NCBI GenBank assembly: GCA_016213205.1
Contig: JACRAZ010000063.1
Coordinates: forward strand, 1-64,000
DNA length: 64,000 bases
Source of the DNA: Burkholderiales bacterium
GTDB lineage: Bacteria > Pseudomonadota > Gammaproteobacteria > Burkholderiales > Burkholderiaceae_C
Direction of reading: 5' to 3'
The notes under the pieces were generated by a model. That model worked only from the letters and a program-made list of their open reading frames with translations. It had not been told where the DNA came from and did not search any database. This document shows positions 1 to 64,000 of the stretch, one piece after another; position 1 is the first letter of the stretch, and the number at the start of each line of letters is the position of its first letter. The position numbers were made by a program, and so were the translations under genes.

Positions 1-8
1 CCCTTCGG

Positions 9-108
9 GTCAGCCCCCAGAACAAGCCCACTCGTCGTTGAAAAGCTCGCCGGGGGAACGGCCACGGCTGCGCTTTTCGCCTAGATTGGGCTTGTTCCGG
101 GGGCTGAC
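9..108. repeat. Long inverted-repeat element (REP/MITE-like hairpin)
   Basis: Bases 9-30 and 87-108 are 22-base inverted arms with one mismatch; each arm combines a CAGCCCCC-type run and AACAAGCCC. Inside, GAAAAGC at 40-46 can pair with GCTTTTC at 72-78, so the whole unit folds into one long stem. It lies just past the stop of the last gene of the minus-strand fatty-acid operon, so it could end transcription, but it has no T run. Its size and sharp ends resemble dispersed intergenic elements; no second copy is visible in this window. Confidence 0.7.
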
Positions 109-137
109 GTGGGCGCATGGGAAAGCCTCTCAAGCTC

Positions 138-926
138 TCAGCCGCCGCGCACGCTGGAGACGCCCCCGTCGACCGCCAGCACCTGCCCGGTGATGTGCTT
201 GCCCGCGGCCGAGGCGAACAGCAGCGCGGCGCCCTTCAGGTCGTCGTCGTCGCCCAGGCGGCGCAGCGGCGCGTGGGCCGCCAGCGTGTCGCCCTGGGTC
301 GCGATCATGTAGGTGGTCATCTTGCTCGGGAAGTAGCCGGGCGCGATGGCGTTCACGGTGATGCCGTGCTCGCCCCACTCGCAGGCCAGCGCGCGGGTGA
401 AGTTGATCACCGCGCCCTTGCTGGTGTTGTAGGCCACGCTGTCGATGCCGGCCGGGTTGCCGCCCAGGCCGGTGATGGAGGCGATGTTGATGATGCGCCC
501 GCCGCGGCGCGGGATCATGCTCAGCCTGGCCGCGGCCTGGCTGAACAGGAACACGCTGCGCACGTTCAGGTTCATCACCTTGTCCCAGGCGTCCAGCGGG
601 TGGTCCTCGGCCGGCGCACCCCAGGTGGCACCGGCGTTGTTGACGAGGATGTCGATGTGGCCCAGGCGCTCCATCGTCTCGTTGCACACCCGCTGCACCT
701 CCTCGGGCCGGCTCGCGTCGGCGGCGATCCAGCGGGCGTCGATGCCGCGCTGGCTCAGCACCGCGGCCGATTCTTCCAGGTCGGCCGCCTTGCGCGAGGT
801 GAGCATCACCTTGGCGCCGGCTTCGCCCAGCGCTTCGGCGATCTGCAGCCCCAGGCCGCGCGAGCCGCCGGTGACGAGGGCCACGCGGCCGGTGAGGTCG
901 AACAGTTGTTGCACGGGCGTGCTCAT
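138..926 (-). CDS. SDR family NAD(P)-dependent oxidoreductase
   Basis: This 262-residue protein is a classical short-chain dehydrogenase/reductase. The cofactor motif TGGSRGLG is at residues 19-26, NNAG at 96-99, and the catalytic Ser150, Tyr166 and Lys170 are all present in the usual spacing (YNTSK). The C-terminal ITGQVLAVDGG is typical of FabG-like members. The ATG at 926 is chosen because the family N-terminus begins here; the open frame continues upstream only as spurious sequence. It is the last gene of the minus-strand acyl-CoA operon, 26 bases after the small membrane-protein gene. The substrate cannot be told from sequence; a 3-hydroxyacyl-CoA, 3-oxoacyl-CoA or alcohol substrate fits the context. 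Confidence 0.93.
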   Translation of the reverse strand: MSTPVQQLFDLTGRVALVTGGSRGLGLQIAEALGEAGAKVMLTSRKAADLEESAAVLSQRGIDARWIAADASRPEEVQRVCNETMERLGHIDILVNNAGATWGAPAEDHPLDAWDKVMNLNVRSVFLFSQAAARLSMIPRRGGRIINIASITGLGGNPAGIDSVAYNTSKGAVINFTRALACEWGEHGITVNAIAPGYFPSKMTTYMIATQGDTLAAHAPLRRLGDDDDLKGAALLFASAAGKHITGQVLAVDGGVSSVRGG

Positions 927-952
927 GGGGTACGGGTCTCCGGCGATGGGGG

Positions 953-1147
953 TCAGGATTTGATGCGCGAGCGCAGCACGATCAGCAGCACGCCGGCCAG
1001 CGTGGCGGCGCCGCCACCCACCACCAGCGACCAGCCGAGCGGAGAGTCCACCCGCTCGACCGCGAGTCCCAGCACCAGCGTGAGCAGGCCGCCGTAGATC
1101 AGCACCCAGGTCCAGCGCTCCAGGCGCTGTGCGACGGTTGCGCCCAT
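953..1147 (-). CDS. Small two-helix membrane protein
   Basis: A 64-residue protein with a short charged N-terminus and two hydrophobic segments at about residues 13-30 and 38-57, separated by a short loop with ERVD and ending in a basic tail. I do not recognise a named family. Its ATG shares the A of the preceding acyl-CoA dehydrogenase stop codon (TGATG), which implies translational coupling and argues that it is real. It would sit in the inner membrane. Its place between the dehydrogenase and the SDR enzyme suggests a role near the fatty-acid pathway, but no function can be assigned. Confidence 0.72.
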   Translation of the reverse strand: MGATVAQRLERWTWVLIYGGLLTLVLGLAVERVDSPLGWSLVVGGGAATLAGVLLIVLRSRIKS

Positions 1148-2973
1148 CAGAACCACGCGTCCTGCATCTCGCGGCAGGTGGCGTTGCGCGAGGCCACCAC
1201 GCCCAGCCAGGCGTCGATCTTCGGCAGTTCGTAGGCAAAGAAGTAGCGGCAGGCCTGCAGCTTGCCCTGGCGGAAGGCGTGCTCGCCCTCGCGCGGTGCG
1301 TGGGCGGTGAGCGCCACGTCCAGCCACACCCAGGCCAGCACCAGGTGGCCGAAGGCCTGCAGGTAGGGCGTGGCATTGGCCAGCGCCTCCTCCGGCACGC
1401 CGGTGGACCAGGCGGCCTTGGTGGCGGCGCCCAGCCGCTGCAAGGCGCCGGCCAGCGCGTGGCCATGCTCGGCCAGGCCGGCCACCTGGCCGGCGCGCTG
1501 GATCGTCTCGTTGATGCGGGTGGCCAGCAGCGTGAGGCCGGCGCCGCCTTCCATCACCACCTTGCGGCCCAGCAGGTCCATGCCCTGGATGCCGTGGGTG
1601 CCTTCGTGGATCATGTTCAGGCGGTTGTCGCGCCAGTACTGCTCCACCGGGAAGTCGCGCGTGTAGCCGTAGCCGCCATGCACCTGGATCGCCAGGCTGT
1701 TGGCCTCCAGGCACCATTCGCTGGGCCAGCTCTTGGCGATCGGCGTCAGCACCTCCAGCAACAGCGCGGCCTGGCGCGCGGCCTCGGCCTCGCCGGTGTG
1801 CTGCTCGTCCACCAGGCGCGCGCAGTAGAGCTCCAGCGCCAGCGCGCCTTCGGCATAGGCCTTCTGCGCCAGCAGCATGCGCTTGACGTCGGCGTGCTCG
1901 ATGATCGGCACCTGCGGTTGCGCCGGGTTCTTGCCCGAAGGCCCCACCGGCCGGCCCTGGGGCCGTTGGCGCGCGTACTCGAGCGAGGCTTCGTAGCCCG
2001 CCATGCCCAGCATCGTGGCGGCCATGCCCACGCCGATGCGCGCCTCGTTCATCATGTGGAACATGCAGCGCAGGCCTTCGCCCGGCTGGCCCACCAGGTA
2101 GCCCACCGCACCGGCCTGGCCGCCCGGCTTGAAGCGGCCTTCGCCGAAGTTCAGCAACGTGTTGGTGGTGCCGCGCCAGCCGCACTTGTGGTTCAGGCCG
2201 GCCAGCGCCACGTCGTTGCGCTCGCCGGTGAGCTGGCCCTCGGCGTTGACCAGCTTCTTCGGCACGATGAACAGCGAGATGCCCTTGGTGCCCGGCACCG
2301 GCTTGCCATCGGGCCCCGGGATCTTGGCCAGCACCAGGTGGACGATGTTCTCGGTGAGCTCGTGCTCGCCGGCCGAGATCCACATCTTGTTGCCGTGCAG
2401 GCGGAAGCGCGGGCCCAGCGGGTCGGCCTCGAAGCCTTCGCCATCGGGCAGCGCGCGGGTGGCCACGTCCGACAGGCTGGAGCCGGCTTGCGGCTCCGAC
2501 AGGCACATGGTGCCCGACCAGCGGCCGGCGAACTCGTTCATCGCGAACACGCGCTTCTGTGCCTCGGTGCCGTGGGCCATCAGCAGGTTGGCGTTGCCCA
2601 CGGTGAGCATGCCGCTGCCGATGCTGACCGAGGCCTTCGCGAAGAAGGCATTGGCCGCGGCTTCCAGCGTGTAGGGCAGCTGCATGCCGCCGATGTCGTA
2701 GTCCTGCGCCGCGCTGAGCATGCCGGAGGCGCCGTAGGCATCCCACGCGTCCTGCGTGGCCTGCGGCAGGATCACGCGTTCGCCGTCGAAACGCGGCTCC
2801 TCCACGTCGACCAGGCGGTTGAAGGGCGCGAACTTCTCACGGGCGATGCGTTCGCAGGTGTCGAGCACCTGCGCGAAGGTCTCGCTCGAATGGTCGGCAA
2901 AGCGGGTGCGGCCGGTGAGCGTTTGCACGCGCAGCCAGTCGTTGAGCAGGAAGTCCAGGGTCTGTCGCATCAC
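1147..2973 (-). CDS. Acyl-CoA dehydrogenase, long DmdC-like type
   Basis: At 608 residues this is longer than the classical 380-residue acyl-CoA dehydrogenases and fits the subgroup with an extra C-terminal domain, the one that includes 3-methylmercaptopropionyl-CoA dehydrogenase (DmdC). Visible are the FAD-binding CLSEPQAGS stretch, the second FAD segment ending in HGGYGYTRDFPVEQYWRD, and EGTHGIQG around residue 456, where the catalytic Glu is expected. It would introduce the 2,3 double bond into an acyl-CoA and pass electrons to ETF. It is 18 bases after the thioesterase gene and overlaps the next small gene. Substrate chain length is unknown; membership of DmdC proper is not implied. Confidence 0.92.
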   Translation of the reverse strand: MMRQTLDFLLNDWLRVQTLTGRTRFADHSSETFAQVLDTCERIAREKFAPFNRLVDVEEPRFDGERVILPQATQDAWDAYGASGMLSAAQDYDIGGMQLPYTLEAAANAFFAKASVSIGSGMLTVGNANLLMAHGTEAQKRVFAMNEFAGRWSGTMCLSEPQAGSSLSDVATRALPDGEGFEADPLGPRFRLHGNKMWISAGEHELTENIVHLVLAKIPGPDGKPVPGTKGISLFIVPKKLVNAEGQLTGERNDVALAGLNHKCGWRGTTNTLLNFGEGRFKPGGQAGAVGYLVGQPGEGLRCMFHMMNEARIGVGMAATMLGMAGYEASLEYARQRPQGRPVGPSGKNPAQPQVPIIEHADVKRMLLAQKAYAEGALALELYCARLVDEQHTGEAEAARQAALLLEVLTPIAKSWPSEWCLEANSLAIQVHGGYGYTRDFPVEQYWRDNRLNMIHEGTHGIQGMDLLGRKVVMEGGAGLTLLATRINETIQRAGQVAGLAEHGHALAGALQRLGAATKAAWSTGVPEEALANATPYLQAFGHLVLAWVWLDVALTAHAPREGEHAFRQGKLQACRYFFAYELPKIDAWLGVVASRNATCREMQDAWF

Positions 2974-2991
2974 GGTGTCTTGTCGAAGGGG

Positions 2992-3444
2992 TCAGGCCGG
3001 CTCGCCTGGCGTGGGTGGGGCTTCGCCGAGCTTGGCGATGGTGCCCTGGGCGATGGCGCAGAGCTTTTCCTCGCCATCCTTCACCGCGAACACCTCGCAG
3101 CGGCACACCGCCTGGTTGCGGGCCACGTGGGCCGTGGCGGCACGCGCGATCAGGCGCTCGCCCACCGCCGGCCGCAGGTAGTTGATCTTGAACTCCGAGG
3201 TGACCACCGGCACCCGCATCGCGGTGCCGCCGGCATAGGTGAGCGCGTTGTCGGCCATGTAGCTGAGCACGCCGCCATGGGCAAAGCCGTGCTGCTGCTG
3301 GATCTCCTCGCTCATCGGCACCATGAGTTCGCAGTAGCCCGGCCGCAGCGACAGCAGCTGCGCCCCCAGCAGCACCGAGAAGGGCTGCTTGGCCAGCACC
3401 TCGCGGCCGAGCTCCAGGAAACGGCGCTGCTCCTCCGGGCTCAT
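2992..3444 (-). CDS. PaaI-type hotdog thioesterase
   Basis: A 150-residue single hotdog-fold protein. The QQQHGFAHGGVLSYMADN stretch near residues 49-66 is the PaaI-family signature, with a conserved HGG loop and an Asp for catalysis; INYLRPAVGE is the following conserved strand. It should hydrolyse acyl- or arylacyl-CoA thioesters in the cytoplasm, releasing CoA when intermediates build up. Its ATG begins directly after the thiolase TAA with no gap. The substrate is inferred only from its place among acyl-CoA enzymes. Confidence 0.9.
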   Translation of the reverse strand: MSPEEQRRFLELGREVLAKQPFSVLLGAQLLSLRPGYCELMVPMSEEIQQQHGFAHGGVLSYMADNALTYAGGTAMRVPVVTSEFKINYLRPAVGERLIARAATAHVARNQAVCRCEVFAVKDGEEKLCAIAQGTIAKLGEAPPTPGEPA

Positions 3445-4620
3445 TTACAGCACCTCGAACACGCCCGCCGCGCCCATGCCGCCGCCGATGCACATGGTGA
3501 CGCACACCCGCTTGGCGCCACGGCGCTTGCCTTCGATCAGCGCATGGCCGGTGAGGCGCTGGCCGCTCACGCCGTAGGGGTGGCCCACCGCGATGGCGCC
3601 GCCGTTGACGTTGAGCTTGTCCATCGGGATGCCCAGCTTGTCGGCGCAGTACAGCACCTGCACCGCGAAGGCCTCGTTCAGCTCCCACAGGTCGATGTCG
3701 CTAACCTTGAGGCCCAGGCGCTGCAGCACCTTGGGCACCGCGAACACCGGGCCGATGCCCATTTCATCGGGCTCGCAGCCGGCCACCGCGAAGCCGAGGA
3801 AGCGGCCCAGCGGCTTCAGGCCCTTCTGCTGCGCGTAGGTGTCGCTCACCAGCACGCAGGCGCCGGCACCGTCGCTGAACTGGCTGGCGTTGCCCGCCGT
3901 CACCACGCCGCCGGGCACGGCCGAGCGGATGCCCATGATGCCTTCGTAGGTGGTGCCCGGGCGCAGGCCTTCGTCGGCACTCACGGTCACTTCCTTGCTG
4001 CGCAGGCCCAGCTGGGCATCGGCCACGCCGGCGGTCACGGTGATCGGCGCGATCTCGTCCTTGAACAGCCCCGCCTCCTGCGCCGCGCAGGCCTTCTGCT
4101 GGCTGGCGGCGCCGTAGCGGTCCATGCGCTCCTTGTCGATGTTGTAGCGCTTGGCCACGTTCTCGGCCGTCTGCAGCATGCTCCAGTAGATCTCGGGCTT
4201 GGATTTCTGCAGCGCGGGGTCGAACATCATGTGGGTGTTCATTTCCTGCTGCACGCAGGAGATGCTTTCCACGCCGCCGGCCACGTACACATCGCCCTCG
4301 CCGGCGATGATGCGCTGCGCGGCCATCGCGATGGTCTGCAGCCCGCTCGAGCAGAAGCGGTTGATCGTGACGCCGCTCACCGTGATCGGCAGCCCGGCGC
4401 GCAACGCGGCCTGGCGCGCGATGTTCATGCCGGTGGCGCCTTCGGGGTTGGCGCAGCCCATCAGCACGTCCTCGATGGCGCCTGGGTCGATGCCGGCGCG
4501 CTGCACCGCATGCTGGATCGCATGGCCGCCCAGCGTGGCGCCGTGCGTCATGTTGAAGGCGCCCTTCCAGCTCTTGGCAAGCGGGGTGCGGGCAGTGGAA
4601 ACGATGACGGCTTGGCTCAT
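3445..4620 (-). CDS. Acetyl-CoA C-acyltransferase (3-ketoacyl-CoA thiolase)
   Basis: A 391-residue thiolase of normal length. The acyl-accepting Cys lies in [10 protein letters not shown] near residue 89, the His in GHPYG near 345, and the second Cys in CIGGGMG near 377; all three catalytic residues are present. It cleaves 3-ketoacyl-CoA to acetyl-CoA and a shortened acyl-CoA, the last step of beta-oxidation, and would pair with the bifunctional enzyme encoded at 6753-8858. HGG-like neighbours and the same-strand packing support one operon. A degradative FadA/FadI-type role is favoured over a biosynthetic PhaA-type role because of the other genes here. Confidence 0.94.
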
Positions 4621-4657
4621 GCGAGGCTCCTTCGGGGCGAGAAAAGGGGAATGGGGT

Positions 4658-6130
4658 TCAGCCGCCGGCCGATTGCTGCAGCAGGCGGTGGTAGAAGCGG
4701 ATCAGCTCGGCCAGGTTGGCCAGCGAAATGCGTTCGTTGGTGCCATGAAAACGCGCCAGGTCCTGCGGCTTGGCACGGATCGGCGAGAAACGGTAGACGT
4801 TGTCGGTGAAGGGTTCGAAGTGGCGCGAATCGGTGGCCGCGAGCATCAGCCCCGGCGCCACCAGCGTGCCGGGAAACAGCTCGCGCACGGTGCGGTTGAT
4901 GAGCCCGTAACTGGCCGAATCGGCCGAGGCCATGCGCGAGGACGGGAAATCGCCGGGCAGCACGGTGATCTCGATCGCCGGGTCGTCGATCGCGTGCTTC
5001 ACGTGCTGCACCACCGTGTCCTTGGTGTCGCCGGGCAGCAGGCGGAAGTTCACCGTGGCCTCGGCGCGGCCGGGCAGCACGTTTTCCTTGTTGCCGGCGC
5101 TGGCCAGCGTGAGCGCGGTGGTGGTGCGCAGCATCGCATTGGTGCTCTGGCCCTGCTGCAGCTGGCGCATCAACAGGGGCTCGAACAGCCAGCGGTTGGT
5201 GAGCGCCACACGCGTCATGCCCTCGAACTCGGGCGCCAGGGCATCGAACATCTGGCCCGCCACGCCGACCAGCGCGGCCGGCATCGGCGCGGCATCCACC
5301 TTCTGCACCGCACGGGCCAGCTTGGCAATGGCCGATTGGCCGGGCGGGGGTGGCATTGACGAATGGCCGGGGGTGGCCTTGGCCAGCAGCCGCAGCGAGA
5401 CCGAGCCCTTCTCGGCCAGGCCCACCAGCGCGGCCGGCGCCTTCAGCCCGGGCATGATGCCTTCGGTGATGAGCAGGCCTTCGTCGATGGCGTAGTCCAG
5501 CTTCACGCCACGTTGCTGCAGCAGCTTGGCGATCTGCAAGGCGCCGCGCTCACCGCCCACTTCCTCGTCGGCACCGAACACCAGGTACACGGTGCGCTTG
5601 GGGCGGAAGCCGGCCGCCACCAGCTTTTCCACCGCCTCGAGCTGGCCGATCAGGTTCGCCTTGTCGTCCCAGGAGCCACGGCCCCAGATGTAGCCTTCCT
5701 TGATGGTGCCGGCAAAGGGCTCGGCCTGCCAATCGGCCTCGGTGCCCGGGGCGATGGGCACCACGTCCTGGTGCGCCATCAGCGCGATGGGCTTCAGGCT
5801 GGGGTCGCTGCCCGTCCAGGTGTAGAGCAGGCTCAATCCTCCCACCACTTCACGCGTCAGCACCGCGTGAAGTTTCGGGTAGGTGGCCTGCAGGTGCGCG
5901 TGCAGGGCCTGGAACTGGTCGGCATTGAGCGAGGCATCGGTGTACGACGACACCGTGCGGGCACGGATCGCCGCCGCCAGCGAGGCGGCGGCGGCCTGCT
6001 CGTCCACCGCCACGCCCTGCACCGGCGGCACCTGCAGTTGGCGCGAGCCCTGGCGCAGCGTGTTCACCGCCAGCACGGCGGCAACCAGCAGCAGCAGTCC
6101 CAGCAAGGCCCACAACGCGCGCTTGAGCAT
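4658..6130 (-). CDS. Membrane-anchored M20 family metallopeptidase (PM20D1-like)
   Basis: This 490-residue protein starts with an N-terminal hydrophobic helix (residues 4-22), so it is secreted or membrane anchored. Metal ligands of the M20 dizinc site are visible: MAHQDVV (His120, Asp122), GRGSWDDK (Asp155/156), GADEEVGG (Glu189/190) and DSRHF near the C-terminus. The overall layout matches carboxypeptidase PM20D1/CPS1-like enzymes, which hydrolyse or form N-acyl amino acids or cleave small peptides. The ATG at 6130 follows the HD gene by 8 bases. An N-acyl amino acid substrate would explain its place among fatty-acid genes, but that is inference. Confidence 0.9.
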
Positions 6131-6138
6131 GGTGCGTG

Positions 6139-6726
6139 TCAGTTCCCGGCAATGGCCGTGGAAGACTTGTAGACGCTTTGCTTCACCTCGCCGAACACGC
6201 GCCGCACCATCGGCTCGAATTCGGTGATCGGCAGCGTCTCGGCCTTCGGGTCGAAGGCCGGGTTGTCGTACAGCGCACAGAACTCCGCGGTGCGCTCGAA
6301 ATGTGGGTGGCCGCGGTACTGCTCCCGCAGGTCGCGGTCCAGCCCGATGTGGTGGAAGAAGTAGTAGCCCTGGAAGATGCCGTGGTGCTGCACCATCCAC
6401 AGGTTGGCTTCGCTGACGAAGGGCTTGAGGATGGCCGCGGCGATGTCGAAGTGGTTGAAGCAGCCCAGCGTGTCGCCGATGTCGTGCAGCAGCGCGCAGA
6501 CCACGTATTCCTCGTCACGCCCGTCACTCCAGGCGCGGGTGGCCGTCTGCAGCGAGTGCTGGTAGCGGTCGATCGGGAAGCCGCCGTAGTCACCGTCCAG
6601 CAGCTTCAGGTGCGCCAGCACCCGGTCGGGCAGCTGGCGCGAGAACGGCGCGAACTCGGCGCCGATGGCCCGCCAGTCCTCCGCGGTTGATTCCTCCATC
6701 CGGGTGAAGCTGGCGCGGGCGTTCAT
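6139..6726 (-). CDS. HD-domain protein (predicted phosphohydrolase or diiron oxygenase)
   Basis: A 195-residue protein with the HD metal motif LLHDIGD (His81, Asp82), an upstream His57 in YQHSL, and further histidines in CFNHFD (92) and VQHHG (114-115). This five-or-six-ligand pattern fits both HD phosphohydrolases and the mixed-valence diiron oxygenases related to PhnZ and myo-inositol oxygenase. The paired HHG...YYFFHH aromatic segment is conspicuous. A strong GAGGAG site precedes the ATG at 6726. It is the second gene of the acyl-CoA operon. Reaction and substrate are unknown; I would not assign a nucleotide substrate on this evidence. Confidence 0.85.
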   Translation of the reverse strand: MNARASFTRMEESTAEDWRAIGAEFAPFSRQLPDRVLAHLKLLDGDYGGFPIDRYQHSLQTATRAWSDGRDEEYVVCALLHDIGDTLGCFNHFDIAAAILKPFVSEANLWMVQHHGIFQGYYFFHHIGLDRDLREQYRGHPHFERTAEFCALYDNPAFDPKAETLPITEFEPMVRRVFGEVKQSVYKSSTAIAGN

Positions 6727-6752
6727 CGGCGTGTCTCCTCGGTTCCGTGGTG

Positions 6753-8858
<2,106 letters not shown>

Positions 8859-8892
8859 GAGGCCCCTTTCAGCGCGGTGATCAGAAGAAAAA

Positions 8893-8904
8893 GCACGATC
8901 GTTC
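8893..8904. promoter_or_regulatory. Candidate repressor operator upstream of the acyl-CoA operon
   Basis: GCACGATCGTTC is a 12-base dyad with one mismatched pair around the core ACGATCGT. It lies 35 bases upstream of the ATG of the first beta-oxidation gene, where a promoter is expected. ACGATCG-type palindromes are typical of TetR-family sites, and TetR-type repressors often control fatty-acid genes in this group. The identity of the regulator is inference. Confidence 0.4.
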
Positions 8905-8928
8905 GATTCTAGGAACGCACCGGGGTAT

Positions 8929-8952
8929 GCCCTGTCGCTGCTGCGACAGGGC
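8929..8952. terminator. Perfect 10-bp hairpin between helicase and acyl-CoA operon
   Basis: GCCCTGTCGC at 8929-8938 pairs exactly with GCGACAGGGC at 8943-8952 around a TGCT loop. It lies between the helicase stop (9076) and the start of the next minus-strand operon (8858). It may end helicase transcription. There is no T run, so factor-independent termination is not certain. Confidence 0.4.
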
Positions 8953-9075
8953 CCGCGTGACACGGGTAAACCCTGGTATCGATCGACGGACTGCAGGGTG
9001 GCAGCTTCGGCCTTTTCAGGGTGGGGCGCAAGCCACCGACACAAGCCCGTGGCGACGGCGCGGGGCACCGGCGGT

Positions 9076-12000
9076 TCAGCCGGCCGGTGATGGCGGTTCG
9101 CGCAGCAGCTCGCGCAGTTCGTCCGGGCGCAGCACGGCGCTGCTGTCCTGGCCCTCGAGGATGCCGTCGGCCAGCGAACGCTTGTCCTGGTGCAGCGCGA
9201 CGATGCGTTCCTCGATCGAGCCGGCGGTGACCAGGCGGTAGACCGTCACCGGCCGCTGCTGCCCGATGCGGTGCGCGCGGCCCAGGGCCTGGTCCTCGGC
9301 CGCCGGGTTCCACCAGGGGTCGACGATCAGCACGTAGTCGGCCGCGGTGAGGTTCAGGCCGAAACCGCCCGCCTTCAGGCTGATGAGGAACAGATCGCCC
9401 TCGCCCGCCTGGAAGGCCGCCACGCGCTTGCCGCGCTCGGCCGCCGGCGTGCTGCCGTCCAGGTACTGGTAGGAGATGCCGGCGGCCACCAGCCGCTCGG
9501 CCAGCAGGCCCAGGAAGTCGGTGAACTGGCTGAACACCAGGGCCTTGTGCCGGTTGGCCACCAGCTCGAGGGCAAGTTGCTCGAACTCCTGTGCCTTGGC
9601 CCCGATGATGCCGAGTTCGGGCGCCACCAGGCGGGGGTCGCAGGCCGCGCGGCGCAGCCGCGTCAGCTCGGCCAGCACGTGGAACGCGGCCTGGCCCGCG
9701 CCGGCTTCCTCGGCCACTGCCGCCACCCGCTCGACCGCACTGCGCCGCGCGGCCTCGAGGAAGCTGCGTTCCTCCGGCCCAGGCGCGACACGGTGGACGA
9801 TCTCGGTGCGGGGCGGCAGGTCGGTCAGCACCTGGGCCTTGGTTCGGCGCAGCAGGAAGGGCGAGACCAGCCTGCGCAGGCGTTGGCGCGCGGCCTCGTC
9901 GTGACCGCGTTCGATGGCGCTGGCGAAGCGCTCGCCGAACTGGCTGGCCGATCCCAGCAGCCCGGGGTTGAGCAGGTTCATGATCGACCAGAGGTCGGCC
10001 AGGCGGTTCTCCACCGGCGTGCCGGTGAGCGCCAGCCGGAACGCCGCGCGCAGCATGGCCACCGACTTTGCACGTTTGGTGGCGGCGTTCTTCAGGGCCT
10101 GTGCTTCGTCCAGCACCAGCGTGCCCCAGTGCAGCGGCTCGAAGGCCTCGGCGTCGATCTGCACCAGGGCGTACGAGGCCACCAGCACATCGCCCGCGGC
10201 CAGCGTCTGCAGCTGCCGGGTGCGATCCGCCTCGCCGTACAGCTGCACCCGCAGGCTCGGCGCGAAGCGCTGCGCCTCCGCCACCCAGTTGCTGCACACC
10301 GAAGTCGGTGCGATCACCAGCGCCGGCCCGGCGCCCGCCCGCGCCAGCAGCAGCGCGAGGGTCTGCACCGTCTTGCCCAGGCCCATGTCGTCGGCCAGGC
10401 AGGCGCCCAGGCCGGCGTGGGCCAGGCGGGCCATCCAGGCAAAGCCCTCGGCCTGGTAGCCGCGCAACTGGGCCTGCAGCGTGGCGGGCGGCTCGGGCTG
10501 CAGCGCGGCCGCTTCCTCCAGGCGCTGCAGGCGCTGCGCCCAGGCCTTGTCGCCGGTGAGCGCCGTGCCCTCCAGCGTTTCGGCCAGCCAGCCCGCGGCC
10601 ACCGCAGGCACACGCAGGCCCTGCGGGGCGGGTTGGCCCAGTGCCTGCAGGTCGGCCAGGCGGCGGCGCAACTGCTCGCCCAGCGCCAGGTAGTCCCCGT
10701 CGCCCAGCGCGACAAAACGGCCGGGGCCCGAGTCCTGCAACAGGCGCATCAGCTGCTGCAGGCCGAGCACGCGCTGTTCGTCCACGCGCAGTTCGCCTTC
10801 CACCGCAAACCAGTCGGCACCGCTGCGCACACCCACCTGCAGGGCCACCGCCTCCACCGGCAGCACGCGCAGCGGCTTGCCACGCGGCCAGTCCAGCCCT
10901 GCCACGCCGGGCAGCTGCGGCAATCGTTCCACCACGGCCAGCGCCTGTTCCGGGTTGTCCAGGCGCCAGCTCGCATCGGCCGCCCCGCCATCGGCCAGGA
11001 AAGGCAGCGCCTCGAACACCGCGCGCTGGTGCGCGGCTTCGGCAGCCAGGTCACGCTCGGTCGACAGGTTCAGCCCCTGGTGCACCGCCAGCAGGCGGGC
11101 CCGCCCCTGGCCCGGCACCAGCAGGGGCCCGAAGCTGCCGAAGGGCTGCACCAGCAGGCGCAGCACCAGCGTGTTGCCACTGGGGCTGAGCTGGGCACGC
11201 AGCCGGGCTTCGGCGGGCACGGCCTGGCCGGCATCGGCATCGCTGTGCAGCTGGAAATGGCCCGCCAGCACACGCAGCGCGGCATCGAGCTCCGCACGGG
11301 CCTGCGCCGGCACCGCCCATTGCTTGGCCACCAGCTCGGCCACCCGGCGCTGCGCCGGGCTGATGCGGATCAGCCGCGCCCGGCCGGGGCCGTCTCGCAG
11401 GATGCGCAGCCCATTGCGGCGCTCGGCCTCGGCGCTGGGGTCGCTGCTGGTGAAGCGCTCGCCAGGATCGACCGGACGCCTGGCGAGCAGGGCCTCGTGC
11501 AGGCGGAACACGTACTGGTCGTTGCCTTCCGCACCGTGCACGCGCTGCACCTCCAGCGTGGGCAGTGCCTCGCGCAGCTCGAGCGGCTGGTCCGGTTCGT
11601 CGGCCAGCACTACGCCCGGGTGGCCCGCCAGCGCCAGCACCGCGCTGCTGACATCGATGGCCAGCTGCGAAGGCGCCCAGCGGCAGGCGTCGATGCAGCG
11701 CGCCACCGCGGCATCGCGGGCGTCGAGCCGCACGCTCTTTTTCACCCGCGACAGCGGCACCGGCTTCGGCTTGCCCGGGCCACGCACGCCGGCGCTGCGC
11801 TCGTACGGCTGCACCTCCAGCGGCCTGCCCTCGTCATCCAGCGTGATGCGCCATTGCAGCGTGGTGGGTTCGGTGCCAGCCGGTGCGGCAGCGCGTTGGC
11901 CGCCCAGGGCCTCGATCGCGGCGAGCGCGTCGCGCCAGGCCTCCTGCGGCGCTGCGAAGAATCGCACCGGCCAGGCCGGGCCGTCGTCGGCCAGCCGCTC

Positions 12001-13446
12001 GGGCACCACGCGGCCCAGCCGCTCGCAGGCCTGGCGCACCAGATCGGCCTTCCAGGGCAGGCCGGTCACCTGCAGGGCGCGCACGGTCGCCTGCACCTTG
12101 GCGTCGGTCCAGCCCTTGGGGGGCAGCCCCAACCATGCCGACAGGATCAGCCGGTCCGCGTTGTCGGCCAGCTCGTCGCGCGGGTTCCAGCCCGCACGGT
12201 GGGCAAAGGCCTCGGGCTGGTGGGTCTCGTCGCCCAGGCGCACGGCGGCGGCGTGGGCCCACAAGCCCCAGCCGGCATCGGCCGGGGGTTTGCGTGCGCC
12301 GGACTCGGCGATGCAGAACTTCATCGCCTGCGTCCACGCGGCCACGCCGCTCTGCGCCAGCAGGCTCAGGGCATACCACTGCATCAGGCTGTACGGCGCG
12401 ATGCCGCGCTTCGTGCGCAGGGTCTTGGCGGCCTCCTTCAGCGCGGTGGCGAACGCTTCCGCCGCTTCGGGCCACCGCCCGGCATGTGCCTGCAGCGCCG
12501 CGCGCAGCAGTGCCGGACCCAGCCCCGCCAGCCCAGCCAGCGCGCGCTCGGTGGCGGCCGCATCACCCCGGTGCAGCCGCCGCTCGGCCAGGGCAAAGCG
12601 CAGCACGGGCGACAGCTCGGCGGGCGCCGCGTCCACCCGGGCCTCCAGCCAGGCCAGCAAGGCCGGGTGGGTCGTTGCGCCGCTGCCGAGCGCCGGCTCC
12701 AGTGCCTCCAGCAGGTGCGCCCGCACCCCGGCGTTCATGCGCTCGAACAGCGCGGGCATGAAGGGCGACCCCAGAGCCTCGCCCAGGATCGCCTCATTGC
12801 CCGCGGGGCCCATGGTGCGGCGCAAGGCCAGTCGAAAGGCCTCGGCGCCCAGGCCGCCGAAGAGCAGCAGGCGTGCAAACGCCACCGCTTCTGCCCGGCT
12901 GTGCAGTTCCGGGGCGGGTGGGTCGATGCCTGCCGTGGCGTAGCTGGCGCTTGCGCGGGCCCAGGCCTGCCAGGCAAGGCCGGCCAGTGGCCCGGCCAGC
13001 AGGCGCGGCAGTTCGGCCTCGCGCTGCGCGGCGGGAACGTCCAGGCCGAGGCCTTGCACCTCCACCAGCCGATGCTGGCCCTGCAGCGTGCGGATGCCGG
13101 CCTCGATGTCCGCCGGCGTGAAGGCGTGGCCCTGCGTGGTGCACAGCGCAAGGGCACGCAGGAAGCGCACCAGCCAGGCCTTGCCACGCGGCACGCCGGC
13201 CAGGCACATGGCATCCCACAGGGTGTCGCAGTCGGCGGCGTCCAACGCCGGCGCCGGTGCTGAAGCCTTGGGCGCGGGTGCGCCGGGGATGAAGGACTTG
13301 TCGGGGGGCCAGGGCCGCGGCTTCACGTCCGCGCCCTCATCGGCAGGTGTGGGCCGACCGGGGCGCAGGGTCGAGAGGTCGATCGCCTCGCCGCGCAGGT
13401 TCACGAAGCGTGGCGGTTGCGGCGGCTTCTTGGGCGGGCGTGCCAT
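9076..13446 (-). CDS. Large SNF2-family DEAD/DEAH-box helicase
   Basis: A 1456-residue protein. The C-terminal third is a complete SNF2 motor: LADDMGLGKT (motif I, near residue 1013), VIAPTSV (Ia), LDEAQALKN (motif II with DEAQ, near 1110), LTGTPVEN (III, near 1142), then VFSQFTDFL, LISLKAGGFGLNLT and RAHRIGQ (V-VI, near 1393). The first 950 residues are Ala/Arg/Leu-rich and carry no motif I can name; I see no SWIM zinc finger. Such helicases remodel protein-DNA or RNA polymerase complexes. It stands alone on the minus strand with basic, Pro-rich residues at its start (PPKKPPQPPR). Biological role is unassigned. Confidence 0.92.
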   Translation of the reverse strand: MARPPKKPPQPPRFVNLRGEAIDLSTLRPGRPTPADEGADVKPRPWPPDKSFIPGAPAPKASAPAPALDAADCDTLWDAMCLAGVPRGKAWLVRFLRALALCTTQGHAFTPADIEAGIRTLQGQHRLVEVQGLGLDVPAAQREAELPRLLAGPLAGLAWQAWARASASYATAGIDPPAPELHSRAEAVAFARLLLFGGLGAEAFRLALRRTMGPAGNEAILGEALGSPFMPALFERMNAGVRAHLLEALEPALGSGATTHPALLAWLEARVDAAPAELSPVLRFALAERRLHRGDAAATERALAGLAGLGPALLRAALQAHAGRWPEAAEAFATALKEAAKTLRTKRGIAPYSLMQWYALSLLAQSGVAAWTQAMKFCIAESGARKPPADAGWGLWAHAAAVRLGDETHQPEAFAHRAGWNPRDELADNADRLILSAWLGLPPKGWTDAKVQATVRALQVTGLPWKADLVRQACERLGRVVPERLADDGPAWPVRFFAAPQEAWRDALAAIEALGGQRAAAPAGTEPTTLQWRITLDDEGRPLEVQPYERSAGVRGPGKPKPVPLSRVKKSVRLDARDAAVARCIDACRWAPSQLAIDVSSAVLALAGHPGVVLADEPDQPLELREALPTLEVQRVHGAEGNDQYVFRLHEALLARRPVDPGERFTSSDPSAEAERRNGLRILRDGPGRARLIRISPAQRRVAELVAKQWAVPAQARAELDAALRVLAGHFQLHSDADAGQAVPAEARLRAQLSPSGNTLVLRLLVQPFGSFGPLLVPGQGRARLLAVHQGLNLSTERDLAAEAAHQRAVFEALPFLADGGAADASWRLDNPEQALAVVERLPQLPGVAGLDWPRGKPLRVLPVEAVALQVGVRSGADWFAVEGELRVDEQRVLGLQQLMRLLQDSGPGRFVALGDGDYLALGEQLRRRLADLQALGQPAPQGLRVPAVAAGWLAETLEGTALTGDKAWAQRLQRLEEAAALQPEPPATLQAQLRGYQAEGFAWMARLAHAGLGACLADDMGLGKTVQTLALLLARAGAGPALVIAPTSVCSNWVAEAQRFAPSLRVQLYGEADRTRQLQTLAAGDVLVASYALVQIDAEAFEPLHWGTLVLDEAQALKNAATKRAKSVAMLRAAFRLALTGTPVENRLADLWSIMNLLNPGLLGSASQFGERFASAIERGHDEAARQRLRRLVSPFLLRRTKAQVLTDLPPRTEIVHRVAPGPEERSFLEAARRSAVERVAAVAEEAGAGQAAFHVLAELTRLRRAACDPRLVAPELGIIGAKAQEFEQLALELVANRHKALVFSQFTDFLGLLAERLVAAGISYQYLDGSTPAAERGKRVAAFQAGEGDLFLISLKAGGFGLNLTAADYVLIVDPWWNPAAEDQALGRAHRIGQQRPVTVYRLVTAGSIEERIVALHQDKRSLADGILEGQDSSAVLRPDELRELLREPPSPAG

Positions 13447-13535
13447 CGAGGGGACCCCGGATGCGGCCGATCATTCGGCCAAGACCGCCAGCCGGCCGCT
13501 CGCCCGCAGGGGCCGGCGGCCGGTCGCGCACCGGA

Positions 13536-14231
13536 TCAGACCTCCAGCCACTCCTTGCGGATGTAGGCGTTGGCCTTCAGGTCGTCGGGCGTGCCCTCGA
13601 AGACGATCTGGCCATGGCCCATGACCAGACAACGCTCGGACACCTCCAGCGCGATGGTGAGCTTCTGCTCCACCAGCAGCACCGAGATGCCGCGGCGCTT
13701 GAGCTCGCGCAGGTACTCGGCCACGAGCTCGACGATCTTGGGCGCCAGGCCCTCGGTGGGCTCGTCGATCATGATCAGGTCGGGGTCGCCCATCAGGGTG
13801 CGGCACAGCGTGAGCATCTGCTGCTCGCCGCCGGAGAGCACGCCGGCTTCGGTGTGCTGGCGTTCCTTCAGGCGCGGGAACATGCCGTACATGTCGTCGA
13901 AGCTCCAGCGCGGCTTCTTCTGGCCGCGCTTTTCACCGAGCATCAGGTTCTGGTGCACGGTGAGCTTGGGAAAGATGTCGCGGTTCTCGGGCACGTAGCC
14001 GATGCCCTGGTGCGCAATCTCGTAGGCCTGCTGGCCCAGGATGGGTTTGTCGCGCCAGTGCACCTGGCCCTGGCCTTCGACCAGCCCCATGATGGTCTTG
14101 ACGGTGGTGGAACGGCCGGAACCATTGCGCCCCAGCAGGCTGACGATCTCGCCCGGCTTGACCTCGAAGGTGACGCCGTGCAGCACATGGCTCTTGCCGT
14201 AGAAAGCGTGTACGTCTTGGAGTTTCAGCAT
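13536..14231 (-). CDS. livF: Branched-chain amino acid-type ABC transporter ATP-binding protein LivF
   Basis: A 231-residue ABC ATPase of LivF length. Signature VLSGGEQQML, Walker B LIMIDEP and the LivF-typical TEGLAPKIV follow in order. The Walker A reads GRNGSGRST at 34-42: the invariant Lys is Arg40 (codon CGT), an unusual change that may alter ATP handling. The ATG at 14231 is 1 base after the livG stop, so the two ATPases are translated together. It is the last gene of livHMGF. Together with LivG it would power import of branched-chain amino acids or a related amide or acid; the substrate is not known. Confidence 0.93.
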   Translation of the reverse strand: MLKLQDVHAFYGKSHVLHGVTFEVKPGEIVSLLGRNGSGRSTTVKTIMGLVEGQGQVHWRDKPILGQQAYEIAHQGIGYVPENRDIFPKLTVHQNLMLGEKRGQKKPRWSFDDMYGMFPRLKERQHTEAGVLSGGEQQMLTLCRTLMGDPDLIMIDEPTEGLAPKIVELVAEYLRELKRRGISVLLVEQKLTIALEVSERCLVMGHGQIVFEGTPDDLKANAYIRKEWLEV

Positions 14232-14232
14232 C

Positions 14233-15024
14233 TCAATGCCCCGCGGCCTGTTGGTCGGCCAGCACCGAGCCCAGGTAGGCTTCCTGCACGCGCGCATTGG
14301 CGCGCACCGCATCTGGCGTGTCGAAGGCGATCACCTCGCCATAGACCAGCACCGCGATCTTGTCGGCCAGGCCGAAGACCACGCCCATGTCGTGCTCCAC
14401 GGTGAGCAGCGTCTTGCCGGCCGTGACATCGCGGATGAGCTGGATGAAACGCTTCGTCTCGCTCTTGCTCATGCCCGCGGTGGGCTCGTCCAGCAGGATC
14501 ACGCTCGAGCCACCGGCGATGGTGATGCCGATCTCCAGCGCCCGCTGTTCGGCATAGGTGAGGTTCACCGCCAGATGGTCGCGGCGACGATCGAGCTTGA
14601 TCATCGCCATCACCTCTTCGGCCCGATCGTTGGCGTCGTGCAGGTCGGCCAGGAACTTCCAGAACGCGTAGCGGTAGCCCATGGACCACAGCACAGCGCA
14701 CCGCAAGTTCTCGAAGACCGACAGGTTGTTGAACAGGTTGCTGACCTGGAAGCTGCGCGACAGACCGAGGCGATTGATCTGGAACGGCGACAGGCCGTTG
14801 ATGCTGCGCCCGTTCAGCAGGATGTCGCCACTGGTCGCACCGAAGCGACCACTGATGAGGTTGAACAAGGTGGACTTGCCGGCACCATTGGGGCCGATGA
14901 TCGCAACCCGCTCGCCTGGCCTCACCGCCAGGCTGGAGCCACGGATGATCTCGGTCTTGCCGAAGCTCTTGCGAACGTTCTTCAGCTCGACCGCGTACTG
15001 CGAGGTTTGGGCAGTCGTGCTCAC
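14233..15024 (-). CDS. livG: Branched-chain amino acid-type ABC transporter ATP-binding protein LivG
   Basis: A 263-residue ABC ATPase with normal Walker A GPNGAGKST (about residues 44-52) and Walker B VILLDEPTAGM. The signature segment is NLTYAEQRALEIG, the degenerate form usual in LivG rather than LSGGQ. The GTG start at 15024 overlaps the livM stop by 4 bases (GTGA). Since LivF has Arg for the Walker A Lys, LivG may carry most of the catalysis in the heterodimer; this is inference. Confidence 0.93.
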   Translation of the reverse strand: MSTTAQTSQYAVELKNVRKSFGKTEIIRGSSLAVRPGERVAIIGPNGAGKSTLFNLISGRFGATSGDILLNGRSINGLSPFQINRLGLSRSFQVSNLFNNLSVFENLRCAVLWSMGYRYAFWKFLADLHDANDRAEEVMAMIKLDRRRDHLAVNLTYAEQRALEIGITIAGGSSVILLDEPTAGMSKSETKRFIQLIRDVTAGKTLLTVEHDMGVVFGLADKIAVLVYGEVIAFDTPDAVRANARVQEAYLGSVLADQQAAGH

Positions 15025-16325
15025 ATCGCCTCCCGACGTTTGGTTTCCTTCTCGATTTCTTCCTGGATCGTGTTCCAGATGCGGCTGAAGCGGCGCCGGC
15101 CAAATTCGAGCACTGCTGCACCGGCCACGGCCACGGCCAGCGCGCCGAGCCAGGATCCGATCGCCTTGGCGTCAAGCTGCACGCCCAGGAACTTCATCGT
15201 GGGGCCGAGCGCCTCGTTGAGCTGCAGGTGATAGAGCATCTCGATCATCGCCGACACACCCAGCAGCGCGACAAGGCCCGCCACGCCCAGCACCAGGTAC
15301 GACGACAGCACCCGTTTGAGCTTGCCGAACATGTACAGCCGCACGTTCATCATGATCAGGCTGGCAATGCCGCCGGGCGCGTACATCACCATCACCAGGA
15401 ACACGATGCCCAGGTACAGCAGCCAGGCCTTGGTCAGCTCGGACAGCAGCACCAGCGCAAGCACCATCAGCACGGCACCGATGATCGAACCGAAGAAGAA
15501 GGTGGCGCCACCGAGGAACACAAACAGCAGGTACGCGCCCGAGCGCGCGGCACCAACGACCTCGGCAGTGACGATCTCGAAGTTCAGCACGCCCAGGCCG
15601 CCCGCAATGCCTGAGAAGAAGCCCGAGATCATGAACGCGAGGTAGCGAACGTTCTGGGTGCTGTAGCCGATGAACTCCACCCGCTCGGGGTTGTCGCGCA
15701 CGGCATTGAGCATGCGCCCCAGCGGCGTGCGTGTCAGCGCGTACATGGCCGCCGTGGACAGGAAGCAGTAGACCGCGATCAGGTAGTACACCTGGATCTG
15801 TGGCCCGTAGCTGATGCCCAGGAACGGCTTGCCCACCACACGGTTGGTCGAGATGCCGCCTTCACCACCGAAGAACTCGGGCAGCATCAGCGACATCGAC
15901 CACACCAGCTCACCGATGCCCAGCGTGATCATCGCGAAGGTGGTGCCGGCCTTCTTCGTGGTGACATAACCCAGCACCGCCGCGAAGAACAGGCCTGCCA
16001 CCCCGCCCACCAGGGGGATCAGGCTCACCGGCATCCAGATCTTGCCGGCCGAGGCGAGGTTCAGCGTATGGATCGCGAGGAACGAACCCAGGCCGCTGTA
16101 CACCGCATGGCCGAAGCTGAGCATGCCGCCCTGGCCCAGCAACACGTTGTAGGCCAGGCAGGCAATGATCGCGATGCCCATCTGCGACAGCATGGTCTGC
16201 GCGAAGCCGCTGGTCCACAGCAGCGGCGCCAGGATCATGGCCAGCGCAAACAGGCCCCAGATCAACCAGCGGCGCAGGTTGAACGGGCGGAATTGGACGT
16301 GAGGACGAGATTCGTGGATATGCAT
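15021..16325 (-). CDS. livM: Branched-chain amino acid-type ABC transporter permease LivM
   Basis: A 434-residue inner-membrane permease, somewhat long for LivM. The LivM core NVLLGQGGMLSFGHAVYSGLG is followed by about nine hydrophobic helices, and the loop ANRxGxAxRAxxDN-like region appears as LGRMLNAVRDNPERVEF. Beyond the usual end there is an extra helix pair and a charged C-terminal tail ending KETKRREAM. It follows livH by 7 bases. It forms the channel with LivH. Confidence 0.93.
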   Translation of the reverse strand: MHIHESRPHVQFRPFNLRRWLIWGLFALAMILAPLLWTSGFAQTMLSQMGIAIIACLAYNVLLGQGGMLSFGHAVYSGLGSFLAIHTLNLASAGKIWMPVSLIPLVGGVAGLFFAAVLGYVTTKKAGTTFAMITLGIGELVWSMSLMLPEFFGGEGGISTNRVVGKPFLGISYGPQIQVYYLIAVYCFLSTAAMYALTRTPLGRMLNAVRDNPERVEFIGYSTQNVRYLAFMISGFFSGIAGGLGVLNFEIVTAEVVGAARSGAYLLFVFLGGATFFFGSIIGAVLMVLALVLLSELTKAWLLYLGIVFLVMVMYAPGGIASLIMMNVRLYMFGKLKRVLSSYLVLGVAGLVALLGVSAMIEMLYHLQLNEALGPTMKFLGVQLDAKAIGSWLGALAVAVAGAAVLEFGRRRFSRIWNTIQEEIEKETKRREAM

Positions 16326-16332
16326 GATGTGC

Positions 16333-17355
16333 TTAACCTTCCCGGGTACCGAGCAGGCCCTTCGGGCGCAGGATCAGCATGAGCACCAGCAGCAGGTAAG
16401 GCAGGATCGGCGCGGCCTGGGCCAGGGTGATGCGAAGCACCGGCCAGCCGAAGGTGGAAGCGCTGACCGTGCCGCTGCCCGCCAGGCGGTTGATGAGGTC
16501 GGCCAGCGAGGCATCCACCGTCAGCGGCAGGGTCTGCAGCAGGCCGATCAGCAAGGACGCGACGAACGCGCCGGCCAGGGAGCCCATGCCGCCCACCACC
16601 ACCACCACGAAGATGATCGAGCCCACCACCGCGGCCATCGCCGGTTCGGTCACGAAGGTGATGCCACCCACCACGCCCGCCAGCCCGGCCAGCGCGCAAC
16701 CCACGCCGAACACCAGCATGAACACCCACGGAACGTTGTGCCCGAGGGATTCGACCATGTGGGGATGGGTCAGCGAGGCCTGGATCACGAGGCCCACCCG
16801 CGTACGCGTCAGCAGCAGCCACAAGGACACCAGCATCAGCAGCGCCACCATCATCATGAACGCGCGCGTCATCGGGAAGCGGGAGCAACTGGCCGCGCTG
16901 CACACGGCGTCCGATGCAGCCCCCAGGGACAGCGACAGACCATCCTTGGCGCTCTGCACCACCGTGAACGCGGCACCACGCAGCACCTCGGGCGGGTCGA
17001 ACGTCAGCGGCGTGCGCCCCCAGATCAGCTGCACCACCTCCAGCACGACATAGGACAGGCCGAACGTGATCAGCAGTTCCGGCACATGCCCGAACTTGTG
17101 GACCCGGCGCAAGGCCGTGGTCTCGAACAGTGCACCCGCCACGCCGACGGCCACGGGCGCCACGAACAGGGCCACCCAGAAGCCGAGCAGGCCGGAGATC
17201 GTGTACGCAAAATACGCACCGATCATGTAGAAGCTGGCGTGCGCGAAATTGAGCACGCCCATCATGCTGAGGATCAGGGTGAGGCCTGAACTCAGCATGA
17301 AGAGCATCAGGCCGTAGCTGACGCCATTCAAGGTGTTGATCAGTATCTGGTCCAC
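16333..17355 (-). CDS. livH: Branched-chain amino acid-type ABC transporter permease LivH
   Basis: A 340-residue inner-membrane permease beginning with the family-typical QILINTLNGVSYGLMLFMLSSGLTLI and MGVLNFAHASFYMIGAY. The start is GTG at 17355, chosen because it gives this conserved N-terminus and there is no ATG nearby. It is the first gene after the terminator that follows livK, so it may be expressed at a lower level. An inserted stretch around residues 135-160 (DGLSLSLGAASDAVCSAASC) is less conserved and contains two cysteines. Confidence 0.93.
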   Translation of the reverse strand: MDQILINTLNGVSYGLMLFMLSSGLTLILSMMGVLNFAHASFYMIGAYFAYTISGLLGFWVALFVAPVAVGVAGALFETTALRRVHKFGHVPELLITFGLSYVVLEVVQLIWGRTPLTFDPPEVLRGAAFTVVQSAKDGLSLSLGAASDAVCSAASCSRFPMTRAFMMMVALLMLVSLWLLLTRTRVGLVIQASLTHPHMVESLGHNVPWVFMLVFGVGCALAGLAGVVGGITFVTEPAMAAVVGSIIFVVVVVGGMGSLAGAFVASLLIGLLQTLPLTVDASLADLINRLAGSGTVSASTFGWPVLRITLAQAAPILPYLLLVLMLILRPKGLLGTREG

Positions 17356-17386
17356 GTTCGGTTCCCAGCGCTATTCATGGATTCAG

Positions 17387-17427
17387 AAAAAAAAGCACGG
17401 CCCGTCGGAGATGCGCTCCGTCGGGCC
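17387..17427 (-). terminator. Intrinsic terminator between livK and livHMGF
   Basis: Bases 17399-17410 and 17416-17427 form a 12-bp GC-rich stem with one mismatch and a 5-base loop. On the minus strand the stem is followed by eight T residues (17394-17387). It lies after the livK stop and about 30 bases before the livH start. This is a textbook factor-independent terminator, and partial read-through would give more binding protein than permease. Confidence 0.88.
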
Positions 17428-17449
17428 GGGCTGGCCGATCATGTCGAGC

Positions 17450-18688
17450 TTACGGACGCTTCATCTGGCACGAGGTGGGCGTGCTCGCGATGTAGGGCTC
17501 GTAGTACTTCACGCGCTGGAAGTTGTGGCCGGTCTTCTCGACGTCGACCGGGTTCTTCGCATCCAGCTTCTTCCACACCGTGATGAACAGGCCCTGCTGC
17601 ATCTGGTGGTCGGTCTTGCGCATTTCCACTTCGCCGTTGAAGCTCTTGAACTTCATGCCGGACATGGTGGCTGCCACCTTGGCTGCATCGGTCGTCTTCG
17701 CGCGCGCCATCGCCTCGGACAGCATCGAGAATGCGTGGTAGACCGACAGCGTGTACAGGTCGTCGTTGAACTTGGCGCGGAACTGGTCCTGCAGCTTGCC
17801 GATTTCGCCCGGCATGTTGGTCTCGCCGTAGCCCACGTAGAACACGCGGCCGGCCGCACCGGCGCCCAGCACCGACGGCGTGCCCGACACCGTGGCGTAG
17901 TAGGTCAGGAACTTGACGTTCAGGCCCGCGTCGTTGGCGGCCTTGATCAGCAGCGTCAGGTCCGAACCCCAGTTGCCGGTGAGCACCGTGTCGGCGCCCG
18001 AGGCCTTGATCTTGGCGATGTAGGGCGCAAAGTCACGCACCTGAGCCAACGGATGCAGGTCGTCGCCGACGATCTGGATGTCCGGGCGCTTGCGACCCAG
18101 GGTTTCCTTCGCATAGCGCGAGACCTGGTGGCCGTGGGCGTAGTTCTGGTTGATCAGGTAGATCTTCTTGATGTCGGCCTGGTCCTTGACCCACGTGGTC
18201 AGGGCTTCCATCTTCATCGAGGTGTCGGCATCCAGGCGGAAGTGCCAGTAGCTGCACTTGCTGTTGGTCAGATCAGGATCGACCGCGGCATAGTTCAGGT
18301 ACACCATTTCCTTGCCGGGGTTGCGCTCGTTGTGCTTGCCCACCGCATCCATGATGGCCAGCGCGCCGCCCGAGCCGTTGCCCTGCACCACGTAGCGCAC
18401 GCCCTGGTCGAGCAGCGACTTGACCGCGTTGGTGCTTTCCTGCGGGCTGAGCTTGTTGTCGATCGGGATGATCTCGAACTTCACGCCGGCGGGGTTGTTC
18501 TTGCTGAAATGCTCAGCCATGAACTGGAAGCTCTTGAGCTGGTTCTGGCCCACCGGGGCCATCAGGCCCGACAGGGGGTCGACCCAGCCGATCTTGACCG
18601 TTTCGCCCTTCTGGGCCTGCACTGCCGCCGCCCCGAGCAGCAGGGCCGCCGAGACCGACAGGTTCAAGAGACTTTTCACGTGTGCCAT
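17450..18688 (-). CDS. livK: ABC transporter substrate-binding protein, LivK type
   Basis: A 412-residue periplasmic binding protein. Residues 1-25 are a signal peptide ending AAAVQAQ. The mature part begins TVKIGWVDPLSGLMAPVGQNQLK, the usual opening of the leucine/isoleucine/valine-binding fold, and continues with IIPIDNKLSPQEST and GNWGSDLTLLIKAANDAGL. It captures the ligand and hands it to LivHM. The ATG at 18688 has a GGAG-type site. Related proteins bind branched-chain amino acids, amides, urea or aromatic acids; the ligand cannot be read from sequence. Confidence 0.93.
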   Translation of the reverse strand: MAHVKSLLNLSVSAALLLGAAAVQAQKGETVKIGWVDPLSGLMAPVGQNQLKSFQFMAEHFSKNNPAGVKFEIIPIDNKLSPQESTNAVKSLLDQGVRYVVQGNGSGGALAIMDAVGKHNERNPGKEMVYLNYAAVDPDLTNSKCSYWHFRLDADTSMKMEALTTWVKDQADIKKIYLINQNYAHGHQVSRYAKETLGRKRPDIQIVGDDLHPLAQVRDFAPYIAKIKASGADTVLTGNWGSDLTLLIKAANDAGLNVKFLTYYATVSGTPSVLGAGAAGRVFYVGYGETNMPGEIGKLQDQFRAKFNDDLYTLSVYHAFSMLSEAMARAKTTDAAKVAATMSGMKFKSFNGEVEMRKTDHQMQQGLFITVWKKLDAKNPVDVEKTGHNFQRVKYYEPYIASTPTSCQMKRP

Positions 18689-18761
18689 TGGATTCTCCGG
18701 AAGGAATGATGCAGTGCAATCAACGCCCGCGACGGTAACGGAAGCGGCCGCGCTTGGGTTT

Positions 18762-18806
18762 CAGGGACTACCCCACACACGCTGTCGCGCCAGGGACAAA
18801 CCCTAG
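18762..18806. promoter_or_regulatory. Paired CAGGGAC direct repeats upstream of livK
   Basis: CAGGGACTACCCC at 18762 and CAGGGACAAACCC at 18791 are near-identical repeats 29 bases apart, 74-118 bases upstream of the livK start. The second continues into CCCTAGGG. Two sites on nearly the same face of the helix suggest binding of an activator or repressor. A GGGTAAACCC element at 8964-8973 upstream of the acyl-CoA operon shares the A-ACCC half. The regulator is unknown. Confidence 0.4.
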
Positions 18807-18829
18807 GGCAGCCGCGTACAGCGGGGGGT

Positions 18830-20482
18830 TCAGGTCGATGGCAGCTGATGGTCCTTGAACTGCTCGCGCAGCTTGAGCTTCTGCATCTTGCCGGTGGCGG
18901 TGTGCGGGATCTCGCTGACGAACACCACGTCGTCCGGGATCTGCCACTTGGCGATGCGCCCCTCGAAGAAGCCGAGCAGCTCCTCGCGGGTGAGCTCGGC
19001 ACCGGGCTTCTTCACCACCACCAGCAGGGGCCGCTCGTCCCACTTCGGGTGCCGCGCGGCGATGGCCGCTGCCTCATGCACCGCGGGGTGGGCCATCGCG
19101 ATGTTCTCGAGGTCGATCGAGCTGATCCATTCGCCGCCGGACTTGATCACGTCCTTGCTGCGGTCGGTGATCTGCATGAACCCGTCGGCGTCGATGGTGG
19201 CCACGTCGCCCGTGGGGAACCAGCCCCCCTGCCCGTCGACACTGACCAGCGCATTCTCATCGGCCCGGCCGAAGTAGCTCTGGATCACCCAGGGGCCCCG
19301 CACGACCAGGTTGCCCGCCGCGCTGCCGTCCCAGGGCAGCGCCTTGCCATCGTCGTCGATGATGGCCATGTCGATGCCGTAGATCACGCGACCCTGCTTC
19401 TCGAGCAGGCGCTGCTGGCTTTCGGGCGGCAGGGTGCGGTGCTTGGCCTTGAGTTTGGACAAGGTGCCCAGCGGCGAGAGTTCGGTCATGCCCCAGGCGT
19501 GGATCACTTCGACACCGTAGTCCTCCTGCAGCGTCTTCATCATCGCCGGCGGGCAGGCCGAGCCACCGATCACGGTGCGCTTGAAGCTGCTGAACTTGAG
19601 CTTGTTGTTCTGGACATAGGTCAAGAGGCCGAGCCACACGGTGGGCACCCCGGCGCTGAAGGTGACCTGCTCGCCTTCGAACAGCTCGTACAGCGACTTG
19701 CCGTCCAGGTGCGGACCGGGCATCACCAGCTTGCAGCCCACCAGTGCCGCCGAATACGGCAGCCCCCAGGCGTTGACGTGGAACATCGGCACCACCGGCA
19801 GCACCACGTCGGCGGCCGAGCAGTCCATCGCGTCGGGCAGGGCCGCGCCGTAGGCATGCAGCACGCTGGAGCGGTGGCTGTACACCGCACCCTTCGGGTT
19901 GCCGGTGGTGCCGGAGGTGTAGCAGATGCTCGAGGCCGTGTTCTCGTCGAATTCAGGCCAGAGGTAGCGGCCGTCCTCTGCCTCCACCAGCTCCTCGTAG
20001 CACAGCAGGTTCGGGATCGCGGTCTGCGCGGGCATGTGGGCCCGGTCGGTCATCAGCACGAAGTGTTTCACGGTGCCCAGCAGCGCAGCCAGCTTCTCGA
20101 TCAACGGCAGGAAACTGAGCTCGAAGCACAGCACGCGATCGGCCGCGTCGTTGGCGATCCAGACGATTTGCTCCGGAAACAGCCGCGGGTTGATCGTGTG
20201 GCACACGAGTTGCGAGCCCGAGGTGCCGTAGTAGATCTCGACGTGTCGATAGCCATTCCAGGCCAGCGTGGCCACGCGGTCGCCCGCCTCGCAGCCCAGC
20301 CGGGCCATCGCCTGAGCCAGCTTGCGCGAGCGCAGCTCCACCTCACCCCAGGTGGTGCGGTGCAGATCGCCTTCGACGCGCTTCGAGACGATCTCGGTGT
20401 CCGCAGCATGCCGCGCGGCATGGCGGATCAAGGACGAGATCAGCAAGGGCATTTGCATCATCTGGCCCATCAAGGCTGGCAT
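18830..20482 (-). CDS. Acyl-CoA ligase (long-chain fatty acid-CoA ligase family)
   Basis: A 550-residue adenylate-forming enzyme. ATP-binding motif [11 protein letters not shown] lies near residues 188-198, followed by [11 protein letters not shown], the A5-like GMTELSPLG, the A7-A8 region [36 protein letters not shown], and a C-terminal TATGKMQK with the catalytic Lys. It activates a carboxylic acid to acyl-AMP and then acyl-CoA, the entry step for the beta-oxidation enzymes at 138-8858. The ATG at 20482 has a GGAG site. It is 141 bases upstream of livK on the same strand. Chain length is not determined. Confidence 0.93.
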
Positions 20483-20724
20483 GTCGGTCTCCAGGAAGGA
20501 AAGTTGAAAGCACTGAAACCGCGCATGCTGGCACGGCAGCGCATTGGCCCTTGTCGCTGCGACGACATGGCACCCATGCCTACACTGCCGCCCATGCACA
20601 CGGTCGAGCAGCAGGATTCTGCGCCAGCCGCGGCCACGCCGGCCACGGCTGCGTTGCCAGCGCGTCCCCGCCCGCCCGCGCCACCGCCCGCAGGGGCACG
20701 ACGCCTGGAGGGGCCCGCCTCATC

Positions 20725-21171
20725 ATGAAGTTCACGCTGAAACCCACCGAACCGCTGCCCGCCCACGACGACCCGCGCTACCCGGTGCGCAAGTCCGACG
20801 CCGAGTGGCGCGCCCAGCTCGACCCGATGCAGTACCAGGTGGCGCGTCACGCCGCGACCGAACGGCCCTTCACCGGCCAGTACTGGGACCACTGGGTTGA
20901 CGGCGCCTACCGCTGCATCGGCTGCGGCCAGGTGCTGTTCGAGTCCGATGCCAAGTTCGACGCCGGTTGCGGCTGGCCAAGCTGGTGGCGCGAGATCGAG
21001 CCCGGCCGCATCGAGCGCCTGGCCGACCACAGCCATGGCATGACACGCGTGGAGGTGCGCTGCGCGCAATGCGGCACCCACCTCGGCCACGTGTTCGACG
21101 ATGGTCCCGAGCCCAGCGGCGAGCGCTACTGCATCAATTCCGCCGCGATCGACTTCGTGCCGCGGGGGTGA
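20725..21171 (+). CDS. msrB: Peptide-methionine (R)-S-oxide reductase MsrB
   Basis: A 148-residue MsrB. Zinc-binding pairs are CIGC (64, 67) and CAQC (113, 116); the catalytic Cys136 is in [10 protein letters not shown], and GCGWPSW is the substrate-site motif. It reduces the R-epimer of methionine sulfoxide in proteins. No signal peptide is present, so it acts in the cytoplasm. The ATG at 20725 gives the usual N-terminus. It starts a plus-strand run with yciB and bolA. The 242-base region between it and the divergent ligase gene shows no clear promoter motif. Confidence 0.95.
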
Positions 21172-21208
21172 ACACGCCCGCTGCGCGGCGCACTACACTG
21201 CGCGCCGG

Positions 21209-21862
21209 ATGAAACTGCTGCTCGACTTCCTGCCGATCCTGCTGTTCTTCGGCACCTTCAAGTACGCCGAGGCCCACAAGGCCTGGGCGAGCGAATTCGC
21301 CACCGCGCACTTCGGCTTCCTGGTCGCAGGCGGCAAGGTGGGCCCCGACGAGGGCCCGGTGATGCTGGCCACCGTGGTGGTCATCGTCGCCACACTGGCC
21401 CAGGTGGCTTGGCTCAAGCTGCGCGGCCGGAAGGTCGACTTCATGCTGTGGGTCAGCCTGGTGCTGGTGGTGGTGCTGGGCGGCCTGACGATCTGGTTCC
21501 ACAGCGAGACCTTCATCAAGTGGAAGCCCAGTGGCCTGTACTGGGCCATGGGCCTGACCTTCTGGATCAGCCAGGCGGTGTTCGATCGCAACCTGCTGCG
21601 CATGATGCTCGGCGAGCAGCTGCAGTTGCCCGACGCGGTGTGGCGACGCCTCAATTTCGCCTGGATCGCCTTCTTCGGCATGATGGGCCTGCTCAACCTC
21701 TGGGTGGCCTACAGCTTCACCACCGACGTGTGGGTGAACTTCAAGCTCTTCGGCGGCCTGGGCCTGATGCTCGCGTTCACGGTGGCGCAGGGCCTGTACC
21801 TCGGCAAGTACATCGAGGACGCGCCCGCGACCGACGCCCCCGACAAGGAGCCCCGCGCGTGA
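21209..21862 (+). CDS. yciB: Septation protein A / YciB-type inner membrane protein
   Basis: A 217-residue protein with five or six hydrophobic helices. It opens with KLLLDFLPILLFFGTFKYA, the diagnostic YciB/IspZ start, and contains KWKPSGLYWAMGLTFWISQ and RRLNFAWIAFFGMMGLLNLWVA, both typical. Family members affect cell-envelope shape and septation. It is 37 bases after msrB and overlaps bolA by 4 bases. Confidence 0.93.
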   Translation: MKLLLDFLPILLFFGTFKYAEAHKAWASEFATAHFGFLVAGGKVGPDEGPVMLATVVVIVATLAQVAWLKLRGRKVDFMLWVSLVLVVVLGGLTIWFHSETFIKWKPSGLYWAMGLTFWISQAVFDRNLLRMMLGEQLQLPDAVWRRLNFAWIAFFGMMGLLNLWVAYSFTTDVWVNFKLFGGLGLMLAFTVAQGLYLGKYIEDAPATDAPDKEPRA

Positions 21863-22131
21863 CGCATGTGACCGCGGACCAGGTCGAACACGTGCTGCGG
21901 CAGGCGATCTCGCCGCTGCACAGCCTGGAAGTCATCGACGACAGCCACCTGCACGCCGGCCACGCCGGCGCACGCGAGGGCTCGCACCTGCGGGTGCGCA
22001 TCGTCAGCCCCTGCATGGCCGGCCTGAGCCGCGTGGCGCGACATCGCCTCGTGTATGATGCCCTGCGCCGGGTGATCCCCCAGGGCATCCATGCGCTGGC
22101 CATCGAGGCCCGCGCCCCGGACGAGGCCTGA
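21859..22131 (+). CDS. bolA: BolA family protein
   Basis: A 90-residue protein. The motifs EVIDDSHLHAGH and FKG-like VSPCMAGLSRVARHRLVYDAL match BolA, including the His residues used with monothiol glutaredoxins for Fe-S handling. Start is GTG at 21859, overlapping the yciB stop (GTGA), so the two are coupled; a second in-frame GTG lies three codons later. BolA proteins act in iron-sulfur and stress physiology. Confidence 0.9.
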   Translation: MTHVTADQVEHVLRQAISPLHSLEVIDDSHLHAGHAGAREGSHLRVRIVSPCMAGLSRVARHRLVYDALRRVIPQGIHALAIEARAPDEA

Positions 22132-22223
22132 CGAGGCCCCCTTCCCACCCGCCCGGCAGGATTGAACCTTTCCCAGCAGCCCGGTTCCGAGGCTGATCCA
22201 CCCCCCGAAAGACGCTCATCGCC

Positions 22224-23036
22224 ATGATCCGCAAGACCTCTGCCGCGCGCGCGGCTGTTGCCCTCGCTGTTGCCGCCTTGATGTTGCCGTTGGCCGTGCA
22301 GGCCCAGAACATCGCCATCGTCAACGGCAAGGCGGTGCCGAAGGCGCGCCTGACGCTGCTGGTGGAACAAGCCAAGCGGGCAGGCCAGCAGGTCACGCCG
22401 GACCTGGAAGCCCAGGCCAAGGACCAGGTCGTGCTGCGCGAGATCTTCGCCCAGGAGGCCGAGAAGCGCGGCATCGCCGCCAGCGCCGACTACAAGGCCC
22501 AGATGGAACTGGCGCGCCAGAGCATCCTGATCCGCGAGATGTTCGAGGACTTCAAAAAGAAGAACCCGGTCACCGACGCCGAGGCCAAGGCCGAGTACGA
22601 CAAGTTCAAGGCGCAGGCCACCGGCAGTGAATACCGCGCCAGCCACATCCTGGTCGAGGGCGAGGAAGAAGCCAAGGCCCTGATCGCGCAGATCAAGGGC
22701 GGCGCCAAGTTCGAAGACCTGGCCAAGGCCAAGTCCAAGGACCCGGGCTCCGGCGCGAACGGGGGTGACCTCGACTTCGCCAAGGCCGAGAACTACGTGC
22801 CCGAGTTCAGCAAGGCCATGACCGCGCTGAAGAAGGGCGAGATGACCGAAACCCCGGTGAAGAGCCAGTTCGGCTGGCACATCATCCGCCTGGACGACAC
22901 GCGCGAAGCGCAGTTCCCCGATTTCGACGCGGTGAAGCCGCAGATCCAGCAGCGCCTGGGCCAGATGAAGCTGCAGAAGTTCCAGGAAGACCTGCGCAAG
23001 TCCGCGAAGACCGACTACAAGTTCGCCGGCCAGTGA
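22224..23036 (+). CDS. Periplasmic parvulin-type peptidyl-prolyl isomerase
   Basis: A 270-residue protein with a clear signal peptide (residues 1-27, ending AVQAQ). After an N-terminal SurA-N-like helical part, the parvulin domain spans about residues 130-230: YRASHILVEGEEEA, LAKAKSKDPGSGANGGDLDF and VKSQFGWHIIRLDD. It should assist folding of outer-membrane or secreted proteins by proline isomerisation. It follows bolA by 92 bases, with its own site upstream of the ATG. A strong hairpin follows the stop. Confidence 0.93.
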   Translation: MIRKTSAARAAVALAVAALMLPLAVQAQNIAIVNGKAVPKARLTLLVEQAKRAGQQVTPDLEAQAKDQVVLREIFAQEAEKRGIAASADYKAQMELARQSILIREMFEDFKKKNPVTDAEAKAEYDKFKAQATGSEYRASHILVEGEEEAKALIAQIKGGAKFEDLAKAKSKDPGSGANGGDLDFAKAENYVPEFSKAMTALKKGEMTETPVKSQFGWHIIRLDDTREAQFPDFDAVKPQIQQRLGQMKLQKFQEDLRKSAKTDYKFAGQ

Positions 23037-23072
23037 GCCCCGGCCGCCTGGCGGCCGCCCCCGAGGGGCTGA

Positions 23073-23106
23073 CCAAACCCGACCGGGCAACCCGGATCGG
23101 GTTTGG
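23073..23106. terminator. Strong hairpin between convergent genes
   Basis: Bases 23073-23087 pair with 23091-23106 in a 15-bp stem with a single bulged base and a CAA loop. The arms start CCAAACCCGA and end TCGGGTTTGG. It lies between the stop of the isomerase gene (23036) and the stop of the convergent ABC gene (23187), so it could terminate both. No long T run is present. Confidence 0.55.
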
Positions 23107-23186
23107 CGCTTCGACTGGCAACGCGCTCCCCTGGCCGCTGCGCGGCCTGTCCCCTGCCGGGGCCTAACGCACCCTTCGGTGCGACA

Positions 23187-23858
23187 TCAGCTGACCACCC
23201 TGCCCGCCTCGATGTGCAGCTGACGGTCGCAGCGCGCGGCGATGCTGCGGTCGTGCGTCACCAGCACCAGCGTCGTGCCGGATTCGCGGTTCATCGCGAA
23301 CATCAGCTCCATCACACGCTCGCCGGTGGCGAAGTCCAGGCTGCCGGTGGGTTCGTCGGCCAACAGCACCGCGGGCTCCACCACGAAGGCGCGCGCCAGC
23401 GCCACGCGCTGCTGCTCGCCGCCTGAGAGCGTGCGCGGGTAGTGGTTCAGGCGCTCGCCCAGCCCCACCCGGCGCAGCATCTCGGCGGCCTTGGCCCGCG
23501 CATCACCCCGGCCCAGCAGCTCCAGCGGCAGCATCACGTTCTCCAGTGCGCTCAGGTGGCCCAGCAACTGGAAGCTCTGGAACACGAAGCCGAGCTTGCG
23601 CGCGCGCAACGCGGCCCGCGCGTCTTCGTCCAGCGCGAACAGGTCGGTGCCGGCCAGCCGCACCGTGCCCAGCGTGGGCAGGTCGAGCCCGGCGATGATC
23701 GCCAGCAAGGTGCTCTTGCCCGAGCCCGAGGCCCCGACGATCGCGGTGGATTCCCTCGGCCGCAGCACGAAATCGATGTCGTGGAGAATCGTGAGCGTGC
23801 CAGTGGAATCGCTCACTTGGCGGGTGACATGTTCAACGGCAATGATGGGGTCGGTCAT
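23187..23858 (-). CDS. ABC transporter ATP-binding protein, YbbA/LolD-like
   Basis: A 223-residue ABC ATPase of the MacB/LolD class: Walker A GASGSGKST, Q-loop FQSFQLLGHLSALENVMLPL, signature LSGGEQQRVALARA and LLADEPTGSLD. In many proteobacteria this gene (ybbA) stands divergently beside tesA and is followed by the permease ybbP. Here the tesA partner is present but no permease follows: downstream is only a hairpin and a convergent gene. The ATG at 23858 overlaps the tesA ATG on the other strand. It may use a permease encoded elsewhere. Confidence 0.9.
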   Translation of the reverse strand: MTDPIIAVEHVTRQVSDSTGTLTILHDIDFVLRPRESTAIVGASGSGKSTLLAIIAGLDLPTLGTVRLAGTDLFALDEDARAALRARKLGFVFQSFQLLGHLSALENVMLPLELLGRGDARAKAAEMLRRVGLGERLNHYPRTLSGGEQQRVALARAFVVEPAVLLADEPTGSLDFATGERVMELMFAMNRESGTTLVLVTHDRSIAARCDRQLHIEAGRVVS

Positions 23859-24525
23859 GAATGATGTGGGCACGCGAGGCCGCTCGCGTCGAGCCGGGTT
23901 GCTGCACTGTAGCGTGGCGCTGCTGGCCCTGTTCGCCGCCCCGTTGCTCGCCGCCGCTGCGCCGACGCGTGTGGTGCTGGTGCTGGGCGACAGCCTCTCG
24001 GCCGAATACGGGCTGGCCCGCGGCTCCGGCTGGGTGGCACTGCTGGAAAAACGCCTGGCCGCGGAGAAGATCGCCGCCAGCGTGGTCAATGCCAGCATCA
24101 GCGGCGACACCACCTCGGGTGGCCGCTCGCGCCTGCCCTCCCTGCTGAAGCAGCACCGGCCCACGCACGTGGTGATCGAACTCGGCGGCAACGATGCGCT
24201 GCGCGGGTTGCCGCTGTCGATGACACGTGACAACCTCGAGGCCATGGCCCGCGAGGCCAAGGCCGCCGGGGCGAAGGTGATGCTGGTGGGCATGCAGGTG
24301 CCGCCCAACTACGGCGCCCGCTACACCCAGGACTTCTCGGCACTGTTCGCCACCGTGGCCCGCGCCGAGGGCGCCCCGCTGGTGCCCTTCCTGCTGGCCG
24401 GCGTGGCCGATGCGCCGCAGGCCGAGCGATTGTTCCAGCCCGACCGCATCCATCCCACGGCCGCCGCGCACCCCACGCTGCTGGCCAATGTCTGGCCGGT
24501 GCTCAAGCCCTGGCTGCTGCGCTGA
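23857..24525 (+). CDS. tesA: Secreted GDSL arylesterase/lysophospholipase TesA-like
   Basis: A 222-residue protein. After a basic start, residues 17-34 form a signal peptide ending LLAAAAP. SGNH blocks: GDSLS (Ser), ISGDTTSGG (Gly), ELGGNDALRG (Asn) and DRIHPT (Asp, His). It hydrolyses acyl-CoA, lysophospholipid or aryl esters in the periplasm. Its start codon overlaps the divergent ybbA-like start at CATG, 23856-23859, so each promoter must lie inside the other gene. A later start is possible but would remove the basic region of the signal. Confidence 0.92.
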   Translation: MNDVGTRGRSRRAGLLHCSVALLALFAAPLLAAAAPTRVVLVLGDSLSAEYGLARGSGWVALLEKRLAAEKIAASVVNASISGDTTSGGRSRLPSLLKQHRPTHVVIELGGNDALRGLPLSMTRDNLEAMAREAKAAGAKVMLVGMQVPPNYGARYTQDFSALFATVARAEGAPLVPFLLAGVADAPQAERLFQPDRIHPTAAAHPTLLANVWPVLKPWLLR

Positions 24526-24682
24526 CGCCTGCCCGCCAGCGCCTGCAATCCCCGGGCGGCACGCCCGCCCCCGGTTCGGATCGGCCGCTGGCGGCGGCCG
24601 CACCGGCCGTGCAATCGATCACGAAGCCTTGTCGGGGCGTCTGGATGCCCATGCCACTGCCGCTCCGATGGCGTGGCATCAC

Positions 24683-24690
24683 GCCGATAG
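24683..24690 (+). promoter_or_regulatory. Possible sigma-28 (FliA) -10 element
   Basis: GCCGATAG matches the flagellar sigma-28 -10 consensus GCCGATAA at seven of eight bases and lies 63 bases before the chemoreceptor start. The expected -35 position (24664) reads TCCGATGG, a poor match to TAAAGTTT, so the call is weak. The rest of the 228-base gap (24526-24753) shows nothing else. Confidence 0.3.
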
Positions 24691-24753
24691 CCTTCAGACC
24701 GCCGGCCAGGCCATCGCATGGTGAGCCGGCTCACATCCGTCAGGGAAGGATCG

Positions 24754-26283
24754 ATGATGAAGGACACGCTACATGCGCGGCTGCTGGCCGCCTTCGCCGC
24801 CGTGGTCGGCCTGATCGTGCTGGCGGCCGCCACGGCCGGCTGGTTCACGCTGAAGACCCAGCGCGACCTGCGCAGCCAGAACGGCGCAACCCTCGGCGCG
24901 GCCGAGTTGCTGAAGGCCAACAACGCACTCTGGCAGCTGCGCTACAACCTGGCCATGGCCGCAACGGCCGACGAGGCGGCGGTGCGCCGCGCCGCTGGCG
25001 AAGAGCAGGCGCTGTTCAAGACCATCCACGCCGCGCTCGATGCCTATGCCGCCACCGGACCCTCGCCGGAGGAGACGGCCAGTCTCGCCAAGCTGCGCGA
25101 GGCCGTGCGCCACTACGCCGAAGTCCGGCCGCAGTGGTACGAGCTGCGGCTCAAGGGTGACGATGAGGCCACGCGCAGCTATCGCGCGAAACACACGACA
25201 CCCACCGGCGCCGCGCTGGTGAAGGCCTTCGACGCGCACGTGGCGCTGCAGGCCGGCGCGGCGGCACGGGCGCATGCCCAGCTCGACCAGGGCGCGACCA
25301 CCGTGCGGGCGGTGGTGCTCGGCGTCTGTGCGCTGGCGATGGGCGTGACGCTCTGGCTCGCGCGCTGGATCGTGCGGGTGCTCACCGGCCCGGTGGCGCG
25401 CGCCACCGCGCTGGCGCACAGCATCGCGCATGGCACGCTGTCGAACGAGGTGCACGTGGAAGGCGGGCCGATGGATGCCTTGCTGAGCGCGCTGCGCGAC
25501 ATGCAGGCCAGCCTGGCCCGCACCGTGCACTCGGTGCGCAGCCACGCCGAGCAGGTGGCCGACACGGGGGCCCGCATCGCCCACGACAACGAGGCGCTGA
25601 ACCAGCACACCCAGCAGCAGTCCGGCGCCCTGGGCGACACCGCCGAATCAATGCGCCACCTGGGCGACACCGTGCGCCGCAATGCCGATCATGCGAACCA
25701 GGCCAACCAGCTGGCCCAAGGTGCGGCCAGCGTCGCGCAGCGGGGCGGCGCGGTGGTGGCGCAGGTGGTCGACACGATGAAGGGCATCAACGAGAGCTCC
25801 AAGCGCATCGCCGACATCATCGGCGTGATCGACGGCATCGCGTTCCAGACCAACATCCTGGCGCTCAACGCCGCCGTGGAAGCCGCCCGTGCCGGCGAGC
25901 AGGGCCGCGGTTTCGCGGTGGTGGCCGGCGAGGTGCGCACGCTGGCCCAGCGCAGCGCCGAGGCCGCACGCGAGATCAAGGGCCTGATCGCCGCCAACGT
26001 CGAACGTGTGACGCATGGCAGCACGCTGGTCAGCGAGGCCGGCGCCACGATGGGCGAGGTGGTGCAGTCGATCGGCCGGGTGACGGCGATCGTGGCCGAC
26101 ATCAGCCAGGCCAGCGGCGAGCAGAGCGCCGGCGTGGCCCAGGTCGGCCAGGCCGTGGCTCGCATGGACGAATCGACCCGGCAGAACGCCGCACTGGTGT
26201 CGCGCAGCAGCACCGAGGCCGACGGCCTGAAGCACCAGGCCGGCGAGCTGGTGCAGGCGATGGCGGTCTTCCGGCTGAGCTGA
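24754..26283 (+). CDS. Methyl-accepting chemotaxis protein
   Basis: A 509-residue chemoreceptor. TM1 is about residues 8-29; a four-helix-bundle type periplasmic domain follows to about 180; TM2 is at about 185-205, then HAMP. The cytoplasmic tip IDGIAFQTNILALNAAVEAA with EQGRGFAVVA is the conserved CheA/CheW contact. The C-terminus ends FRLS with no CheR-tethering pentapeptide. It starts at ATG ATG (24754 or 24757) after AGGGAAGGA; spacing slightly favours 24757. Ligand unknown; no che genes are in the window. Confidence 0.93.
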   Translation: MMKDTLHARLLAAFAAVVGLIVLAAATAGWFTLKTQRDLRSQNGATLGAAELLKANNALWQLRYNLAMAATADEAAVRRAAGEEQALFKTIHAALDAYAATGPSPEETASLAKLREAVRHYAEVRPQWYELRLKGDDEATRSYRAKHTTPTGAALVKAFDAHVALQAGAAARAHAQLDQGATTVRAVVLGVCALAMGVTLWLARWIVRVLTGPVARATALAHSIAHGTLSNEVHVEGGPMDALLSALRDMQASLARTVHSVRSHAEQVADTGARIAHDNEALNQHTQQQSGALGDTAESMRHLGDTVRRNADHANQANQLAQGAASVAQRGGAVVAQVVDTMKGINESSKRIADIIGVIDGIAFQTNILALNAAVEAARAGEQGRGFAVVAGEVRTLAQRSAEAAREIKGLIAANVERVTHGSTLVSEAGATMGEVVQSIGRVTAIVADISQASGEQSAGVAQVGQAVARMDESTRQNAALVSRSSTEADGLKHQAGELVQAMAVFRLS

Positions 26284-26317
26284 CGCCGCGCCGCCACGCC
26301 CCGGCCGCAGCGGCGAT

Positions 26318-26857
26318 TCAGTCGTCGCCGGCGCCGGCGTCCAGGCCCGGGAACAGCACGCTGGTGAAGCCCAGCTTGCGCAGATCGGTCATGCGGGTGG
26401 GGTAGAGCCGTCCGATCAGGTGGTCGCACTCGTGCTGCACCACGCGGGCGTGGAAGCCCTCGGCCTCGCGCTCGATCGGGCGGCCCTTCTCGTCGAAGCC
26501 GCGGTAGCGGATGCGCGCATGCCGCGGCACCACGCCGCGCAGGCCGGGCACCGAGAGGCAGCCCTCCCAGCCCTCTTCCATCGCCTCGGTCAGCGCCGTG
26601 ATCTCGGGGTTGATCAGCACGGTCATCGGCACCGGCGGCGCATCCGGGTAGCGCTGGTTGCGCTCGAACCCGAAGATCACGACCTGCAGGTCGACGCCGA
26701 TCTGGGGCGCCGCCAAGCCGGCACCATTGGCGGCCACCATGGTCTCCAGCATGTCGGCCACCAGGGCCTGCAGCTCGGGGGTGTCGAAGGCGCGCACCGG
26801 CTGCGCCACGCGCAGCAGGCGGTCGTCGCCCATCTTCAGGATTTCGCGAACCGGCAT
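26318..26857 (-). CDS. def: Peptide deformylase
   Basis: A 179-residue deformylase with all three motifs: [10 protein letters not shown] (45-54), EGCLS (98-102, metal ligand Cys100) and HECDH (142-146, two His ligands and the catalytic Glu). It removes the formyl group from new N-termini. It is the last gene of the ligA-permease-def run, 15 bases after the permease gene, rather than next to fmt as is common, so it may be a second copy. It ends in an acidic AGAGDD tail. Confidence 0.94.
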
Positions 26858-26872
26858 GCAATGCTCCGGGGG

Positions 26873-32899
<6,027 letters not shown>

Positions 32900-32935
32900 G
32901 GTGGGCACCGCGGCGACGCGGGGCCGCCGGCGCCC

Positions 32936-33985
32936 TCAGCTGAACAGCCGGCGTGCGGCCGTGGATCCGGCGGCCAGGTCGCGCGCCTCGAGGGCGCGGT
33001 ACAGCGTCTGCAGGTCGGTGCCGATGGACGCGAACGCATGCAGCGTGATCGGGTGGCCCTGGTCGTCCACCATCGTCGCGTCCATGTCGGCGGCCAGGTT
33101 GCGCGCCGCCTCGTGCCAGGCCGGGAAAGGCTCGGCGGCCTCGGGCGTCTGCGGCACGTCCAGCGACAGCGTCACCTGCCGCACCGCCGCGATGTGGGGG
33201 TCTTCGGCCAGCGCGGCCTGCGCGTCGAAGGCCAGCACCAGCGACGGCGGGGCGCCTTCGTCGGGCGAGGGCATCACCAGCCGACCGGGCAGCACGCCGG
33301 GCACGAAGCCCCGGCGGCCGGCGCACTGCTGAAGGTAGCCCACCGACCAGGCGGCCCCGTTGGCCCGCAAGGTGACGGCCAGTTGCGCGTCGTGTTCGCC
33401 GGCAAAGGCATCGAGCTCGCGCGCGCGGCTGACCACATCGATCATGTCGGGCACCTCGACCATGCCGCCCACGCCCTCGGCAAAGCCTTGCAGCTTCTGC
33501 ACGAACTCGGAGAACTCGATCTGGTTCAGCGCCCCGCTGCGGTTGGCCATCTGCACGCCGGCCTGGAACTCGCCGTAGTGCTGGCCGCTGGCCGGCAGCT
33601 CCCAGTCGCCGGTCTCGGCGTTCAGGCCTTCGATCAGGAAGGGCTTGGTCCCCGCCCGGCGCGAGGGCGGCAGGTGCGTCAGCGCCAGTTCGCCGGTGAC
33701 CGGGGCTTCCAACGTGATCGGCGCGATCGCGTCGATCAGCGGGTCCAGCCGTGCGCTGGGCCGGCGTGGCATCACGCTGCGCAGTTCGGCATTCGAGGCC
33801 GCCTCGGCCACCGCCGGCGTCTCGGCGCCCAGCACCGGGTCGACACGGTCGCCCTCGGCCAGGGCCTCCGGCTGCCGGGGGCTGGCCCGGCGTGCGCTCC
33901 ATGCGCCATGGGCCACCACCGCGGCAAGCACCAGGCCGCCCAGCACGGCGAGCGCGGCCATCAGGCTCACGGAAGGGTCCTCCAC
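32936..33985 (-). CDS. zipA: Cell division protein ZipA
   Basis: A 349-residue protein with one N-terminal membrane helix (about residues 8-28), a Pro/Ala-rich linker, and a C-terminal FtsZ-binding domain with repeated beta strands; NRSGALNQIEFSEFV, VPDMIDVVSRAREL and FLEV-like end regions fit the ZipA C domain. The bitopic layout and the position directly after smc support zipA. Start is GTG at 33985; an in-frame GTG five codons later is an alternative. It would tether FtsZ to the inner membrane during division. Confidence 0.88.
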   Translation of the reverse strand: MEDPSVSLMAALAVLGGLVLAAVVAHGAWSARRASPRQPEALAEGDRVDPVLGAETPAVAEAASNAELRSVMPRRPSARLDPLIDAIAPITLEAPVTGELALTHLPPSRRAGTKPFLIEGLNAETGDWELPASGQHYGEFQAGVQMANRSGALNQIEFSEFVQKLQGFAEGVGGMVEVPDMIDVVSRARELDAFAGEHDAQLAVTLRANGAAWSVGYLQQCAGRRGFVPGVLPGRLVMPSPDEGAPPSLVLAFDAQAALAEDPHIAAVRQVTLSLDVPQTPEAAEPFPAWHEAARNLAADMDATMVDDQGHPITLHAFASIGTDLQTLYRALEARDLAAGSTAARRLFS

Positions 33986-34028
33986 ACGGCGTGCCTCCGG
34001 GTTGGCGCTGGCGGGCGGCCCGGCGCGG

Positions 34029-37000
34029 TCATGCGGCCTCGGCCATGCTGATCGCGGCCTCCATGTCCACGGCCACGATGCGCGAGACGCCCTGCTCCTG
34101 CATCGTCACGCCGATCAACTGCTCGGCCATCTCCATCGCGATCTTGTTGTGGCTGATGAACAGGAACTGCGTGCCCTTGTGGCTCATCTCGGCCACCAGC
34201 TTCGAATAGCGTTCGGTGTTCGCGTCGTCCAGCGGCGCGTCCACCTCGTCGAGCAGGCAGAACGGCGCCGGGTTCAGCAGGAAGATCGCGAACACCAGCG
34301 CGATGGCAGTGAGCGCCTTCTCCCCGCCCGAGAGCAGGTGGATCGTGGAGTTCTTCTTGCCCGGCGGCTGGGCCATCACCTGCACGCCGGCGTCGAGGAT
34401 CTCGTCACCCGTCATCACGAGCTTGGCCGTGCCGCCGCCGAACAGGCTGGGGAACATGCGGCCGAACTGTTCGTTGACCTGGTTGAAGGTCTTGGCCAGC
34501 AGGTCGCGTGTCTCGAGGTCGATCTTGTGGATCGCATCTTCCAGTGTGTTGATGGCCTCGTTCAGGTCGGCGTTCTGCGCGTCGAGGAAGCCCTTGCGTT
34601 CGCGTGCCGCGGTGAGCTCGTCCAGCGCGGCGAGGTTCACCGCGCCCAGCGCGGCGATCTCGCGGTTGATGCGGTCGATCTCGCCCTGCAGGCCCCAGAG
34701 CTTGACGTTGTTGGCCTCCACGTCGGCGGCCAGCACGTCCAGGTCCACCTGCGCGGCGGTGAGCTGCTCGAGGTACTGCGCACCGCCCAGCTGCGCGGCC
34801 TGGGCTTCGAGCTGCAGCTTGGTGATCTTCTCGCGCAGCGGGTCGAGGCTGCGCTCGAAGCTCAAACGCTGCTCGTCGGCCTGGCGCAGCTTGGCCGCGA
34901 GGTCGTCGTACTCGCTGCGCTGCGCGGCCAGGGCCTGCTCGCGCTCGAGCTTGAGCGCGAGCGCCGTCTGCAGGCCGGCCTGGGCCGCGGCGTCGTTCAA
35001 GGAGCCGAGTTCGAGTTCGAGCTGCTCGCCGGCCTGCGCATTGCTGACCGACTGCTGCTGCGCCGTCTCGATGGCGCGCTGCAGCTCGCCGCGCCGCGCG
35101 GCCAGCGCGCGCGCCTGGAACTGCGATTCCTGGGCCTGGCGCTCCAGCGCACGCAACTGCTCGCGCGCATCGGACAGGCGGCGCTCGGCGGCGATCACCG
35201 CTTCTTCCAGCTCGGCGTGGCGCTCCTGCGTGTTCGCGAGCTGCATGTCCAGCTCCTCGAAGCGGGCTTCGCCGGTGGCGCGCCGCTCTTCCAGGCCCTC
35301 GAGCTGGGCGTCGATCTCGGCCAGTTCCTCGTCGAGCTGGCCGCGGCGCAGGCTGGTGGCCTCGGCCTGCTGGCCGAGGCGCAACAGTTCCACGTGCAGC
35401 TGGTGGGCCCGGGTCTGCGTTTCGCCGGCCTCGCGCCGGGCACCAACCAGGCGCTGCGCCACGTCGGTGTAGGCGGCCTCCAGGCGCACCAGCGCGCTCT
35501 TGGCTTCCTCGGCGATCAGGGATTGCGCGCGCAGCTGGCGCTCCAGGTTCTCGATCTCCTGTGCCCGCGCGAGCATGCCGGCCTGTTCGGAATCGGGGGC
35601 GTAAAAGCTCACCGAATACTGGCTCACCGCGTGGCCTTCGCGGGTCATGATGATCTCGCCGTGGGTGAGCTTGCCTCGGTTGGCCAGTGCCTCGTCGATG
35701 CTGGCGGCGGTGTAGACGCCTTCGAGCCAGTCGTTCAGCAGGGCCTTCAGGCCCGCGTCGCCCAGCCGCAGCAGGTCGGACAGGCGCGACAGCGTCTGGT
35801 GCGTGTTGCTGATGGCCGCCTGCGGCGGCGTGTAGAAGGCCAGCTTGGCCGGCGGCGGGTCGGCCGCGAAGGCGCGCACGGTCTCGACGCGGCCCACCTC
35901 CAGCGCGTTGAGCCGCTCGCGCAAGGCCGATTCGAGCGCGGTTTCCCAGCCGTTGTCGATGTGCACCCGCGTCCACAGGCCTTGCAGGCTGTCCAGCCCG
36001 TGCGTGGCGAGCCAGGGCTTGAGCTTGCCCTCGGTCTGCACCTTCTCCTGCAGCGCACGCAGCGCGGCCAGCCGGGCCCCGATGTCGGCCTGCTTGCCGG
36101 CTTCGGCATTCACCGCGTCCTGCTGCGCGCGGCGTTGTTCGTCCAGCGTGGGCGCCTGCTCCTGCAGCTCGTGCAGCCGGGCTTCCGCCAGGTCCTTGGC
36201 CTCGTCGGCGGCGGCGGTCTGGGTGCGCAGCTCGTTCAGGCGCTGCAGGTCGGGCGCGGCCAGGGTCTTGGCCTCGGTGGCCAGGCGCTCGCGCCGCGCC
36301 CGCAGCTGACGCGACTGTTCGTCGATGTTGCGGCTGTCGGCGGCCAGCACCTGGATCTGCTGCTGCACCTCGTTGACCTTGCTGCGCTGCTCGTTGGCGC
36401 GGCCTTGCGCACTGCGCACCGCGTCCTCGGTGTCGGGCAGGCGCATGGCTTCTTCCTCGGCCTGCGCGGCCAGCAGCTCGGCCTGTTCCTCGGCGGCGGC
36501 AATCTGCTCGGCAATCGTTTCCTGCTCGCCTTCGGCCTGGGCCCGGCGCTCGTCCCACTGCGCCGTCTGCGCCTGCAGCTCGGCCAGGCGCTGCTGCACG
36601 CGCTGGCGGCCCTCCACCACGTAGCGGATGCGCTCTTCGAGCCGGCTCACCTCGAGCGCGGCCTCGGCCAGCGAGCCTTGCGCGGTGTGCAGCTTGTCGC
36701 TGGCGGCGTAGTGGGCCTGGCGCACGGTTTCGAGCTCGGCCTCCACGTGGCGCAGTTCGGCCAGGCGCGCTTCGAGTGCATTGGTGGCTTCCAGCACCGC
36801 GCGCTTCACGCGTTCTTCCTCGCCTGCCGCGTCACGCTGCTTCAGGAACCACAGGTAGTGCAGCTTGCGCGTGCCCTCTTCCTGCAGCGCACGGTACTGG
36901 CTGGCCACGGCGGCCTGCTGTTCGAGCTTGTCGAGGTTGGCGTTCAGCTCGCGCAGGATGTCTTCCACCCGCGTGAGGTTCTCGCGCGTATCCTTCAGCC

Positions 37001-37547
37001 GGTTTTCGGTCTCGCGGCGGCGCTCCTTGTACTTCGAGACACCCGCGGCCTCCTCGAGGAACATGCGCAGTTCCTCGGGCCGTGATTCGATGATGCGGCT
37101 GATGGTGCCCTGGCCGATGATCGCGTAGGCCCGCGGCCCGAGGCCGGTGCCCAGGAACACGTCCTGCACGTCGCGGCGGCGCACCGGCTGGTTGTTGATG
37201 AAGTAGCTGGAGGTGCCGTCGCGCGTGAGCACGCGCTTGACGGCGATCTCGGCAAACTGGTTCCACTGGCCGCCGGCGCGGGCATCCTCGTTGCTGAACA
37301 CCAGCTCCACGCTGGCGCGGCTGGCGGGCTTGCGGTTGCCCGAGCCGTTGAAGATGACGTCCTGCATCGACTCGCCACGCAGCTCGCTGGCCTTGCTTTC
37401 GCCCAGCACCCAGCGCACCGCATCCATGATGTTGGACTTGCCGCACCCGTTGGGCCCGACCACGCCCACGCGCTGGCCGGGCAACTGGAAAGTCGTCGGC
37501 TCGGCAAAGGACTTGAAGCCCGAGAGCTTGATCGAATTCAGACGCAT
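34029..37547 (-). CDS. smc: Chromosome segregation protein SMC
   Basis: A 1172-residue SMC. The head begins MRLNSIKLSGFKSF with Walker A GPNGCGKSN (31-39) and LGTGLGPRAYAIIGQG; coiled coil runs to a hinge at about 510-660 (GLWTRVHIDNGWETALESAL); a second coiled coil follows, then HLLSGGEKALTAIALVFAIF and LLDEVDAPLDDAN at about 1068-1110. It compacts and segregates the chromosome; scpA/scpB are not in this window. The 141 bases upstream include an AT-rich patch near 37605-37625 that could hold its promoter. Confidence 0.96.
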   Translation of the reverse strand: MRLNSIKLSGFKSFAEPTTFQLPGQRVGVVGPNGCGKSNIMDAVRWVLGESKASELRGESMQDVIFNGSGNRKPASRASVELVFSNEDARAGGQWNQFAEIAVKRVLTRDGTSSYFINNQPVRRRDVQDVFLGTGLGPRAYAIIGQGTISRIIESRPEELRMFLEEAAGVSKYKERRRETENRLKDTRENLTRVEDILRELNANLDKLEQQAAVASQYRALQEEGTRKLHYLWFLKQRDAAGEEERVKRAVLEATNALEARLAELRHVEAELETVRQAHYAASDKLHTAQGSLAEAALEVSRLEERIRYVVEGRQRVQQRLAELQAQTAQWDERRAQAEGEQETIAEQIAAAEEQAELLAAQAEEEAMRLPDTEDAVRSAQGRANEQRSKVNEVQQQIQVLAADSRNIDEQSRQLRARRERLATEAKTLAAPDLQRLNELRTQTAAADEAKDLAEARLHELQEQAPTLDEQRRAQQDAVNAEAGKQADIGARLAALRALQEKVQTEGKLKPWLATHGLDSLQGLWTRVHIDNGWETALESALRERLNALEVGRVETVRAFAADPPPAKLAFYTPPQAAISNTHQTLSRLSDLLRLGDAGLKALLNDWLEGVYTAASIDEALANRGKLTHGEIIMTREGHAVSQYSVSFYAPDSEQAGMLARAQEIENLERQLRAQSLIAEEAKSALVRLEAAYTDVAQRLVGARREAGETQTRAHQLHVELLRLGQQAEATSLRRGQLDEELAEIDAQLEGLEERRATGEARFEELDMQLANTQERHAELEEAVIAAERRLSDAREQLRALERQAQESQFQARALAARRGELQRAIETAQQQSVSNAQAGEQLELELGSLNDAAAQAGLQTALALKLEREQALAAQRSEYDDLAAKLRQADEQRLSFERSLDPLREKITKLQLEAQAAQLGGAQYLEQLTAAQVDLDVLAADVEANNVKLWGLQGEIDRINREIAALGAVNLAALDELTAARERKGFLDAQNADLNEAINTLEDAIHKIDLETRDLLAKTFNQVNEQFGRMFPSLFGGGTAKLVMTGDEILDAGVQVMAQPPGKKNSTIHLLSGGEKALTAIALVFAIFLLNPAPFCLLDEVDAPLDDANTERYSKLVAEMSHKGTQFLFISHNKIAMEMAEQLIGVTMQEQGVSRIVAVDMEAAISMAEAA

Positions 37548-37688
37548 GAGCGGGAACGCCAGCCGCGGACGGTACGCGACCGGCCTTCGGGGCAGATGCC
37601 TAAGCTATTGATTTATAAGCAAAAAACGCCGGAACGAGGGCCCTGGCGAGCGCCGCGGATATTACCATCGCCCCTTTCGGCCAGCGGC

Positions 37689-40378
<2,690 letters not shown>

Positions 40379-40382
<4 letters not shown>

Positions 40383-41350
40383 GGCAGCAGGTCACCACGC
40401 AGCACGGCGTCGGCCTTCAAGGGCCGGGTGAGGCTGCCGTGCTTCAGGAAGAACTCGCTGTAGCGCGTCAGCACCGGCGCCATCGCAGGCGGCACGCCAC
40501 CGTGGCCCAGCATGCGGTGGTTTTCCGCCAGCGAGACCAGGCGCACGCCGCGCAGCGAATCGGCCACCCACTCGGGTGTCTTGTCCAGCCGTGCGGCCAG
40601 GCGGCGGTTGCCCTCCTCGCGATGGGAAGTCCACCAGGCAAGTGCACGGAACCAGCCCGCTGCAAAGGCGCGCACGTCCTGCTGGCGGTGCTCGATCGTG
40701 CCGCGTGAGGCGGCCACCACGTCCGGGATCAGCCCCGGCGTGTCGGCACTGGTGAAGACCGTGCGTGCCCCCTGGGCCAATGCGGCCGCCGCGTAGGGCT
40801 CCCAGCAGTGGCCGACATCGATCTGCCGCTGCTGCAGCGCCTGCCCGACTTCGGAGGCGTCCACGTTGACCCAGACCACGCTGTTCAGCGGCACACCGCT
40901 GCGGGCCAGGAACTCGCGCACGAACAGCTCGCCGAAACCGCCCAGGTTGGTGCCCACCACGACCCGCTTGTCGTGCAGGTCGAAGCCCTCGCGCAGCAGG
41001 ATCTTGTCGCCGCCAGCGGATTCGTCGCTCTGCAGCACCACCTGCACCTCATGCCCGCCACGCGAAAGGTTGACCAGATCGGCCAGCGCAATGCCGACCA
41101 GTTCGTGCCGACCGGCCAGGAACTCGGCCATCATGCGGTCGGTGTTGCCGGGGATGCTGATCTGCACCTGCACGCCGGCCTCGCGGAAATGGCCCAGTTC
41201 GTCGGCCAGCAATGCCGGAAAATAGCCGCCCCAGAGGTCGATCGCCAGCCGCAATGCGGTGTGCCCGTTGCCACCCTCGCGCTGCCCACAGCCGCTGTGC
41301 GACCAGGCCAGGCCCAGCCAGCACACCGTGGCAAGAAAGGATCGACGCAT
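40379..41350 (-). CDS. NitT/TauT (SsuA/NMT1)-type solute-binding protein
   Basis: A 323-residue periplasmic binding protein. The first 22 residues look like an export signal with a Cys at position 21 (SHSGCGQ), a poor lipobox, so either lipoprotein or soluble export is possible. The mature start [24 protein letters not shown] and the [19 protein letters not shown] region fit the SsuA/TauA/ThiY fold. No ABC permease or ATPase gene is nearby. It is coupled to the hybrid kinase gene, which points to a sensory rather than transport role. Ligand unknown; alkanesulfonate, pyrimidine or nitrate-type ligands are known for the family. Confidence 0.88.
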
Positions 41351-41444
41351 CAGAACCTCCTCCGCCGGCGGCGCTGCGCGGCGAAGTGATCAGAACCTGC
41401 AAAACCGATAATCCCGTCCCACTTTACACCCGACCAGGCGCCCC

Positions 41445-41906
41445 ATGGCCAAGAAACCTGCGCTGAACGAGCGCCCGATGCCCCCGAACCCGCCCAGCGC
41501 CCCGAGCAAGGACCTGCACGTCTTTGCCAACCCGGCACCGGAGCGGGATTACCTGATCCAGTTCCAGGTGCCCGAGTTCACCTGCCATTGCCCGTTGACC
41601 GGCCAGCCCGACTTCGCGCACTTCACGATCGACATGATCGCGGACAAGCTCTGCGTCGAGCTCAAGAGCCTGAAGATGTACTTCTGGAGCTACCGCAACG
41701 AGGGCGCCTTCCATGAGAAGGTGACCAACACGATCCTCGACGACCTGGTGAAGGCCACCGCGCCGCGCTTCGTGCGCATCACCGCCAAGTGGTACGTGCG
41801 CGGCGGCATCTACACCAACGTGGTGGTCGAACATCGCAAGCGCGGCTGGAAGCCGGCGCCCGCGGTGGCACTGCCGACGCTGCCGGTTGAACGCGGGCTG
41901 CTGTAG
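41445..41906 (+). CDS. queF: NADPH-dependent 7-cyano-7-deazaguanine reductase QueF
   Basis: A 153-residue short-form QueF. The catalytic Cys49 and Asp56 lie in [11 protein letters not shown], and the signature [20 protein letters not shown] is at residues 72-91. It reduces preQ0 to preQ1 for queuosine in tRNA. It is divergent from the sensor pair with 94 bases between; GATAAT at 41407-41412 could be a -10. No preQ1 riboswitch fold is visible upstream. Confidence 0.96.
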
Positions 41907-41996
41907 GGAATTGGCGCCCGCCGGTCGCCGCCATCAGCACCGATTCGTATCATCAACGGACGTCATGCGCCCGCCACGGGCCGAAGGAACCGCTCC

Positions 41997-42533
41997 ATGA
42001 TCCGCACGCTGATCGCCGCCGCCACCGCCGCCTTGCTGGCCGCACCGGCCATCGCCGCACTGGACATCGGCGACAAGGCACCGGACTTCACGATCGACGC
42101 CTCGCTGGCCGGCAACATCTACAAGTTCCAGCTCTCCGAGGCGCTGAAGAAGGGCCCGGTGGTGCTGTACTTCTTTCCGGCGGCGTTCTCGGCCGGCTGC
42201 ACGATCGAGGCCAACAAGTTCGCCGAAGCCACCGACGAGTACAAGCAGCTCGGCGCCACCGTGATCGGGGTCTCGCACGACGACATCGACACCTTGAAGA
42301 AGTTCTCCACCACCGAATGCCGCAACAAGTTCGCCGTCGGTGCGGACGTGGACCAGCGCGTGATGAAGTCCTACGACGCGGTGCTCTCGCTGATGCCCGA
42401 CTACGCGAACCGCACCTCCTACGTCATCTCGCCCGAGGGCAAGATCGTCTACCAGTTCACCAGCCTGAACCCCTATCGCCACGTGGCCAACACGATGTCG
42501 GCGCTGAAGGGCTGGCTCACCGCGAAGAAGTGA
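41997..42533 (+). CDS. Periplasmic peroxiredoxin (AhpC/TSA, BCP-like)
   Basis: A 178-residue thioredoxin-fold protein with a signal peptide (1-20, ending APAIA). The peroxidatic Cys is in FFPAAFSAGCTIEA, a variant of the family's usual Pro-x3-Thr-x2-Cys with Ser in place of Thr. The usual PrxQ resolving Cys five residues later is Ala here; a second Cys lies in STTECRNKF. It should reduce peroxides in the periplasm. It is 90 bases after queF and 10 before the SET gene. Confidence 0.9.
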   Translation: MIRTLIAAATAALLAAPAIAALDIGDKAPDFTIDASLAGNIYKFQLSEALKKGPVVLYFFPAAFSAGCTIEANKFAEATDEYKQLGATVIGVSHDDIDTLKKFSTTECRNKFAVGADVDQRVMKSYDAVLSLMPDYANRTSYVISPEGKIVYQFTSLNPYRHVANTMSALKGWLTAKK

Positions 42534-42543
42534 TGCCCTGCTC

Positions 42544-42969
42544 ATGACACTGGCCACCCGCCCGCCCTACCAGAAGTACGACGTCGCGGTGCGACGCAGC
42601 CCGATCGATGGCTTCGGCGTGTTTGCCGCCGAGCCGATACCACCGCATCGCAAGATCGGCGAGATCCGGGGCGAGGCGATCAGCGTGGCCGAGGCGCGGC
42701 GCCGCGCGCAGGGCAAGCAGCGCATCATGATCGTCGAGGTGTCGGAGCGCAAGGCGATCGATGCCTCCGGCTCGCAGGACCCGATGCGCTTCACCAACCA
42801 CGCCTGCCGGCCCAACGCGCGGCTGACCATCCGCGACGGTCGCATCGAGTTCTACGCGCTGCGCGACATCACGCCCGGCGAGGAGATCACCGTCGACTAC
42901 GGCGAGACCCACCACGAGGGCACGCTGGCCTGCCGCTGCGGCGCGCCCAACTGCATCGGCTGGTTGTGA
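42544..42969 (+). CDS. Small SET-domain protein (putative lysine methyltransferase)
   Basis: A 141-residue protein that is nearly all SET domain. RRSPIDGFGVFAAEPI opens it, RFTNHACRPNA is the NHSCxPN motif, EEITVDYGE the catalytic Tyr region, and CRCGAPNCIGWL a post-SET cysteine cluster (CxCx4C). It should use S-adenosylmethionine to methylate a Lys in some protein; the target is unknown. It is 10 bases after the peroxiredoxin gene and has the GC content of its neighbours. Confidence 0.88.
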   Translation: MTLATRPPYQKYDVAVRRSPIDGFGVFAAEPIPPHRKIGEIRGEAISVAEARRRAQGKQRIMIVEVSERKAIDASGSQDPMRFTNHACRPNARLTIRDGRIEFYALRDITPGEEITVDYGETHHEGTLACRCGAPNCIGWL

Positions 42970-43012
42970 CAGTTGGCGACAGCGCTTCGGGGTGCGTCGC
43001 GATAATCCGCGC

Positions 43013-44227
43013 ATGAACCCGCGCCTTGCCACGCTGCACCCCTACCCGTTCGAACGCCTGCGCGAACTCACGCGCGACATCACCCCGCCGGCCGCATTGC
43101 GCCCCATCGGCCTGGGCATCGGCGAGCCGCGGCACCCGACCCCTGAGCTGGTGAAGCACGCCCTGGTGGAGGGCATGGGCGGCCTCGCGGTGTACCCGCC
43201 CACCGCCGGCGAACCGCGCCTGCGCGAGGCCATGGCCGCCTGGCTGCGGCGCCGCTATGGCGTGGAGGTGAACCCTGCCACCCAGGTGCTGCCGGTCACC
43301 GGCTCGCGCGAGGCGCTGTTCGCGCTGGCGCAGACGGTGGTGGATGCCAGCCGCCCCGGCGCCACCGTGGTGTGCCCGAATCCGTTCTACCAGATCTACG
43401 AAGGCGCCGCGCTGCTGGCCGGTGCCCAGACGGCCTTCGCCAACAGCGACCCGGCGCGCAATTTCGCGGCCGATTGGGGCCAGATCGACGAGGCCACCTG
43501 GGCCCGCACCCAGCTGCTGTACGTGTGCTCGCCGGGCAACCCCAGCGGCGCGGTGATGCCGATGGCCGAATGGCAGCGCCTGTTCGCGCTGAGCGACAGG
43601 TTCGGCTTCGTGATCGCCAGCGACGAGTGCTACTCCGAGATCTACTTCGGCGACGATGCCCCGCTGGGCGGCCTGGAAGCCGCGCGTGCGCTGGGCCGCG
43701 ACGACTACCGCAACCTGATCATGTTCACCTCGCTGAGCAAGCGCTCGAACGTGCCAGGCATGCGCTCGGGCTTCGTGGCCGGCGATGCGGCGCTGATCAA
43801 GTCCTTCCTGCTCTACCGCACGTACCACGGCTCGGCGATGAGCCCGATGGTGCAGCACGCCAGCCTGGCCGCCTGGTCCGACGAGGCCCACGTGGTGGCC
43901 AACCGCGAGCTCTACCGCACCAAGTTCGCGCAGGTCACCCCGCGCCTGGCCTCGGTGCTGGACGTTCGGCTGCCCGATGCCGGGTTCTACCTCTGGGCCG
44001 GGGTGCCCGGCGGCGACGACCTGCACTACGCCCTGGGCCTGCTCGCTCAATACAATGTGGCGGTCCTGCCCGGCAGCCTGCTGGCCCGCGATGCCCATGG
44101 CAGCAACCCCGGCCGAGGCCGCATCCGCATGGCGCTGGTGGCCGAGACCGATGAATGCCTGGCCGCCGCCGAGCGCATCGTCGAGTACACCCGTTCCTAT
44201 TCCCCCCCTTCGAGCACCCGCGCATGA
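43013..44227 (+). CDS. dapC: Succinyldiaminopimelate transaminase DapC
   Basis: A 404-residue class I PLP aminotransferase. [12 protein letters not shown] opens the fold; the PLP Lys243 is in [16 protein letters not shown], and the Arg that binds the substrate carboxylate is in GRIRMALV. Position directly before dapD and near dapE assigns it to the succinylase branch of lysine and diaminopimelate synthesis, where it makes N-succinyl-LL-2,6-diaminopimelate. ATG at 43013 is preferred over a start further upstream because MNPRL fits the family. Confidence 0.93.
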
Positions 44228-45048
44228 GCCAACAACTGCAATCCATCATCGAGCTGGCCTGGGAAGGCCGCGCCAACCTGGGCCCCGCCACGCTGGCGCC
44301 GGAAATCCGCGAGGCGGTGAACCAGGTGCTGGCCGACCTGAATGCCGGCCGCATCCGCGTGGCCGAGCGCCAGGGCGTAGGCCAGTGGACGGTGAACCAG
44401 TGGGTCAAGAAGGCGGTGCTGCTGAGCTTCCGCCTGAACGACAACCAGGCCATGCACGCCGGCGACCTGACCTTCTTCGACAAGGTGCCCACCAAGTTCT
44501 CGCACATCGACGAGGCCGCCATCCGCGCCTCGGGCGTGCGCATCGTGCCGCCGGCGGTGGCGCGGCGCGGCAGCTACCTCGGCAAGGGGGTGGTGCTGAT
44601 GCCCAGCTACGTGAACATCGGCGCCTATGTGGACGAAGGCACCATGGTCGACACCTGGGCCACCGTGGGCTCCTGCGCGCAGATCGGCAAGAACGTGCAC
44701 CTCTCGGGTGGCGTGGGCATCGGCGGCGTGCTCGAGCCACTGCAGGCCAACCCCACGATCATCGAGGACAACTGCTTCATCGGCGCGCGCTCCGAGGTGG
44801 TCGAGGGCGTGATCGTCGAGGAGAACTCGGTCATCAGCATGGGCGTGTACATCGGCCAGAGCACCAAGATCTACAACCGCATGACGGGTGAAGTGATCTA
44901 CGGCCGCGTGCCGGCCGGCTCGGTGGTGGTGAGCGGCTCGCTGCCGGCGGTGGATGGCAGCCACAGCCTGTACTGTGCGGTGATCGTCAAGCGGGTCACG
45001 GCCGAAACGCGCGCCAAGACCAGCATCAACGAGCTGTTGCGTCCGTAA
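44224..45048 (+). CDS. dapD: Tetrahydrodipicolinate N-succinyltransferase DapD
   Basis: A 274-residue trimeric left-handed beta-helix enzyme. Hexapeptide repeats run from about residue 105 to 230 ([46 protein letters not shown]), the standard DapD core. It transfers succinyl from succinyl-CoA to tetrahydrodipicolinate. The ATG overlaps the dapC stop (ATGA). Confidence 0.96.
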
Positions 45049-45069
45049 GGCAACCGAAGGGAGATCGGC

Positions 45070-46269
45070 ATGAGCGGCAACATGGAGCGGGTGCTTCGCC
45101 TGATGAGCGAGCGGAACGCGTCGGACGTGTACCTCTCGGCCAACATGCCGATCCTCATCAAGATCCACGGCCAGGTGCTGCAGCTGTCGGACCAGGTGCT
45201 CACGCCGCACCAGCCGCGCCAGCTGCTGTCGGAGCTGCTGGCGCCCAAGCAGATGGAGGAGCTCGAGGAGACCGGCGAGCTCAACCTCGCGATCGGCCTC
45301 GAGAAGGTGGGCAGCTTCCGGCTCTCGGCCTTCCGCCAGCGCGGCACCATTGCCGCGGTGTTCCGGCACATCCCGCACAACATCCCCACGCTCGAATCGC
45401 TGAACGTGCCCACGCTGCTGTCGCAGCTGGTGCTCGAGAAGCGCGGCCTGATCCTGATGGTGGGCGCCACCGGCACCGGCAAGAGCTCCACGCTCGCCTC
45501 GATGCTGGAGATGCGCAACAAGCAGATGGCCGGTCACATCCTGACGATCGAGGACCCGATCGAGTTCCTGTTCAGCAGCAAGAAATCGGTGGTGAACCAG
45601 CGCGAGGTGGGGCGCGACACCAACTCGCTGCAGATCGCGCTGAAGAACGCGCTGCGCCAGGCGCCGGACTGCATCATGATCGGCGAAATCCGCGATCGCG
45701 AAACCATGACCTCGGCGCTGAGCTATTCGCTGTCGGGCCACCTGGTGCTGGCCACGCTGCACGCGAACAACAGCTACCACGCGCTGGGCCGGATCCTCTC
45801 CTTCTACACGCCCGAGTCGCGGCCGGTGCTGCTGTCCGACCTGGCCGCGGGCCTGCGGGCGATCGTCTCGCAGCGCCTGCTGCGCGCCACCGCCGGCGGC
45901 CGCCTGCCCGCGGTGGAGGTGATGCTCAACACCAAGCTCGTCTCCGAGATGATCGAGAAGGGCGACTTCCCCGCGGTGAAGGAGGCGATGGAGAAGTCGC
46001 TCGCCGAAGGCTCCCAGACCTTCGAGGCCGACATCGCCCGCATGATCACCGAAGGCCTGGTCACCCGCGACGAAGGCCTGGCCTATGCCGACTCGCCCAC
46101 CAACCTGATGTGGCGCCTGCAGAACGACACCGCCCCGGTGGCGCGCACCCCGCCCAAGAAGGACGAGCCCGACACCGCGAGCTTCACCGAGTTCAGCATC
46201 GACGTCTTCCCCGAAGGCGCGCCGCCGCCACGCAAGGTGGTGTTCGGCCCGGCGGGGACCACCAAGTGA
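45070..46269 (+). CDS. pilU: Type IV pilus retraction ATPase, PilU-like
   Basis: A 399-residue PilT/PilU ATPase. Walker A GATGTGKS is at 132-139, the Asp box [10 protein letters not shown] follows, Walker [13 protein letters not shown], and the His box [26 protein letters not shown] and [18 protein letters not shown] favour PilU over PilT. The last 40 residues, after DSPTNLM, form an extra Pro-rich tail ending in a VFP-containing segment. It would help retract type IV pili. It lies between dapD (21 bases) and dapE (4-base overlap). Confidence 0.92.
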
Positions 46270-47411
46270 GCGACACGCTGCGCCTGCTCGAGGCACTGAT
46301 CGCGCGCCGTTCGGTCACGCCGGACGATGCGGGCTGCCAGTCGCTGGTGGCCGACCGCCTGGCCCCGCTGGGGTTCACCTGCGAGACGCTGATGCGCGGG
46401 CCCGAGGATTTCCGCGTGGCCAACCTCTGGGCCATCCACCGCGGCAGCCGGCCCGGGCCCACGGTGGTGATGGCCGGCCACACCGACGTGGTGCCCACCG
46501 GCCCGCTCACGGCCTGGACCAGCGACCCCTTCGTGCCCAGCCACCGCGAGGGCAGGCTCTATGGGCGTGGCGCTGCCGACATGAAGACCTCGATCGCCGC
46601 GATGACCGTGGCCGCCGAGGAATTTGTGCGTGCCCATCCGGAACACCGCGGCGCGGTGGCGGTGCTGTTCACCTCCGACGAGGAAGGGCCCTCGCTCGAC
46701 GGCACCGTGCGGGTGGTCGAGGCCCTGGCCGAGCGCGGCGAACGGCTTGATTGCTGCATCGTCGGCGAGCCCACCTCGGTGGACCGGCTGGGCGACATGA
46801 TCAAGAACGGCCGCCGTGGCTCACTCTCCGGCCGGCTCACCGTGCAGGGCGTGCAGGGCCACGTGGCCTACCCGCAGCTGGCGCGCAACCCGATCCACCA
46901 GCTCGCGCCGGCGCTGGCCGAACTCGCCGTCACCGTCTGGGATGCCGGCAACGAGCACTTCCCGCCCACCACCTGGCAGGTGTCCAACATCCATGGGGGC
47001 ACCGGCGCGCTGAACGTCATCCCCGGCGAGGTGGTGGTGGACTTCAACTTCCGCTTCTCCACCGAATCCACGCCCGAGGCCCTGAAGGCCCGGGTGGATG
47101 CGCTGCTGCAGCGCCACGGCCTGCAGTACCAGCTCGCCTGGACGCTGGGCGGCTCACCCTTCCTCACCCGCCCGGGCAGCCTGAGCGAGGCGCTGGGCGC
47201 GGCCATCGAGGCCGAGTGCGGCATCCGGCCCGAGCTCTCCACCACCGGTGGCACGAGCGACGGCCGCTTCATCGCCCGCATCTGCGAGCAGGTGGTGGAG
47301 TTCGGGCCCATCAACGCCAGCATCCACAAGGTCGACGAGCATGTGGCGGTGGCCGATGTCGAGCCGTTGAAGAACATCTACCGCCGCACGCTGGAATCTC
47401 TTCTGGCATGA
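46266..47411 (+). CDS. dapE: Succinyl-diaminopimelate desuccinylase DapE
   Basis: A 381-residue M20-family hydrolase. Dizinc ligands are in AGHTDVVP (His72, Asp74), GRGAADMK (Asp105) and [12 protein letters not shown] (Glu139/140), with [11 protein letters not shown] typical of DapE near the C-terminus. It makes LL-diaminopimelate. The GTG start overlaps the pilU-like stop (GTGA), giving the standard length. Confidence 0.95.
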
Positions 47412-48274
47412 CCCTCCTCGAACTGATCGAGCGCAGCAGCGCCCGCCTTGAAACGGCGGGCGTTTCGTTTGGCCACGGAACGACCAACGCGTTCGACGAG
47501 GCGGCCTGGCTGGTGCTGTGGAAGCTGGGCCTGCCGCTCGATGCACTCGATGCCCACGAAGCCGAAGCGGTGGCACCGGCCGACGAGGCCGCCGTCGAGG
47601 CGCTGCTGGACGAACGCATCCGCAGCCGCAAGCCGGCCGCCTACCTCACCGGCGAGGCCTGGCTGCAAGGCGTGCCCTTCACGGTGGACGAGCGCGTGAT
47701 CGTGCCGCGATCGCTGATCGCCGAGTGCATCGCCGAAGCCACCATCGACCCCTGGTTGTCGGAACACACCCGGTGCGTGCTCGATCTGTGCACCGGCAAC
47801 GGCAGCCTGGCCGTGCTGGCCGCCCTGGCCTGGCCCGAGGTCACCGTGGATGCGGCCGACCTGAGCACCGATGCGCTGGCAGTGGCGCGGCTCAACATCG
47901 AGCGCCATGGCCTGGCCGAGCGCATCACGCTGCTGCAAGGCAATGGCCTGGCCGCGGTGGCGGGCCGGCGCTACGACCTGATCCTGTGCAACCCGCCCTA
48001 CGTGAACAGCGCCTCGATGGCCGCACTGCCACCCGAGTACCGTGCCGAGCCCGCGCTCGCCCTGGCCGGCGGCGAGGACGGCATGGACTTCGTGCGCCGC
48101 CTGCTGGCCGAGGCGCCCGCCGTCTTGACCAATGTCGGGGTGCTGGTGCTGGAAATCGGCCACGAACGCGAACATTTCGAACGTGCGTTCCCGAAACTGT
48201 CACCGGTGTGGTTGTCCACCAGCGCCGGACATGATCAAGTGCTTCTGTTGCCTCGCGCGGCGCTGTCCGCGTGA
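47408..48274 (+). CDS. prmB: 50S ribosomal protein L3 glutamine methyltransferase PrmB
   Basis: A 288-residue Rossmann methyltransferase. The SAM site is [13 protein letters not shown] and the catalytic motif NPPY is in LCNPPYVN, both shared by PrmB and Prm[16 protein letters not shown] is PrmB-like. It methylates a Gln of ribosomal protein L3. ATG overlaps the dapE stop (ATGA). It closes the operon. Confidence 0.94.
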
Positions 48275-48304
48275 GTTCACCCACCCTTCGAGGAGAACCC
48301 GACC

Positions 48305-49324
48305 ATGCAAGCTGCCGTGATGCAGGACTTCGGACAACCACTTGCGCTGCGTGAGCTGCCCCTGCCCGAGCCCGGCGCCGACGAGGTGCTGCTGCGCGTG
48401 CTGAACTGCGGTGTCTGCCACTCCGACCTGCACATCATCGACGGCGACACGCCCGGCTTCAAGATGGGCACCAAGGCCCAGCTGATCCCGGGCCACGAGG
48501 TCGTCGGCGTGGTCGAGCGCCTGGGCGCCGACGTCTCCCACCTGCAGGTGGGCCAGCGCGTCGGCGTGGCCTGGCAGCACTGGGCCTGCGGCCAGTGCGA
48601 CCAGTGCCGCGAAGGGCTGGAAAACCTGTGCCGCAAGGGCACCGTCACCGGCATGGTGGTCGATGGCGGCTACTCGCAGTACATGCGCGCCAAGGCCGGC
48701 TTCGCGATTCCCGTGCCCGACAAGCTCAGCTCGGCCGAGGCCGCACCGCTGTTCTGTGCCGGTGTCACGTCCTACCGCGCGATCAAGAACGCCGGCGTGC
48801 ATGCGGGCCAGCGGGTGGCGGTGGTCGGGGTCGGCGGCCTGGGCCACCTGGCGGTGCAGATCGCCCGCGCGATGGGCGCCGAGGTCATTGCCATCGACGT
48901 GGCCGACGACAAGCTCGCCGCCGCCCGCACGCTGGGTGCGGCGCATGCCTTCGACGCCCGCTCGCCCGACACGCCCAAGGCCGTGCGCGCGCTGGGCGGC
49001 GTGCATGTGGCCGTGGTCACCTCGGCCGCGCGTGCGGCCTACGACCTGGCGCTGAAGCTGCTGCGCCCGGCCGGCACCATGTCGGTGGTGGGCCTGCCGC
49101 CCGAGCCCCTGTCGATCGGCGCGGTGCAGATCGTCAGCGGCGAGTTCCGCATCGTCGGCTCGGCCGTGGGCACGCGTGACGACCTGCGCGCCACGCTGGA
49201 CCTGGCCGCTGCCGGCAAGCTGCACTGCCACACCGAGACACGGCCCCTGGCCCAGGTGAACGAGGTGCTCGAACTGATGCGCGCCGGCCGCATCGACGGC
49301 CGCATCGTGCTCGACTGCGCCTGA
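48305..49324 (+). CDS. Zinc-dependent alcohol dehydrogenase (AdhP type)
   Basis: A 339-residue medium-chain alcohol dehydrogenase. Catalytic zinc ligands are Cys38 (GVCHSD), His64 with Glu65 (GHEVVG), and Cys near 152 (LFCAGVTSY); the structural zinc has Cys95, 98, 101 and 109. The cofactor fold GVGGLGHLAVQIA is present. It oxidises primary alcohols or reduces aldehydes with NAD(H). It begins 30 bases after prmB. Confidence 0.93.
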   Translation: MQAAVMQDFGQPLALRELPLPEPGADEVLLRVLNCGVCHSDLHIIDGDTPGFKMGTKAQLIPGHEVVGVVERLGADVSHLQVGQRVGVAWQHWACGQCDQCREGLENLCRKGTVTGMVVDGGYSQYMRAKAGFAIPVPDKLSSAEAAPLFCAGVTSYRAIKNAGVHAGQRVAVVGVGGLGHLAVQIARAMGAEVIAIDVADDKLAAARTLGAAHAFDARSPDTPKAVRALGGVHVAVVTSAARAAYDLALKLLRPAGTMSVVGLPPEPLSIGAVQIVSGEFRIVGSAVGTRDDLRATLDLAAAGKLHCHTETRPLAQVNEVLELMRAGRIDGRIVLDCA

Positions 49325-49348
49325 GCCCCCGCGGAGCGTGCCGGCCCC

Positions 49349-51367
49349 ATGATCCAGCTGAAGAACCTGACGCTGCGCCGCGGCGTCAAGGTGGTGTTGC
49401 AAGGCGCCAGCGTCACGCTCAACCCCGGGGAGAAGGTCGGCCTGGTCGGCCGCAACGGCGCGGGCAAGTCCTCGCTGTTCTCGCTGCTCGCCGGCAGGTT
49501 GCATGCCGATGCCGGTGATGCCGAGATGCCGCCGCGCTGGCAGCAGCCCGGCGGCATCGGCGAGGTGGCGCAATCGATGCCCGAAACCGGGCAGCCCGCC
49601 ACCGAGTTCGTGCTCGAAGGCGACGTGCCGCTCACCGAGGCCCGCGCCGCCCTGGCCGCGGCCGAGGCCTCGGGCGACGGCCACGCCATCGCCGACGCCC
49701 ACATGCACCTGGAGCAGGCGGGCGCGTTCGACGCGCGCTCGCGTGCCCAGGCGCTGCTGCTGGGCCTGGGCTTTCGCAGCGAGCAGCTCGACGCGCCGGT
49801 GAACAGCTTCTCCGGCGGCTGGCGCATGCGGCTGCAACTGGCCCGCGCGCTGATGTGCCCGGCTGAGCTGATGCTGCTGGACGAGCCCACCAACCACCTG
49901 GACCTGGACGCGCTGGTCTGGCTCGAAGGCTGGCTCAAGCGCTATCCGGGCCTGCTCATCATCATCAGCCACGACCGCGAGTTCCTCGATGCGGTCACCA
50001 ACGTCACACTGCACCTGGAAGACGCGTCCTTGACGCGTTATGGCGGCAACTACACCGCCTTCGAGGAGATGCGCGCCGAGCGCATGAGCCAGCAGCAGGC
50101 CGCCTTCGCGCGCCAGCAGGACAAGATCGCGCACCTGCAACGCTTCATCGACCGCTTCAAGGCCAAGGCCAGCAAGGCCAAGCAGGCGCAAAGCCGCGTG
50201 AAGGCACTGGCGCGGATGGAAAAGCTCGCGCCGGTGCTCACCGCGAGCGATTTCGATTTCGAGTTCCGCGCGCCGCAGAGCCTGCCCAACCCGATGCTGA
50301 CGATGCGCGACCTGGTGTGCGGCTACGGCGAGACGGCCATCGTGCGCAACGTGAACCGCACCGTGCTGGCGGGCCAGCGAATCGGCATCCTGGGGGCCAA
50401 CGGCCAGGGCAAGTCGACACTGGTGAAGACCATCGCGCATGCGCTCGCGCCGCTGGCCGGCACGCTCACCGAGGGCAAGGGCCTGGCCATCGGCTACTTC
50501 GCCCAACAGGAACTCGATCTGCTCAGCGAGGACGACACGCCGATGCAGCGCATGGTGCGCCTGGCCCGCGAGGTGTCGCCGCAGGCCCGCGACCAGGAAC
50601 TGCGCGACTTCCTCGGCCAGTTCCGCTTCGTTGGCGACATGGTGCACCAGAAGGTGGGCACGCTGTCCGGCGGCGAACGCGCACGCCTGGTGATGGCCAC
50701 GCTGGTGTGGCAGCGGCCGAACCTGCTGCTGCTGGACGAGCCCACCAACCACCTGGACCTGAACACCCGCGAGGCGTTGTCGATCGCGCTCAACGAGTTC
50801 GAAGGCACGGTGATGCTGGTCAGCCACGACCGCGCGCTGCTGCGCGAGGTGTGCGACGAGTTCTGGCTCGTCACCGCCGGCGGCGTGCAGCCCTTCGACG
50901 GCGACCTGGACGACTACCAGCGCTGGTTGCTGGAGGTGTCGCGCGCCGTGGCGCGCGGCGCGCCGCTGCCGCCACTGCCCGGGCCGGAGCTGGCAGGCGC
51001 CGGGCCTGGCGCGGCACCGGCCCTGGCCGGCAAGCCCGCCGGCGCGCCTGCCAAGGCGTCGCCATCGGCCGAGGGCGGCGGCAGCAAGCGCGACGACCGC
51101 AAGCAAGCGGCGCAGAACCGCGCAGCGCTGGCCAGCCGCACCCGGCCGCTGCGGCTGGAAGTGCAGCAGATCGACACCCGGCTGGAGAAGCTGGGCGCCG
51201 AACGCGCCGAACTCGAGGCCGCGCTCGCCACCGGCACCCTGTCCGGGCCCGACATTGCCGAGTCGGGCCGTCGGCTGAACCACATCGCGGCCGAGGTGGC
51301 GATGCTGGAGGAGCGCTGGCTCGAGCTGCAAGGCGAGATCGAGTCGATCTCGTCCGAAGGCGCCTGA
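49349..51367 (+). CDS. ABC-F family ATPase (YheS-like ribosome factor)
   Basis: A 672-residue protein with two ABC domains and no membrane part. Domain 1 has [26 protein letters not shown] and [13 protein letters not shown]; a charged linker (residues about 225-300, [18 protein letters not shown]) follows; domain 2 has [20 protein letters not shown] and [11 protein letters not shown]. The tail is a Lys/Arg-rich linker with a coiled coil ([21 protein letters not shown]). ABC-F proteins bind the ribosomal E site and affect translation; YheS is the closest subgroup. It starts 24 bases after the alcohol dehydrogenase gene. Confidence 0.92.
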
Positions 51368-51485
51368 AGGCCGCGGCGCACCACGCGCCCGCTGGCAGCC
51401 CTCTGCCCCCCCGCTGGCGGCCCACTGGCTCACCCGCCGCCCTGTTTCGGCGCCCTCGCACCGGTCCCGAGGTGAATGCCCTTTT

Positions 51486-51507
51486 AAATTGTGTGCAATT
51501 CAATTGC
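51486..51507. promoter_or_regulatory. Probable OhrR operator
   Basis: Bases 51495-51507 are the dyad GCAATTCAATTGC, and 51486-51500 give a second, overlapping pair AAATTG-TGTG-CAATT. These AATTG half sites match the known OhrR boxes. They sit 12 bases before the ohrR start, where a repressor would block transcription. Confidence 0.75.
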
Positions 51508-51518
51508 GCGCTACATTC

Positions 51519-51998
51519 ATGCCCATGCCGCGCCGTACCTCCCCGCCCACCGCCGACCAGTGGCTCGCGCTGGACCACCAGCTGTGCTTTGCGCTGTACT
51601 CGGCTTCGCTGGCCATGACCAAGGCCTACAAGCCGCTGCTCGCGCCGCTGGGCCTGACCTACCCGCAGTACCTGGTGATGCTGGTGCTCTGGGAAGCTGA
51701 TGGCATCACCGTCTCCCAGGTCGGCGAGCGCCTCACGCTCGATTCGGGCACGCTCACGCCGCTGCTCAAGCGCCTGGAAGCGCTGGGGCTGCTGCAGCGC
51801 CTGCGCGATGCGGCGGACGAACGCCGCGTGCTGCTGCAGCTCACCCCCGCCGGTCGCGCCCTCAAGCAGCGCGCCGTGGCCGTGCCCCAGGCCATGGCTT
51901 GCGCCGCAGCCTGCGACCTGCAGGACCTGGGCGGGCTGGTGCAGCGGCTGGCGGCACTGCGGCGCCAACTGGAATCCTCCCCCCCGCGGGCGGCCTGA
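51519..51998 (+). CDS. ohrR: MarR-family organic hydroperoxide repressor OhrR
   Basis: A 159-residue winged-helix regulator. The redox-sensing Cys23 is in [13 protein letters not shown], as in OhrR, and [25 protein letters not shown] is the recognition segment. Oxidation of that Cys by organic peroxides releases DNA. The ATG at 51519 is preferred over an upstream GTG at 51489, which lies in the operator; another ATG is two codons later. ohr follows 48 bases downstream. Confidence 0.93.
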
Positions 51999-52046
51999 TC
52001 CGCCCCGCACCATTCCCCACCCCCCACCCACAAGGCTCAGACCATC

Positions 52047-52472
52047 ATGGCACTCGACAAGGTTCTCTACACCGCCACCGCCACCGCCACCGGGGGCCGC
52101 ACCGGCGTCGCCTCCTCCTCCGACGGCGCGCTGAAGGTGTCGCTGTCCACGCCCAAGCAGTTGGGCGGCGCCGGCGGCGACGGCACCAACCCCGAGCAGT
52201 TGTTCGCGGCCGGCTACTCGGCCTGCTTCATCGGTGCCATGAAGGCCGTTGGCGCGGCGCAGAAGATCAAGCTGCCCGACGACGTGTCCATCACCTCCGA
52301 TGTCGGCATCGGTCCGATCCCCGGCGGCTTCGGCATCCAGGTGGCCATGCGCATCAGCCTGCCCGGCTTCGAGCGCGAGGCCGCTGAGGCGCTGGTGGCC
52401 GCCGCGCACAAGGTGTGCCCGTACTCGAACGCCACGCGCGGCAACATCGACGTCACGCTGACGGTGGTGTGA
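52047..52472 (+). CDS. ohr: Organic hydroperoxide resistance protein Ohr
   Basis: A 141-residue OsmC/Ohr protein. The peroxidatic Cys60 is in [10 protein letters not shown] and the resolving Cys124 in [12 protein letters not shown], the Ohr-specific pair; GGRTG (Arg18) and NPEQLF (Glu50) complete the site. It reduces organic hydroperoxides with lipoylated proteins as donors. It forms an operon with ohrR. Confidence 0.96.
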
Positions 52473-52494
52473 CCGCCAGGCGTCAGCGCGTCGC

Positions 52495-52522
52495 GGGCCA
52501 GGCCCTCAGCAGGGGCCGGCCC
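52495..52522. terminator. Hairpin between convergent ohr and asparaginase genes
   Basis: Bases 52495-52506 and 52511-52522 form a 12-bp GC-rich stem with two mismatches and a CAGC loop. It lies 22 bases past the ohr stop and 26 before the stop of the convergent asparaginase gene. No T run is present. Confidence 0.4.
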
Positions 52523-52548
52523 ACAGGCAATGACGCGCCCTTTGCACG

Positions 52549-53490
52549 CTAGGCGGCCGCAGGGCTGGCCAGCAGGCCGAGCATCAACTCCACCCGCGCC
52601 TGCCAGGGCGAGAGCGTGGCCGCGGGTGTCAGGCCCATGTCGAACTCGCCCACCAGCGCGCCGCCAGCGCAGCGTGTGCATCGCAGCACTGGCACGCCGG
52701 CCGTTGCCGCACGGCGCAGCGCCGGCTCCAGCGCCTGGTGCAGCGTGCCGTTGCCGGTGCCGGCCACCACCAGGCCGTGCACCCCGCCGGCCACCAGCGC
52801 ATCCACCAGCGTGCCACTCGCGCCGGCGTGGCTGAACACCAGCTCCACGCGTGGCCAGGAGGCCGGCTCGAAGCCGATGCAGGCCAGCCCCAGCGGCTTG
52901 CCCACCGGCCAGGTGCGGTGGCGCCGCAAGCGCCCCTGCTCCACGCGCGCGATCGGGCCTGCATCCCCCGAGCCGAAGGCATCGAGCCGGTAGGTGTGCA
53001 GCTTGCGCACATCGTGCGCGCCATGCACCTGCCCGGCCATCACCACCACCACGCCGCAGGCGCCGGGCTCGCGTGCCACCGTCACCGCATCCAGCAGGTT
53101 CTGCGGGCCATCGGCCTGCAAGGCCGTGGCGGGCCGCATCGCCCCGGTGAGCACCAGCGGCTTGGCCGGTGCCAGCACGCGCTGCAGGAACCAGGCGGTC
53201 TCCTCCATCGTGTCGGTGCCGTGGGTCACCACCACGCCACAGACCTCCGGTCGCGCCAGGTGGTGCGCAGCGCGCTGCGCGAGGCGCTGCCAGGTGGCAT
53301 GGTCCATGTCCTTGCTGTCGAGCTGGGCCAGTTGTTCGGCCTCGATCGCCTGGCCCGCCAGCTGCGGCACGGCAGCCACCAGCTCGGCCACCCCGCGCTG
53401 GGCAGCGGCATAGCCGGTGTGGTCGTCGGCACTGGCCGCAGTGCCTGCGATCGTGCCGCCAGTGCCCAGGATCACGACAGTGCTTGGCAT
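52549..53490 (-). CDS. Type II-like L-asparaginase
   Basis: A 313-residue asparaginase. Active-site blocks GTGGTIAG (Thr13) and [13 protein letters not shown] (Thr89, Asp93, followed by the TGAMRP segment containing no Lys) are visible; the Lys of the second triad is not evident in the usual place. No signal peptide is seen, so it is probably cytoplasmic. It hydrolyses asparagine to aspartate. The ATG at 53490 lies 12 bases from the first LexA box, so it may share that control region with lexA. Confidence 0.9.
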
Positions 53491-53501
53491 ATCGGCCTCA
53501 T

Positions 53502-53517
53502 CTGGATAAAAATACAG
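53502..53517. promoter_or_regulatory. LexA (SOS) box 1
   Basis: CTG-GATAAAAATA-CAG is an exact CTG-N10-CAG LexA box with an AT-rich centre. It lies 60 bases before lexA and 12 before the divergent asparaginase start. This is the standard autoregulatory site. Confidence 0.88.
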
Positions 53518-53520
53518 ATA

Positions 53521-53536
53521 CTGGATGCAAACGCAG
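53521..53536. promoter_or_regulatory. LexA (SOS) box 2
   Basis: CTG-GATGCAAACG-CAG is a second CTG-N10-CAG site whose start is 19 bases after that of the first, and 40 bases before lexA. Its centre is less AT-rich, so it is probably weaker. Tandem boxes are common in front of lexA. Confidence 0.8.
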
Positions 53537-53576
53537 GCATTCTGCCCCAGGCTCCAGCACTCGAAGGGGTACGCGC

Positions 53577-54254
53577 ATGGAAGAAGGCCCGAAGCTCACC
53601 GCTCGCCAGCAGCAGATTCTCGATCTGGTGCAAAGCGCCATCGAGCGCACCGGCGCCCCGCCCACCCGCGCCGAAATCGCGGCCGAACTCGGCTTCCGCT
53701 CGGCCAATGCGGCCGAGGAGCACCTGCAGGCCCTGGCCCGCAAGGGCGTGATCGAACTCGTGGGCGGCACCTCGCGTGGCATCCGCCTGCGCTCGGACAC
53801 CCTGCGCGCCCTGAACGAGGCCCGCGGCAAGCAGTTCTCGCTGCCGCTGCCCAGCCTGGCGCAGCTCACGCTGCCGCTGGTGGGCCGGGTGGCGGCAGGC
53901 AGCCCGATCCTCGCGCAGGAACACATCGACCAGACCTACCTGATGGAAGCCAGCATGTTCCCCCGCCGCCCCGACTACCTGCTGAAGGTGCGCGGCATGA
54001 GCATGCGCGATGCCGGCATCCTGGATGGCGACCTGCTCGCGGTGCAGAAGACCCACGAGGCCAAGAACGGCCAGATCGTCGTGGCGCGCCTGGGGGACGA
54101 CGTCACCGTCAAGCGCCTGCGCCGCACCCGCAACACCATCGAGCTGATCCCCGAGAACCCCGACTACGAGACCATCGTCGTGCCGTTCGGTGATGTCGAT
54201 TTCGAGCTGGAGGGTGTGGCCGTCGGCCTGATCCGCAACACCATGCTGATGTGA
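53577..54254 (+). CDS. lexA: SOS repressor LexA
   Basis: A 225-residue LexA. The N-terminal winged helix (residues 1-70) carries [24 protein letters not shown]; the cleavage site Ala107-Gly108 is in RVAAGSP; the Ser142/Lys179 dyad is in GMSMRDAG and VTVKRL. RecA-stimulated self-cleavage would open the SOS regulon, which here includes imuA-imuB. Both boxes upstream support autoregulation. Confidence 0.97.
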
Positions 54255-54559
54255 TGAAGGCGCAGCTGAAGTCGCCCAAGGCCGCCAGCGCGGCCGAGTG
54301 CGAGCACCTCGAGCAATTGCCCAACATCGGCCCCGCGATGGCGGCCGACCTGCGCGCGCTGGGCATCGCCCATCCACGCGAGTTGGCGCACCGCGATGCC
54401 TTCGTGCTGTACCAGGCCCTGTGCGCCCACAGCGGCAAGCGGCAAGACCCATGCGTGCTGGACACCTTCATGGCCGCCACCGATTTCATGCGCGGCGCGG
54501 CGCCGGCGCCGTGGTGGTCGTACACCGCCCAGCGCAAGCTGCTGTACGGGCCGGTGTGA
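54254..54559 (+). CDS. Helix-hairpin-helix protein (Cdd1-like)
   Basis: A 101-residue protein. LPNIGPAMAADLRALGI is a helix-hairpin-helix motif, and DPCVLDTFMAATDFM with WWSYTAQRK fits the Cdd1/'pathogenicity locus' family, whose name does not describe its function. Such motifs bind DNA. The ATG shares its A with the lexA stop (TGATG), so it is co-translated and should follow SOS control. GTG at 54251 is an alternative start. Function unknown. Confidence 0.85.
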   Translation: MKAQLKSPKAASAAECEHLEQLPNIGPAMAADLRALGIAHPRELAHRDAFVLYQALCAHSGKRQDPCVLDTFMAATDFMRGAAPAPWWSYTAQRKLLYGPV

Positions 54560-54731
54560 TGCCGCGGCCTTGAGCCGCAGCCCTGAACTGCGGCGCCGCG
54601 CTGCGGCATCGCCGGTGCGCGGCGCCGGGTGCGAAGTGCGGGCCATTCCCCGGGCTGATCCAGCGTTCTCCCCCGGCCGCGCTTCGAACAATTGGCTACA
54701 GCCGTGGCCCCCAGCGGTCGATAACGGTTGT

Positions 54732-55181
54732 ATGAGCACGCTGCACCACCTTCTGCCCACCTGGATGTCCCGCAGGCCGGCGCACCGCGACTCGGGGCTG
54801 CCCAGCAGCCTGATGTCGCGCGTGGAGGTCTGCCCGCCTGCGATGTGGCCTTCTTCGCTGAGCTTCTGGGGCCGCGCGCGCCGCTGGCTCGACCGCGCGC
54901 CCTGGACACCCGCCGCCCAGCGGCCGGTGAACCGGCTCGCCCTGGTGAAGGCGGAGTTCCGCAACAGCCTGGCCGATCTGCGCTCGGCCGACGCCGCGCC
55001 GCTGCGCGAGCGCATCGAACGCGCCCGTTCGCTGCGCGAGCTTTGGCACCTGCGCTCGGTGCTGTACGGCCTGCTGGCCACCGAATTCACCCAGGCCGCG
55101 GCCGAGGAGCGCATGGCGCTGCTCAACCGCCACTTCCCGATGCGCGCGCCGCGCAATGGCCTGACGCCGCTGGATGCCTGA
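54732..55181 (+). CDS. Hypothetical protein, paralogue of the next gene
   Basis: A 149-residue protein I do not recognise. The N-terminal 55 residues are basic and Trp/Pro-rich; the C-terminal 75 are helical and include RELWHLRSVLYGLL and NRHFP. That part resembles the C-terminal half of the protein encoded at 55262-55621 (shared pattern LWxLRxxxY then R...L...FP). Start ATG at 54732 follows a GATAACGG-like AT patch. No signal peptide or catalytic motif. Confidence 0.65.
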   Translation: MSTLHHLLPTWMSRRPAHRDSGLPSSLMSRVEVCPPAMWPSSLSFWGRARRWLDRAPWTPAAQRPVNRLALVKAEFRNSLADLRSADAAPLRERIERARSLRELWHLRSVLYGLLATEFTQAAAEERMALLNRHFPMRAPRNGLTPLDA

Positions 55182-55191
55182 CGTGAAACGA

Positions 55192-55260
55192 CCCCAAGCT
55201 CACTTCGTTCGCTGCGCCCGAGGGGCGCGTCAGTGCCTTCGGGCGGCCGGGCGGCACTGA
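55192..55260 (+). repeat. Structured intergenic repeat, copy A
   Basis: About 70 bases that are roughly 75% identical to the minus-strand copy at 62559-62630. Two hairpins: GCGCCC (55214-55219) with GGGCGC (55223-55228), and TCAGTGCC (55230-55237) with GGCACTGA (55253-55260). It ends one base before the ATG of the next gene. The second stem differs in both arms from copy B with compensatory changes. Confidence 0.75.
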
Positions 55261-55261
55261 C

Positions 55262-55621
55262 ATGCAGACACCCGCCCCGCGCCATTTCCTCAGCGGTCCG
55301 GCCAACGGGCTGGCGTTCCATGCCATCGGCATGCCGCAGGAGCGCGCCGCCCGCGAGGCGGCCCGCCGGGCCTTTGTCGAGATGAAGCAGCGCTTCATCG
55401 ACGCGGTGGCCGAGGTCGAAGGCACGCGTGGCCATTGGCTGCGCCACCAGGTGCGCCAGACCCAGGAGCCCGTCGACCTGTGGCTGCTGCGCGGTGCCGT
55501 GTACGCGGCGCTGGGCGGCCACGACCCGGACACGCTGCGCCTTCGGCTGGACCTGCACCGCGCGCTCGACAGCGTGTTCCCGGACAGCGGCGAGCTCACG
55601 CCCTTCCTGCCGCTGGCCTGA
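55262..55621 (+). CDS. Hypothetical protein, paralogue of the preceding gene
   Basis: A 119-residue protein with no family I recognise. It is mostly helical; the C-terminal half (EPVDLWLLRGAVYAALGG...HRALDSVFPDS) resembles that of the preceding gene product. The ATG at 55262 lies immediately after a structured repeat, so the true start could be a later Met at residue 24. No membrane segment. Confidence 0.65.
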   Translation: MQTPAPRHFLSGPANGLAFHAIGMPQERAAREAARRAFVEMKQRFIDAVAEVEGTRGHWLRHQVRQTQEPVDLWLLRGAVYAALGGHDPDTLRLRLDLHRALDSVFPDSGELTPFLPLA

Positions 55622-55694
55622 AGGCGACGCGCCGGCAGGACGTTCGCGGTCCCGCTCGCCCCACGGCCTCGCAGAGCTCGGCCGCTTCGTCAGG

Positions 55695-55725
55695 CACGAA
55701 ACCGTCCGCAGTGGACGGTTTCGTG
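55695..55725. terminator. Perfect 13-bp hairpin between convergent genes
   Basis: CACGAAACCGTCC (55695-55707) pairs exactly with GGACGGTTTCGTG (55713-55725) around GCAGT. It lies 8 bases from the stop of the minus-strand DUF1993 gene and 74 after the plus-strand stop. It likely ends transcription from both sides. Confidence 0.65.
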
Positions 55726-55732
55726 TCCAGAC

Positions 55733-56242
55733 TCAGCCCACGTTCAGGAAATCCTGCTTGCCCAGTTCCACCCCGTTGTGGCGCAGCAGCGCATACGCGG
55801 TGGTGCAGTGGAAGAAGAAGTTGGGCAGCGCCCAGTGCTTCAGGTAGAACTCGCCCTTGAACTGCAGCGGATCGCGGTTGCGCAGCGGCAAGGTGATGTC
55901 GCGCGACTCGCTGCCGTCCAGCGCATCGGCCGGCACCGACTTCACGTACTCGATGGTCATGCGGATGCGCTGGCGCAGCTCGCCGAGCGTGGCCTCGTTG
56001 TCCTCGAACTTCGGCGGCTCCTGGCCGGCCAGGCGGGCCATGCAACCCTTGGCGTTGTCGCTGGCGATGCGGATCTGCGACACGAAGGGCAGCATGTCCG
56101 GCGCCAGGCGCGCCTGCAGGTACACCGCGGTGTCGAACTTCTTCGCCTGGGCGTGGGCCTCGGCCTTGTCCAGCCACTTGAGCATGGCCTCGAGCTGTCG
56201 CAGGAAGATCGGCGCGCTGGCCGCATGCATCGAGATCGTCAC
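55733..56242 (-). CDS. DUF1993 domain protein
   Basis: A 169-residue protein that matches DUF1993 from its start TISMHAASAPIFLRQLEAML through LAPDMLPFVSQIRIASDNAKGC and LKHWALPNFFFHCTTAYALLRHNGVELGK. The fold is a DinB-like four-helix bundle; no enzyme activity is known. The GTG at 56242 is chosen because a GGAGA site precedes it and it gives the family N-terminus. Confidence 0.9.
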   Translation of the reverse strand: MTISMHAASAPIFLRQLEAMLKWLDKAEAHAQAKKFDTAVYLQARLAPDMLPFVSQIRIASDNAKGCMARLAGQEPPKFEDNEATLGELRQRIRMTIEYVKSVPADALDGSESRDITLPLRNRDPLQFKGEFYLKHWALPNFFFHCTTAYALLRHNGVELGKQDFLNVG

Positions 56243-56328
56243 AAGCTGTCTCCTTGGGGTGCGTGAGTGCCTGGATGCTAGCGTCGGGCCGGGAACCCTG
56301 CCGGGCACGGCAGAATCGCTGGGCCGCC

Positions 56329-57336
56329 ATGAACATCATCATCCTCGACGACTACCAGGACGCCGTGCGCAAGCTGCGCTGCGCGAGCCGGCTCGAACCC
56401 TTCAGCGCGAAGGTCTTCACCAACACCGTCAAGGGCATCGGCCAGTTGTCGGTGCGCCTGCGGGATGCCGACATCCTGGTGTTGATCCGCGAACGCACGC
56501 ACTTCCCGCGTGCGCTGCTCGAGAAGCTGCCCAAGCTGAAGCTCATCTCGCAAACCGGGCGTGTGGGCTCGCACATCGATGTCGACACCTGCACGCGCAT
56601 GGGCATCGCGGTGTCCGAAGGCGTGGGCTCGCCGGTGGCGCCGGCCGAGCTGACCTGGGCACTGATCATGGCCGCGATGCGGCGGCTGCCGCAGTACATC
56701 GGCACGCTCAAGCATGGCGCCTGGCAGCAATCGGGGCTGAAGTCGGCGTCGATGCCACCGAACTTCGGGCTTGGCATGGTGCTCAAGGGCAAGACGCTGG
56801 GCATCTGGGGCTACGGCAAGATCGGCCGGCTGGTGGCCGGCTACGGGCGGGCCTTCGGCATGCAGGTGCAGGTGTGGGGCAGCGAGGCCTCGCGCCTGCA
56901 GGCCGCGGCCGACGGCCTGGAAGCGGCCGAGTCGCGCGAGGCCTTCTTCGGCGCGAGCGACGTGCTCTCGCTGCACCTGCGGCTGACCGAGGCCACCCGA
57001 GGCCTGGTGACGCTGGACGACCTGTCGCGCATGAAACCCACCGCGCTGTTCGTGAACACCTCGCGTGCCGAGCTGGTGGAGGAGAACGCGCTCGTGTCGG
57101 CGCTGAACAAGGGGCGCCCCGGCATGGCGGCGGTGGACGTGTTCGAGACCGAACCCATCCTGCAGGGCCACCCGCTGCTGCGGCTGGAGAACGCGGTGTG
57201 CACGCCGCACATCGGCTACGTGGAACAGGACAGCTACGAGCTCTACTTCGGCGCGGCCTTCGACAACGTCATCAACTTCATCCGCAACGAGCCGACCAAC
57301 CTGGTGAACCCGGACGCGCTGAAGGTGATTCGGTGA
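56329..57336 (+). CDS. D-isomer-specific 2-hydroxyacid dehydrogenase
   Basis: A 335-residue NAD-dependent dehydrogenase. The nucleotide site is GIWGYGKIGRLV; the catalytic Arg lies in VNTSRAELV, Glu in the DVFETEP segment and His in CTPHIGYV. It interconverts a 2-oxo acid and D-2-hydroxy acid. It is the first gene of a run with an MFS transporter and two chrA genes, overlapping the next by 4 bases. Substrate unknown. Confidence 0.92.
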   Translation: MNIIILDDYQDAVRKLRCASRLEPFSAKVFTNTVKGIGQLSVRLRDADILVLIRERTHFPRALLEKLPKLKLISQTGRVGSHIDVDTCTRMGIAVSEGVGSPVAPAELTWALIMAAMRRLPQYIGTLKHGAWQQSGLKSASMPPNFGLGMVLKGKTLGIWGYGKIGRLVAGYGRAFGMQVQVWGSEASRLQAAADGLEAAESREAFFGASDVLSLHLRLTEATRGLVTLDDLSRMKPTALFVNTSRAELVEENALVSALNKGRPGMAAVDVFETEPILQGHPLLRLENAVCTPHIGYVEQDSYELYFGAAFDNVINFIRNEPTNLVNPDALKVIR

Positions 57337-58559
57337 CCAACGCCCCCGGCCCGGCCGGGGCGCCGGCCGGCACCACCGGCGACGGCGAGGCCTACGCTTC
57401 CGCGCGCTGGGCGCTGCTGTTCGGCAACTTCACCATCGGCTGCGGCGTGATGGTCGTGGCGGGCACGCTCAACGACATGGTGCGCTCGCTCTCGGTGAGC
57501 ATCGCCGTGGGGGGGCAGTTGATCGCGGCCGCCGCGGTGGTGATGGCGCTGGGCGCTCCGCTGCTGGCCGCGGTGGTGGCCGGCATCGACAGGCGCCGGC
57601 TGCTCACGCTGTCGCTGGTGTGGTACGCGCTCGGGCATGGCCTCGCGGCGCTGATGCCGAACTACGCGGCACTGCTGCCGGTGCGCGCGCTCTCGGTGCT
57701 GGCCGCGGCGGTGTTCACGCCGCAGGCCGCGGCCGCCATCGGCGTGATGGTGCCGCCCGCGCAGCGCGGCCGGGCCATCACCTTCGTGTTCCTGGGCTGG
57801 TCGGTCTCGTCGGTGCTGGGCATGCCGGTGCATGCCTACATCGGCGAGGCCTTCGGCTGGCGCTACGCCTTCGGCCTGGTGGCGCTGCTGGCCACGCTGT
57901 CGGCCGTGTGGGTGTGGCGCGCCATGCCCGACGGCGTGCGCCCCGCGGCACTCTCGCTTGCGCACTGGCGCCAGGTGTTCACGCACCCGGTGATGATGGC
58001 CACCATCGCCGTCACCGCGCTCAGCGGGGCGGGTCAGTTCACGCTGTTCTCGTTCATCGCGCCGTACTACCGCCAGGTGCTGGGGGCGAGCCCGGGGGAG
58101 ATCAGCGCGATGTTCTTCTGGTACGGCGGCATCGGCGTGCTGGGCAACGTGATGCTGTCGCGCCACATCGACCGCATCGGTGCCGCACGCGCGGTGGCCT
58201 GGCTGCTGGCCTGCATCGCGCTGACGATGCTGGTGTGGCCCCTGGCCACCAGCCTGCCGCTGATGGTGGCGGTCATCACCCCGTGGGCGCTGGGCTGCTT
58301 CGCGTCCAACTCGGCGCAGCAGGCGCGCCTGAGCCTGGCCGCCCCGGCACTGGCGCCGGCGCTGGTGGCATTGAACAGCTCGGCCATCTACCTGGGCCAG
58401 GCACTGGGCGCTTCGGGCGGCGGCGCGATCATGGCCCAGGCCGGCTTCGGCCCGCTGCACTGGGTGGGCCTGGGGTGGCTGCTGGCCGCGATGGCGCTCA
58501 GCCACTGGGCCGCACGCCGGGGCCGGCGGCCCGGCATGGGTTTCCCTGAACATGGCTGA
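57333..58559 (+). CDS. MFS transporter (AraJ/arabinose efflux-like)
   Basis: A 408-residue major facilitator with 12 helices. GIDRRRLLTLSLVW is the loop 2-3 motif; the second half starts about residue 205 with a HPVMMATIAVTAL helix. It most resembles the sugar or drug efflux branch. The GTG start overlaps the dehydrogenase stop (GTGA). It overlaps the next gene by 8 bases. Substrate unknown. Confidence 0.9.
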   Translation: MTNAPGPAGAPAGTTGDGEAYASARWALLFGNFTIGCGVMVVAGTLNDMVRSLSVSIAVGGQLIAAAAVVMALGAPLLAAVVAGIDRRRLLTLSLVWYALGHGLAALMPNYAALLPVRALSVLAAAVFTPQAAAAIGVMVPPAQRGRAITFVFLGWSVSSVLGMPVHAYIGEAFGWRYAFGLVALLATLSAVWVWRAMPDGVRPAALSLAHWRQVFTHPVMMATIAVTALSGAGQFTLFSFIAPYYRQVLGASPGEISAMFFWYGGIGVLGNVMLSRHIDRIGAARAVAWLLACIALTMLVWPLATSLPLMVAVITPWALGCFASNSAQQARLSLAAPALAPALVALNSSAIYLGQALGASGGGAIMAQAGFGPLHWVGLGWLLAAMALSHWAARRGRRPGMGFPEHG

Positions 58560-59190
58560 CACCGGCACGCCACCCGATACCGGGCCCGGCCCTGCCCCGC
58601 AGGCCGGGGGCGCGGCCGGGCCGCAGCGCCGGCCGGGCTCGCCGGGCGAGCTGTTCCGCGTGTTCAACCGCCTCGCGCTGCAGGGCTTCGGCGGCGTGCT
58701 GCCGATCGCCCACCGCGAGCTGGTCGAGCGCGAGCAGTGGATGAGCCCGCAGCAATTCCTCGAACTGCTGGCGCTGGGCCAGGTGCTGCCGGGGCCGAAC
58801 ATCGTGAACATGTCGATCATCTTCGGCGACCGCCACTTCGGCCTGCGTGGTGCCCTGGCCGCCAGCGCCGGGCTGCTGACGGTGCCATTGCTGATCGTGC
58901 TGGTGCTGATGCTGGCGTACCAGCAGTTCGCCAGCCAGGCGCTGGTGGTGGGTGCGCTGCGCGGCATGGGCGTGGTGGCCGCGGGGCTGGTGATCGCCAC
59001 CGCGCTGAAGCTGCTCCCCACGCTGAAGAAGAACCCGCTGGGCCTGCCGCTGGGCCTGCTGTTCGGCGCGCTGGCGCTGGTGATGGTGGGCCTGCTGCGC
59101 TGGCCGATGGTGTGGGTGGTGCTGGGCCTGGGCGCGGTGGCCATGGCGCTGGCCTGGCGGCGCATTGCCGCGGTGGAGCGCGCGTCGTGA
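58552..59190 (+). CDS. chrA: Chromate transporter, N-terminal-type half (ChrA)
   Basis: A 212-residue half-length CHR protein. FNRLALQGFGGVLPIAHRELVE and LALGQVLPGPNIVNMSIIFGD are the ChrA hallmark segments, followed by helices. The N-terminal 30 residues are Pro/Gly-rich and cytoplasmic. It would export chromate as part of a pair with the next gene. Overlaps the MFS gene by 8 bases and the second half by 4. Confidence 0.92.
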   Translation: MADTGTPPDTGPGPAPQAGGAAGPQRRPGSPGELFRVFNRLALQGFGGVLPIAHRELVEREQWMSPQQFLELLALGQVLPGPNIVNMSIIFGDRHFGLRGALAASAGLLTVPLLIVLVLMLAYQQFASQALVVGALRGMGVVAAGLVIATALKLLPTLKKNPLGLPLGLLFGALALVMVGLLRWPMVWVVLGLGAVAMALAWRRIAAVERAS

Positions 59191-59783
59191 GCGCCGACGC
59201 CGGCATCACGGCCACCCTGGCTCCCACGCTGGCGATGCTGGGCCTGCACGGCCTGGGCTGGGGCCAGCTGCTGCAGCTGCTGGGGCACTTCATGCTGCTG
59301 TCGATGCTGGCCGTGGGCGGCGCGATCACCACCGCGCCGGACATGCAGCGTTACCTGGTGCACCAACAGGGCTGGCTCAGCGATGCGCAGTTCACCGCGT
59401 CGGTGGCCATCGCCCAGTCGGCACCGGGGCCCAACATCCTGTTCGTCGCGCTGGTGGGCCTGAACGTGGCCGGGCTCGCCGGGCTGCTGGCCACGATGGT
59501 GGGCATCCTGTTGCCCTCGTCGCTGCTGGCCTGGGGCGTGGGCCGCTTGCGCCGGCAGCGGCGCGACGCGATCGCGCTGCGCGCCTTCACCGCCGGGCTG
59601 ACACCGCTGACGCTGGGCCTGCTGGTGTCCACCGGCTGGGTGCTGCTGGCGCCCACGCGGGCGCACTGGGGCAGCGCGGTGCTGGTGCTGCTGACGGTGG
59701 TGGTAATGCTGCGCACCAAGCTCAGCCCGCTGTGGCTGATTGCGCTGGGCGCCGTGGCCGGCATGCTGGGCCTGACGGGATGA
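59187..59783 (+). CDS. chrA: Chromate transporter, second half (ChrA)
   Basis: A 198-residue half-length CHR protein with its own hallmark segment SAPGPNILFVALVGLNVAG and a GGAITTAPDMQRYL start. GTG start overlaps the first half (GTGA). The two short genes together correspond to one full-length ChrA; short paired CHR genes are known. The 194 bases after it up to imuB show nothing. Confidence 0.9.
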   Translation: MSADAGITATLAPTLAMLGLHGLGWGQLLQLLGHFMLLSMLAVGGAITTAPDMQRYLVHQQGWLSDAQFTASVAIAQSAPGPNILFVALVGLNVAGLAGLLATMVGILLPSSLLAWGVGRLRRQRRDAIALRAFTAGLTPLTLGLLVSTGWVLLAPTRAHWGSAVLVLLTVVVMLRTKLSPLWLIALGAVAGMLGLTG

Positions 59784-59977
59784 TGGGGCTGGGTGGGGTG
59801 CACGACCTGCCGCTGTTCATCGGCGCGGCGCTGCGGCCGCACACGACACCCGGCGCCGAGCGGGCCCTGGTCGGCGCATGCAGCGGCAAACCGCGGCAGC
59901 AGGCGCCGCTTGGCGGCAGCGCTTGACGTTGCACGCAGGGGCTCGATGGCCAGCCCGCAGGGCTGCAGGGCGCCTGC

Positions 59978-61510
59978 TCAGCCAAACCGGCCCTGCAGGA
60001 ACCAGCCGCCCCCCTGCCCGTGCAGCATCGGCTCGCGCGGGCAGAACAGCCACACCAGCGCACCATCGGGCAGGCCGGCGATGAAGTAGTCACGCAGGAC
60101 CAGATCGTCGTCCCACCAGCCGGTTTCGATGCGCTCGGGCCCTGCCAGCAGCAACAACGGCTGGCCATCGAGCCAGGGCACGCCGGCGTGCTCGGCCAGG
60201 GGCTGGGGCTCGGGCAGCAGCCACACCGGGCGGAGGATCGTCTCGGGCAGGGCCGAGGGCGCCGATGGGGGCGCGGCCGATGCCACCGCGGCGGCATCGG
60301 CCGGCTCGGCGCGGGTGGCGCGCTCGGGGCGGTGGTCCTCGATGGCGCGCAGGCGGCACACCTGCTCGCGGCCAAGCCGGGCCTGCAGGCGCTCGACCAG
60401 GCGGGCCAGGCCCGTGCGCTCGCTCGTGCGGCTGGGAAACAGCTCGGCATTGGGCGGCGTGCCGGCCACCAGGGCATCGCATTGCAGGCTGAGTTCGAGC
60501 GCGGGCGCCGGCAGCGGCAGCCGGGCCAGGCGTTCGGCCAGCAGCTGCTGCAGGTGGGCGGCATCGGCGGCCGGCTCGGCCAGCGCGATCTCGAGGGTGC
60601 TGCGCGCGGGCACGCTGTCGTCGCCCCGATGCCGCCGCTCGTGGTGCATGCACAGCGTGAAGCGGGCGATGCGGCCGTGCCGGGCCTGGGCCCAGGCCAC
60701 CAGCCGTGCCAGCAGCGCCTGCGCGCCGGTGAGCACCTGGGCGCTGGTGTCGGCGCGGGCAAACAGCTCGAGCCGGCTGTCGAAACGCGGCGGCAGTGCC
60801 AGCCAGCGGTGCGGCTCGGGTGCATCGCCCCGGGCACGGTCGAGTGCCTGCAGCAGTTCGGCCCCGAAGCGGCGCGCCAGCCCCGAGCGCGGCAATGCCC
60901 GCAGATCGGCCAGCGTGTGCAGGCCCATGCCCTGCAGCGCCTGCCAGTGCTCGCGCCCGGGGCCGAGCAGCCAGACCGGGGCTTCATCGAGCAGGTGGCG
61001 CAGCGCGTCGACCCCGCTGCTGTGCGGGCCCTGGGCCAGGTCGTCACGCCAGCGTGCCAGCAGCGCCGCCCCCAGCGCGGTGGGGGCGGTGGCCAACTGC
61101 AGCCGGTGGCCCAGCGGCTGCAAGGTCTGCCGCAGCCGGCCCAGCAGGGCCGCCAGGCCACCGAAGTAGCGCAGGCTGGCCTGCACTTCCAGCCGCACCC
61201 CGGTGGGCTGCGGCCCGGGCTCCAGTGCCACCGAAGGCGTGAAGGCCAGCGCCGCATGGGCCACGGCACGCAGGGCCTGCGCATCACGCCAGGCATCGGC
61301 CTGGCCCAGCACCAGATCGGGCAGCAGCGCCAGCGCGGTGGCGCGCTGGATGCCGGGGCGAACACCGTGCGCCAGCGCTGCGGCATCGGCCTGCACGATG
61401 CAGTGATGGCCATCGACCAGCGCCACCGGGCGGCCGGCCTCGGCCGGGCCCAGCGTGGGCACGAAGGCCTCCAGCGACAGCTGTGGCAGGTGCAGGCCGA
61501 TCCACAGCAT
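59978..61510 (-). CDS. imuB: ImuB, inactive Y-family polymerase homologue
   Basis: A 510-residue Y-family-like protein. The opening LHLPQLSLEAF and the VRLEVQASLRYFGG segment lack the catalytic acids of true Y polymerases, as in ImuB, which serves as a beta-clamp-binding adaptor. The little-finger part and an Ala-rich linker follow. It should recruit DnaE2 for SOS mutagenesis. It is 56 bases after imuA on the same strand; no dnaE2 gene follows. Confidence 0.9.
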   Translation of the reverse strand: MLWIGLHLPQLSLEAFVPTLGPAEAGRPVALVDGHHCIVQADAAALAHGVRPGIQRATALALLPDLVLGQADAWRDAQALRAVAHAALAFTPSVALEPGPQPTGVRLEVQASLRYFGGLAALLGRLRQTLQPLGHRLQLATAPTALGAALLARWRDDLAQGPHSSGVDALRHLLDEAPVWLLGPGREHWQALQGMGLHTLADLRALPRSGLARRFGAELLQALDRARGDAPEPHRWLALPPRFDSRLELFARADTSAQVLTGAQALLARLVAWAQARHGRIARFTLCMHHERRHRGDDSVPARSTLEIALAEPAADAAHLQQLLAERLARLPLPAPALELSLQCDALVAGTPPNAELFPSRTSERTGLARLVERLQARLGREQVCRLRAIEDHRPERATRAEPADAAAVASAAPPSAPSALPETILRPVWLLPEPQPLAEHAGVPWLDGQPLLLLAGPERIETGWWDDDLVLRDYFIAGLPDGALVWLFCPREPMLHGQGGGWFLQGRFG

Positions 61511-61566
61511 GGTGTTGGCAAAACCCGCAGGCCCGTGCGCGTGGCAGGCGTGGCACTGCGCGGCGC

Positions 61567-62559
61567 TCAGCGCGCGGCGTGGCGCACCGCCACCCCGGCC
61601 GCGGCCGCCTGCTGGGCCTGCTGCAGCGCCTGCCGCTGCAGCCCGCGCTCGTGCAGCCCCGGGCTCAGCACCGGCGGCAAGGCCAGGCGCAGCGGCTGCG
61701 CCAGCGGTGGCCCGCGGCGCTTGAGCATGCGCAGCGAGAGTTCGTCGAAGCCGCCGGCCTGCAGCAGCAGGCGCAGCGGTGCGGCGCTGGGCCGCTGGCG
61801 CGCCTCGCCCTCGCGGAACACGAACACCGGCCCGTCATGCGCCTGCGCGGCCAGTTGCAGCCGGCGCAGCGCATCGGCCTTCAGCGAGGCCGGCAGCCAG
61901 GCCAGCACGGCCGCGACATGGCCGCTCTTGAGCGCCTGCTCCAGCGCCCACAGCACATCGGCACTCGGCAGCCATTGGCGCAGCGGGTGGGGCCGGGCGG
62001 GGGCGGGCCGCCCGCGCTCAGCCGGCATGGGCGTTGGCCGCCCGGGCTCAGCCGGCATGGGCGTTGGCCGCCCATGGGGTGCCCGCCCCCGCACCACCAG
62101 CCAGGGCCGGGCGTCCACGCCCAGCTCGGCCAGCGCCTGCGCATACAGCCCGGCCGGCGGGTCGAACAGCATCACGCAGCGCGGGCCCCCGGCTTCGGCC
62201 CCGGCCTGGGTTCCGGCCGACAGGCCGGAGCGGGCCAGCGCGGCCAAGGCCGGGGCCAGCAGGCGCAGTTCACCCAGCCCAGGGTGCGGCAGCAGCAGTT
62301 CGGTGAGCACCCGGTGTGGCCAGCCGCCGCCGGGCAGTTCGGCATCGAGCGCGGCAAATCCGCTGGGCGTGACCCCCTGCACCCCATGGCCCAGCTGATG
62401 GGCACGCCAGACGGCCGGGTGCAGCGCTTCCGGCGAAGGCAGGAACAAGGGGGGCGTGGTGCGCTCGCCCGGTTCATCGGCCGGCACGGCAGCGGCTGCC
62501 GCTGCCCGTCCGGAGGGCGGGGGCACCGGGTCGTCGAAGAACGGCAGCGACAGGTTCAT
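61567..62559 (-). CDS. imuA: ImuA, SOS translesion RecA-like protein
   Basis: A 330-residue RecA/SulA-like protein. HRLGHG-like and ELPGGGWPHRVLTELLL segments fit ImuA, the first gene of imuA-imuB. A 10-residue tandem repeat GRPTPMPAE(P/R) lies in its middle. ATG at 62559 sits at the end of a structured repeat, with a LexA box 85 bases upstream. Its RecA-like fold has no clear Walker A. Confidence 0.87.
   Translation of the reverse strand: MNLSLPFFDDPVPPPSGRAAAAAAVPADEPGERTTPPLFLPSPEALHPAVWRAHQLGHGVQGVTPSGFAALDAELPGGGWPHRVLTELLLPHPGLGELRLLAPALAALARSGLSAGTQAGAEAGGPRCVMLFDPPAGLYAQALAELGVDARPWLVVRGRAPHGRPTPMPAEPGRPTPMPAERGRPAPARPHPLRQWLPSADVLWALEQALKSGHVAAVLAWLPASLKADALRRLQLAAQAHDGPVFVFREGEARQRPSAAPLRLLLQAGGFDELSLRMLKRRGPPLAQPLRLALPPVLSPGLHERGLQRQALQQAQQAAAAGVAVRHAAR
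62006..62065 (-). repeat. 30-bp tandem repeat inside imuA
   Basis: Two units of 30 bases (62006-62035, 62036-62065) differ at one base and are followed by the first 9 bases of a third. They add ten residues per unit in frame (GRPTPMPAE-P/R), so copy number could vary without breaking the gene. Confidence 0.85.
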
Positions 62560-62630
62560 CAGGACCGCCCGGCCGTTCCGAAGGTCCTGAGCACCCCTTT
62601 GGGGGGCCGCGAACGAAGTGAGCTGGGGGG
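62559..62630 (-). repeat. Structured intergenic repeat, copy B
   Basis: Minus-strand copy of the element at 55192-55260. Hairpins: GCACCCC with GGGGGGC around 62591-62607, and TCAGGACC (62559-62566) with GGTCCTGA (62583-62590). The end of the second stem contains the A of the imuA start codon. Confidence 0.75.
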
Positions 62631-62643
62631 CACCATGAAGGAA

Positions 62644-62659
62644 CTGTAGTTTTATCCAG
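62644..62659 (-). promoter_or_regulatory. LexA (SOS) box upstream of imuA
   Basis: On the minus strand CTG-GATAAAACTA-CAG is an exact CTG-N10-CAG LexA box, 85 bases before the imuA start. Its core GATAAAA matches box 1 of lexA. This puts imuA-imuB in the SOS regulon. It also lies 138 bases from the divergent msbA-type start. Confidence 0.85.
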
Positions 62660-62797
62660 TATCGCTGGCAAGCCCTGCCGGGCCGCCCCCGGCGGTGCGC
62701 CCACCCCAGCCGGTGCGCCCTGCCGGGCCACGGGACGGACGGGGCCGATAATCCCCGCCTGCCCCGCGCCCGGCGCCGGCGCCCACACACCCCCTTC

Positions 62798-64000
62798 ATG
62801 CCCACCCTGCTGCAACGCCTGGCCCGCATCGCCCCTTACTTCCGCCAGGAACGGCTGGGCATGGCCCTGGCGCTGCTGGGTTCGCTGATTGGCGCCATCA
62901 CCGAACCGATGGTGGGCGACCTGCTGCGGCGCCTGCTCGACAGCGGCTTCCAGGACCGCACGCTGCCGCTGTGGGCGGTGCCGGTGGCCATCGTCGGGCT
63001 GTTCGGTGTGCGCGGCGTGGCCGGCTACATCGCGCAGGTGGCGCTGTCGTGGTCGGCCCAGCGCGGGCTGCAGCGGCTGCGCGAGCAGTTGTTCCAGCGC
63101 CTGCTCACCGCCGCGCCGGCGATGTTCGGCGAACGCTCGGCCAGCCACCTGACCAACACCGTGGTCTACGAAACCCAGACCGGCGCCACGCTGCTGGTGG
63201 GGGCCGTGCTCACGCTGGTGCGCGATTCGCTCACGCTGGTGGCGCTGCTGGTCTACCTGCTGTGGCTGAACTGGAAGCTCACGCTGTTCGTGGGCGTGAT
63301 GTTCCCGGCCGTGGCCTGGGTGATGCGCACCATCGGCCGCCGCCTGCACCGCCTCACGCGCGAGGGCCAGGACGCCACCGACGCGCTGGCCTACGTGGTG
63401 GAGGAAAACGCGCTGGCCTGGCGCACCGTGCGCATGCATGGCGCTGCCGCCTCGCAGGCGCAGCGCTTCGGCCACCACGCGGTGCGGCTGCGCCGGGTGC
63501 AGCTGAAGATCGCCGCCGCCGGCGCGGCCTTGACGCCGCTGACGCAGATCCTCGCCGCGCTGGCCCTGTCGGCGGTGGTGACGCTGGCGCTGTGGCAAAG
63601 CCAGCAGACCGGCGCCACCGTGGGCAGCTTCGTCGCCTTCGTCACCACCATGCTGATGCTGGTGGCCCCGGTCAAGCACCTGTCGGACGTGAGCGCGCAG
63701 CTCACGCGCGGGCTGGTGGCCATCGAACGCGGGCTGGCGTTGATCGACGATTGCCCGCCCGAGCACGGCGGCCCGCACGACACCGGCCGCGCACGCGGCC
63801 AGATCACGCTGCAGGCGGTGGGGCTGCGCTACCGCGACGACCAGTCGCCCGCGCTGGAAGGCCTGAGCCTCGAGATCCCGCCGGGCCAGATCGTCGCGCT
63901 GGTGGGCCCTTCGGGCGCGGGCAAGACCTCGCTGATCAACCTGCTGCCGCGCTTCATCGAGCCGACCGACGGCCGCATCACGCTGGACGGCGTGGCCCTG
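62798..64000 (+). CDS. msbA: MsbA-type lipid A flippase, 3' end beyond the window
   Basis: A 401-residue N-terminal part runs to the edge. Six membrane helices span about residues 15-300, then the ABC domain starts with GQITLQAVGLRYRD and Walker A GPSGAGKTS near residue 370. It matches MsbA-type exporters that flip lipid A-core across the inner membrane. ATG at 62798 gives the usual start TLLQRLARIAPYF. The signature motif and Walker B lie outside the window. Confidence 0.88.
   Translation, partial: MPTLLQRLARIAPYFRQERLGMALALLGSLIGAITEPMVGDLLRRLLDSGFQDRTLPLWAVPVAIVGLFGVRGVAGYIAQVALSWSAQRGLQRLREQLFQRLLTAAPAMFGERSASHLTNTVVYETQTGATLLVGAVLTLVRDSLTLVALLVYLLWLNWKLTLFVGVMFPAVAWVMRTIGRRLHRLTREGQDATDALAYVVEENALAWRTVRMHGAAASQAQRFGHHAVRLRRVQLKIAAAGAALTPLTQILAALALSAVVTLALWQSQQTGATVGSFVAFVTTMLMLVAPVKHLSDVSAQLTRGLVAIERGLALIDDCPPEHGGPHDTGRARGQITLQAVGLRYRDDQSPALEGLSLEIPPGQIVALVGPSGAGKTSLINLLPRFIEPTDGRITLDGVAL

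Follow-up and report, generated by a model that had tools for sequence, protein, structure and literature searches.

MIRUs are mycobacterial repeats that appear to be mobile, insert at start codons and contain an internal ORF coupled to the gene they precede; insertion is thought to spare expression of the target gene (Supply 1997, as described in PMC12548453). Also in mycobacteria, certain genes are supplied with ribosomes by short upstream ORFs to which they are coupled (Shell 2015, cited in PMC12548453); such ORFs are not known to us as one repeated sequence family. In the engineered bicistronic design (BCD), a short leader cistron is placed before a gene for reliable translation (PMC5995908). 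RPE, ERIC, Correia and kindred elements are small mobile sequences that lie between genes or are fused to them in frame (PMC2229807). All these descriptions follow excerpts of the papers cited.

The repeat analyzed here is, quite probably, a mobile and dispersed cassette, about 75 bp long, that sits at start codons and carries a leader ORF, through which the ribosome would be coupled to the gene. As in the excerpted account of MIRUs, a short dispersed repeat has an ORF meeting the start of the neighboring gene (171 of 186 copies; 32 of 34 in a later set) and occupies start codons for which empty sites exist elsewhere (6 of 6 loci, insertion being the presumed direction). MIRU coupling is described with a spacing of -4 nt (ATGA); the cassette has ATGA in 25 of the 186 copies, TGA-N-ATG in 104 and TGATG in 30. 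Unlike the MIRUs so described, it has Burkholderiales hosts, several junction types (TGA-N-ATG, TGATG, ATGA), three reading frames, a second hairpin whose arms change together and, in its source genome, many copies directly behind a -10-like box. The cassette thus seems to work like a MIRU; the likeness is one of description without sequence comparison, the hosts differ and membership is not claimed. It shares with BCD, as excerpted, the short leader cistron before a gene and may be regarded as its natural counterpart, being dispersed and structured. Like RPE, ERIC and Correia it is small, structured, dispersed and non-autonomous, and some of those elements also have open frames; insertion at a start codon with a stop/start junction is not described for them in the excerpt of PMC2229807.

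Two cassette copies in the window

The window, that is, the whole stretch of DNA analyzed, comprises 64,000 nt from a Burkholderiales bacterium (GCA_016213205.1, contig JACRAZ010000063.1, positions 1-64,000 of the forward strand). Two related copies lie in it where the original prediction had placed them. When copy 1 was compared to the whole genome by BLAST, copy 2 was recovered at 81% identity over 69 query bases (E 1.7e-9), somewhat above the identity of about 75% first proposed; the search returned 29 matches, the query itself counted. A repeat search over the whole window did not have the two copies among the families listed.

Copy 1 matches R1, a covariance model built from 11 copies of the source genome with hairpins 1 and 2 entered by hand, at 55191..55260 on the plus strand (70.7 bits), both hairpins falling inside the match. 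Its leader ORF (55183..55260, plus strand) begins with GTG, spans 25 codons (VKRPQAHFVRCARGARQCLRAAGRH) and ends with a TGA at 55258-55260. A single base separates this stop from the ATG of the next gene (TGA-C-ATG), orf119 (55262..55621, plus strand, 119 aa), for which a Pfam scan gave no match at E<=1e-5. The stop codon of the upstream ORF (listed at 54396-55181) occupies 55179..55181 on the same strand, 4 nt ahead of the leader start, a layout suggestive of a gene-leader-gene relay. Hairpin 1 pairs GCGCCC with GGGCGC in the predicted fold. Hairpin 2 (55230..55260, plus strand) has arms TCAGTGCC/GGCACTGA around a 15-nt loop (TTCGGGCGGCCGGGC), its 3′ arm finishing in the leader stop codon.

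Copy 2 lies on the minus strand (62559..62630) and scores 102.3 bits with R1, a value to be read in light of its being among the 11 copies from which the model was built. Its leader ORF (62559..62636, minus strand; ATG start, 25 codons, MVPPSSLRSRPPKGVLRTFGTAGRS) shares its stop with the start of the downstream gene as TGATG. This gene (61567..62559, minus strand) is imuA (NCBIfam NF033429, 163.8 bits, cut-off 150); the ORF that comes after it (59978-61510) is presumably imuB-like. Upstream of the leader, a palindrome (ACTGGATAAAACTACAGT, 62643..62660, minus strand) contains a -10-like TACAGT ending 6 nt before the leader ATG. This palindrome is LexA-box-like. The hairpin 2 arms of copy 2, TCAGGACC/GGTCCTGA, differ from those of copy 1 at two positions in each arm with pairing kept, and the loop measures 16 nt (TTCGGAACGGCCGGGC). 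The compensatory changes and the 15-16 base loops are thus as originally described, and so is the abutment of either copy on the ATG of a gene in the same orientation. When folding energies were compared to those of 200 shuffles, copy 1 gave a z of -1.70 (10/200 as good) and copy 2 a z of +0.34 (119/200). Since neither copy folds much better than shuffled sequence, the case rests on the family.

A repeat family at start codons

A search of the source genome with R1 yielded 64 matches at E<=0.1 and 47 at E<=1e-6, and extension to relatives revealed a dispersed family. Among 60 genomes searched, 35 match at E<=1e-4, the source genome included: 20 of 20 from the same genus, 13 of 15 other family members and 1 of 24 from other families of the order. 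At E<=1e-6, matches were obtained in 127 of 200 genomes of a family sample (96 of 141 genera; source genome counted) and in 3 of 185 genomes of a class sample (the source genome, one further member of its family and one genome from a different family); since R1 was trained on the source genome, little weight attaches to a lack of matches elsewhere. Named genomes were scanned with a sequence pattern, and among the matches listed are Rubrivivax, Roseateles, Pseudorhodoferax, Aquabacterium, Variovorax, Ideonella, Ramlibacter, Leptothrix and others, as well as single metagenome bins named Thiobacillus, Hydrogenophilus and Methyloversatilis. Phage records searched with copy 2 gave no match, and plasmid records gave three cassette matches, all from Variovorax. 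The cassette repeat appears in no title or abstract opening of the literature searched, which consisted of open-licence PMC papers only and does not establish its absence in print.

Copy numbers range from 1 to at least 82 R1 matches per genome among the 20 same-genus genomes. Dispersed hairpin repeats with this distribution could be palindromic elements of the REP/RAYT or IS200/IS605 type, moved by a Y1 transposase and located at start codons only as a by-product, and a Y1_Tnp match is present in 9 of the 20 same-genus relatives, including G013 (25 copies) and G020 (21). To this explanation we give very little credence. In a transposase search that covered the Y1 type only, no Y1_Tnp (PF01797) match at E<=1e-5 was found in the four most copy-rich genomes examined, namely the source genome, G003, G016 and G017 (48, 61, at least 82 and 32 copies, respectively), and the position of the repeat is non-random, being the start codon.

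For the analysis of this position we assembled 221 copies: 47 from the source genome (R1 >=40 bits), 83 of 96 matches from loci of the pattern scan (the other 13, short, cut-off or weak, were left out before counting) and a further 91. Removal of 11 duplicates left 210 non-redundant copies. The 96-match search covered 80 of the 112 loci from that scan of named genomes. A later set of 40 copies from other genera, obtained with the same model, gave 37 new ones after removal of 3 duplicates (one of them, L530, was counted without a downstream ORF length). Some of the regions were picked by hand among the top-scoring rows, which gives strong copies more than their share; the copies are related, and counts per copy do not represent independent events.

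An ATG opening an ORF of at least 60 codons lies at -1 to +3 of the copy end, in the gene's orientation, in 162 of the 210 copies, compared with 283 of 8679 random positions (3.3%). The abutment on start codons seen in the window is thus a property of the family. Chance similarity is rejected by copy number, start-codon adjacency and pairing (see below). A start codon was in range in 193 of the 210 copies (17 had none), and 186 of these 193 have a leader starting with ATG or GTG (7 do not). Read directly from the sequences, the leader ORF begins a few bases 5′ of the repeat and ends at the downstream start codon in nearly every copy: in 171 of 186 copies, the leader stop lies within -6 to +2 nt of where the gene starts, as against an average expectation of 39% over the three frames. 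Leader length is 25 codons in 91 of the 171 coupled copies. The source genome has 42 of these leaders; 40 meet a start, and the remaining two belong to tandem copies that read into the next one. The same rule applied to the later set gave 34 of 37 copies with a start in range (3 without) and 32 of these 34 with a leader meeting it; one of the two misses stops at -10 and the other, L529, continues in frame into the gene. In L529 the leader stop has turned into TGG, and the leader would extend the N-terminus of the gene product. The 15 leaders off the junction in the main set comprise 6 tandem copies reading into the next copy, 3 with stops at -10, -8 and -7, and the copies L125, L143:6908, L180, L187, L229 and L275:4395. 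Of these last six, L125, L180, L187 and L229 have the leader in the reading frame of the downstream ORF; in L143:6908 an alternative GTG places the leader stop at -4.

Reading frames and hairpin pairing

The same conserved DNA is read in three frames, used by 131, 23 and 17 of the 171 coupled copies, the leader head reading QAHFVR, SSLRSL or LTSFAA depending on the copy. Because the cassette is read in all three frames, the peptide sequence is likely irrelevant. This bears on whether the leaders might form a regulatory peptide (attenuator) family, sensing a ligand or amino acid by ribosome stalling. A short leader ORF, hairpins and proximity to a start codon are all present, as such a family would have them; the use of three frames of the same DNA leaves no conserved peptide and leads us to reject this reading, which we find scarcely credible. 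Nor do the 20 downstream proteins scanned belong to a common pathway.

The junction is adjusted to the frame in use. In the frame that requires ATGA, among copies whose leader reaches the gene start without a stop, base +4 is an A in 25 of 28, compared with 47 of 150 copies whose leader has stopped earlier (p 8.7e-9). Without flagged tandems the values are 23 of 25 and 41 of 139 (p 3.4e-9), and the later set gave 4 of 4. The three misses are one tandem copy and both L143 copies. Copies were grouped in this test by frame alone; grouping by the ATGA stop itself (25/25 versus 45/146) is circular and was not used. Downstream 40-mers are all different among the 171 coupled copies.

Length variation follows the frame as well. 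Sixteen copies exceed 85 nt; 14 of them are 27 or 30 bases longer than the 72- or 70-base form, and all 14 meet the start; the other two, the 98-nt copies L180 and L187, miss it. Two sets of tandem copies are fused in frame into one longer leader. One is a triple copy (G000:C8:23322-23543) with a 75-nt unit, in which TGA has become TGG; the other is a double copy (G000:C25:33649-33795), in which the stop is avoided by one extra base. In two further tandems (G000:C57:13952-14127 and G000:C107:17452-17600), TGATG junctions link each leader to the next.

The sense frames of the copy body are all free of stop triplets in 156 of 174 copies; the corresponding figure is 7 of 174 for the antisense strand and 44% for base shuffles. 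The latter value would be compatible with a simple cis-regulatory RNA structure or cruciform at start codons, whose open frame is incidental to GC-rich DNA; adjacency to the start codon and arms that change together also fit such an element. We regard this possibility as improbable, given that the leader stop meets the gene start far above the frame expectation (171/186 versus 39%) and given the ATGA bias (25/28 versus 47/150), the in-frame tandem fusions and the 27- or 30-nt inserts. Moreover, Rfam 15 at gathering score gave no match in the window or in eight copy-bearing loci. A known Rfam RNA is rejected on this account, the best sub-threshold match at copy 1 being RF02500 (22.6 bits versus a gathering score of 60). 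It is very improbable, too, that we are dealing with an ordinary MITE-like repeat and with ORF-gene fusions of the sort described for RPE or ERIC. L125, L180, L187, L229 and L529, which continue in frame into the downstream ORF, conform to that description, but leader and gene share one frame in only 6 of 168 non-tandem copies, 2 of these 6 leaders stop just before the start, and the stop/start junction is the rule.

Hairpin 2 was examined in 193 copies anchored on the loop alone. They contain 87 distinct arm pairs with 87.5% of positions paired, compared with 70.3% (largest value 74.1%) in 1000 shuffles of either kind; shuffling leaves the relatedness of the copies in place, so this excess is not to be read as a probability. 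All four Watson-Crick pair types are present at the variable positions. Thus, the covariation first noticed between the two window copies extends to the family, with arms that change together and pairing above that of shuffles. Of 15 copies scored with no more than 6 of 8 arm pairs, 14 still have a leader that meets the start, suggesting that the hairpin may be dispensable for coupling; for at least three of these 15 (C101, C20 and L289), the anchor seems to have been placed in error, on a variant or shifted hairpin. At mnmA of relative G016, a shortened cassette (L304) has no hairpin 2 and retains the TGATG junction with mnmA. Hairpin 2 may serve to mask the start of the gene, to help the element move, or to do both. 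The original prediction had envisaged an RNA or cruciform function, perhaps control of start-codon access. Its bases in kept pairing and start-codon siting stand, and neither outcome that it had named as refuting, a family lacking excess covariation or one placed randomly with respect to start codons and orientation, was observed; it had missed the leader ORF and the empty sites. Control of start-codon access is possible, and coupling to translation of the leader appears more likely than a free-standing RNA switch.

Empty sites, genomic settings and a proposed ribosome relay

Relatives have cassette-free orthologues at all six loci checked, which were of our choosing (mnmA, parE, imuA, dnaQ, orf119 and murE). 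In relatives, the parE promoter is followed by the gene ATG (e.g., gcctacaatcccgcgcc-ATG); in the source genome, the cassette stands between a nearly identical promoter and the gene. This pattern is repeated at mnmA, dnaQ and imuA. The imuA start codon is GTG in at least 10 relatives and ATG in the source genome; cassette-free relatives have a box resembling the 62643-62660 palindrome just ahead of imuA, the GTG lying directly downstream. Where copy 1 stands, relatives have a short or overlapping two-gene junction. At murE, most same-genus relatives are without the cassette and G016 has a divergent copy. As relatives have these genes without the cassette, insertion at the start codon, with gain in the lineage of the source genome, is the simplest reading. 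The differences between relatives would then be gains, and a mechanism for mobility presumably exists.

The targets are diverse. Eighteen of 20 downstream proteins scanned (10 with Pfam, 10 with NCBIfam) have a match at E<=1e-5, with no pathway in common. Scores above the NCBIfam cut-off were obtained for imuA, a tartrate dehydrogenase, urtD and thiL. Domain or sub-cut-off matches, some of them from truncated proteins, suggest the names rlmI, mnmA, proC, proA, parE, dnaQ and apaG and, likewise, murE, a response regulator, dusC, aceK, cheR, nifE and recG. In two of the three Variovorax plasmid matches, those with annotation, zwf and an ABC permease begin exactly at the cassette end, as given in a gene table that is incomplete by its own notice; on the zwf plasmid, gnd ends directly before the leader GTG.

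Cassettes occur in two settings. Leaders of the TGATG type (20 of 42 in the source genome) lie for the most part, judged by eye, behind a -10-like box ending approximately 6-8 nt before the leader ATG, a position from which a leaderless mRNA is predicted. Taking all sources together, such a box (at least 4/6 matches) precedes 17 of 30 TGATG copies as against 15 of 104 TGA-N-ATG copies (p 8e-6); control windows gave 3 of 120. In turn, an ORF of at least 100 codons ends at -6 to +1 of the leader start in 61 of 96 TGA-N-ATG copies, compared with 91 of 1702 control ATGs, and this type appears to be mainly operon-internal. The window holds one example of each: copy 1 is in the operon-internal setting, and copy 2 is promoter-adjacent, before imuA.

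From the sequences we propose the following relay. A cassette of about 75 bp would insert at a start codon, bringing a leader ORF with its own start and stop. For ribosomes, the leader start would be the point of entry, reached on a leaderless mRNA right behind the promoter or through coupling to the upstream operon gene; they would then read some 25 codons, opening hairpin 2. The leader stop overlaps or touches the gene start, and the gene would be begun by termination-reinitiation, the stop/start overlap being re-registered to fit each frame. The leader is likely translated, with the gene depending on it, and hairpin 2 may hide the gene start when the leader goes unread. With the ribosome handed on to the gene, expression of the target would stay possible after insertion, with little harm done. 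In wider terms, the cassette might represent a class of start-site-targeting mobile elements, found largely in one betaproteobacterial family: a universal ribosome relay, mostly stop-free in three sense frames, whose closing stop is re-registered on the target start and whose covarying hairpin either gates the gene to leader translation or serves as substrate of an unknown moving enzyme. We put this forward tentatively, as a serious possibility that we stop short of favoring.

These data suggest that a start-codon-inserting repeat that spares genes, core ones included (parE, mnmA, dnaQ), exists in a second, distant bacterial lineage. With some 50 natural copies in one genome and empty sites in close relatives, two questions become directly testable: whether termination-reinitiation or RNA unfolding drives the coupling, and how a start-codon-specific element moves. 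The leaders are short enough to be overlooked, and annotation may be affected.

Several observations were made in passing. In many relatives (L303-L316, L333-L344), mnmA and parE have a -10-like box approximately 7 nt before the start codon, which suggests conserved leaderless mRNAs for core genes in the genus. Three weak R1 matches of the source genome (G000:C50:93307-93376, C75:3885-3938 and C66:12132-12180; 26.7-28.1 bits) have a CCCCC/GGGGG core and are not visibly at start codons; they are perhaps a related repeat family without leader function. Finally, G000:C101:7024-7096 and G000:C20:206-279 have a variant second hairpin (GGCCTC/GAGGCC and AGCCTC/GAGGCT) with a TTTGGGGC loop, possibly defining a sister subfamily of the cassette.
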